From Acidobacteriota bacterium (lineage in GTDB: Bacteria; Acidobacteriota; Vicinamibacteria; Vicinamibacterales; UBA2999): a stretch of DNA of 48,007 bases. The notes below the pieces were generated by a model. It made no database searches, had not been told where the DNA came from, and saw only the letters and a program-made list of their open reading frames with translations. The first letter of the stretch is position 1. Each line of letters opens with the position of its first letter. Shown in pieces: positions 1-48,007 of the stretch. The stretch covers positions 1 to 48,007 of the forward strand of contig JAQBVV010000008.1 in the NCBI GenBank assembly GCA_027622905.1. The letters are read 5' to 3'. Position numbers and translations under genes: made by a program.

Positions 1-104
1 CGACGGGCCCGCCTCGTGATGTGCCGTCGGTAGTCCGTTGCTCCGGCGCCATCGCGATGGCGCCCCTCGAGTTCGCCTGTGCCGTGTACGGTACGCTGAT
101 CAGA

Positions 105-1667
105 ATGTCGCCCATCACCAGCTCGATCCAGGACCGCCTGCGGGAGGCGGTCGAGCTGCTCGAGTCCATTGCAGGCGATCGGCGCGTCCTCGAGGGCGTC
201 CCGGCTGGCGATCGCACCCGCCTGCTGCGTGCCGTCGCGTCGGTCTATCATCCTGATCGCGTTGAGCGGCGCCGGATGGCGAAGGTCACCGCGCGCGAGC
301 GGAGAGCGTCGCGCGTCGCGCGCGACCAGGCGGCTAGAGCCAGGACGGCCATCCAGACGTTGCGTCGCAAGCCGGTGTTTCACACGCCGAACGTATTTCC
401 ACCGGAGGGCTTCGGGTCGGACGACAGCGCGGACGCGGAGCAGGCTGGTGACGAGGGTACGCAGGCCCGCCCCACCAGAGAGCTGCCGCACTGTTACGTG
501 TGCAAGCGGAAGTACACCACGCTGCACGCGTTCTACGATCAGCTGTGCCCGGAGTGCGCGGCGTTCAACGTTGCGAAGCGCACCGAACTGGTCGACTTGC
601 GTGGCCGAGTCGCGCTCCTGACCGGAGGGCGCGTCAAGATCGGATACCAGGCCGGGCTGAAGATGCTTCGCTGCGGCGCCCGCCTGATCGTGACGACACG
701 CTTCCCGCGGGACTCGGCGATGCGCTACGCGCGAGAGCCGGATTTCGCCGAGTGGGGGGATCGCCTCGAGATCTTCGGTCTCGACCTGCGGCATACGCCG
801 AGTGTGGAGGCGTTCTGCGGCCATCTGCTCACGACGCGCGATCGCCTTGATTTCATCATCAACAACGCGTGTCAGACCGTGCGCCGGCCTCCGGCGTTCT
901 ATGCGCACATGATGGAGGGAGAATCCGCCGCGCTTGCCACCATGGCGGAGCCCGTACGGCGATTGCTCGGTTCGTACGAAGCGTTGCAGGAGCGGCCGCT
1001 GGAGGATGGAGGCACGGGCGCCGGTCGTGCCCTGGCGCGGCCGACGGACGACGTGCCCGGGCTGCTCCGTCCGGCACAGCTGTCGCAGCTGCCGCTGCTC
1101 GCCGACGAGGTGGTCATGCAGCATCACCTCTTTCCGGAGAGCCGACTCGATCAGGACCTGCAGCAGATCGACCTGCGCGACCGCAACTCGTGGAGACTGC
1201 TGATGGCGGAGGTGCCGTCGGTGGAGCTCCTGGAAGTGCACCTGGTGAACGCCATTGCGCCGTTCATCCTCAACGCGCGATTGAAGCCGCTGCTGCTCCG
1301 CACGCCGGAGCGCGACAAGCACATCGTGAATGTCTCGGCCGTGGAAGGGCAGTTCTACAGGAAGTTCAAGACCACCCGCCATCCGCACACGAACATGGCG
1401 AAGGCGGCGCTCAACATGATGACGCGGACGTCGGCGACCGACTACCACGGCAACGGCATTCACATGAACAGCGTCGACACCGGATGGGTCACCGACGAAG
1501 ACCCCGCGGAGATCGCGGCGCGAAAGGTCGTCGAGGAGCGGTTTCATCCACCGCTGGACATCGTCGATGGTGCTGCGCGCATCACCGATCCGATCATCAG
1601 CGGCTTCAAGACGGGCCAGCACGTCTGGGGGCAGTTTCTGAAGGACTACCGACCGACGGACTGGTAA
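105..1667 (+). CDS. SDR-family oxidoreductase-like protein with N-terminal CxxC...CxxC (putative Zn-binding) extension
   Basis: ORF 21..1667; ATG at 105 more plausible start. Rossmann-like segment (LRGRVALLTGGRVKIGYQAG, NNA, HTNMAKAALN) preceded by CYVCKRKYTTLHAFYDQLCPEC. Confidence 0.8.
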   Translation: MSPITSSIQDRLREAVELLESIAGDRRVLEGVPAGDRTRLLRAVASVYHPDRVERRRMAKVTARERRASRVARDQAARARTAIQTLRRKPVFHTPNVFPPEGFGSDDSADAEQAGDEGTQARPTRELPHCYVCKRKYTTLHAFYDQLCPECAAFNVAKRTELVDLRGRVALLTGGRVKIGYQAGLKMLRCGARLIVTTRFPRDSAMRYAREPDFAEWGDRLEIFGLDLRHTPSVEAFCGHLLTTRDRLDFIINNACQTVRRPPAFYAHMMEGESAALATMAEPVRRLLGSYEALQERPLEDGGTGAGRALARPTDDVPGLLRPAQLSQLPLLADEVVMQHHLFPESRLDQDLQQIDLRDRNSWRLLMAEVPSVELLEVHLVNAIAPFILNARLKPLLLRTPERDKHIVNVSAVEGQFYRKFKTTRHPHTNMAKAALNMMTRTSATDYHGNGIHMNSVDTGWVTDEDPAEIAARKVVEERFHPPLDIVDGAARITDPIISGFKTGQHVWGQFLKDYRPTDW

Positions 1668-1686
1668 CGAAGGGACGGAGGCGCGG

Positions 1687-2262
1687 CTAGACGCGCCCGG
1701 CGAATTCCCTGGTTTCGGTGTGCACCTTGATTCTCTCGCCTTCCTTGACAAACAGCGGCACGCGAATCTCGACCCCTGTTTCCAGCGTGGCGGCCTTTGT
1801 CACGCTCCCGCTGGCCGTGTCGCCGCGAACGCTGGGCTCGGTGTAGGTCACGGTCAGTTCCACGATCACGGGCAGCTGCACGCCGATCGGGTTGCCGTTG
1901 AACTTCTGGATCTGGACAAGCGCGTTGTCGGCCAGCAGCAGGCGGTCGTCGCCCAGCAGGTCAGTTTGTAGCGACAGGGTTTCAAACGTTTCCTGGTCCA
2001 TGAAGTGGTAGCCCTCTCCGTCGCTGTAGAGCAACGACGCGGAGATCACGACGAGATCGGGCTCGCGGAACTTGTCGCCTGCCTTGAACGTCTTGTCGAA
2101 CACGCCTCGGGTGAGCAGGTTGCGCATCTTGAGGCGGACCAGCGTCTGGCCGCCGCGCGCAGTCGGCTTCGAGACCTCGACGTCGAGGCAATGGTAGGGG
2201 GCGCCTTCATGTTCGAAGAACATCTTGCGCTTGATCGCGATCGCTTCAATCTGGCTGGCCAT
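1687..2262 (-). CDS. Elongation factor P-like protein, YeiP/EfpL subfamily
   Basis: 191 aa, EF-P three-domain pattern; loop SKPTARGGQTL resembles YeiP (SPTARGAATL) rather than the PGKG loop; C-term GERIKVHTETREFAGRV. Confidence 0.88.
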   Translation of the reverse strand: MASQIEAIAIKRKMFFEHEGAPYHCLDVEVSKPTARGGQTLVRLKMRNLLTRGVFDKTFKAGDKFREPDLVVISASLLYSDGEGYHFMDQETFETLSLQTDLLGDDRLLLADNALVQIQKFNGNPIGVQLPVIVELTVTYTEPSVRGDTASGSVTKAATLETGVEIRVPLFVKEGERIKVHTETREFAGRV

Positions 2263-2299
2263 AGGTAATGGACAATAGTATCGGGTTACGATCGTTTCA

Positions 2300-2959
2300 A
2301 TGGCATTGACGCGGCGGTCGGTACTGGTTCGGGTCGTGGTCGGGGTGGCGGCCCTCTGTCTGCTCGGGGTGCTCTTCGTGCGATCGGCGCAGGACGCACG
2401 CGAGACGCCGTTCGGCGTCGAACCACAGGGCCTCGCGCAGTGGAGTCTGGCGATCGGGCCAGATACCGACGCGCTGGGTTCCTGGCTGGCGCTCAGGCCG
2501 CCGCCGACGATGGCGTCGTCGCTTGGCCGTCAGATCTTCGCCCGTGGCGGGGAGTCGGTGTCCTATCCGAGCCCGGCGGCGTTGCCGCTGCTGCTGCAGA
2601 CCGAGTATGACGGCGCGCTTGCAGGCGTCCTCGAGCCGGATATGCTCGTGACGCTCGCCCGGGATGCTGGTCTCGAGTCGGCCACGCTCGAGCCCGTGTG
2701 CATGGCCTATCGGCGCATCAGTGAGCCTGGCGCGACCAGGGGGTTGTATTTCGTGCTGTTCGACCTGCCGGCGTTCAGCGCGTTCCGCCTTCAGGTGTCG
2801 GCGGCACTTGCGGCCGCCGGCGGCGATACCTCCACGTTCGATCCCCGCGCGCTGTCGCCCGTGCTCATCGTCGCGGGACTTGACGACAACTTCAGGCGAT
2901 GGCTGCCGCTACGCGCGAATCCGGATGTCGACTGTCTCGCCCCGATCGAACGGCAATGA
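2300..2959 (+). CDS. Hypothetical membrane-anchored protein
   Basis: 219-aa ORF with N-terminal hydrophobic segment; ATGA overlap with the next gene. Confidence 0.65.
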   Translation: MALTRRSVLVRVVVGVAALCLLGVLFVRSAQDARETPFGVEPQGLAQWSLAIGPDTDALGSWLALRPPPTMASSLGRQIFARGGESVSYPSPAALPLLLQTEYDGALAGVLEPDMLVTLARDAGLESATLEPVCMAYRRISEPGATRGLYFVLFDLPAFSAFRLQVSAALAAAGGDTSTFDPRALSPVLIVAGLDDNFRRWLPLRANPDVDCLAPIERQ

Positions 2960-3735
2960 ACACGGGCAGTGTCGATGTGACGCGGGCCGAGACGTACCAC
3001 CCGGTGACGACGCGCGTGTCGGTGATCGTTCCCGCCTTCAATGAGGAGCAGGGCCTCGCGGCAGCCCTGCGGAGCATCCGCCAGGCGATGGAGGTGCTGG
3101 ATGCCGCGGGATGGCGGTCCGAGCTCATCGTCTGCGACAACAATTCGACGGATCGGACAGCCGATATCGCGCGTGCCGCAGGGGCGAGGGTCGTGTTCGA
3201 ACCGATCAATCAGATTTCCCGTGCCCGTAACGCGGGTGCGGCCGTCGCCCGCGGCGACTGGCTGGTGTTCGTCGATGCCGATTCCCATCCCAGCGCGGAA
3301 TTGTTCGTGGCGCTACTGGGCGCGCTTCGGTCCGGTCGGGCGATTGCGGGCGGCAGCACGCTCTGCTTCGACGGAACCGACATGCTGATGGCGACCATGG
3401 CGCGGGTCTGGAACGCGATCAGTCGCTGCACGCGATGGGCGGCCGGGTCGTTCATGTTTTGCGAGTCGGTGGCGTTTCGGGAGGTGGGCGGCTTCAGCCG
3501 CGAGCTGTACGCCACCGAGGAGATCGACCTGTTTCGGCGCCTGAAGCAGCTCGCCCGTCGCCGGGGACGCACCATCGAGATCTTGCGGGGGCACCCGCTC
3601 CGTACCAGTGCGCGGAAAGCGCGCCTGTACACCTGGCAGGAGGCCGTGCGATTTATCGGACGGACGCTCGTCCGTCGGGGGCGTACGTTGCGGAGCGCGG
3701 AGGAGTGCTTTTCCTGGTACGACGGTCGGCGCTGA
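2956..3735 (+). CDS. Family 2 glycosyltransferase
   Basis: ATG at 2956 overlaps upstream stop; VSVIVPAFNEEQGLAAAL, ELIVCDNNSTDRTADIA, WLVFVDADSHP motifs. Confidence 0.88.
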   Translation: MNTGSVDVTRAETYHPVTTRVSVIVPAFNEEQGLAAALRSIRQAMEVLDAAGWRSELIVCDNNSTDRTADIARAAGARVVFEPINQISRARNAGAAVARGDWLVFVDADSHPSAELFVALLGALRSGRAIAGGSTLCFDGTDMLMATMARVWNAISRCTRWAAGSFMFCESVAFREVGGFSRELYATEEIDLFRRLKQLARRRGRTIEILRGHPLRTSARKARLYTWQEAVRFIGRTLVRRGRTLRSAEECFSWYDGRR

Positions 3736-3747
3736 CGCGGTCCGGCA

Positions 3748-4650
3748 TCAATCGGGCGGCTGGGGCAATCGATCACCAGGAATGCCGATGGCCAGCGCGA
3801 GTCGACGCAGCGCAGCCTGAATCGCCCGCGTGTTCTCGGCGCCCATCCGCGCGAGGTGTTTCTGGGCCGGGGTCAGGCTTTCCAACTCCACTTCCCTGAA
3901 CGCATAGGTATCGTCATTACGCACGAGCTGGACGTTCTCGCCGAGGGCTGGCGCGCTCAACAGCGCGACGATCGCCCGCTCCAGCGCTGTTTCGAACGAT
4001 TCGTTGCGCCCTAATTCCGCGAAGGCCTCGTCGAGGCGCGGCTTCAGCGTGGCGCACAGTTGCGCGGCCGCCTGCACGTCGATCGACTGGACGGCGGCGA
4101 CGATCGGTCTGTATCGGCTGTAGCTCCTGGGATCCAGGATCGCCCCATCGCCGTTGGGGATCACCACGAACGGGCTGTCTGGCCTGAGCTGCCCCAGGTG
4201 GACCGCCGGACTCGCGCCGTTGGCGATGTTCTCGACGACGGCGGTGAAGTTCCGGATGAGGTCGTCCGTGGCAAGCCACTCGGCCACCTGCGGGTTCAAC
4301 GACAGCGTCCCGGCCAGCATGCCCACCAGCGTATCGCTGGCCTCCAGCGGCGGGAGGGCGATCGGCGCGGCGCCCGGGTCGGTCACGCCATCCGCTGAAG
4401 GGCCGGGCGGCTGGCAGACCCCTATCGGTCCCGATGGGGGCGGCGCAGGAGGTGCCTCACTGACCGGCGGTGAATCGTCCGCCGGTTCCGGGGCGGGTTC
4501 TCCAGACAGGAAGAACCAGATGGCCACTCCCGCGGCCAGTATCGCCACAGCGCCGATCAGCCATGGGACCGGGAAACGCCGTTGCGGCGATCCAGGTGAC
4601 GGCTCCTGTGTCTTATCAAGGTTGAATTCGGAGGGGTCCACTACTGTCAC
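3748..4650 (-). CDS. DUF3014-like membrane protein
   Basis: ORF 3748..4872; GTG at 4650 (VTVVDPSEFNLDK) is a likelier start; single TM then Pro-rich linker and conserved-looking domain (LPPLEASDTLVGMLAGTLSLNPQVAEWLATDDLIRNFTAVVENIANG). Confidence 0.75.
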   Translation of the reverse strand: MTVVDPSEFNLDKTQEPSPGSPQRRFPVPWLIGAVAILAAGVAIWFFLSGEPAPEPADDSPPVSEAPPAPPPSGPIGVCQPPGPSADGVTDPGAAPIALPPLEASDTLVGMLAGTLSLNPQVAEWLATDDLIRNFTAVVENIANGASPAVHLGQLRPDSPFVVIPNGDGAILDPRSYSRYRPIVAAVQSIDVQAAAQLCATLKPRLDEAFAELGRNESFETALERAIVALLSAPALGENVQLVRNDDTYAFREVELESLTPAQKHLARMGAENTRAIQAALRRLALAIGIPGDRLPQPPD

Positions 4651-4811
4651 CTCGTAGGTAGAGCATATCTCTTGTGACCGGTCTCGCGTGGAGCCGCCGC
4701 TCGATGATGCTGCCCTCCTCGACGCGCCACCGGTGCCCGCAACCCGTCGCGATCGGGCAAAGACATCGGACTCACCGCGGGCGTTGCGGGCCGTCGACCC
4801 GACCGACCGGT

Positions 4812-5444
4812 ATGATTCCCGATGTGAAGACGACGCTGCCGGGTGTTGTATGGCTGGAGCGTTATCTGTCACTCCAGGAACAGAAACTGCTGCTCGCGCG
4901 TTGCCGCGACATCATGGACGGCCCCGCCGGCGGATACGTACCGACCGTGCGTGGCGGGGGCAAGATGCACGTGCGCATGGTCTGTCTCGGCCGCCACTGG
5001 AATCCGCGCACGTATCGGTACGAAGACAGACGGTCCGACCACGACGGCCTGCCGGTGGCGCCGGTCCCCGTGGCGTTCGTCTCGCTGGCCGAACGGATCG
5101 CCGGGGATGCCGGTTTCGCTTTTCAACCCGACGTCTGCATCGTAAACTGGTACGGGCCGGACGGTCGGATGGGTCTGCACCAGGACAAGGATGAAAGTGC
5201 GGCGTCGCTCAGCGCGGGGTCGCCGGTGGTGTCGCTCTCGATCGGCGATACGGCGCGATTCCTGTTCGGCGGCCTTCGCCGGCGGGATCCGGTGGAGCCG
5301 ATGCCGCTGGCCTCGGGCGACGCGTTCGTGTTCGGGGGAGCCGCGCGCCTCCGCTATCATGGCGTGTCTCGTATCATGCCCGGCACGGCGCCGGAGGGGC
5401 TGGGTGTCGACGGGCGATTCAATCTCACGTTTCGTCAGTACTGA
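4812..5444 (+). CDS. alkB: AlkB-like alpha-ketoglutarate-dependent dioxygenase
   Basis: NWYGPDGRMGLHQDKDE (HxD), VSLSIGDTARFLFGG, SGDAFVFGGAARLRYHGVSRI, and RFNLTFRQY C-terminus; ATG at 4812. Confidence 0.88.
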   Translation: MIPDVKTTLPGVVWLERYLSLQEQKLLLARCRDIMDGPAGGYVPTVRGGGKMHVRMVCLGRHWNPRTYRYEDRRSDHDGLPVAPVPVAFVSLAERIAGDAGFAFQPDVCIVNWYGPDGRMGLHQDKDESAASLSAGSPVVSLSIGDTARFLFGGLRRRDPVEPMPLASGDAFVFGGAARLRYHGVSRIMPGTAPEGLGVDGRFNLTFRQY

Positions 5445-5524
5445 CGTCGGGCGGGACATCGGGACGCACGCAGGAACGTTCGCGTCATGTCGACGCACCG
5501 CAGGCACGCTCGAAACGAGGACGC

Positions 5525-6016
5525 ATGAACGCTGAACAGCTCAAGTCGATACAGACCCCGCTGAAGCAGAAATACAAGGAGGCACCGGATGCCGCGGTCG
5601 TCACGCTGAAGGCGGAAGGGCATGCGACGGAGCTGGTGTGCAAGGTGTCGACGGGAAGGGCGCTCGTGGAAGCCGGTCTGCACCCGGCCACCGGCGGCGA
5701 CGGCAGTTCGGTCTGCTCCGGTGACATGCTCCTGGAGGCGCTCGTGGCGTGCGCAGGGGTGACGCTGCGGGCTGTGGCCACGTCCATCGGCGTCGACGTG
5801 CGCGATGCGACGGTCAGCGCCGAAGGCGATGTCGACTTTCGGGGCACGCTGGGCGTCGCCAAGGATGTCCCTGTCGGATTCCGGGACATCCGGCTGCATT
5901 TCGAGCTCGACACGGACGCGTCGGAGGAGCAGCGGGCCACACTGATTCGCCTCACGGAGCGGTACTGCGTCGTGCTCCAGACGTTGCGCCAGCCACCGGC
6001 GATTGCCGTGACATAG
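5525..6016 (+). CDS. OsmC-family protein
   Basis: 163 aa; LLEALVACAGVTLRAVATSIGVDVRDATVSAEGDVDFRG and RLTERYCVVLQTL resemble OsmC/Ohr fold. Confidence 0.85.
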   Translation: MNAEQLKSIQTPLKQKYKEAPDAAVVTLKAEGHATELVCKVSTGRALVEAGLHPATGGDGSSVCSGDMLLEALVACAGVTLRAVATSIGVDVRDATVSAEGDVDFRGTLGVAKDVPVGFRDIRLHFELDTDASEEQRATLIRLTERYCVVLQTLRQPPAIAVT

Positions 6017-6037
6017 GCGTCACAGCCGAGCGCAGGA

Positions 6038-7258
6038 ATGTCTCTGAGCATTTTGTTTTCACTCGTCTACGGGGTCGCGGCCGTGGTTGCACTGGTCGCG
6101 GCGGCCGTTGTGTGGCCCAGAAGGACCGGTCCCGGTGGTACGCCACTGGTGCCGATGTTGCTCGCGACGGCCCTCTGGGCGCTGTGTGACGCCATCGAGC
6201 TGCAGCTCACTACGGTCGAGGGCAGGATGCTGGTCGGACAGGTCCAGTACATCGGCATCGTCCTGACCGCACCTAGTTTTCTGCACGTCGCGATGGCGCT
6301 GTCAGGGCGCTCGGCCCGGTTGGGGACCTGGCGGCTGCTGGCGGTCTGGGGTGTGCCGATCCTGTCGCTCGGGATCGTCTGGACCAACGCGTGGCACCAC
6401 TGGATCTGGACCGACGTGCGGATGCCGGCCGGCGATCTGCCATTCACGACGTTCGATCACGGCTGGTGGTTCTGGGTACTGGTGTCGCAGAACTATCTCC
6501 TGATGATAGTGGCGACGATACTGCTGGTCGGTGCCATTCGCCGCGTAGGTCGTCCGTTCCGGGCCAGTATCTCAACGGTGATCGTGGTGGCCGTGCTGCC
6601 CTGGTGTGGCAACGCTGCGTACAATTTTCGTGTCGGACCGTGGCCCGGAGTCGATTGGCTCGCGTTGTCGCTCGTCATCAGCGGTATCCTCCTGGTCTGG
6701 CTGGTGCTCCGCGAGGGCCTGCTGGATCTCCTGCCGCACGCGCACGGCGCACTGCTCGATACGATGCAGGACGGCGTGATCGTCCTCGATCACCGGGGAA
6801 AGGTGATGATCGCCAACGACGCGTCGCGCGCACTGTCGCTCACCGACGTGGCGCTGGCCAGCGCGCTCGGCGTGTCGTCGCTGAGCGAGCTGCCCGAGCG
6901 GGTGCGTGAGGAGATGCAGATCAAGGCGGGAGACACGCAGCGGTGGCTCGACGTGCGCATTGACCCTGTGCAGGACCGGTGGGGCACGTTCGCCGGCCGC
7001 CTCGTGGTCGCCAGGGACGTGACGCCGCAGAAGGCGCTCGAGGACGAGCACGAGCGATTGATCGCGGAGCTGCAGGACGCGCTGCGGAAGGTCCTGCAAC
7101 TCGAGGGCTTGCTGCCGATCTGCGCGAGCTGTCGGAAGATTCGTGACGACACCGGGTACTGGGCGGACGTCGAAGAGTACTTCGGGTACCGGGCACCAGT
7201 CGAGCTCACGCATGGCATCTGTCCGGATTGCCAGACGAAGCTGTACCCACCGATGTAG
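6038..7258 (+). CDS. 7TM sensor + PAS protein with C-terminal CASC...CPDC module, no kinase domain visible
   Basis: Multiple N-terminal TM segments as in histidine kinase N-terminal 7TM domain, PAS-like core (LLDTMQDGVIVLDHRGKVMIAND), C-term LLPICASCRKIRDDTGYWADVEEYF...HGICPDCQTKLYPP. Confidence 0.82.
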   Translation: MSLSILFSLVYGVAAVVALVAAAVVWPRRTGPGGTPLVPMLLATALWALCDAIELQLTTVEGRMLVGQVQYIGIVLTAPSFLHVAMALSGRSARLGTWRLLAVWGVPILSLGIVWTNAWHHWIWTDVRMPAGDLPFTTFDHGWWFWVLVSQNYLLMIVATILLVGAIRRVGRPFRASISTVIVVAVLPWCGNAAYNFRVGPWPGVDWLALSLVISGILLVWLVLREGLLDLLPHAHGALLDTMQDGVIVLDHRGKVMIANDASRALSLTDVALASALGVSSLSELPERVREEMQIKAGDTQRWLDVRIDPVQDRWGTFAGRLVVARDVTPQKALEDEHERLIAELQDALRKVLQLEGLLPICASCRKIRDDTGYWADVEEYFGYRAPVELTHGICPDCQTKLYPPM

Positions 7259-7264
7259 TTGGGG

Positions 7265-8764
7265 ATGAGTAATTCGTCTTTTCAGGACGGTTCGAGTGCG
7301 GAGGCGGTTGCCTACGCCGCATTTCTCGAGGCGTATCCCGACTACGGCCGCACCTGTGCCCTCGACGCGCTGCGTGCGTCAGACTATCGCCGCCTCGACG
7401 CCGCCGGCCACGTCTATCTCGACTACACGGGCGGGGGGCTGCATGCGGAGTCGCAGGTGCGCGACCATGCGGACCTGTTGAACCAGCATCTGTTTGGCAA
7501 CCCCCATTCCGCGAATCTCACGTCGTCGGGGATGACGACGTTGGTTGAGCAGACCCGGCGGGCAGTGCTCGCCTGGTTCAACGCCGGTGATGAGTACACC
7601 GCCGTGTTCACGCCGAATGCCACGGCTGCGCTCAAGCTGGTCGGGGAGTCCTACCCGTTTGCCCCTGGCGGCACGTGCCTGCTCACCGTCGACAACCACA
7701 ACTCGGTGAATGGCATCCGCGAATTCGCGATGGCGAAGGGCGCATCGGTTGGGTACGCGTCTCTGACAACGCCCGATCTGCGTGTCGACCCGGTCGGCCT
7801 GGCGTCGGCGCTCGCGTCGGTCGGTTCGTCGGGGGACCACTTGTTTGCGTATCCCGCGCAGTCCAACTTCTCAGGAGTCGTCCACCCCCTCGAGTACGTG
7901 GAGGAGGCGCACGCCGCGGGATGGGATGTCCTGCTGGATGCGGCAGCCTACGTGCCGACCAACCGGCTCGATCTTCGAGCTGTGCGGCCCGACTTTGTCA
8001 GCGTGTCGTTCTACAAGATGTTCGGCTACCCGACGGGCGTGGGTTGCCTGCTGGTTCGGCGCGCGACACTGCCGAAGTTGCGCCGCCCGTGGTTCGCCGG
8101 TGGCACCGTGAACTTCGCGACTGTCCAGGGCCGACAGCACGTGTTGTCGCCGGGTGAGGCGGGGTTCGAGGACGGCACGCTCAACTACCTCGCGATTCCC
8201 GCCGTCGAGATCGGTTTGCGGCACCTGGCGTCGGTCGGGATGGAGACCATCCAGACCCGCATCAGATGTCTGACAGCGTGGATGCTGGAGCGGTTGCTCG
8301 CGCTGCGGCACGGCAACGGTCGGCCGATGGTGCGCATCTACGGGCCCGTGACGATGGAGCGGCGCGGCGGCACGGTGACGATGAATCTCTACGACGCGGA
8401 CGGACGCCTGCTGGACTACCGGCGGGTGGAGGAACTGGCCAGCCAGGAGCGCATCTCGTTGCGCACCGGCTGCTTCTGTAATCCCGGCGCCGGCGAAACG
8501 GCGGAGGGACTGACCGAGGAGGACATATCGGCGGCTATGCGCGAAGGCGCCGACATGACCTTGCCGCGGTTTCTCCAGTTCATCACGCATCGCGGCGGCA
8601 AGAGCGCGGGTGCCATCCGCGTATCGCTTGGCGTGGCGAGCAACTTCGCTGATGTGCACCGATTTCTGCGGTTTGTCGAGGAACTGCGAGACCAGACGCA
8701 GGTGACCGTTGGTGATGTCACGTTCGATATCGAGTCGTGCCGCGTGATTCGCGATGGAAGTTAG
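7265..8764 (+). CDS. PLP-dependent class V aminotransferase / cysteine desulfurase-like (Mo-cofactor sulfurase-like)
   Basis: YLDYTGGGLHAESQVRDH, FTPNATAALKLVGE, DAAAYVPTNRLDLRAVRPDFVSVSFYKMFGYPTGVGCLLVRR (PLP Lys region), RTGCFCNPGAGE. Confidence 0.87.
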   Translation: MSNSSFQDGSSAEAVAYAAFLEAYPDYGRTCALDALRASDYRRLDAAGHVYLDYTGGGLHAESQVRDHADLLNQHLFGNPHSANLTSSGMTTLVEQTRRAVLAWFNAGDEYTAVFTPNATAALKLVGESYPFAPGGTCLLTVDNHNSVNGIREFAMAKGASVGYASLTTPDLRVDPVGLASALASVGSSGDHLFAYPAQSNFSGVVHPLEYVEEAHAAGWDVLLDAAAYVPTNRLDLRAVRPDFVSVSFYKMFGYPTGVGCLLVRRATLPKLRRPWFAGGTVNFATVQGRQHVLSPGEAGFEDGTLNYLAIPAVEIGLRHLASVGMETIQTRIRCLTAWMLERLLALRHGNGRPMVRIYGPVTMERRGGTVTMNLYDADGRLLDYRRVEELASQERISLRTGCFCNPGAGETAEGLTEEDISAAMREGADMTLPRFLQFITHRGGKSAGAIRVSLGVASNFADVHRFLRFVEELRDQTQVTVGDVTFDIESCRVIRDGS

Positions 8765-8909
8765 CGGAATCCCGCCGGCGGTAGTGGATCTCAGACGCCA
8801 TCCCCACGTCGGCCTTACGGCAGTGACCTTGCCGATCCTCACCGAAGTCGATGGCGCGGCGTCCCTACCGACGTTCAGCGATGAATCCAGTCCGTGAACG
8901 ACTCCCTGG

Positions 8910-9230
8910 TTAGCGGAGTTCGCATCCACGATGTGTCAGGCAGGCTTCGCGCTGGGCAAAGTAGTAGCGGAACGGGGAGAGCGAGCCGTCGGCGTTTTCG
9001 AGCAGGTGCTCGGTGTCGAACCATGAGCGGAGAAGGCTGACAGAGGTCGCCGACGCGCCCACGTAGCCCTTCTGCCGCCACGCGTAGACCTCCTCGCGAA
9101 TCTTGGCGACGAGCGGCGGGAGCAGCTTTTCGTACGCCGTGCTTCGGAGTGTCTCGTCGGCGGGGAACCACCGCTCGGACGGGACGAGCGGCGCGTACGG
9201 CGACCGTGGAAACTCTGGATGGAGTGCCAT
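8910..9230 (-). pseudogene. Truncated N-terminal remnant of a large restriction endonuclease/DEAD-like helicase (type III R-subunit / BPTD_3080-like)
   Basis: 106 aa: SERWFPADETLRSTAYEKLLPPLVAKIREEVYAWRQKGYVGASATSVSLLRSWFDTEHLLENADGSLSPFRYYFAQREA then abrupt stop; resembles the N-terminal region of much longer restriction enzymes from memory. Confidence 0.6.
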
Positions 9231-9317
9231 CGTGGGTGTGTGTGTTCTTCGTGTCCCTCGTGGCGAGATCCTCTTTGTGTTCTTGATCTCGCGCGCGCAC
9301 GGATTTATAGTCGCCGC

Positions 9318-11291
9318 GTGCCTCGCGTTGCTCCGTACGGAACCTGGACCTCGCCGCTGTCCGCCTCCGACGTCGCGGCGGCCGGGCGGCGCCTCAGCGG
9401 CGTGTCGCTTGACGGTGACGACGTCTACTGGCTCGAGGGGCGTCCGGATCAGGGCGGACGCTACACGCTGGTGAGACGTGCTCCTGACGGCACGGTCGCA
9501 GACCTCAACCCGCCGGAGATCAACATTCGGTCACGCGTGCACGAGTACGGCGGTGGTGCCTTCGTGGTCGCGGCCGGGACCGTGTACTGCGTCAACTTTA
9601 CCGACCAGCGCGTGTACCGGATTATGGACGGCGAGGCGCGGCCGATCACTGCGCCAGGAGCGTGGCGCTACGCCGACTTCGAGATCGACGCGCGTCGCCA
9701 GCGACTCATCTGCGTGCGGGAGGACCACACGCGGGAAGGTCAGGAGCCGATCAACGCGCTCGTCGCTATTTCGATCGAAACTGCGGACGCTGGTCGTGGC
9801 GAGTATGTAGCCGGCGTCGGGGACGTCATCGCCTCCGGCTCGGACTTCTATTCGACGCCGCGACTGAGTCCTGACGGCTCAAGGCTCGCGTGGTTGTCGT
9901 GGAATCACCCGTCCATGCCATGGGATGGCACCGACCTCCGGATCGCGCGTGTCGGGGCGGACGGCACGATAGGGGCACCCGTGCGGATCGCCGGAGGGCC
10001 AGACGAATCGATCTACCAGCCTGGATGGTCACCAGACGGCGAGCTGTACTACGTGAGCGATCGGGACGGCTGGTGGCGAATTTATCGTGCCATGGACGGG
10101 GCGCCCGATCATTTGTTGACCCGCGATCCGAGCCTGGCAGAGGCGGAGTGCGGGCGTCCTCAGTGGGTATTCGGGACATCGAGCTGGGCGTGCGCGGGGC
10201 CGTCGCAGCTCGTCGTGTCCTACGTACAGGCCGGTCGATGGCATCTGGGCCGACTCGACGTCCGGAGCGGAGACTTCACCACTCTTGCCAGTCCGCTGCA
10301 ACCGATCGACTGGCTGGCGGCCAACGCCACGCACGCCGTGCTGGTTGCGGGTGCCTCCGATCGGCCGGATGCCGTGGTCCGGGTCGATCTCGGGTCTGGC
10401 GCCTTCGAAACGCTGCGTGCCGCGTCGCCCGTGCGGCTTGATGCGGGCGACATTTCCGTGGCGGAGCCGGTCGAGCTCCCGACCGCCGGCGGGGAGACGT
10501 CACACGCCTTTTACTACCCGCCTCGCAACCGGCGGTTCGAGGCACCGGTTGGGGAGATGCCGCCGCTGATCGTGATCACCCACGGCGGTCCGACGTCGGC
10601 GGGGAGACCGACGTTCGACCTGGAGCTCCAGTACTGGACGAGCCGGGGCTTTGCGGTCGCTGACGTCAACTACGGCGGCAGCTCCGGGTTTGGCCGCGCG
10701 TATCGGCAGCGGCTCATCGGCCGGTGGGGAGAGGTTGACGTCGCCGACGTGGTGCATGCCGTGCGGTTCCTGGCCGAACAGGGGAAAGCCGACCGCCATC
10801 GCGCGGTCATTCGTGGCGGCAGCGCGGGGGGGTACACCACGCTGACGGCGCTGACGGGTCACCCGGAGGTGTTCAAGGCGGGCGCGAGCTACTACGGCGT
10901 GAGCGACCTTGAGGCGCTTGCGCGCGACACGCACAAGTTCGAGTCACGGTACCTCGATAGCCTGGTGGGACCGTATCCGGACGCGCGGGAGATCTACCGG
11001 GCGCGCTCGCCCATTCACGCAGTCGATCGGCTTGCGTGTCCGCTCATCCTGTTCCAGGGGCTGGACGATCGGGTGGTGCCGCCCCGGCAGTCCGAGATGA
11101 TGGTCGACGCCGTGCGGGCCAAGGGCCTGCCGGTCGCGTATCTGGCATTTGCAGGCGAACAGCACGGATTTCGACAGGCCGCCACGATCATCAGGAGCAT
11201 GGAGGCCGAGCTGTATTTTTACGGCGCCGTCTTCGGGTTCACACCGGCGGACGTGATTCCGCCGGTGCCAATCGAGAACCTGGCGACGTAG
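9318..11291 (+). CDS. S9 family peptidase (prolyl oligopeptidase / acylaminoacyl peptidase-like)
   Basis: Beta-propeller N-term; RGGSAGGYTTL nucleophile elbow (GxSxGG), ...ILFQGLDDRVVPPRQSE, EQHGFRQ catalytic His. GTG at 9318 likely start (ORF opens 9219). Confidence 0.9.
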   Translation: MPRVAPYGTWTSPLSASDVAAAGRRLSGVSLDGDDVYWLEGRPDQGGRYTLVRRAPDGTVADLNPPEINIRSRVHEYGGGAFVVAAGTVYCVNFTDQRVYRIMDGEARPITAPGAWRYADFEIDARRQRLICVREDHTREGQEPINALVAISIETADAGRGEYVAGVGDVIASGSDFYSTPRLSPDGSRLAWLSWNHPSMPWDGTDLRIARVGADGTIGAPVRIAGGPDESIYQPGWSPDGELYYVSDRDGWWRIYRAMDGAPDHLLTRDPSLAEAECGRPQWVFGTSSWACAGPSQLVVSYVQAGRWHLGRLDVRSGDFTTLASPLQPIDWLAANATHAVLVAGASDRPDAVVRVDLGSGAFETLRAASPVRLDAGDISVAEPVELPTAGGETSHAFYYPPRNRRFEAPVGEMPPLIVITHGGPTSAGRPTFDLELQYWTSRGFAVADVNYGGSSGFGRAYRQRLIGRWGEVDVADVVHAVRFLAEQGKADRHRAVIRGGSAGGYTTLTALTGHPEVFKAGASYYGVSDLEALARDTHKFESRYLDSLVGPYPDAREIYRARSPIHAVDRLACPLILFQGLDDRVVPPRQSEMMVDAVRAKGLPVAYLAFAGEQHGFRQAATIIRSMEAELYFYGAVFGFTPADVIPPVPIENLAT

Positions 11292-11371
11292 CGACCTCCG
11301 ACACCAGCACAATCTCGGGTCAGGGCCAGTCTGGTACGCGCGTCTGGCCGAGGTATAGTGTGCGATCCTGG

Positions 11372-11791
11372 ATGTCGACCACGGAGGTGTGGATGCCTGC
11401 AGTTTCGCTCACGGCCACTCTCTTAGCCACCGTCCTCGGATTCGCGCTCGGCGCGCTGTGGTACGGCCCGCTGTTCGGCGCACGATGGATGGCCGAAGTT
11501 GGCATGAGCGTCGACGAACTCCGGAAGGATTTCAACCCCGCCACGACCTACGGCGCGACGTTTGTGCTTGGACTCGTGGCGTCCTATGTGTTCGGCTTGT
11601 TTGTCGGGCCAGGTCCCGGGCTCGCATTCTCGGTGGTCGCCGGCGCCGGCGCCGGGCTGTGCTGGGTGGCGACGTCGCTGGCGACCAATTATCTGTTCGA
11701 ACGACGCTCGATGGTCCTCATCGGGATCAACGGCGGGTACCACGCGGTGCGCTTCGCGCTGATCGGACTCGCGTTCGGGCTCGTCGGGTAG
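11372..11791 (+). CDS. DUF1761-like membrane protein
   Basis: LLATVLGFALGALWYGPLFGARWMAEVGMS and four hydrophobic segments; ATG at 11372 inside ORF 11036..11791. Confidence 0.75.
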   Translation: MSTTEVWMPAVSLTATLLATVLGFALGALWYGPLFGARWMAEVGMSVDELRKDFNPATTYGATFVLGLVASYVFGLFVGPGPGLAFSVVAGAGAGLCWVATSLATNYLFERRSMVLIGINGGYHAVRFALIGLAFGLVG

Positions 11792-11828
11792 ACGGCTCGA
11801 TTCATCGCGTGGTGCGCGCGGTGATGCA

Positions 11829-12977
11829 GTGACAGCATTGAGCTCCACAGCCAGCAGCGGCGTTCGGTCCCATCGCGTCATCTTCATTGATTTGGCTCGC
11901 GCGATGGCCGTCGTGCTGATGGTGTTCGGGCACACGACCAGCGCACTGCTGTCGGATGCCTACAGAGTCGGTGACTGGGTTGAGGTCTGGGCGTTTCAAC
12001 GCGGTCTCACGTCGGGACTCTTTCTGCTGCTCGCGGGCCTGGCGTTCAGCGTGGCCACGTCACGACATTGGCCTGCACACATCCGATTGTCCATGTCGCT
12101 GCTGAAGCGTCTGCGGCGGTTCGTGATTCTCATCGTCCTGGGTTACTCCCTGCACTTTCCGGTGGCGCATCTGGCGGAGCTGGCAACGGCGACCGATCAG
12201 CAGTGGCGCAGGTTGTTCGCGGTGGATGTGCTGCAAATGATCGGCGTGACGTTCATCGGCGTGCAGGCGCTGGTCATCGTCGCGCGCACGCGACGCGTGT
12301 TTACGGCCGCGACCCTGGTCGTGGCGGCCGCGATCGTCGTGGCCACGCCCGTCGTTCGCGATCTCGACTGGGTGCCTCTGGCGCCGCTGTCGCTGGTGGC
12401 CTACCTCTCGACGGCGACCGGCTCACAGTTCCCGCTCTTTCCATGGTCGGCGTATGTGTTCCTCGGCGCGGCGCTGGGGCAGCTCTACGCACGATGGGGT
12501 GCGTCGCATCCGACGGAGTTCGCCAACTGGGCCATGCTGGTGCCGGGAGCCGCGCTCACCGTGCTCGCCTTCTATATCGAAGGGCTTCTGGGACCCCTGG
12601 CCGCAGGCGAGTCCGGGTGGATTCCGCGCGACGTGCTGCTGCGCGCCGGTGCGTGCCTGGTGGTGCTGCGCATGCTGGCGCATGCCAGCCAGCGCATCAG
12701 CCACTTGCCACGCGTGTTCGGCGCGGTTGCCCAGGAATCGCTCCTCGTCTACTTCGTACACCTGTGCGTCGTGTACGGATCCGTCTGGAACCGCGGATTG
12801 TACCGCTCCTACGGCGAGGCGCTGTCGCCGGTACAAGCCATCATGACGGCGATCGCGGTGGTGCTGCCCATGATCGCGCTGGCGTGGTTCTGGAACAGGT
12901 TGAAACATGGTCGACCGGCTGTGGCGAAGCGGGTCGTGGTCCTCGCGGGGGTAGGCTTGTTCGTGGCCCTGATCTGA
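11829..12977 (+). CDS. Heparan-alpha-glucosaminide N-acetyltransferase/acyltransferase-like polytopic membrane protein
   Basis: RVIFIDLARAMAVVLMVFGHTTSALL N-terminal motif and about 10 hydrophobic helices. Confidence 0.75.
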   Translation: MTALSSTASSGVRSHRVIFIDLARAMAVVLMVFGHTTSALLSDAYRVGDWVEVWAFQRGLTSGLFLLLAGLAFSVATSRHWPAHIRLSMSLLKRLRRFVILIVLGYSLHFPVAHLAELATATDQQWRRLFAVDVLQMIGVTFIGVQALVIVARTRRVFTAATLVVAAAIVVATPVVRDLDWVPLAPLSLVAYLSTATGSQFPLFPWSAYVFLGAALGQLYARWGASHPTEFANWAMLVPGAALTVLAFYIEGLLGPLAAGESGWIPRDVLLRAGACLVVLRMLAHASQRISHLPRVFGAVAQESLLVYFVHLCVVYGSVWNRGLYRSYGEALSPVQAIMTAIAVVLPMIALAWFWNRLKHGRPAVAKRVVVLAGVGLFVALI

Positions 12978-13137
12978 CGAATCTGTGGATTCGCGCTCCG
13001 TCCCGCAGTACGATGACCGAACCACGTCGTCGGAGCCGTTTGGCGCCGGCGCCGTGCCTCGACGATCGCCGTCAGCGCACCGCAGCACCGTGTATGATCG
13101 GCGCTCAGCGTAGTCCTCTTCAGATGGGGGAGACCAG

Positions 13138-15426
13138 TTGTTCGACGCCGTCTTTCAAGCCCTGTTCAGCCATCGGCTGGTCGTTTTCCAGCAGGGTGAA
13201 TTCCGCTTTGACCTCACGACGGGTTCGCTGGTGGCCGCCACGCTGGTCGGCGCGATCATGGCCGCGGCGATCGTCACGTACCGGCGCGTGGGCGGCAAGG
13301 GACGTGTGCGCGATCGCGTGGTGCTCACGGCGCTGCGCCTGGCGGCGCTGGCGCTCGTGCTGTTCTGTCTGTTCCGGCCGACCCTCGTCGTCCGCGCGGC
13401 GGTTCCGCAGCAGAACGTCGTGGCGGTGCTGCTCGACGATTCGCGCAGTATGCAGATTCCGGACTGGAACGGGCAGGCGCGCGGGGCATACCTGACGGAG
13501 CAGTTTGGTACGCCAGACGGTCCCCTGCTGCAGGCGCTGTCGGACCGGTTCCTGGTTCGCGTGTTCCGCTTCTCGTCGACGGCCGGACGGCTGGAGGCGC
13601 CAGGCTCCCTCACCTTCAGCGGCTCGCAGACGCGGCTGGGTGCCGCGCTGGACGGCGCGCGTGACGAGCTGGCGGGTCTCCCCGTGTCGGGCATCGTGCT
13701 GGTGTCTGACGGCGCTGATACGAGGGACGGGTCGATGGCCGAGGCGCTACTGGGGCTCAAGGCTCAGCAGTTGCCTGTCTATACCGTGGGCGTCGGGAGT
13801 CCGCAACTACCGCGCGACATTCAGATCGATCGTGTCAATACGCCGCGGGTGGCTCTCAAGGATGCCTCGCTGCTGGTGGATGTCACCGTGACGCAGACCG
13901 GCTACGCCGGCAGGACCATCACCATCTACGTGGAGGATGAGGGCCGGATCGTGGGATCCGAGGAGCTCCAGCTCCCGGCCGACGGCCGCCCGGCCACGGT
14001 GCAGGTCCGCGCGGCCGCGTCGGAAGCGGGGCCTCGGCTGTTCACGTTTCGCGTGGCGCCGCTGGCCGACGAGATGATCACGCAGAACAACGCGCGCCAG
14101 GCCCTCATCGATGTCCGCGACCATCGGGAGAAGATCCTTTATTTCGAGGGCGAGCCGCGTTTCGAGATGAAGTTCCTCCGTCGAGCGGTGGCCGACGACG
14201 AGAATCTCCAGGTTGTCGCGCTCCAGCGGACGGCTGACAACAAGTTTCTGCGTCTCGAGGTCGACGACCCCGACGAACTGCTCGGCGGCTTCCCCAGAAC
14301 GCGCGAGGAGCTCTTCTCCTACCGGGCGCTGATTCTCGGCAGCATCGAGGCTGGCGCGTTCACCGGCGATCAGCTGCAGATGATCGCGGACTTCGTGGAC
14401 CGTCGCGGCGGCGGCCTGCTGATGATCGGGGGCGCGCGGGCCTTCGGCGAAGGCGGCTACGGGGGCACGCCGGTGGCGGATGTCCTGCCCCTCATCATTG
14501 ATCCGAATACGCGCGCCTCGGAGCCGGGGGACCTGGCGAGATTACAGGTGCTGCCCACGCGTGCAGGCGAGACCCACGCGTCGACGCAGATTGCGGCCAC
14601 CGAAGGGGCGTCCGCCGCCCGGTGGCGTGACCTGCCGCAGGTGACGAGCGTCAATGCGCCGCTGGAGCCGAAGCCAGCGGCCATCGTGCTGCTCAACGGC
14701 ACTGACGAGCGCGGTCGCGAGCAGCCGGTGCTGACGTGGCAACAGTACGGTCGGGGCAAGGCGGTGGCGCTCACGCTCCAGGACACGTGGCAGTGGCAGA
14801 TGCACGCGACGATGTCGCTCGAGGATCAGACGCACGAGAACTACTGGCGGCAGATGTTGCGATGGTTGGTCAACGGCGTGCCCGGTGTCGTGGAGGCTCG
14901 CGGCGCGGTCGAGCGTGTCGAGCCTGGTGAGCCGATCGTGGTGGAGGCGACGGTCAAGGACAAGGCGCATGTCGAGCTCAACGGCGCCGATGTCACGGCG
15001 CGCGTGACGCGGCCGAATGGCGGGACGATCGACGTGCCTCTTGAGTGGAGCGGCGACGTCGATGGACTGTATCGCGGGACCTTCGTCAGCACCGAGGCCG
15101 GCACCTACGAAGTGGCGGTGGACGCGTCCGAGGGAGCCGACATCGTCGGCAGCGACGTGGCGTTCGTGCGAGCAGGCCCGAGCGACGAGGAGTTCTTCGA
15201 CCCGACGATGCACGAGGGGCCGTTGCAGCGTATCGCCGACGAATCGGGGGGGCGTTTCTACACCCCGGAGACCGCTGCCGGGCTCGCGGAGGATGTGCGC
15301 TACACGGGGCGTGGCGTGACGTCGGTCGAGGAGCGCGACTTGTGGAACATGCCGATCGTGCTGATCGTCTTGATGAGCCTGATGTGTGCCGAGTGGGGCT
15401 ATCGTCGCGCGGTGGGGTTGTCCTGA
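13138..15426 (+). CDS. Membrane protein with VWA (MIDAS) and glutamine-amidotransferase-like domain
   Basis: TTG start after GGGGGAG; N-terminal TM segments; LLDDSRSM (DxSxS); ALILGSIEAGAFTGDQLQMIADFVDRRGGGLLMIGG; C-terminal TM. Confidence 0.82.
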   Translation: MFDAVFQALFSHRLVVFQQGEFRFDLTTGSLVAATLVGAIMAAAIVTYRRVGGKGRVRDRVVLTALRLAALALVLFCLFRPTLVVRAAVPQQNVVAVLLDDSRSMQIPDWNGQARGAYLTEQFGTPDGPLLQALSDRFLVRVFRFSSTAGRLEAPGSLTFSGSQTRLGAALDGARDELAGLPVSGIVLVSDGADTRDGSMAEALLGLKAQQLPVYTVGVGSPQLPRDIQIDRVNTPRVALKDASLLVDVTVTQTGYAGRTITIYVEDEGRIVGSEELQLPADGRPATVQVRAAASEAGPRLFTFRVAPLADEMITQNNARQALIDVRDHREKILYFEGEPRFEMKFLRRAVADDENLQVVALQRTADNKFLRLEVDDPDELLGGFPRTREELFSYRALILGSIEAGAFTGDQLQMIADFVDRRGGGLLMIGGARAFGEGGYGGTPVADVLPLIIDPNTRASEPGDLARLQVLPTRAGETHASTQIAATEGASAARWRDLPQVTSVNAPLEPKPAAIVLLNGTDERGREQPVLTWQQYGRGKAVALTLQDTWQWQMHATMSLEDQTHENYWRQMLRWLVNGVPGVVEARGAVERVEPGEPIVVEATVKDKAHVELNGADVTARVTRPNGGTIDVPLEWSGDVDGLYRGTFVSTEAGTYEVAVDASEGADIVGSDVAFVRAGPSDEEFFDPTMHEGPLQRIADESGGRFYTPETAAGLAEDVRYTGRGVTSVEERDLWNMPIVLIVLMSLMCAEWGYRRAVGLS

Positions 15427-16355
15427 TGCTCCGCGCGTTTCTGCTGATCGCTGTCGGGCTGGCGGGTGATCCCGAGCACGCGGAGTTGTTTCAGGGGTGG
15501 GGCTCGAAGCTCGCGGAGGCGGCGGAGGCCGTCGGTGTGTCCGACGATCGTCTGGTGTATCTGGGCGACGCCGGTGAGGATCCGCGCGTGCGCGGTCGTG
15601 CCACGCGCGAGGAGATCGGCAAGGCGCTGTCTGGATTCGCCGAAGCGGCCGCGCCCGACGATGTGGTGTACGTGGTGCTGATTGGCCACGGGAGCTACGA
15701 CGGTCGGGATGCGCGGTTCAATCTTCCGGGGCCCGATATGACCGCGGCCGAGTTCAATCCATTGCTGAGCGCGATTCCCGCCCGCAACGTCGTGTTCGTC
15801 AATACGTCGAGTTCGAGCGGCCCGTTTGTCGAGGCGCTGTCAGGTCCAGGGCGCACGATCATCACCGCGACGCGGAACGGGGCCGAGCAGTTCACGACGC
15901 TGTTCGGGGGGTATTTCGTGGAGGCGTTTTCGACCGAGAACGCCGACGCCGACAAGAACCAGCGCCTGAGCATGCTGGAAGCGTTTCTGTACGCGCAGAA
16001 TGAAACCGCTCGTGCCTACGAGCAGGAGGGGCTGCTGGCGACCGAGCACGCGCTCCTCGACGACAATGGCGACAAGAAGGGCAGCCCGGATCCCACCGCC
16101 ACGGGCGACGAAGGTAGGCTGGCTGCGGCGCTGTCACTGGGCTCGACCGCTGCGGCAGCGGCGCTCCCGGACGATCCCGCGCTTCGCGCGCTCTATCTCG
16201 AGCGTCGGGAACTTGAACGGCGCGTCGAAGCATTGCGCTTGCTGAAAGGCGGTCTGCCGCCGGCCAGGTACGCCGCCGATCTCGAACGCCTGGTGACCGA
16301 CCTCGCGTTGAAGACCCGTGAAATTCGCACTCTTGAGGGAGACGCCACGCCATGA
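15426..16355 (+). CDS. Caspase/legumain-fold (C13/C14-like) protein with apparent loss of catalytic Cys
   Basis: ATG overlaps upstream stop (TGATG); VVYVVLIGHGSYDG (HG motif), VVFVNTSSSSGPFVEALSGPGRTIITATRNGAEQ where DACxSG is expected. Confidence 0.65.
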   Translation: MLRAFLLIAVGLAGDPEHAELFQGWGSKLAEAAEAVGVSDDRLVYLGDAGEDPRVRGRATREEIGKALSGFAEAAAPDDVVYVVLIGHGSYDGRDARFNLPGPDMTAAEFNPLLSAIPARNVVFVNTSSSSGPFVEALSGPGRTIITATRNGAEQFTTLFGGYFVEAFSTENADADKNQRLSMLEAFLYAQNETARAYEQEGLLATEHALLDDNGDKKGSPDPTATGDEGRLAAALSLGSTAAAAALPDDPALRALYLERRELERRVEALRLLKGGLPPARYAADLERLVTDLALKTREIRTLEGDATP

Positions 16356-17407
16356 GCGATCAAGTTGTATTGAATCAACCAGTGACCGAAGCCGTCGATC
16401 TTGAATCGGCCGACGATCTTGCGCTTGCTGAACGCATGAAGGTGGGCCGCGAGCAGGTCCTGACGGAACTCCGAAAGATCATTGTCGGGCAGGACGAGGT
16501 GATCTCGCAGGTGCTGATGACGCTGTTTGTCGGCGGGAACAGCCTGATCGTCGGCGCGCCCGGACTGGCCAAGACGCTGCTGATCCACACGATGGCACGT
16601 GTTCTTGACCTGAAGTTTTCGCGTATCCAGTTCACGCCGGACCTGATGCCGTCTGACATCACTGGCACCGACCTGGTGCAGGAGGACGTGGAGACCGGCC
16701 GGCGCGAGATGGTGTTTGCGGCAGGGCCGATCTTCGCGAACATCGTGTTGGCCGACGAGATCAATCGCACGCCGCCCAAGACGCAGTCGGCGCTCCTGGA
16801 GGCGATGCAGGAGCATCGGGTCACGATCCAGGGGCGGACCTATACCCTCGACGAGCCGTTCTACGTGTTTGCGACGCAGAACCCGATCGAGCTGGAGGGC
16901 ACGTATCCGCTGCCGGAAGCGCAGCTGGACCGTTTCATGTTTCATATCGTCATCGAGCACCCGCCGTACGGCGAGGAATACGACGTCGTGCGCACGACGA
17001 CGGCCACGCGAAACCCGACGTTCGAGCGTCCGATTTCGGGGGAGGATCTCGTCGCGTTCCAGCGTCTCGTTCGGACCGTGCCTGTCGCCGAGCCGGTCAT
17101 GCGGCATGCGCTGGATATCGTGCGGGCGAGCCGGCCAAAGGACGGGACCTGCCCGGAGGACGTGGGCCGGTGGGTGGCGTTCGGTGCCAGCGTCCGCGCG
17201 GCGCAGTATCTGGTGCTCGGTGGCAAGGCCCGCGCGCTGACCGATGGCCGGTATCACGTCAGCTTCGAGGACATTCGGGCGCTGGCGCACCCGGTCCTGC
17301 GACACAGAATCATCACGAACTTCCACGCGCAGTCGGAGGGCATCACGACCGACATCCTCGTGGACAGACTACTGGCCGCGGTGCCGCTGCCGCGTTCGGG
17401 GATGTAG
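16352..17407 (+). CDS. MoxR-family AAA+ ATPase
   Basis: VGGNSLIVGAPGLAKTLL (Walker A-like), NIVLADEINRTPPKTQSALLEAMQE, FATQNPIELEGTYPLPEAQLDRF. Confidence 0.96.
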   Translation: MSDQVVLNQPVTEAVDLESADDLALAERMKVGREQVLTELRKIIVGQDEVISQVLMTLFVGGNSLIVGAPGLAKTLLIHTMARVLDLKFSRIQFTPDLMPSDITGTDLVQEDVETGRREMVFAAGPIFANIVLADEINRTPPKTQSALLEAMQEHRVTIQGRTYTLDEPFYVFATQNPIELEGTYPLPEAQLDRFMFHIVIEHPPYGEEYDVVRTTTATRNPTFERPISGEDLVAFQRLVRTVPVAEPVMRHALDIVRASRPKDGTCPEDVGRWVAFGASVRAAQYLVLGGKARALTDGRYHVSFEDIRALAHPVLRHRIITNFHAQSEGITTDILVDRLLAAVPLPRSGM

Positions 17408-17421
17408 GGAGCGAACGAACC

Positions 17422-18351
17422 ATGAGTCTACTGGGCGCCCACACCCCGGCCGCTGTTCCGGGGGCGCGCTTCATGGACCCGGCCGTGCTCGCGCGCATCG
17501 GGAATCTGGAACTGGTGTCGCGTGCGGTGTGCGACGGCTTCATCAACGGTCTACACAAGGCCCCGTACTTCGGGGCGTCGGTCGATTTCGCCGAGCATCG
17601 AGGGTACGTTCCGGGCGACGACATCCGCCGGATGGACTGGCGGGTCTGGGCGAGGACCGACCGGTACTACATCAAGGAGTACGAAGCCGAGACGAACATG
17701 AACTTCACGGTGTTGCTCGACGTGTCGAAGTCGATGGACTACGGCAGCCGTGGCATCACGAAGTTCGACTACGCGCGGATCCTGACCGCCTGCCTGACGA
17801 ACCTTGTGCATCACCAGCGCGACCGCGTGGGATTCGTCGCGTTCGACAGTGAAGTTGTCGAGCACGTGCCACCGTCGGCCAAACACATGGATACGGTGCT
17901 GCACGTGCTGGACCGCCTCAAGCCGGGCCGCCCGGGTGGCAAGATGCGCGAGCCGTTGCACAAGCTGGCAGAACATTTCGGCCGGCGGGGCGTACTGGTC
18001 GTGATTTCTGACCTCTACGAGGATCCGGAGGCGATCGTGGACGCCGTGACCCCGCTGCGCTTCCGTGGCAACGACCTGGTTGTCTTTCACGTGCTCGATC
18101 CGGCAGAGTTGGATTTTGGCTTTTCTGACGCCCAGGCGTTCGAGGATCTCGAGAGCGGGGACCAGATGCCGGTCGTGCCCGATGCCATGCGCAAGGAGTA
18201 CGTGTCACTGGTGACGGCACACGTGGACGCTCTGCAGCGCCGTTTTTCGGAAGTTCGCGTGGACTATGAACTGCTGAACACGTCGCAACCGCTCGACCAC
18301 GCGCTGTACAAGTATCTGGCTGGACGGGCGAAGCGGACGCGGCTACGGTAG
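17422..18351 (+). CDS. DUF58 domain protein
   Basis: ATG at 17422; GDDIRRMDWRVWARTDRYYIKEYEAETNMNFTVLLDVSKSMDYG. Confidence 0.95.
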   Translation: MSLLGAHTPAAVPGARFMDPAVLARIGNLELVSRAVCDGFINGLHKAPYFGASVDFAEHRGYVPGDDIRRMDWRVWARTDRYYIKEYEAETNMNFTVLLDVSKSMDYGSRGITKFDYARILTACLTNLVHHQRDRVGFVAFDSEVVEHVPPSAKHMDTVLHVLDRLKPGRPGGKMREPLHKLAEHFGRRGVLVVISDLYEDPEAIVDAVTPLRFRGNDLVVFHVLDPAELDFGFSDAQAFEDLESGDQMPVVPDAMRKEYVSLVTAHVDALQRRFSEVRVDYELLNTSQPLDHALYKYLAGRAKRTRLR

Positions 18352-18388
18352 CCAGAGAGACTCCATTGAACCTCGGTAGAGAGGACGC

Positions 18389-20431
18389 ATGTCATTCATA
18401 GCCCCGCTCTTCTTTGTCGCGCTCGCCGCCCTGGCGATTCCGGTGCTGATCCACCTGATCCAGCGGGAGAAGAAGCAAATCATCCGCTTTCCGTCGCTGA
18501 TGTTTGTGCAGCGCGTGCCGTACAAGTCGATTCAGCGCCGACGGGTGCATAACTGGCTGCTGCTCCTCGTCCGTATGGCGGCCCTGGCGTTGATCGTGCT
18601 GGCATTCGCGCGCCCCTTCTTCCTAGGGCAGGACCTGGGGGCCGTCGCCGGGGCCGGGGCGAGGGAAGTCGTGATCCTGCTCGATCAGAGCTATAGCCTT
18701 GGATACGCAGATCGATGGGAACGCGCGCAGGCCGCGGCGTCCGAGGCAGTCGATGGCCTTGGGCCGGCTGATCGCGGTTCGGTGGTGCTGTTTTCGTCGG
18801 GCGCGGAGATCGCCCTGCGTTCGGTGGCGGCCGGCGAGCGCCAGCGACTGCGGGCGGCAATCGATGTGGCGGAGACAACCGCCGGGGCCACCCGTTTCGC
18901 GCCGGCGCTGAAGGTGGCGGGCAGCATCCTCGCCGACTCCGCGTTACCGCGTCGTGAGGTCATTCTGATCAGCGACTTCCAGCGTGGCGGGTGGCGCGGC
19001 GAGGAGGGCGCGAGTCTCCCGGAGGGTGCCACGGTGACCCCGGTGCCGATCGCAGGCGGCGCCGACGCGCCCAACGTGGCGGTGAATGCGGTCTCGCTGG
19101 CTCGCTCGACGTTCTCCAATCAAGAGCGCGTGGCCGTGAGTGCCGTCGTCGTCAATCGCAGTGCCGAGCCACTCGCAGGCGGGCAACTCGCCCTTGAGAT
19201 CGATGGACGATCGATCCAGACCGAAGCGCTCGACGTTGCGGCGGGGAGTTCGGCGTCGGTCACCTTCGCGCCTGTCACGATCGCGGGGCGCTTCCTGCGC
19301 GGGAGCGTGCGGGCGACTCCGGACGCGCTGGATGCCGACAACGTGTTTCACTTCGTGGTGTCCCCAGTGGTACCGGTCCAGGTCGTGGTCGTTGACCGTG
19401 GCGGCACCGGGAGCGCGGCGTTGTACCTGACGCGTGCGCTGGCGATCGGTGATGCGCCGCGTTTCGAGACCACCGTTCGCCAGCCGGATGCGCTGTCGGA
19501 CGCGGATCTGCGCGGGGCGTCGGTTGTGGTGATCAACGATGTCGCCGTGTCAGCGGCGCTCGGCCGGCGTCTGGCGCGCTTTGTCGAGTCGGGAGGCGGC
19601 CTGCTCGTGGCGCTTGGGCCTCGAGCCGCGTGGCCACAGGGTGTCGATATCCTTCCGGCCGCACTTCGCGAGCGGGTCGATCGCACGCGCGACGACGCGG
19701 CGCGCATCGGCGCGCTCGAGTACGGCCACTCCGTGTTCGAGCCGTTTCGTGCGCCGCGGAGCGGAGACTTTTCCGCCGCGCGGATCTACGGCTATCGGGC
19801 TGTCGAGACTGACCCGTCTGCGCAGATCCTGGCGCGGTTCGACGCGGGTGCGCCGGCGCTGCTCGAGCGGCAGGTGGGTGCGGGTCGTGTGCTGCTGTGG
19901 ACGTCCACGCTTGACCTGTCGTGGAGCGACCTGCCCCTGAAGCCGGTGTTTCTTCCATTCATCCATCAGGCGGCGCGCCAGCTATCGGCGTATGCCGAGT
20001 CGCCGCCGTGGTTGACGGTTGGCCAGGTCATGGACGCCTCGTTCGGCGAATCGACGTTATCGCTGGGTGGCGCGGTCGTGTTGACGCCGTCAGGGCGGCA
20101 GGTACCCCTCGATGAGGAGGGGGCGGACGTCCTGGAGTTGTCCGAAAGCGGGTTCTACGAACTGCGTACCGGGGAGAGCGACAGCGTGGCGACCGTCGTG
20201 GCCAGCAACGTCGATTCAGTCGAATCCGATCTCACGGCCATGGATCCGCAGGATATCGTCGCCGCGGCGACAGCCGGCGCGGGCGAAGGCGCTCGATCCG
20301 CCGCCGCGGGGGGGGCGCCGCCACCGGAGGCACAGGAGCAGTCACAGCGACTGTGGTGGTATCTGCTGTGTTTCGGCATCGTGCTGCTGGGGGCCGACAC
20401 GCTGATATCGAATCGGATGTCGAAAGCCTAG
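18389..20431 (+). CDS. BatA-like N-terminal double-TM + VWA protein
   Basis: MSFIAPLFFVALAALAIPVLIHLIQREKKQIIRFPSLMFV typical BatA N-term; VVILLDQSYSLGY (DxSxS); C-terminal TM. Confidence 0.92.
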   Translation: MSFIAPLFFVALAALAIPVLIHLIQREKKQIIRFPSLMFVQRVPYKSIQRRRVHNWLLLLVRMAALALIVLAFARPFFLGQDLGAVAGAGAREVVILLDQSYSLGYADRWERAQAAASEAVDGLGPADRGSVVLFSSGAEIALRSVAAGERQRLRAAIDVAETTAGATRFAPALKVAGSILADSALPRREVILISDFQRGGWRGEEGASLPEGATVTPVPIAGGADAPNVAVNAVSLARSTFSNQERVAVSAVVVNRSAEPLAGGQLALEIDGRSIQTEALDVAAGSSASVTFAPVTIAGRFLRGSVRATPDALDADNVFHFVVSPVVPVQVVVVDRGGTGSAALYLTRALAIGDAPRFETTVRQPDALSDADLRGASVVVINDVAVSAALGRRLARFVESGGGLLVALGPRAAWPQGVDILPAALRERVDRTRDDAARIGALEYGHSVFEPFRAPRSGDFSAARIYGYRAVETDPSAQILARFDAGAPALLERQVGAGRVLLWTSTLDLSWSDLPLKPVFLPFIHQAARQLSAYAESPPWLTVGQVMDASFGESTLSLGGAVVLTPSGRQVPLDEEGADVLELSESGFYELRTGESDSVATVVASNVDSVESDLTAMDPQDIVAAATAGAGEGARSAAAGGAPPPEAQEQSQRLWWYLLCFGIVLLGADTLISNRMSKA

Positions 20432-20533
20432 AGCGTTTTTCGATTTGGTGTAGACCGAAAAACGCGGGAAAGCGCTTTTCGAAAAGGTCTGGCCACTGCG
20501 AGAAGCCCCAGATCGAAACGAAAAGCGCCCTAG
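20428..20533. repeat. MITE/REP-like palindromic element with imperfect 15-bp terminal inverted repeats
   Basis: ctagagcgtttttcg (20428-20442) vs reverse complement of cgaaaagcgccctag (20519-20533), 13/15 identical; internal perfect 10-bp IRs gcgtttttcg(20433-20442)/cgaaaaacgc(20456-20465) and gcgcttttcg(20472-20481)/cgaaaagcgc(20519-20528). Confidence 0.6.
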
Positions 20534-20757
20534 GCACATTGACGAGCGCGGGGCGGGGGCGACAGTCCTCTGCTGGCCGCAGGGGGCGGCGATCACATAC
20601 CAGTGGAGGTGAAATCCGCGCTAGGTGCCCACACCGCGTTGGGCGTATTCTGAGGGCTAGCGGGTCTCGTGCGTGGGGACCGCTTGAGCGAGGTCGGGCA
20701 CCGAGGGCCGGGCGAGCATGTCGCTTTGGTTTCGGCGCCATTCCGCGAGAGGGCTAG

Positions 20758-23700
20758 ATGCTCGATAACTTCGACGATCTGCAGCAAACCGCCACGACCA
20801 ATCCCGGTATCACCCGCCTCGTCAGCGACGTACGCAAGCGCTGGCGTTTCAAGCTGGCGCTGCGCGGCGTCGCGCGGATCGTCGGTGTCGCGGTCGGCCT
20901 GTTCGTCGTGGCCGCCTACGCGATGGAATGGGCGAGATTCTCTCCGGCGGCGATCATGACCGCGCGGATCGCGCTGGCAGCCGCGGTGCTGGGCTCGGTG
21001 TGGATGTTCCTGGTACGACCGCTCAGGCGGCGCGTCACCGACGAGCAGGTTGCGCTGTATCTCGAGGAGCATGAGCCCTCGTTGCAGACGCGACTGGTGA
21101 GCGCCGTTGAGGCGAGCCAGACCGGCGGCGCGTCGGAATCGCCGGCGCTGGTCCGGCGTCTCGTGGAGCAGGCGCTCGAGGCATGCGCGTTGACCGGCGT
21201 GGTGCGCCGCACGGAAGACGCGCCGCTCAAACGCTGGGGCGTGTTGCTGGGCGGCGTTGCGGCTGCCGGCATCTTGATCGTGCTGTTTGGACCCGCGTTC
21301 ATGCGAAACGCGCTGTCTGCGATCTTGCTCGTGCAGCGAAGTGTCGAGGCGGCGGCGCCGTATCGGATTGCCGTGCTACCCGGCGATGCGGTCGTGCCGC
21401 GGGGAGCGGATCAAACCATCAGCGCCACCCTGAGTGGTTTCGCGTCGGAGGACGCCTCGGTCATGCTCCGGCGCGCGCCGACGGAGCCGTACGAAGAGAT
21501 GCCCCTCGTGCTGGGCGAGGATGGTCAGTACGAAGGTATCGTCTTCGACGTCGACGCGCCTCTCGAGTATTTCGTCGAGGCGGATGGCGTGCGTTCTTCG
21601 GTGTACACGCTGACGGTCATCGAAGCGCCATACGTCGAGCGGGTCGAGCTGGAGTATCACTTCCCGGCGTATACCGGCCTTGATCCGCAGACGATCGAGA
21701 ACGGCGGCGACATCGCGGTGTTGCAGGGGACCGAAGTCCGGCTTCGGGTGTTCTCGACAATGACGACGCCCGGAGGGAGGGTCGCGCTGAACGAGGAGGA
21801 CTCCGCCGCGCTGACGGCCCAGCCCGACGGTTCGCTGACGGCGGCCTTCACGGCCGATCGCGATGGATTTTACCGGATCGAGCTCGATGCGCCGACCGGG
21901 GAGCGGACGGCGGCGTCCCCGCAGTACACCATCGATGTGCTGACCGACCAGCCGCCGATCGTCTCGTTCGCCAGACCCGGCCGTGACACGTCGGCGTCGT
22001 CCATCGAAGAGGTGTACGTCGAGGCGCAGGCGGAGGACGACTTCGGGGTTCGCGATCTTGAGCTGGTGTACTCGGTCAATGGCGGGCCGGAGCAGACCGT
22101 GACGTTGTTTGGCGGTCGCACGCGCCTGCCAGAAGTCACCGCCGGACACACGTTCTATATCGAGGAGCTCGGCGTGGAGCCCGGTGACTCGGTGTCGTAT
22201 TACGCCCGCGCCCGCGACGATTCAGCAGGGGACCGCGAACCGGTCTCGAGCGACCTGTATTTCCTCCGTATTCGCCCCTTCCAGCGCGATTTCCGTCAGG
22301 CGCAGTCCCAGGGTGGCGGAGGTGGTGGCGGTGGTGGCGGAGGCGGACAGGTCGAAGCGCTGTCCGAGCAGCAGCGGCAGATTATTTCCGCCACGTTCAA
22401 CATCCAGCGCGATCGTCGCAACACGTCAGCGGAGGGTCTGCGCGAAAGCACGACCGTCGTCAGTCTGTCCCAGTCGAGGCTGCGCGAGCAGGTCGAGGGG
22501 CTGCTGACCCGCATGAACAGCCAGCTCATCGAGCGCGATCCTGCCTTCGAGACGATCGCGGCACTGCTTCCCCAGGCGGTCGAGGCGATGGCCGAGGCGG
22601 AAGGCCGGCTCTCGGCGGCGAGTCCGGATACGGCGCTGCCGCCAGAGCATCGCGCGTTGCAGATCTTGCAGAAAGCTGAAGAAGAGTACGAGATGCAGAT
22701 CAGCGCCCAGCAGGGCGGTGGCGGTGGTGGCGGCGGGAGCGCGCAGCAGCAGGAGCTTGCCGAGATCTTTGATCAGGAACTCGAGAACATGGCCAGCCGC
22801 TACGAGACCGCCAACCAGGCGCGGCAACAGAATGCCGACCGGGAGGTCGACGAGCTGCTGGAAAAGCTGAAGGAGCTCGCGCGTCGCCAGGAGCAGGAAG
22901 CCGCGCGGCAGCAGCTTCGGAACATGGGGCAGACCGGCGGCAGTGCCGGCAACGCGGCGCAGCAACGGGCGCTGGCCGAGCAGGCAGAGGAGGCGGCTCG
23001 ACGACTGGAGCGCCTGGCCCGTGAGGAGAACCGTCCCGACCTCCAGGAGGCCGCGCGACAGATGCAGCAGGCGGCCGACGCCATGCGCCGAGCGGCCGCT
23101 GGCGGTGACGGCAATGCGGCGGCGCAGGCTGCCGCCGCCCTTGAGCGGCTGCGGGACACCGAACGCCAGCTGCAGGAGAATCAGGCCGGTCGTGCCGAGC
23201 GGGATGTCGCCGACGCGATCCGCCAGGCTGACGACATTGCCCGGCGTCAGGAGGACGTGGGCGGCGACGCTCGCGCGCTGGCCGAGGTGGCCAACTCCGC
23301 TGAACGTCGTGAGCAGGCTCAGCGCGTGAACGACCAGAAGAGTGATCTGGAGGCGCGACTGAACGCACTGGAGCAGCAGCTCGATCGCGCGGCCCGAGAC
23401 GCGAGTGGCACCGAAGCTGCGGCGTCACGCAGGATGGCCGAAGCGGCGGGTTCGATTCGCGACAATCGTCTCGGCGACAAGCTGCGCTATTCCCAGAACC
23501 TGGTCAACCGAGGCTCGCCACCGCAGTCAGTGAACGCCGCCGAGAACGACATTGCCAGCGGAATCGACGAGATGCGAGACCGGCTGCGGGAGGCGGCCAG
23601 CGCGCTCGGTCAGGGCAACGAGAACGCCAACCGGATGGAGAACGCGCTCGAACGGGCTCGGCGTCTGGCGCGGGCGGCAGAATCGCTCCAGGAGCGCACG

Positions 23701-24351
23701 CGTGAGCGCGCGCAGCGTCAGGCTGAGCAGGGCCAGCAGGCTGAGGGACAGCAAGGACAGCAAGGACAGCAAGGACAGCAAGGACAGCAAGGACAGCAAG
23801 GCCAGGGGCAGCAGGGCGAAGGGCAGGGTCAAGGGCAAGGGCAAGGCGAAGGTCAGGGACAAGGTCAAGGCCAGGGACAGCAGGCGGGCCAGGGTGGTGG
23901 GGGCGGCGCCGACGGTCAGCAGGCCGGCGGAGGCAACGCCGATGGAGGCGCCCGCGGCGGCTACGGAGGCGGCGGATGGGGTTGGGGCCAGGGTTGGCAA
24001 CTGACAGACGAGGACATACGACAGTTGCGCGGCGAGGCGCGCCAGTGGGCGGGTGAGGCACAAGCGCTGCGAGGTGAGCTTGCCGCCGAGAGCGTGGACC
24101 CGCGCGAGCTTGACGAGATTCTCGGCGCGCTGCGAGAGCTGGACGATCCCCGCGTCTACCAGGACGTCTCCGAGCTTCAGCGCTTGCAGTCGCTTGTCGC
24201 CGAAGGTCTGAAGCGATTCGAGTTCGGCCTGTGGCGTCAGTCGGAGGCCGACGCCAACACGATCGTGTTGTCCGGCTCCGACGAGGTTCCGGAGGAGTTT
24301 CGTCAGTTGGTGCAGGAGTACTACAGGTCTCTCGCCAGGACTCCAAAATGA
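20758..24351 (+). CDS. Large DUF4175-like membrane protein with coiled-coil and Gln/Gly-rich repeat C-terminal half
   Basis: 1197 aa; N-terminal TM segments, Ig-like extracellular region, polyGly tracts, long Gln/Glu/Arg/Ala-rich coiled coil, GQQ/GQG repeats. Confidence 0.85.
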   Translation: MLDNFDDLQQTATTNPGITRLVSDVRKRWRFKLALRGVARIVGVAVGLFVVAAYAMEWARFSPAAIMTARIALAAAVLGSVWMFLVRPLRRRVTDEQVALYLEEHEPSLQTRLVSAVEASQTGGASESPALVRRLVEQALEACALTGVVRRTEDAPLKRWGVLLGGVAAAGILIVLFGPAFMRNALSAILLVQRSVEAAAPYRIAVLPGDAVVPRGADQTISATLSGFASEDASVMLRRAPTEPYEEMPLVLGEDGQYEGIVFDVDAPLEYFVEADGVRSSVYTLTVIEAPYVERVELEYHFPAYTGLDPQTIENGGDIAVLQGTEVRLRVFSTMTTPGGRVALNEEDSAALTAQPDGSLTAAFTADRDGFYRIELDAPTGERTAASPQYTIDVLTDQPPIVSFARPGRDTSASSIEEVYVEAQAEDDFGVRDLELVYSVNGGPEQTVTLFGGRTRLPEVTAGHTFYIEELGVEPGDSVSYYARARDDSAGDREPVSSDLYFLRIRPFQRDFRQAQSQGGGGGGGGGGGGQVEALSEQQRQIISATFNIQRDRRNTSAEGLRESTTVVSLSQSRLREQVEGLLTRMNSQLIERDPAFETIAALLPQAVEAMAEAEGRLSAASPDTALPPEHRALQILQKAEEEYEMQISAQQGGGGGGGGSAQQQELAEIFDQELENMASRYETANQARQQNADREVDELLEKLKELARRQEQEAARQQLRNMGQTGGSAGNAAQQRALAEQAEEAARRLERLAREENRPDLQEAARQMQQAADAMRRAAAGGDGNAAAQAAAALERLRDTERQLQENQAGRAERDVADAIRQADDIARRQEDVGGDARALAEVANSAERREQAQRVNDQKSDLEARLNALEQQLDRAARDASGTEAAASRRMAEAAGSIRDNRLGDKLRYSQNLVNRGSPPQSVNAAENDIASGIDEMRDRLREAASALGQGNENANRMENALERARRLARAAESLQERTRERAQRQAEQGQQAEGQQGQQGQQGQQGQQGQQGQGQQGEGQGQGQGQGEGQGQGQGQGQQAGQGGGGGADGQQAGGGNADGGARGGYGGGGWGWGQGWQLTDEDIRQLRGEARQWAGEAQALRGELAAESVDPRELDEILGALRELDDPRVYQDVSELQRLQSLVAEGLKRFEFGLWRQSEADANTIVLSGSDEVPEEFRQLVQEYYRSLARTPK
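23746..23799 (+). repeat. 9-bp coding tandem repeat (ggacagcaa x6) encoding Gly-Gln-Gln, followed by degenerate GQ/GEG repeats to ~23890
   Basis: Six perfect consecutive copies read directly. Confidence 0.93.
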
Positions 24352-25169
24352 AGTCGGCGTCGGTCGCGCTCGTGCTGGCGCTGTGCGTCGCGAGCGTGGC
24401 GTCGGCTCAGTTCGGTCGCCGTGGTGGCGGGAACGGGCGGTATCCCCCGAAGTTTGCCAACGCCGACAGCTTTGGCAAGGGGTTCAACTTCTGCCGCGGC
24501 GTGTACACCAGCGGCCACAGGGAGCCCGGTGGGCAGGGTTGGTCGACTGACTACCCCGACGCAGAGCGCAACTTTTCCACGCGCCTCTCGGAAATCACGA
24601 AGACCCGCGTCAGCATGGACTCTCGCGGCCAGCCTGACCACCTGGTGGTGCGGTTGACGGAAGACGCGCTGTATCAGTGTCCGTACCTCCACATGGAGGA
24701 CGTGGGTACGGCCGTGCTGGACGAGGCGGAAGTGCTCGGCTTGCGTGCGTTCCTGCTCAAGGGTGGGTTTCTCTGGGTCGATGATTACTGGGGCAGCTAC
24801 GCGGAGTACAGCTGGCTCGATCAGCTTTCCCGCGTGCTCCCTCGCTCCGAGTACCCCGTCCTCGATTTGTCATGGGATCACCCGATTTTCAAGACGATGT
24901 TCGAGGTGACGTCGCTGCCGCAGATACCCTCGATCCAGTTCTGGCGCACGAGTCGAGGCGGCACATCTGAACGAGGCTCTGACAGCGCCACGGCGACGAT
25001 TCAGGGTATTGCCGATCGGCATGGAAACCTGATGGTGGTGATGACGCACAACACTGATATCTCGGATGCCTGGGAGCGAGAAGGGGAAGACCCGAGGTTT
25101 TTCTACAAGTTTTCGCCGGACGGATACGCCGTGGGCATCAATGTCATCCTGTACGCGTTGACCCATTGA
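24348..25169 (+). CDS. DUF4159 protein (secreted), copy 1
   Basis: ATGA overlap with upstream gene; signal peptide MKSASVALVLALCVASVASAQ; ALRAFLLKGGFLWVDDYWG-type core. Confidence 0.88.
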   Translation: MKSASVALVLALCVASVASAQFGRRGGGNGRYPPKFANADSFGKGFNFCRGVYTSGHREPGGQGWSTDYPDAERNFSTRLSEITKTRVSMDSRGQPDHLVVRLTEDALYQCPYLHMEDVGTAVLDEAEVLGLRAFLLKGGFLWVDDYWGSYAEYSWLDQLSRVLPRSEYPVLDLSWDHPIFKTMFEVTSLPQIPSIQFWRTSRGGTSERGSDSATATIQGIADRHGNLMVVMTHNTDISDAWEREGEDPRFFYKFSPDGYAVGINVILYALTH

Positions 25170-25176
25170 GTCCGTG

Positions 25177-25944
25177 ATGCGTCAGAGACCCGCCGTCGCT
25201 GGTTTACTGCTTCTCGTCCTGCTGGTGCCGCTGGTGGCCTCCGGGCAGGGTCGGCGTTCACTGCGCCAGGCTGATGTGGCCGTCGACTACGACAGCCACT
25301 TCGCGTTCACCAGGATTCGGTACGGTGCCGGCCGCGAGGGGCTTGCCAGAGGGTTCTTCGGCGGGAGCAACGCCTGGGCCCATGACTATCCGGTCGCAGA
25401 TCGAAACCTGGCGGCCATTCTCGACTACATCACCAACATGAGAGTCCGGCTCGACGGCAGCAATATCCTCGATCTCGACGACCCACGAATCTTCGAGAAT
25501 CCGATTCTCTACATGTCGGAGCCGGGTTACTGGGTGACCAACGACGGCGAAGCCGAGTCTCTTCGCGCCTACCTGCTCAAAGGCGGGTTCATCATCTTCG
25601 ACGACTTCGAGGGAGATGGGCACTGGCGGAACCTGGTGGCCCAGATGAACCGGGCGCTTCCAGGCCACCACTTCATTCACCTCGATGTGAGCCATCCGAT
25701 CTTCCAGACCTTCTTCGGCATCAGGCATCTCAATATTCCGCATCCGACGGTCAACGTGCCGCCGGATTACTTCGCGATCTTCGAGAACAACGATCCCTCC
25801 GGGCGGATGCTGGCGCTGGCCAACTGGAACAACGATCTCGGCGACTACTGGGAGTGGTCGGCTGAAGGCTTGTACGGCGACGATCCCACGAATGATGCCT
25901 ACCGTCTCGGTGTGAACTACATCGTGTACGCGATGACGCACTGA
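25177..25944 (+). CDS. DUF4159 protein (secreted), copy 2
   Basis: Signal peptide; SLRAYLLKGGFIIFDDFEG, LDVSHPIFQTFFGI, YRLGVNYIVYAMTH parallel to copy 1 (INVILYALTH). Confidence 0.88.
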   Translation: MRQRPAVAGLLLLVLLVPLVASGQGRRSLRQADVAVDYDSHFAFTRIRYGAGREGLARGFFGGSNAWAHDYPVADRNLAAILDYITNMRVRLDGSNILDLDDPRIFENPILYMSEPGYWVTNDGEAESLRAYLLKGGFIIFDDFEGDGHWRNLVAQMNRALPGHHFIHLDVSHPIFQTFFGIRHLNIPHPTVNVPPDYFAIFENNDPSGRMLALANWNNDLGDYWEWSAEGLYGDDPTNDAYRLGVNYIVYAMTH

Positions 25945-25982
25945 TCAAGCGGGCGCGCGCGCGCCGCACTATATGATGGTGC

Positions 25983-27287
25983 ATGCCATTTTCGTCTTTC
26001 AACTTGCATCCGGCGCTCCTCAAAGCTGTCAAGGAACTCGGCTTCGTCCGGCCGACGCCCATCCAGGCAGACGCGATTCCTCCCGGCATGGAGGGGCGCG
26101 ACGTGCTCGCCTGCGCGCAGACCGGGAGCGGAAAGACGGCGGCGTTTCTCCTGCCGATGATCCATGGGCTCATCGACCGATCCAGGCGGACCACGCGTGG
26201 ACTGGTGCTGACGCCCACTCGTGAACTCGCAGCCCAGATTCTCGAGGATCTCAACGCCCTTGCCGTGCATACGCCGGTGACGGGAGCGGCGGTGTACGGC
26301 GGCGTCGGTATGGGGCCACAGGAGCACGCGTTTCGCAGTGGCGTCGACGTGATCGTCGCGACACCAGGGCGGTTGCTCGATCATTTTCGGTCGGCATACG
26401 CCAAGCTGGAGGGTATCGAGTACCTGGTGCTTGACGAGGCGGATCGAATGCTCGACATGGGTTTTCTGCCTGATATCCGGCGCGTGCTGCGTCACATTCC
26501 GACGCGTCGCCAGACCATGTTCTTCAGCGCGACGATGCCTCCGCTCATTGGAAAGCTGGCTGCGGAGATGCTGAAGGAACCGGCGCTCATCAATCAGCAG
26601 CGCCGATCGGCGCCGGCCATCGGTATCACGCAGGCGGTGTACCCGGTGGCGCAGGATCTCAAGGGGCAGCTGCTCGTGCGACTTCTCGAAGGCGAGGTGC
26701 TTCGGGAGGCGCTGGTGTTTACGCGCACCAAGCACCGGGCAAACAGACTGGCCGATCTGCTCGTGCGGCATCAGATCAACGCGGCACGGATACACGGCAA
26801 CCGCTCGCAGGCCCAGCGGACGGAGGCGCTCGCGGGGTTCAAGGCCGGGAAGTATCGGGTGTTGGTGGCGACCGACATCGCCGCGCGCGGGATCGATGTC
26901 GAGGCGCTCAGCCACGTGGTGAATTTCGATGTGCCGCTGGTACCCGAGGACTACATCCATCGTGTCGGCCGCACGGGGCGCGCTGACCTGACCGGCGATG
27001 CATTCACCTTTGTCGCCCCTGAAGAGGAAGGGAATCTCAAGGCGATCGAGCGCGCGATCAGCAGGGCGCTGCCTCGGGTGACGTTGCCGGACTTCGACTA
27101 CCGTGCGCGACCACAGAGCAAACTCGAGGTGCCGCTGGCCGAGCGAATCGCGGAGATCCGGGCACGCAAGAGCCAGGAGCGTCAGCGGGCCAAGGTCAAG
27201 GCCGCGCGGCGCGGGCCGCAGGGTGGAGGACGAGCCACTGCGTCTCCTCGCCGATCTCCGGGCCCAGGCGGCCGCCGCCGTTCCTGA
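25983..27287 (+). CDS. DEAD-box ATP-dependent RNA helicase (RhlE-like)
   Basis: ACAQTGSGKTAAFLLP, VLTPTRELAAQI, VLDEADRMLDMGF, FFSATMP, ATDIAARGIDV, HRVGRTGRA. Confidence 0.95.
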   Translation: MPFSSFNLHPALLKAVKELGFVRPTPIQADAIPPGMEGRDVLACAQTGSGKTAAFLLPMIHGLIDRSRRTTRGLVLTPTRELAAQILEDLNALAVHTPVTGAAVYGGVGMGPQEHAFRSGVDVIVATPGRLLDHFRSAYAKLEGIEYLVLDEADRMLDMGFLPDIRRVLRHIPTRRQTMFFSATMPPLIGKLAAEMLKEPALINQQRRSAPAIGITQAVYPVAQDLKGQLLVRLLEGEVLREALVFTRTKHRANRLADLLVRHQINAARIHGNRSQAQRTEALAGFKAGKYRVLVATDIAARGIDVEALSHVVNFDVPLVPEDYIHRVGRTGRADLTGDAFTFVAPEEEGNLKAIERAISRALPRVTLPDFDYRARPQSKLEVPLAERIAEIRARKSQERQRAKVKAARRGPQGGGRATASPRRSPGPGGRRRS

Positions 27288-27306
27288 GGCAGGATAAGAT
27301 CGGACC

Positions 27307-28692
27307 GTGTCGAATCCACCGGGCCTGAAGATCTGCGACAACATTCTTGACACCATCGGCCACACGCCGCTGGTGCGTCTTCACGCCATTACGCGCGGCG
27401 TGATAGACGCGACCGTCCTCGCGAAGGTGGAGACGTTCAATCCTGGTAATTCGATCAAGGACCGCATGGCGGTCAAGATGATCGATGACGCAGAGCAGGC
27501 CGGGCTGCTGAAGCCAGGTGGCACCATCATCGAGGGCACATCGGGCAACACGGGCATGGGCCTGGCGATCGCGGCGGTGGTCAAAGGGTACCGCTGCATC
27601 TTCACGACAACAGACAAGCAGTCCAAGGAGAAGGTCGATGCGCTGAAGGCCTTTGGCGCGGAGGTCATCGTCTGTCCGACAGACGTCGATCCAGAGGACC
27701 CTCGGTCCTACTACGCCGTATCGTCCAGGCTGGAGCGGGAGATTCCCAATGCCTGGAAGGCCGATCAGTACAACAACCTGTCGAATGGGCAGGCGCACTA
27801 CGAGCAGACCGGCCCGGAGATATGGGAGCAGACGGACGGTCATGTGACCCATCTGGTGTGCGGCGTCGGTACCGGTGGCACCATCACCGGCGCGGGCCGC
27901 TACCTCAAGGAGCAGAACCCCCGCATCACGCTCTGGGGCATCGACACCTACGGATCGATCTTCAAGAAGTACAAAGAGACCGGCGTATTCGACAAGAACG
28001 AGATTTACCCGTACATCACCGAGGGGATCGGCGAGGACTTCCTGCCGGCCAATGTCGATTTCGATCTCATCGACCACTTCGAGAAGGTCACTGACAAGGA
28101 CGCGGCGATCATGACCCGGCGTATCACGCGCGAGGAGGGGATCTTCGCCGGCAACTCGGCGGGCTCGGCGATGGCCGGCCTGCTGCAGATGAAGGACCGT
28201 CTGTCACCGGACGACGTCGTCGTCGTGATCTTTCACGATCACGGATCACGATATCTCGCGAAGATGTACAACGATGAGTGGATGCGAGCGCGAGGCTTCC
28301 TCGAGGTGACGGGCATGACGGCTCGCGACCTGGTGGCGCTCGGCCTCTCTGGCGAGCTCTACTCGGTGGAAGCCGCACAGACGGTCGAGGAGGCCGTCCG
28401 TGTGATGAGCGACCATGATTTCTCTCAGATTTCGGTCACGCGTGACGGTCGCGTCATCGGCTCACTGAACGAGACACATCTCTACACCGAGTTCGTTCGA
28501 GATCAGGACATCAGGCAAAAGCCCGTCGAGACGATCATGCAGCCGGTGTTCGCGTTCGCTGACATCACGACGCCCGTGGAACTGCTGTCGACGATGATTA
28601 CCTCTGAGAACCCGGCCGTCCTGGTGCGCGATTTCAAGACCGACAAGACATTCATCATCACCCGATCCGACGTCATCCGGGTGCTGATCTGA
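27307..28692 (+). CDS. Cystathionine beta-synthase-type PLP enzyme with C-terminal CBS domains
   Basis: NPGNSIKDRMAVKMI (PLP Lys), EGTSGNTGMGLA, GTGGTITGAGRYLKE, plus two CBS repeats. Confidence 0.93.
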   Translation: MSNPPGLKICDNILDTIGHTPLVRLHAITRGVIDATVLAKVETFNPGNSIKDRMAVKMIDDAEQAGLLKPGGTIIEGTSGNTGMGLAIAAVVKGYRCIFTTTDKQSKEKVDALKAFGAEVIVCPTDVDPEDPRSYYAVSSRLEREIPNAWKADQYNNLSNGQAHYEQTGPEIWEQTDGHVTHLVCGVGTGGTITGAGRYLKEQNPRITLWGIDTYGSIFKKYKETGVFDKNEIYPYITEGIGEDFLPANVDFDLIDHFEKVTDKDAAIMTRRITREEGIFAGNSAGSAMAGLLQMKDRLSPDDVVVVIFHDHGSRYLAKMYNDEWMRARGFLEVTGMTARDLVALGLSGELYSVEAAQTVEEAVRVMSDHDFSQISVTRDGRVIGSLNETHLYTEFVRDQDIRQKPVETIMQPVFAFADITTPVELLSTMITSENPAVLVRDFKTDKTFIITRSDVIRVLI

Positions 28693-28702
28693 TGACGGGG
28701 GG

Positions 28703-30103
28703 CTATTCCAGCGCCTTGACGATGCTCTCGACAACCTTTTTCGCGTCGCCAAAGACCATCATCGTGCGGTCCATGTAGAACAGCGGATTGTCGATGCCCG
28801 CGTAGCCGGCGGCCATCGACCGTTTGTTGACGATGACCGAGCGCGACCTGTGCGCCTCGAGAATCGGCATGCCAAAGATGGGGCTGCCGGGCTGCTCCGC
28901 AAGCGGGTTGACGACATCGTTGGCACCAAGTACGAAAGCGACATCGGTCGAGTTGAAATCGCTGTTGATGTCTTCCATCTCGACGACCTGGTCGTAGGGT
29001 ACCTCGGCTTCGGCGAGGAGCACGTTCATGTGTCCCGGCATTCGGCCAGCGACGGGATGAATGGCGTAGCGCACCCTGACGCCCTTGGCGGTCAACTTTT
29101 CGACCAACTCCTTCACCGCATGCTGCGCGCGCCCGACGGCCAGTCCATAACCGGGCACGATGATGACGCTTTCGGCGTTGCCGAGCAGAAACGCGACATC
29201 GTCCGCGGATCCGGACTTGACGGACTTCTGTCCGGCGTCGGTCGAGGCTTCGCCCTCGGCTCCCCCGAAGCCGCCCAGCACAACGCTGAAGAAGGACCGG
29301 TTCATCGCGCGACACATGATGTACGACAGAATCGCGCCCGACGATCCGACGAGTGCCCCTGCGATGATGAGCAGGGAGTTGTTGAGCGAGAAGCCGATGC
29401 CGGCGGCGGCCCAGCCGGAGTAGCTGTTCAACATCGAAATCACGACCGGCATGTCCGCACCGCCGATCGGAATGATGACGAGGACCCCCAGCACAAACGC
29501 CACGCCTGTCATGGCAAGAAACGGTGTCCACTGCGCATCCGTGGAGGCACCGATAAACAGGATGCCGCAGGTGAGCATGACAAGGGCCAGCACGAGATTC
29601 GCAATGTGCTGCCCTCGAAACGCGACCGGCGCGCTGGAAAAGATGCGCCCGTACTTGCCAAGGCCGGCGAGCTTTCCGAACGCGATGACGGATCCGGAGA
29701 AGGTGATGGCGCCGACGAAAGTGCCGATGAACAGCTCGATACGGTTGCCCATCGGAATCGGCGATTCCAGGCCGAACGCGAGAGGATTACTCACGACGGC
29801 GACGGCGATGAGCACTGCCGCCATGCCCACCAGGGAATGCATGGCCGCCACGAGCTCCGGCATCTGGGTCATCTGCACGCGCTTGGCCACGATCAGGCCG
29901 ATGGCGCCTCCGAGGACCATCATGCCGAGCGCGATGTCGATACGGCGAGTGATGGTCAACGTCGTGACGACCGCAAGGGTCATCCCAACGATGCCGAACA
30001 GGTTGCCGCGGCGTGCCGAGCGCGGGTGTGACAGTCCCTTGAGCGCCAGGATGAACAGGACGCTCGCAAGTAGGTACAAAAGCGCGGACTGGTTGGCCGA
30101 CAT
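28703..30103 (-). CDS. pntB: NAD(P)(+) transhydrogenase beta subunit
   Basis: Polytopic N-term then IIVPGYGLAVGRAQHAVKELVEKL, YAIHPVAGRMPGHMNVLLAEA, VAFVLGANDVVNP. Start MSANQSALLY at 30103. Confidence 0.96.
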   Translation of the reverse strand: MSANQSALLYLLASVLFILALKGLSHPRSARRGNLFGIVGMTLAVVTTLTITRRIDIALGMMVLGGAIGLIVAKRVQMTQMPELVAAMHSLVGMAAVLIAVAVVSNPLAFGLESPIPMGNRIELFIGTFVGAITFSGSVIAFGKLAGLGKYGRIFSSAPVAFRGQHIANLVLALVMLTCGILFIGASTDAQWTPFLAMTGVAFVLGVLVIIPIGGADMPVVISMLNSYSGWAAAGIGFSLNNSLLIIAGALVGSSGAILSYIMCRAMNRSFFSVVLGGFGGAEGEASTDAGQKSVKSGSADDVAFLLGNAESVIIVPGYGLAVGRAQHAVKELVEKLTAKGVRVRYAIHPVAGRMPGHMNVLLAEAEVPYDQVVEMEDINSDFNSTDVAFVLGANDVVNPLAEQPGSPIFGMPILEAHRSRSVIVNKRSMAAGYAGIDNPLFYMDRTMMVFGDAKKVVESIVKALE

Positions 30104-30107
30104 CGAG

Positions 30108-30416
30108 TTACTGCTTCCCCTTCTCTTCCTTCTTCTTGAACATCGCGAGCATGCGCTGGCTGACCATGAAGCCCCCGAACGTGTTGATGGCGGCCAGTCC
30201 CACCGCCGCCGCGCCGAGAATGGCGCCCAGGCCCACGGTGCCCGGTCCGGCCGCGATGATGGCGCCAACGATCACCACCGAGCTGATGGCGTTGGTGACG
30301 CTCATCAGCGGCGTATGCAGCGCGGGCGTGACGTTCCACACGACGTGGTAGCCGACGAAGATCGCCAGGACGAAGATGGTGATGTTCGTGATCGTCGGGT
30401 CGACGAGTTCGGTCAT
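30108..30416 (-). CDS. NAD(P) transhydrogenase alpha subunit, membrane part
   Basis: 102 aa; [53 protein letters not shown]. Confidence 0.95.
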
Positions 30417-31555
30417 TTCGGTGAAGCCTCTGGTGTGCGCACCGCGGCGCCGTCGACGCAGACCAGCGAGGCGTCCACGATGTCGTCGGTGCGGTCGATG
30501 TGCAGTCCGCCCGTTTCAGGATTGATCAGCAGCGCGATGAAACTCAGCAGGTTGCGCGCGTACAGCGCGCTGGCGTCAGCCGCGACCATCGCAGGCAGGT
30601 TGCAGTGCCCGACGAGGACGACGCCGTGCGCCACGGTGACGCGGTCTGGTGCCGTGAGCGCGCAATTGCCGCCCTGTTCGGCGGCCAGGTCCACGACAAC
30701 CGACCCCGGCTTCATGCGCTGCAGGGTCTCTTCACGCACGAGGAGTGGCGCGCTGCGGCCGGGCACGAGGGCGGTCGTGATCACGATGTCCGCGACGACA
30801 GCTCGTTCATCGATCAACGCGGCTTGCCGCTGCTTGTAGTCGTCGCTCATCTCCCGGGCATAGCCGCCAGCGGTGGCCATCTCCGCTTTCTCCGCCTCCG
30901 AGGCCTCGACCTCGACGAACCTGGCACCGAGCGATTCAACCTGTTCCTTGACCGCGGGGCGTACGTCAAACGCCTCGACGACAGCGCCAAGACGCTTGGC
31001 GGTGGCGATCGCCTGGAGTCCGGCGACGCCCGCGCCAAGTACCAGCACTCTCGCGGCCTTCACGGTGCCTGCCGCCGTCATCAGCATCGGCATGAACCGG
31101 GCGTACTCGTTCGCTGCGATGAGGACAGCCTTGTAGCCGGCGATATTCGCCTGCGACGACAGGACGTCCATCGACTGTGCCCGTGTCGTGCGGGGCATGG
31201 ATTCCATGGCGAATGCCGTCACACCCGTGTCGGCAAGACGGTCGATCGCGGCGTGGTCGTGTGGTCTGAGCAGGCCGACCAGCACGGAGCCTCGCCGCAA
31301 CAGCGGCAACTCGGCCGGTTCCGGGCCTCGCACTTTCAGGACGATGTCGGACTGCGCATAGACATCAGCGGCCGACGGCACGATGGAGGCGCCAGCGGCC
31401 TCGAATTCGGCGTCGGGAATACTGGCGGCGACGCCGGCGTGCCTCTGGACACTGACGGTGTGGAGGCCGGCCTTGACGAGCTTCCGGATGGTGTCAGGCG
31501 TCGCGGCGACGCGATTCTCTCCGGGCCGGACTTCGGCGGGAATACCGATGTGCAT
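30413..31555 (-). CDS. pntA: NAD(P) transhydrogenase alpha subunit, NAD-binding part
   Basis: [53 protein letters not shown]; 4-bp overlap with next subunit. Confidence 0.95.
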
Positions 31556-31741
31556 ATGAATATGGGTTTTTATCGGGCGACGAGCCGCCACCTTTCGCGG
31601 CGACCCGCGGGCGGGGAGATCAGATGGCCTTCGTCACTCCGCCTACGATTCTGACTCATATCGTCCGGATTTCAAATGCCCAGGTGGTGTCTGAGGTTGC
31701 TGACCAACGCCTACGCTGCGAAGGTTCCCTCCAGAACGGGT

Positions 31742-32533
31742 ATGATCGACGATTCAATGGATTGTGGGCTGACGGATAAGGTTGCAGTCGTCACCGGTTC
31801 GAGCCGCGGCCTGGGACTGGCGACGGCCAAGTCGCTGGCGGGTGAAGGGTGCCGTGTGTGCCTGTGTGCGCGAGGTGAGCAAGGTCTTCACGACGCTGCG
31901 CGCGAGGTGGCTGCGGTGTCGGGGGACGCTGGACGGGTCGTCCATGTGGTGGCCGACGTGGCTCAGGCCGAGGGCGCCAGGTCGGTGATCGACAGGGCGG
32001 TACAGGCGTTCGGCGGTCTCGATATTCTGGTCAACAATGTCGGCGTTGCGGGAGGGGGCGGACTGCTCGAGACGACCGACGAGCACTGGCAGGACGCCTT
32101 CGATCACACGGTGCTGCCGGCCGTGCGCGCGTCGAGGGCCGCAGTGCCGCATATGCGGGAGCGGGGCGGCGGTGTCATCGTGATCATCGCATCGATTTTC
32201 GGTCGTGAAGCCGGCGGTCGCATGACCTACAACGCGCTGAAAGCCGCCGACATCAGTCTTGCGAAATCCCTCGCGCAGGAGCTGGCGTCCTCGAACATTC
32301 GCGTGAACAGTGTCTCGCCGGGATCGATCCTCTTCGAGGGTGGCTCGTGGTGGCGACGCCAGCAGGCGGATCCGGAGGGCCTGGCGGCATTCATCTCGCG
32401 CGAACTTCCGTTCGGTCGCCTGGGCAGGCCCGAGGAGGTGGGTGACGTCGTCGCCTTTCTCTGCTCGTCGCGCGCCAGCTGGATCAGTGGCACGTCGATC
32501 GTTGTCGACGGGTGTCAGAGCAGGTCGTTCTAG
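31742..32533 (+). CDS. SDR-family oxidoreductase (3-oxoacyl-ACP reductase-like)
   Basis: VAVVTGSSRGLGLATAKSLAGEG, NNVG, YNALKAADISLAKSLA, SPGSI. Confidence 0.9.
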   Translation: MIDDSMDCGLTDKVAVVTGSSRGLGLATAKSLAGEGCRVCLCARGEQGLHDAAREVAAVSGDAGRVVHVVADVAQAEGARSVIDRAVQAFGGLDILVNNVGVAGGGGLLETTDEHWQDAFDHTVLPAVRASRAAVPHMRERGGGVIVIIASIFGREAGGRMTYNALKAADISLAKSLAQELASSNIRVNSVSPGSILFEGGSWWRRQQADPEGLAAFISRELPFGRLGRPEEVGDVVAFLCSSRASWISGTSIVVDGCQSRSF

Positions 32534-33100
32534 GGGTAGAGGGCGCTGGCAACCCCGTAACTGGTGCCCCTTTTCACGTTGACATCGCTGCAGTCCCCCG
32601 CCGCTGCCGGCCTGCCCTCGTCCGACGTCCGGCTCCGCCAGGTGGGAAATCGACCTCCGCTCGTGATCTGCCGCTCCCGCCGCGAGTAATTGCTGGTTCG
32701 GGCGCCTGCCGGCGCGGCATGCACCGCCAGAAGCTATTCGGCCGCCATGGATCGCGCGGAACGAACTCGACGGCGAGGAATCGCTGCGATCGATTTCCGG
32801 CCTCGCGGTGACTCACCGGGCTGCGAACGGCCGCCAGACGAGGGCAGACCAGCAGCGGCGGCCCCACGTGCACCGCCCGTGGATACGTGCGAGCACTTGC
32901 GCCTACCCACGCGGGCGAAGGTGCAGTACTACCTCGATGGACTAATTGAGGCGAAGTGCGTCCATGACCATATGGTCTCTGGACAGCCGACACGATACCT
33001 GCTTAAAGCCAGAGGTCGCGCCCTTCTCGTGGAGCGTGGGGTGCTGTAAGAATTGCGGCCCAACACGCGCTGCACCAGTCGGCAGATCCTCCCTCGATAA

Positions 33101-33262
33101 AGTAGACACTTCCACCTAACCACGGGAGGTGCCTCGTGCCCCTAGCCCTAGCCGGTCCACGTAAGGTGCAACGCTACAGCCTGAAGTTCAACCTCAAGGC
33201 GGTGAAACTGAGTCAATCAAAAGGGCGTGGAGGTGCAGGTCGTGGCTGAAGGGCAGGCGTCA
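33101..33262 (+). mobile_element. Truncated, frameshifted IS3-family OrfA (transposase HTH) remnant
   Basis: GTG at 33136 after GGAGGT: VPLALAGPRKVQRYSLKFNLKAVKLSQSKG (frame 1), continued in +1 frame from 33227 as VEVQVVAEGQAS; resembles IS3 OrfA N-termini. Left part includes agtagacacttcc, a possible IS end (weak). Confidence 0.65.
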
Positions 33263-34594
33263 CTGCCGGAAGGCGCCGTAGTACACCGGCACGCCCGCCA
33301 GGACGATCGCGAACGTGACGCCTGTCCAGAGCGGATCGGCGATCAGCGCGCTTCCCACCAGGTACATCACCGCCGCGACGAACACCGCCGGCACGAAGGG
33401 GTATCCCGGTACCTTGTACGGTCGTGGCAACTCAGGTCGTGTTCGGCGCAGCCGATAGAGTCCCGCGATCGCCAATCCATAGAACGGCCAGATCGACAGG
33501 ACGAATGTGTCGGCCAGTTGCTCGAAGGTGCGCGTGAGGACAAACAGCACGCCAAGAGCCGTCGCCAGCGCGATCGCAATGTACGGCGTGTGATACCGGG
33601 GATGCACGCGTGCCACGACCGGGAAGAACAGCTTGTCGTCGGCCATCGCGAAGAAGACCCGAGGCGCCGACAACATGACCGCCATCAGCGCACCAAAGGT
33701 CGAGATGGTGACGACGACCGACACGAATGCCACGCCGACCTGCCCGAACACCGCCTGCATCGTATCGGCGGCGATCAGGGGTGATGTCGCGATCGTGTCG
33801 ACGGGGCTGACGTACAGGTACGCGGCATTGACGGCGAGGTAGATGGCGATGATCGCCAGCGTGCCGACCACGATGGCGCGTGGAAGTGTGCGCTGTGGGT
33901 CGGCGACTTCGCCGGCCGCAAACGATAGATCGGCGAAGCCGTCATACGCCCATAACACGGAGATGAGCGCGAGGCCGAGAACCCCCGCATCGACCGGGGC
34001 AGATGCCGCCGTGAAGTTGGCGCCTGACGCGCCGGCGCCCCCACCGAGCGCAAACGACGCGAGTACGAGGAACGCGAGCGCCGCGAACTTGGCGATGCTC
34101 GACGCACCCACGACGGCCGCGCCGATGTGCACCCCGCGAATGTTGATGACGCCGGCGACGAGCACTGCGCCTGCCGCGACCAGATCCGTCACGGTGCCGA
34201 TGCTCGCTGGGTCGTAGCCCAGCGAGCGCAGCAGGTACTCGCTGAACACCTTTGAGATCGCCGCCGTCGCTGAGGCTCGGATCAGGACCAGTTCCGACCA
34301 GCCGAACAGAAAGCCGGCGAGCCTGCCCCATCCTTCTCGCAGGAACACATACCATCCCCCGGTGTACGGCAGCGATGCGGCGAGCTCGGCCACTGACAGG
34401 GCGCCGCACAACGAGATCAACCCACCGGCTATCCAGACACCCAGCATGAGGGTCGGGTCCGGTACCCTGGCGGCGATCGACGCCGGAGTCCGAAAAATGC
34501 CAGAGCCGATGGTGAGACCGACGACGATGCCGACCGATCCCCAGAACCGGAGCCGGCGGGGAAGCACGTTGGTCGGTCGCGGCTCGGCAGACAT
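33260..34594 (-). CDS. APC-superfamily amino acid permease
   Basis: LRFWGSVGIVVGLTIGSGIFRTPASIAARV and about 12 hydrophobic segments; start MSAEPRPT at 34594. Confidence 0.92.
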   Translation of the reverse strand: MSAEPRPTNVLPRRLRFWGSVGIVVGLTIGSGIFRTPASIAARVPDPTLMLGVWIAGGLISLCGALSVAELAASLPYTGGWYVFLREGWGRLAGFLFGWSELVLIRASATAAISKVFSEYLLRSLGYDPASIGTVTDLVAAGAVLVAGVINIRGVHIGAAVVGASSIAKFAALAFLVLASFALGGGAGASGANFTAASAPVDAGVLGLALISVLWAYDGFADLSFAAGEVADPQRTLPRAIVVGTLAIIAIYLAVNAAYLYVSPVDTIATSPLIAADTMQAVFGQVGVAFVSVVVTISTFGALMAVMLSAPRVFFAMADDKLFFPVVARVHPRYHTPYIAIALATALGVLFVLTRTFEQLADTFVLSIWPFYGLAIAGLYRLRRTRPELPRPYKVPGYPFVPAVFVAAVMYLVGSALIADPLWTGVTFAIVLAGVPVYYGAFRQ

Positions 34595-34716
34595 TGGCGG
34601 ATAGGGTATCTCATCGCGAAGGGCCGCCGGCCAAGCTGGCAATGCCACAATTTAAACGTAAAAATCGTACTTTCGAGTGGACCTTCGCCTTTATTGCGCT
34701 TAGTATCGTCCGAGTC

Positions 34717-37311
34717 ATGTCACCGAAGCGTCAGCTCGATTCGGAACTGGGGGTGATGCGCTCGCCCCGTGGGGAGGCCAGTGTGCCCGCGTGGGACGGT
34801 GCGCGTCGCGGAGGGGATCGAGAACTGCAGACGGTACTCGATCGGCTCACGGGGGGCGTCTCGGAGCGTCCAGATGCCCCCGATGGTTGGGTGACGGCCG
34901 TGCGGGTGCTGCAGGCGCGCTCGGCTGCGTTCGCTCCGTGCCCGGCAGGGCTGAACGACCGGCTGCGCGGCGTATTCAAGGCTCGTGGTATCGAGCAGTT
35001 CTACACGCATCAGACCGCTGCGGTCGAGCATGCGCTGGGGCGCCGAAACGTCGTGGTGACGACACCGACCGCATCGGGAAAGACGTTGTGCTACAACGCG
35101 CCGGTACTGAGCACGATCCTCGGTGACCCTGCGGCTCGCGCGCTGTACCTGTTTCCCACCAAGGCGCTGGCGCAGGATCAACTGGCCGAGCTGCATGCCC
35201 TGGCGGACGCGCTGTCAGACGACGAATCGCCGATCGGCGTGTTTACCTACGACGGTGATACGCCGCAGGACGCCAGGCGCGCGATCCGAGGACGGGCGCA
35301 CATCGTGCTCAGCAATCCGGACATGCTGCATTCGGGAATCTTGCCCCACCATCCCCGATGGGCCAAGCTCTTCGAGAATCTTCGGTATGTCGTCATCGAC
35401 GAACTGCACGCGTATCGCGGCGTCTTCGGCAGTCACTTGACCAACGTGCTGCGTCGGTTGCGGCGAATCTGTCGCCACTACGGATCGAACCCTGCGTTCA
35501 TCTGCTCGTCGGCCACGATCGCGAATCCTCGTGAGCTTGCCGAGTCGTTGGTGGAGGAGCCGTTCGAGCTTGTCTCGGAGAACGGCGCGCCTCGAGGCGA
35601 GAAGGCGTTTCTGTTCATCAATCCTCCGGTCGTCAATCAGCAGCTTGGCATTCGGCGTTCGTACCTCAGCGAGGCGCGGCGCATCAGTGGCGAGTTTCTC
35701 AAGCGAGGGCTCCAGCTGATCGTGTTTGCCCAGAGCCGCCTGTCCACCGAGATCCTGACGACGTATCTCAAGGATGACTTCGAGGGCCCTCCTGGCACGC
35801 GCGAGCAGATTCGCGGCTACCGGGGAGGCTACCTGCCGAAGCGGCGCCGGGAGATAGAACGAGGCCTGCGCGAAGGCGCCGTGCGTGCCGTGGTCTCGAC
35901 CAGCGCGCTGGAGCTCGGGATTGACGTCGGCGCGCTCGACGTCTGCGTGATGGCCGGGTACCCGGGCACGATTGCTGCGACGTGGCAGCGAGCCGGGCGT
36001 GCGGGACGCCGACAGGGGCGGTCGGCGGCCGTGCTCGTGGCCAGTAGCGCGCCCATCGATCAGTTCGTCGTCAGACATCCCGCGTACTTTTTCGAGGCGT
36101 CGCCTGAGCGGGCGTTGATCGACGCAGACAATTTGCACATCCTGGTCGATCACGTGAAGTGCGCGGCGTTCGAGCTGCCGTTCGCGACCGCAGAAGCGTA
36201 CGGCCGGAAGGACGTGCAGGAGGTACTGCGGATTCTGGCGGAGAGTGGTCTCGTGCATTGCACCGGGAGCGCTGATGCGGCGCCCCAGACCGACGACGAG
36301 GGGGTGTGGCAGTGGACGAGCGAGTCGTACCCCGCCGATGCGGTGAGTCTTCGAGCTGTGTCGTCAGATAACTTCGTCGTCGTGGATCTCACCAGGGGCG
36401 CAGAGGTCATCGGTGAGACCAGTTTCTCCAGCGGCCCCGCCACGTTGCATGAGAAGGCGATCTATCTTGTCGAGGGGACGCTCTATCAGGTCGAGCGACT
36501 GGACTTCGAGGCACGGAAGGCGTTTGTCCGGAGGAGCGACTGCGACTACTACACCGACGCGATCACGCACACCAAGGTCACCGTGCTCGACACGTTCGAC
36601 CGTGGTGGGGGTCCAGGGGAACCGTCGATCGTGCCGGCGTCGGCCTATGTCGCAAGGACGGCGGCCAACGCCGGGGAGACGCGGGCCCACGGCGAGGTGC
36701 ACGTCTCATCACGGGTCGTTGGCTTCAAGAAGATCAAGTTCTACACCAACGAGAATGTTGGTTCGGGAGAGCTGGACCTGCCAGAACAGGAGATGCACAC
36801 CACGGCGTACTGGCTGACCGTGCCGAGGTCGGTCATGGCGGCGCTGCCGTACGCGCCGGACGACAGACGCGATGGCGTGGTCGGGCTGTCGTTTGCGATG
36901 CGACAGGTCGCGCAACTGCTCCTCATGTGCGATCGGCAGGACATCGGTATTTCGCTCGGAGCTGGTCAGCACGCGGAGGACACGGACTTGCACCGCGGCG
37001 CCTGCGGCGGAGGCAGTTGGATCGAGGGACAGGCCCCTGGACGCGGCCTGGACTCCGAGCTGTCGGATGAGCCGAGCGTATTCATCTACGACAACTGCCC
37101 TGGAGGGATCGGATTCAGCGAGCCGCTGTTCCGGATGCACGTCGAACTCCTCACGCGTACACGCGCGTTGATTGCCAGCTGCGCGTGCGAACGGGGCTGT
37201 CCGACGTGCGTGGGTCCCGTCGGCAACACGGGGCCGCTGGCCAAGGTCGCGGCGCTGCGCATCCTTGATGAGATCGCCGCGCAGTCGATGAACCAGGTGG
37301 GGGCGGCATGA
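34717..37311 (+). CDS. mrfA: DEAD/DEAH helicase with C-terminal 4-Cys DUF1998-type domain (MrfA/YprA-like)
   Basis: TTPTASGKTLCYNAPVL, VVIDELHAYRGVFGSH, CSSATIANP, WQRAGRAGRRQG, C-terminal CACERGCPTCVGP. Start at 34717 (ORF opens 34594). Confidence 0.87.
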   Translation: MSPKRQLDSELGVMRSPRGEASVPAWDGARRGGDRELQTVLDRLTGGVSERPDAPDGWVTAVRVLQARSAAFAPCPAGLNDRLRGVFKARGIEQFYTHQTAAVEHALGRRNVVVTTPTASGKTLCYNAPVLSTILGDPAARALYLFPTKALAQDQLAELHALADALSDDESPIGVFTYDGDTPQDARRAIRGRAHIVLSNPDMLHSGILPHHPRWAKLFENLRYVVIDELHAYRGVFGSHLTNVLRRLRRICRHYGSNPAFICSSATIANPRELAESLVEEPFELVSENGAPRGEKAFLFINPPVVNQQLGIRRSYLSEARRISGEFLKRGLQLIVFAQSRLSTEILTTYLKDDFEGPPGTREQIRGYRGGYLPKRRREIERGLREGAVRAVVSTSALELGIDVGALDVCVMAGYPGTIAATWQRAGRAGRRQGRSAAVLVASSAPIDQFVVRHPAYFFEASPERALIDADNLHILVDHVKCAAFELPFATAEAYGRKDVQEVLRILAESGLVHCTGSADAAPQTDDEGVWQWTSESYPADAVSLRAVSSDNFVVVDLTRGAEVIGETSFSSGPATLHEKAIYLVEGTLYQVERLDFEARKAFVRRSDCDYYTDAITHTKVTVLDTFDRGGGPGEPSIVPASAYVARTAANAGETRAHGEVHVSSRVVGFKKIKFYTNENVGSGELDLPEQEMHTTAYWLTVPRSVMAALPYAPDDRRDGVVGLSFAMRQVAQLLLMCDRQDIGISLGAGQHAEDTDLHRGACGGGSWIEGQAPGRGLDSELSDEPSVFIYDNCPGGIGFSEPLFRMHVELLTRTRALIASCACERGCPTCVGPVGNTGPLAKVAALRILDEIAAQSMNQVGAA

Positions 37312-38753
37312 ACCTCGCGGATCGGCTTCGTGCCGTCGTGCGGCCGGGTGATCCGGCTGGTCTGGCGCGCCCGTCTGAGGTTCCCGGACTCTCTGGTGTC
37401 GCGGACGCAACTGCGATCCAGGCACGCGCGGATGGTGCGGCAGACGTGCTTGGCGGAGAGTGGCGCACGGCGAGGGGGGCGAGTGGGGCGAGTGGGGCGA
37501 GTGGACTGTCAGCGCCGGCGGGCTCTTCAGCCAGCGCTGATTCGTCGGGTCGCCTGGCGACCCGACCTCGCCATGTCGTGATCGATCGGCACTATCCAGC
37601 GGGGCATCGTTTCGGACGCACGGCCCTGGCCGATTGCCTTCCAAATGACGACGGACTGTGGCCACGGGCGGGTCTGCTGTTGTCAGGCGACGGCGCCCGG
37701 GACGCGCTTCGTGGCAGGTTGCTGTTTTTCGATCTTGAGACCACTGGGCTTGGAGGTGGGGCGGGAGTCTACGCATTTCTTGTTGGGTGCGGCTGGTTCG
37801 ATGGAGCGACGTTTCGGACCAGGCAGTACTTTTTGAGCAACTATGCCGCTGAGCGGGGGTTGCTCCAGGATGTCGCCGATACGATGGCCGCCTTCGGTGC
37901 GCTGGTGACCTATAACGGGAAGAGTTTCGACCTGCCGTTGATCGATACCCGGTTCCTGTTTCACCGCGTGTCTGGGTCTCACGGCAGCCTGGCGCATCTC
38001 GATTTGCTCCATACCGCGCGGCGGCTGTGGCGGCCTCCAGTGCCAGTGTCTTCTTCGGCGGGGGCCGGAGAACGACCAGCTGCGGTGCCGTGCCGACTCA
38101 CGCATGTCGAGGAGACGGTTCTCGGTCACGTGCGACAGGGAGATGTCCCAGGCGCCGAGATTCCGTCGCGTTATTTTCACTATGTCAGAACGGGCGACGT
38201 GCGCCAGCTCGAAGCGGTGCTGGAGCACAATCGTCTCGATCTGCTCGCGCTCGCGATGTTGACGGCGACCGCGGCGAATCTCCTTGAACAGGGCGCGGGT
38301 GGCGCACGCACGGCGCGCGAGGCGCTCGGTCTTGGGCGATTGTTTGACCGCGCCGGCATGGGCGCTGAGGCACGAGCGTGTTACGCCAGAGCGGCGGGCG
38401 TGGTTCCCGCGGGTGCTCGGTTTGCCGACGCCGACGCGCTCACGTGCGCTGAGGCGTTGCGCGCGTTGGCAGTGCTCTGCCGACGTGAGCGGCGGCACCC
38501 CGAGGCTGCCGAGGCCTGGCGGGGCGTGCTCGGGCTGCGGCACTGCCCGCCACGGATCGCTCAGCAGGCCTCCGAGGCGTTGGCCGTGCACCACGAGCAC
38601 CGGCTGGGGGATCTCAGCGCGGCACGCCACTTTGCGATGCACGCGATCAGATTTCCAGGGAGTCACAGCCGGGTGCGTGCCGCACGTCACCGCCTTGCGC
38701 GTCTCGATCGCAAGCTCGGTGTGGTGTCGGTTCCCCCGGCACCGCTGTTCTAG
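37308..38753 (+). CDS. mrfB: DEDD 3'-5' exonuclease (MrfB/YprB-like)
   Basis: ATGA overlap with mrfA; LLFFDLETTGLGGG (D/E), LVTYNGKSFDLPLIDTR (D), HNRLDLLALAML (H/D); TPR-like C-term. Confidence 0.82.
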   Translation: MNLADRLRAVVRPGDPAGLARPSEVPGLSGVADATAIQARADGAADVLGGEWRTARGASGASGASGLSAPAGSSASADSSGRLATRPRHVVIDRHYPAGHRFGRTALADCLPNDDGLWPRAGLLLSGDGARDALRGRLLFFDLETTGLGGGAGVYAFLVGCGWFDGATFRTRQYFLSNYAAERGLLQDVADTMAAFGALVTYNGKSFDLPLIDTRFLFHRVSGSHGSLAHLDLLHTARRLWRPPVPVSSSAGAGERPAAVPCRLTHVEETVLGHVRQGDVPGAEIPSRYFHYVRTGDVRQLEAVLEHNRLDLLALAMLTATAANLLEQGAGGARTAREALGLGRLFDRAGMGAEARACYARAAGVVPAGARFADADALTCAEALRALAVLCRRERRHPEAAEAWRGVLGLRHCPPRIAQQASEALAVHHEHRLGDLSAARHFAMHAIRFPGSHSRVRAARHRLARLDRKLGVVSVPPAPLF

Positions 38754-38785
38754 ATCAGGCTGGCGTTCGGAATCAGGCTGGCGTT
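38754..38785. repeat. Direct repeat atcaggctggcgtt, two copies, 18-bp spacing
   Basis: 38754-38767 and 38772-38785, identical. Confidence 0.9.
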
Positions 38786-38916
38786 GTAATGCTGGCGTGG
38801 GGTGCGGCGGGTCTGGCGCGGATTTCATTTCCGCGTGGCGGACCGTCGAGGTACTCCCCGCGGCATGCGTCGACTGCCTGCGGTTCCTCGGAAGCTACGC
38901 GCTCACGAAATCCGCG

Positions 38917-39204
38917 CTAGGCGGTCGCCGCCGCCTTGGGTGGTTTCGCGACGCGAGGCTTGGCCGCCCTTGCAGCTTTTGCGGCGAGTTTCCGCTGCTC
39001 CGACGTTTGCGCACCAAACTTCTTGGTAAACCGCTCGACGCGACCTTCGGTGTCGATGAGTTTCTGGCGGCCGGTGAAGAACGGATGGCACGCCGAGCAG
39101 ATCTCAAGGTGCAGTTCCGATTTGGTCGACCGCGTCTTGAACGTGTTGCCGCACGCGCAGCGCGCTTCGACCTCTTGATATGCCGGGTGGATCCCCTCTT
39201 TCAC
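38917..39204 (-). CDS. rpmE: 50S ribosomal protein L31 with Lys/Ala-rich C-terminal extension
   Basis: [67 protein letters not shown] start, AAGGAG SD. Confidence 0.95.
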
Positions 39205-39237
39205 AGCGAACTCCTTCGGAACACGGATAAAAGAGGA

Positions 39238-39243
39238 ATTATA
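39238..39243 (-). promoter_or_regulatory. Putative extended -10 promoter element for rpmE
   Basis: Minus strand TGC-TATAAT about 34 bp upstream of the GTG; no convincing -35. Confidence 0.4.
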
Positions 39244-39357
39244 GCATGCGCTATACTCGTGCATTCTGACTGTATCTGACTCACGTTCGTCCGGGTCAGG
39301 CTTACCTGAGCTGGTCTTGCCTGACTCTCTAGTACCTGACTCTCTCGCCTGATTCTC

Positions 39358-40164
39358 TTGCCTGACTCACCCTATTCGGACTCACCCTCGTCGGGCTTGC
39401 CTGTGCCGGCAGCGTCGCTCATCCGTCCAGACCTGTCAGTCGTTGTCCCGGCGTTCAACGAGGGAGACACGATCGGAGGTTGCCTCAGGGACCTGCAAGC
39501 CCACCTTGAGGGGTTGAGCCTCACCTGGGAGATCGTCGTGGTCGACGATGGAAGCACCGACGGCACGAGAGGCGTCGTCGAGGAGTTCACGAAGGCGGAG
39601 CCTCGTATTCGCCTGGTGACTGGCGCGAGGGCCGGGAAGGGCGCTGCGGTGCGGCGAGGCATGCTGGAGGCCCACGGTGCATGGCGGTTCATGGCTGATG
39701 CAGACCTGGCGATGCCCCTGGACAATCTCGATCGGTTCCTGAGCCTGGTCGACGGCGCGTCGCCTCCTGATGTGCTCATCGGCTCGCGGGAGGCCCCGGG
39801 GGCCGAGCGGCAGGGCGAGCACTGGCTCCGCTATGTGATCGGGCGTGTGTTCAACAGGTACGTGCGCATGCTTGTCCTGCCCGGTATCACAGACACGCAA
39901 TGCGGGTTCAAGCTTTTCAGCGCCGCAGCCGTTGAGCACCTGTTCCAGCGTGTGACCGTTGGCGGATTCGCCTTCGATGTGGAACTGCTTGTGCTGGCGC
40001 GCCGTGCCGGCTACGAGATTCGAGAGGTGGGGATCGCGTGGCATGGCCGTCCGGATAGTCGCGTCGCGGTGACTCGCGGCGCCGCGGCCTTCGGAGACGT
40101 GCTTCGCGTGTGGTGGAACGCCTGGACGGGGAGGTACGGGCGTCGGTCCGCGCCCAGAGGTTGA
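39358..40164 (+). CDS. Family 2 glycosyltransferase (dolichyl-phosphate beta-glucosyltransferase-like)
   Basis: [63 protein letters not shown]. Start codon uncertain (TTG 39358, 39397 or GTG 39403). Confidence 0.88.
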
Positions 40165-40175
40165 GTCTTGCGCCG

Positions 40176-41558
<1,383 letters not shown>

Positions 41559-42157
41559 AGTTCTTCCAATCCTTCCCCTGACTGCGCTGACACCAGCGAG
41601 ATGGGGACGTCAAACAACGATTTGAGTTCACGATCGTGGCGCGAGCGCTGGGCGCGCGTCAATTTGTCCACTTTGGTACCGACGATACTGCGCGGACAGG
41701 GCTGCGACCGCAACCAGCCCCAGGCATCCAGATCCGATTGAAGGCCTGGATGCCGCACGTCAATCAGGAGCAGCGCGCCGATAGCCTTTCGATCGGCTGC
41801 ACCGCCGACCCGAAATTCGTCGGGACGCGTCTTCCGACCTTCCGCCCTGGCAAAGTACGCGTCGGTCAGCCGGCTGAACTCCGCACCCGACGCATCGCCG
41901 CCTCGGGCATACCCGTATCCCGGCAGATCAACCAGGTAGAACGCCGGCCCCAGCCCTCGCTTGACGCGATAAAAGTTGGCAAGACGGGTCTTGCCTGGTG
42001 CGGCACTCGTGCGAGCCACCTTCTGCCTTGCCAGCGCGTTGATTAGCGTCGACTTGCCAACATTGGATCGTCCGATCATGGCGACTTCCGCCAACCGGTC
42101 GCGCGGGAAATCGTCGACGCCCGCCGCACTCGTGACGAACTCGGCAGAAATCCGCAA

Positions 42158-44542
42158 CTAATGTGTGCGGGTATCTCCCGCGTCCACGGCTTCCGCCACG
42201 ACGGGGGTGGCGGGGATACGTGTCGGCAAAGGTCCGGCGAGGGCAATCTTCAGCACTTCGTCCATCGTTGACACGAGATGCAGGTCAAGCGCATCGAGGA
42301 CAGACTTCGGAATGTCCGCGAGGTCCTTCTCGTTGTCGCGCGGCAGAATGATATTGGTGACCCCGGCTCGGTGGGCCGCGAGTACCTTCTCCTTGATTCC
42401 GCCGATCGGCAGGACCTTGCCGCGCAGGGTGATCTCGCCGGTCATGGCCACATCGCGCCGCGTTGGAATCTTCGTCAGGGCCGACACCAGTGTGGTGGCC
42501 ATTGTGATCCCTGCTGATGGCCCGTCTTTCGGGATCGCGCCTTCGGGCACGTGCACGTGGATATCGATCTTCGAATGGAAGTCTTCCGGCAGGCTCAGTT
42601 CAGCGGCCTTCGAACGCACGTAGCTCAACGCAGCCTGTGCCGACTCCTGCATGACGTCACCCAGCTTCCCGGTCAATGTCAACTTCCCCTTGCCAGCCAT
42701 GAGCGTGGCTTCGCTGACGAGCAGTTCGCCCCCGACTTCGGTCCACGCGAGGCCGGTGGCGATCCCCACCTCGTTCTGTTCCTCGGCCATGCTCGGGCGG
42801 AAGCGCGGCACGCCAAGATGCGTGGTCACGCCTTCGGCCGTGATCTCTTCCGTGTACGCTTTGCCCTGATCAACGACCTTTCGCGCGACTTTGCGGCAGA
42901 TGGACGAGATTTCTCGCTCGAGGTTCCGAACACCCGCCTCGCGCGTGTAGCGCTGAATAATGGTCTGAATGGCGTCCTGACGAATGACGATGTTCTTCTT
43001 CGTGAGGCCCGAGCCTTCGATCGCCTTTGGCGCCAGGAAGCGCATCGCAATCTCCGTTTTTTCCTGTTCGGTGTACCCGGCCAGTTGCAGCACTTCCATG
43101 CGGTCGCGCAGGGCCTGGGGCACCGTGTGGAGCACGTTGGCGGTGCAGATGAACATCACGTGCGAGAGGTCGTACTCGACGTCGAGGTAGTGGTCAAGAA
43201 ACGAGCCGTTTTGCTCGGGGTCGAGCACTTCCAGCAGCGCGGCCGAGGGGTCGCCACGGAAGTCCATCGACATCTTGTCGATCTCGTCCAGGAGAAAGAC
43301 CGGATTCTGCGTGCCGGCCTTCTTCATCATCTGGATGATCTGGCCGGGGAAGGCGCCGATGTACGTGCGCCGGTGCCCGCGCACCTCCGCCTCGTCGCGC
43401 ACGCCGCCGAGCGACAGCCGAACGAACTTGCGATTCATCGCGCGCGCGATCGACTTGGCCAGCGATGTCTTGCCTACGCCGGGAGGCCCGGAAAACGTCA
43501 AGATGGTGGCCTTGGGCTTTCTGACGAGCGAGCGGACGGCCAGAAACTCCAGGATCCGGTCCTTGATCTTGTCGAGACCGTAGTGGTCCTCGTGCAAGAC
43601 GGCTTCAGCGTGCTTCAGGTCCCGGTTCTCGCGCGTCTTCTTGTACCAGGGGACGGCGATGAGCCAGTCGAGGTAGTTGCGCGACACGGTGGCCTCGGCC
43701 GACATCGGAGGCATCGCTTCGAGTCGCTTCAACTCCTGGACGGCCTTCTCCTCCACGTCCTTCGGCATCTTGGCCTGCTGAATCTTCTTCTTCAGCTCGT
43801 CGACCTCGTCGCCCTTCTCGTCCTTGCGACCAAGCTCCTTCTGGATCGCCTTCATCTTCTCGTTGAGGTAGTACTCCTTCTGCGCCTTCTCCATCTGCTT
43901 CTTCACGCGAGACTGGATTCGGCGATCCACCTGGAGCTTGTCGACTTCGATTTCGAGGATGCCGGCGATGCGGTTCAGGCGTTCGAGCGGGGAGTTGATC
44001 TCCAGCAGGTTCTGCTTCTCGTCCACCCCGACGAGCAGGTGAGCGGCGATGGTGTCGGCGAGCTTGCCGGGGTCGTCCACGCGGACGGCTGCGATCATCG
44101 CGTCGTAGTGAAGGTTGTTGGACAACTTGACGTACTGCTCAAACAGCGTCACCACGCGACCCATGGTGGCCTCGACGTCGCCAGCCGCCTCCTTCTGCTT
44201 CGCCAGGACCTTGATCACGACGCGGTAGAAGCCCTTGTCTTCCTTCCACTCGACGGCTCGTGCCCGATCCACGCCCTCGACGAGGACCTTGATGTTGCCA
44301 TCAGGCAACTTGAGGCTCTGTACCACGTTGGCCACGCAGCCCATCGTGTACACGTCGTCAGGCTTCGGATCGTCGATCGACGCGTCGTGCTGGACGGCGA
44401 GGAAGATCCGCTTGTCCTTCAGCAGCGCGTGCTCCAGCGCACGCGTCGATGACGGGCGTCCAATGACGAACGGCATCATCATGTGGGGGAAGACGACCAC
44501 GTCCCTGAGCGGGACGATCGGGAGCGTTTCGTAGACTTCCAT
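42158..44542 (-). CDS. lon: Endopeptidase La (Lon protease)
   Basis: [48 protein letters not shown], catalytic [11 protein letters not shown]. Confidence 0.98.
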
Positions 44543-44603
44543 GTGGGTCCTTGTGATCCGGAAACCGGAGGGTCTCCGCGACTGAGGGGCCGACGCTTTC
44601 GGC

Positions 44604-45851
<1,248 letters not shown>

Positions 45852-45877
45852 ACGTCAACCGGAAGCCTTCATCGATG

Positions 45878-46489
45878 CTACACCCGTTTCCGGATGACGT
45901 CATCGATAATCCCGTATTCCTTCCCCTGATCCGCGGACATGATGTAATCCCGTTCCGTGTCCTCCTGGATGCGCTTCACCGGCTGCCCCGTGTGGTGGAC
46001 GAGGATCTCGTTCAACCGTTCGCGCATGCGCAGGATCTCGCGTGCTGCGATATCGATGTCGGTGGCCTGGCCAGCCAGGCCCTGCATGAGCGGCTGGTGG
46101 ATCACGATGCGCGAATTCGGCAGCGAGTAGCGTTTGCCGCTGGCGCCCGCCGCCAGCAGCACGGCTGCCATCGACGCGGCCTGCCCGATGCAGAAGGTCT
46201 GTACATCCGGCTTGATGAATTGCATCGTGTCGTAGATCGCAAGCCCGGCCGTGATCGATCCTCCGGGACTGTTGATATACAGAAGGATGTCCTTGTCCGG
46301 ATCTTCGGCTTCGAGGAACAACATCTGGGCGATGACGAGATTCGCGATGCCGTCGTCGATCGGCGTGCCAACGAAGATGATGCTGTCTTTGAGCAGGCGC
46401 GAGAAGATGTCGTACGCGCGCTCTCCCCGGTTGGTCTGTTCGACCACCATGGGTACCAGCTGGGCGTGAGGTTCGATCGGATGGCGCAT
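45878..46489 (-). CDS. clpP: ATP-dependent Clp protease proteolytic subunit
   Basis: [74 protein letters not shown]. Start [10 protein letters not shown] at 46489. Confidence 0.98.
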
Positions 46490-46559
46490 GGCTGATTGAT
46501 GGTCCGTGTTCACGATCTGCGAATCGCGTGTGGGTAACTGGAGGTTGGCGACAGAATCG

Positions 46560-47852
46560 TCACGGCGTGCCCGTGGTGGGTCTATCCACTATCGTAGCAC
46601 GTGACAACACCAAGTCTACCGCCTTCTCCCGTCGTAAACCCGCATAGAGTCGCGCGATTCCGCCTTCCTTTTCAATTTGTGCCCGCAGAGCCGTCGGCGT
46701 TCGACCCGCCCTGGCTGCGAACCCTTCGATCTCTTTATCGACATCTTCGCTGGCAACCGTAATATCTTCCCGCCGGGCAACCTCATCCAGCACCAGGGCG
46801 CTTGCGGTCGCTTCCTGTGCCGGCTCCCGCTGCGCTTCACGAAATTGCGCCCAGTCGATGCCCGCCTCACGGGGGTCGAGCTTCTGGGAGGCGAGCTGGC
46901 GAGCAAACTCCTCCAGGCGGCGGTCCATCTCCTTTTCGACCAGTGAGGCCGGCAACTCGAACGTGACCCGTTTGGCGAGCTGTGCGAACAGTTCGGCGCG
47001 CACTTCTCGCGTCGCCTTGTCCTCGGCTTCGCGCGTGAGGTCCGCCGTGATGCGTTCGCGCAGTGCGGCGAGCGACTCGAACTCACCCAGGTCCTTGGCG
47101 AATTCGTCATCAAGCTCCGGCAGCACGCGGCGCCGTATCCCCGTGAGCGTCACGGTGTAGGTCTGATCGGTGTCCGCCAGATCCGACGCGGGGTAGTCCG
47201 CGGGAAAGTGAATCGTGAACGTTCTCGACTCGTCGGGATTCATCCCGAGCAGCTCTGCGTCGAATCCCGGCGGGTTCCCCGGCGCGCCCAGCTGAACGGT
47301 GACCTCGTCGTGGTGGTCGAGCTGGCCGTCGGGACCCGTGCGATCGAGGACAAGCACCACCGCGTCGCTTTCGGCGACCGCGCGTCCCTCGACCGGCTCG
47401 TAGGTGCCCGCCCGATCGCGAAGGCGTTGCAGCATGTCGGCAATCGCCTCGTCGGCCACCTCGGTGGATGGGCGCTCGAGCGTGATCGACGAGAAGTCCC
47501 CCGGATCGAACGCAGGGACAGTCTCGATGGCGGCCGTGAACGTCATCGGCCGTCCTTCTTCAAGCTCGACGTCCTTGATGTCGGGCGTGTTGATCGGCTC
47601 GATGCCCCGTTCCTGCATCGCTTCCTCGACGGCTCGAGGAATGAGGTCATGCATCACGTCGTGCATGATCTGTTCTTTGAAGCGCCGCTTGATGAGCGCC
47701 TGCGGTGCCTTGCCCGGCCGGAAGCCGGGAAGCCGCGCCTGTTTCGCGTACCCGCGGGCCACGCGGTTGATTTCCGCGTCGACGACGTCGATGGGGATCT
47801 CGATCGCGACCGTCTTCCGCGTGGCGCTTACGTCCGTAACTTCAGTCTTCAT
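46560..47852 (-). CDS. tig: Trigger factor
   Basis: [19 protein letters not shown] and order tig-clpP-clpX. Confidence 0.97.
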
Positions 47853-47939
47853 GGGAGAGATCCGGAATGATTCTGGGGTCCACCTGGCGTGGCGTGCCGG
47901 CCGACGCTCACGTCACCGTCAAGCGTGAGCAAAGGCCGG

Positions 47940-48007
47940 TGCGAAAGGAGGGACTCGAACCCCCATACCTTTTCAGGTACCAGATCCTAAGTCTGGCGCG
48001 TCTGCCA
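47940..48007 (-). tRNA. tRNA-Leu(UAG), 3' portion; 5' end runs off the window
   Basis: Minus strand TGGCAGACGCGCCAGACTTAGGATCTGGTACCTGAAAAGGTATGGGGGTTCGAGTCCCTCCTTTCGCA: anticodon loop CTTAGGA, long variable arm TACCTGAAAAGGTA, T-arm GGTTCGAGTCC. Confidence 0.93.

Follow-up and report, generated by a model that had tools for sequence, protein, structure and literature searches.

Gene content of the cluster

Positions 13138-25944 of the window (the whole stretch of DNA that was analysed, 48,007 nucleotides) hold eight genes on the forward strand, to which gene calls and a Pfam scan assigned the families first described. The genes are labelled A to H in order, and T denotes a partner protease encoded outside the window.

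A, 13138..15426, +: membrane VWA and GATase1_like protein (PF07090 35 bits, above the cut-off; VWA)
B, 15426..16355, +: Peptidase_C13-like, legumain-fold pseudo-peptidase (PF01650 24.5 bits)
C, 16352..17407, +: MoxR AAA+ ATPase, AAA_3 (PF07726 205 bits)
D, 17422..18351, +: DUF58 protein, soluble, MIDAS LLDVSKSM (PF01882 152 bits)
E, 18389..20431, +: BatA N-terminal region (double TM), VWA (LLDQSYSL), DUF4350/GATase-like region and C-terminal TM (PF07584 68 bits; VWA_2 47 bits; DUF4350 E 2e-4; TIGR02226)
E-F gap, 20432..20757, +: 326 nt with hairpin-forming inverted repeats
F, 20758..24351, +: DUF4175 protein, 1197 aa (PF13779 54 bits in two partial stretches, curated cut-off 27.3)
G, 24348..25169, +: secreted DUF4159 protein, leader with hydrophobic stretch 4-22 (PF13709 112 bits, curated cut-off 25.9)
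H, 25174..25944, +: secreted DUF4159 protein with signal peptide and the fold of PDB 4I66 (PF13709 145 bits, same cut-off; to 4I66 E 1e-16 by sequence, 3e-11 by fold)

Three junctions overlap (A/B by 1 nt, B/C and F/G by 4 nt each), and E and F are spaced by the 326 nt listed above as against roughly 50 nt in relatives. The start of D was placed at 17422, where a start codon and conserved sequence are found, instead of 17170 as in the list of open reading frames. The first-pass annotation had described co-directional, overlapping genes for a MoxR protein, two secreted DUF4159 proteins, a 1197-aa membrane protein and three proteins with intact MIDAS motifs (DxSxS), and all of this was recovered, by Pfam, leader and transmembrane (TM) predictions and by the motifs themselves (LLDDSRS in A, LLDVSKS in D, LLDQSYS in E). 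Its description of F as a giant coiled-coil protein stands for the length and the Gln-rich character, but not for the coiled coil, which was read from composition only.

C is the sole strong MoxR of the genome, the remaining AAA_3 matches of a genome profile search reaching at most 31 bits, and D is its sole DUF58 protein. Walker A (GxPGxAKT) was present in all 81 MoxR homologues and Walker B in 80 of them. The DxSxS motif was kept in 77 of 77 homologues of D and 76 of 76 of E, and was missing from 12 of the 111 homologues of A, mostly truncated ORFs. The homology between A and E extends over 463 columns. The DUF4159 proteins aligned weakly with the matching region of E (prob 16%, E 0.0015), and their GATase-fold Foldseek matches were below significance. 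F carries a tandem repeat at 23746-23879, which includes a GGACAGCAA (Gly-Gln-Gln) repeat at 23746-23805.

Predicted arrangement across the membrane

Hydropathy indicated TM segments in A at residues 28-46, 61-79 and 735-753, the first two separated by a K/R-rich loop (47-60), and the order of domains is two N-terminal TMs, the MIDAS (LLDDSRSM), a GATase-like domain (408-578), an Ig-like domain and the C-terminal TM. F has TMs at 38-56, 68-86 and 162-180, followed by about 1000 predicted periplasmic residues rich in Gln, Gly and Ala. Hydropathy and the positive-inside rule assign a periplasmic position to the VWA domain of both A and E, and A, E and F are predicted to be inner-membrane proteins with their bulk (VWA, GATase-like and DUF4175 regions) periplasmic; the BatA-type Borrelia protein BB0173 has a periplasmic VWA domain by experiment (PMC5700661). 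MoxR and DUF58 are leaderless, and D is without TM. Only the MIDAS of DUF58 is predicted to lie on the side of the cytosolic MoxR, those of A and E being on the far side. The mechanism proposed at first reading, in which MoxR remodels MIDAS proteins that act on periplasmic DUF4159 partners, is not supported as stated and needs correcting, since the ATPase and DUF58 are leaderless while in A and E the VWA domain is predicted to be periplasmic.

A pseudo-legumain, a ninth component and their co-inheritance

The fold of B is that of legumain (AlphaFold2 pLDDT 95; legumain matched by Foldseek with prob 1.00 and E about 1e-9), and B shares the Gly-His-Gly (GHG) motif with Peptidase C13 (legumain, PIG-K), whose active members, unlike B, possess a His-Cys pair. 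The motif table of 121 homologues showed the catalytic Cys absent at the nucleophile position in all of them and the catalytic His kept in 120; in the B of the window GHG is retained and the Cys replaced (VNTSSSSG). The EF-hand-like loop, DADKNQRLSMLE in the B of the window, and GHG are conserved across homologues. The term pseudo-peptidase used in the first-pass annotation was therefore well chosen, and a protease fold retained without its cysteine throughout clearly exemplifies selection acting on a dead enzyme. Comparison of N-termini indicates that B has lost its signal peptide in the family of the window.

T is a secreted TPR and HExxH gluzincin protease with a leader, encoded within the operon in many relatives and unlinked in the genome of the window; it escaped the first reading because it lies outside the window. 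Its HExxH...E zinc-protease motif was kept in nearly all homologues. T was present in 11 of the 11 genomes tested through B-bearing loci, and it was single-copy even where a genome had two operons. Solitary C13 loci were considered as exceptions to the linkage and rejected, having turned out to be T-B pairs.

Conservation of the cluster was followed in 80 loci of the C13 type. They belong to several phyla and were taken from the 185 matches of a contig scan that used one motif (FNLxGPD), a sample which leans to this C13 family. Gene order was largely fixed across these loci, and 2 of the 431 recognised cluster genes were on the opposite strand. A lay immediately 5' of B in 59 of 63 loci, and A, C, D, E and F were complete in 25 of the 31 loci that measured 18 kb or more. 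Within the same bacterial order the same gene set occurs in two rearranged paralogous operons, A-B-(g)-C-D-E-F-(g)-(g) and T-g-C-D-E-F-A-B. A Luteitalea MAG locus (L139) has the type II order. In raw counts taken irrespective of phylogeny, from genomes that are mostly MAGs, strong matches to A were found in 35 of 149 Acidobacteriota genomes and strong matches to B and to T in the identical 35, even when on separate contigs, while DUF4159, DUF4175, B and T were all missing together from four members of the order that were at least 91% complete. The Verrucomicrobiota survey gave C13-type matches in 6 of 115 genomes, two of them strong. Plasmid matches from Agrobacterium, Ketogulonicigenium and Rhizobium were set aside as other MoxR/DUF58 types, and no MoxR lay near a "peptidase C13" match on a Pseudomonas plasmid.

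Given the shared strand, with those two exceptions, and the largely fixed order in the 80 loci, the cluster is one system, and genome comparison shows its components to be one co-inherited set. The earlier claim of a multi-component, envelope-associated MoxR/VWA system, which had been made to depend on co-occurrence beyond close relatives, is borne out far beyond them for the six proteins A to F; it does not extend to DUF4159 as an exclusive member, four of the six copies in the genome being outside any such cluster. The pseudo-C13 protein without Cys, the ninth component T and the signal-peptide loss of B in the family of the window are new here.

An alternative is a historical linkage, with one periplasmic module of A, B and T merely parked by an ordinary MoxR/DUF58/BatA operon. 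T-B pairs without the remaining genes nearby would fit this, as would two Verrucomicrobiota loci (L130, L143) in which A-B stand apart from the MoxR genes; however, the joint presence of all parts in two differently arranged operons, the strong A, B and T matches in the same Acidobacteriota genomes and the homology of A to E speak against mere parking, and we consider it unlikely.

Relation to known systems and proposed function

A simpler alphaproteobacterial form, MoxR-DUF58-[BatA+DUF4159]-GATase1_like, was found in Shinella, Azospirillum and Methylobacterium (loci L174-L177), where MoxR, DUF58, the BatA-type protein, DUF4159 and the GATase1_like membrane protein are, as in the window, contiguous and co-directional. 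Compared with these loci, the cluster has cmd-type gene content with DUF4159 unfused, this domain being fused to BatA in the alphaproteobacteria and free and secreted in the window; A and E, unlike their alphaproteobacterial counterparts, also keep clear VWA domains, and no C13 protein or DUF4175 was recognised near the four loci. We take Rhizobium leguminosarum RL3499-RL3502 (cmdA-D) to have this operon layout. The Rhizobium MoxR operon RL3499 (cmdA-D), as cited second-hand in the MoxR literature, affects membrane integrity and cell morphology, and the first-pass view that the role of this extended version is not defined needs to be softened to a role that is only partly known.

The chances appear about even that the cluster is an elaborated cmd-type MoxR/DUF58/VWA system, working across the inner membrane in the assembly or maintenance of the cell envelope, and it is probably an ATP-driven machine for envelope assembly or quality control. 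In such a machine the MoxR hexamer would reshape DUF58 at the expense of ATP, and NorQD offers a precedent for MoxR force on a VWA partner (PMC13036017). A and E are paralogous TM-VWA-GATase proteins whose short cytosolic loops, rich in K and R, DUF58 would engage; the movement would be relayed to the MIDAS/GATase domains of both in the periplasm as well as to the long F, and these domains and F may then scaffold or load the DUF4159 proteins. As a dead protein of fixed sequence, B is proposed to have a structural or regulatory part in the machine, perhaps that of substrate-recognition or inhibitor partner of T, which would tie periplasmic proteolysis to the state of the machine; the loss of its signal peptide would shift it to the MoxR side in the family of the window. 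The more specific reading that the cytosolic MoxR engine governs periplasmic proteolysis is tentative and rather doubtful. In it the dead legumain would serve the TPR gluzincin as its recognition or inhibitor subunit, coupled via the VWA/GATase protein A, and would be cytosolic in the family of the window; if true, this would add an as yet undescribed kind of protease system, trans-envelope and ATP-governed. MoxR/DUF58/VWA operons are widespread, and for the search for their envelope clients the strict co-inheritance of A, the pseudo-legumain and the TPR zinc protease provides a short, testable list of partners, including, in T, a protease whose substrates proteomics could seek. The parts list also offers access to the Rhizobium cmd phenotype and to the envelope biology of two groups with few genetic systems, Acidobacteriota and Gemmatimonadota.

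Known MoxR/VWA pairs are mostly cofactor- or metal-insertion chaperones (PMC13036017; PMC3893208), and the system could likewise, as NorQD or CoxDE, mature a single metalloenzyme located within or at the membrane, its periplasmic parts holding the client. NorQ/NorD resembles the window in having a MoxR ATPase that acts on a VWA partner, but this partner is single and its oxidoreductase client known, whereas the window has three VWA proteins, two of them predicted across the membrane, together with secreted proteins and a protease. Within the operons compared, no gene for a client enzyme was recognised, and mutants of the RL3499 type have, in the second-hand accounts, envelope defects and not enzyme defects; a chaperone of this kind is hence quite improbable.

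MoxR, DUF58 and a BatA-type double-TM VWA protein are common to the window and to the Bat operons and Borrelia BB0173, as expected if the cluster were a Bat-type aerotolerance or oxidative-stress operon with added genes. BatD and DUF4381 were, however, absent from the eight proteins of the window in the Pfam scan, and DUF4159, DUF4175, GATase-like, C13 and TPR-protease components are added. A Bat-type Agrobacterium plasmid operon (L173, MoxR-DUF58-DUF4381-VWA-VWA-BatD) scored lower by the same profiles, with no match to E, F, G or B, and the Bat role in oxidative stress is itself unproven. We find little to recommend this explanation.

Equally, little speaks for B being still a hydrolase in which Ser replaces Cys, a highly improbable case. 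Ser does occupy the CxSG-equivalent position in 103 of the 121 homologues, nearly all with the catalytic His, but the other 18 have Ala, Glu, Gly, Pro or Thr, and a Cys-to-Ser exchange normally inactivates caspase-fold enzymes.

A conflict or cell-death system with a caspase-fold effector, suggested by the combination of MoxR, VWA and, sometimes, a caspase-like member in the MoxR-vWA ternary systems (eLife 2020 e52696), is barely credible for a cluster whose caspase-fold member invariably lacks the Cys, whose components are fixed, mostly single-copy and for the most part membrane-bound or secreted, and in which Pfam and PADLOC scans found no VMAP, iSTAND, FtsH or beta-propeller third component; a defence role was dropped, PADLOC giving no match for any of the nine proteins.

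Although the paper on AdvA, a cell-division protein of Acinetobacter baumannii (PMC7481262), mentions no MoxR, in contrast to the cluster, F and AdvA can be likened, by annotation alone, in their DUF4175 assignment and envelope/division role.

Gene content and likeness to known MoxR systems

Eight genes lying in one direction make up the cluster, which spans 13138-25944 of the window, with overlaps of 1 nt between A and B and of 4 nt between both B and C and F and G; the MIDAS motifs that the first-pass annotation had read in it are there as written.

A, 13138-15426 (+), VWA and GATase1_like protein
B, 15426-16355 (+), Peptidase_C13-like protein
C, 16352-17407 (+), MoxR
D, 17422-18351 (+), DUF58 protein
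E, 18389-20431 (+), BatA and VWA protein
F, 20758-24351 (+), DUF4175 protein, 1197 aa
G, 24348-25169 (+), DUF4159 protein
H, 25174-25944 (+), DUF4159 protein

The window's genome (G000) has a single DUF58 gene and a single strong MoxR gene (207 bits; next match 31 bits), and the cluster is therefore its sole system of this kind. The DUF4159 family is not restricted to the system, since four of the six DUF4159 genes in this genome are found outside any MoxR cluster (G000:C204, C165 and C94; loci L161-L163). A respiratory gene set of molybdopterin/ferredoxin type (L161:12141-15169), assigned by N-terminal sequence only, is found at a distance of about 1 kb from one of these four. The E-F gap measures 326 nt (20432-20757) vs. 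about 50 nt in relatives, and contains two inverted repeats able to fold into hairpins, one with arms at 20433-20442/20456-20465, the other at 20472-20492/20508-20528. Further along the window, housekeeping proteostasis genes for Lon, a ClpX-type protein and trigger factor are consecutive on the minus strand (42158-47852).

Alphaproteobacterial loci share the layout MoxR-DUF58-[BatA fused to DUF4159]-GATase1_like, which we take to be that of Rhizobium leguminosarum RL3499-RL3502 (cmdA-D), whose loss is reported, at second hand, to harm envelope integrity and cell shape. Bat operons with BatD and DUF4381 differ in type from the window cluster, and the parts found in it are missing from MoxR- and VWA-containing conflict systems; none of the papers listed in a literature search connects a C13 protein to MoxR. 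On these grounds we file the cluster as a variant of the cmd-type MoxR system.

Conservation and a ninth component

A public-genome scan with the C13 alignment gave 80 loci, hosted by Acidobacteriota, Gemmatimonadota, Verrucomicrobiota, Calditrichota and one Arenicellales MAG. In these C13-type loci 2 of 431 recognised cluster genes were on the opposite strand, B directly followed A in 59 of the 63 loci with enough flank, and of 31 long loci, 25 had the full A, C, D, E and F complement. Record titles of L093, L105, L124 and L148 (Bifidobacterium, Acidimicrobiia, Akkermansia) disagree with their cluster relatives, and these are probably mislabelled or mixed MAGs. In the order to which the window's organism belongs, the gene set comes in two arrangements, operon type I (the window) and operon type II (DUF4159-MoxR-DUF58-E-F-A-B), which in some genomes occur together. 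One genome with the full cluster has a shorter one besides, MoxR-DUF58-BatA-DUF4175, in which A, B and DUF4159 are missing (L169, G049:C1:3105000-3120000).

The C13 loci without A proved to be pairs of B with T, a secreted TPR protein bearing a Peptidase_MA_2 (gluzincin) domain. A profile search located T within the operon, adjoining B, in Gemmatimonadota and deep Acidobacteriota; in type II operons it lies upstream of DUF4159. HExxH is present in 48 of 51 T homologues, and T is the sole member of the system with an intact protease motif. The T gene of the window's genome (G000:C167:20545-22974; L180:10456-13002) is intact and co-inherited though unlinked, on a different contig from the cluster.

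Strong matches to A (E ≤ 1e-80), B (E ≤ 1e-60) and T (E ≤ 1e-140) fell in the same 35 of 149 Acidobacteriota genomes with a completeness of 90% or more, with limits chosen post hoc at gaps in the E-values (next genomes near 1e-8, 7e-8 and 5e-50, respectively); one further genome gave a partial T-like match. Several of the 35 have the genes unlinked: T stands apart in G000 and G039, and in G044, G054 and G182 it is A that is separate from B and T. T was present in 11/11 genomes tested through the C13-scan loci, and four genomes of the order, at least 91% complete, jointly lack DUF4159, DUF4175, B and T. All of these are raw genome counts that ignore kinship. The observation of the cluster is upheld, and so is the idea that it is a single system.

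Predicted topology and proposed mechanism

A and E are homologous over 463 columns. By hydropathy each has a pair of N-terminal TMs, with a K/R-rich loop between them, and a single TM at the C-terminus, a layout that puts their VWA and GATase-like parts on the periplasmic side. Borrelia BB0173, which has the same kind of anchor, has a VWA domain that is periplasmic by experiment (PMC5700661). F has three N-terminal TMs followed by about 1000 residues outside, and G, H and T carry leaders; hydropathy found no leader on MoxR or DUF58, and the one hydrophobic stretch of MoxR is inside its AAA domain. Within F, 23746-23879 is made up of a tandem repeat with a 9-nt unit, GGACAGCAA, coding for Gly-Gln-Gln, together with repeats related to it.

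Given the predicted topology and the BB0173 precedent, the DUF58 MIDAS would be the only one that MoxR can meet directly. By analogy with the pull of NorQ on NorD (PMC13036017), force might reach A and E via DUF58 and their cytosolic loops. Of the envelope-spanning machine first proposed, in which MoxR remodels MIDAS proteins acting on periplasmic DUF4159 partners, the MoxR-VWA system stands; direct action of MoxR on all MIDAS proteins conflicts with the predicted periplasmic VWA parts of A and E, and protease T must be added.

The pseudo-peptidase B

The AlphaFold2 model of B (mean pLDDT 95) matched legumain, PIG-K and MALT1 in Foldseek (best E about 1e-9), and its sequence profile found metacaspases, the GHG of B aligning to theirs. 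GHG is present in 120 of 121 aligned homologues, and FNLxGPD and an EF-hand-type loop, DxDx[DN]xxxSxxE, are near-invariant. The nucleophile site (V-N-T-x-S-x-S-G) is without Cys in all 121: in place of the Cys of CxSG, 103 have Ser and the other 18 have Ala, Glu, Gly, Pro or Thr, while L125 and L144 have a Cys one residue off. B is thus conserved, though not in the role of a cysteine peptidase.

In nearly all B homologues a signal peptide precedes the first beta strand. Type I B of the window's family starts at that strand (MLRAFLLIVVGLAGDP; window 15426-15470, without signal peptide), and the type II B of these genomes retains the leader. The leaderless type I copies form one nested group in the tree, with one leader-bearing exception (L114); the labelling rule marked L044 and L046 otherwise, though both are leaderless by eye. 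Leaderless B would be either relocated to the cytosol or exported some other way. At L070:10953-12239 and the matching G048 locus, the two halves of B are separated by a long, acidic insert rich in Pro, Asp and Glu.
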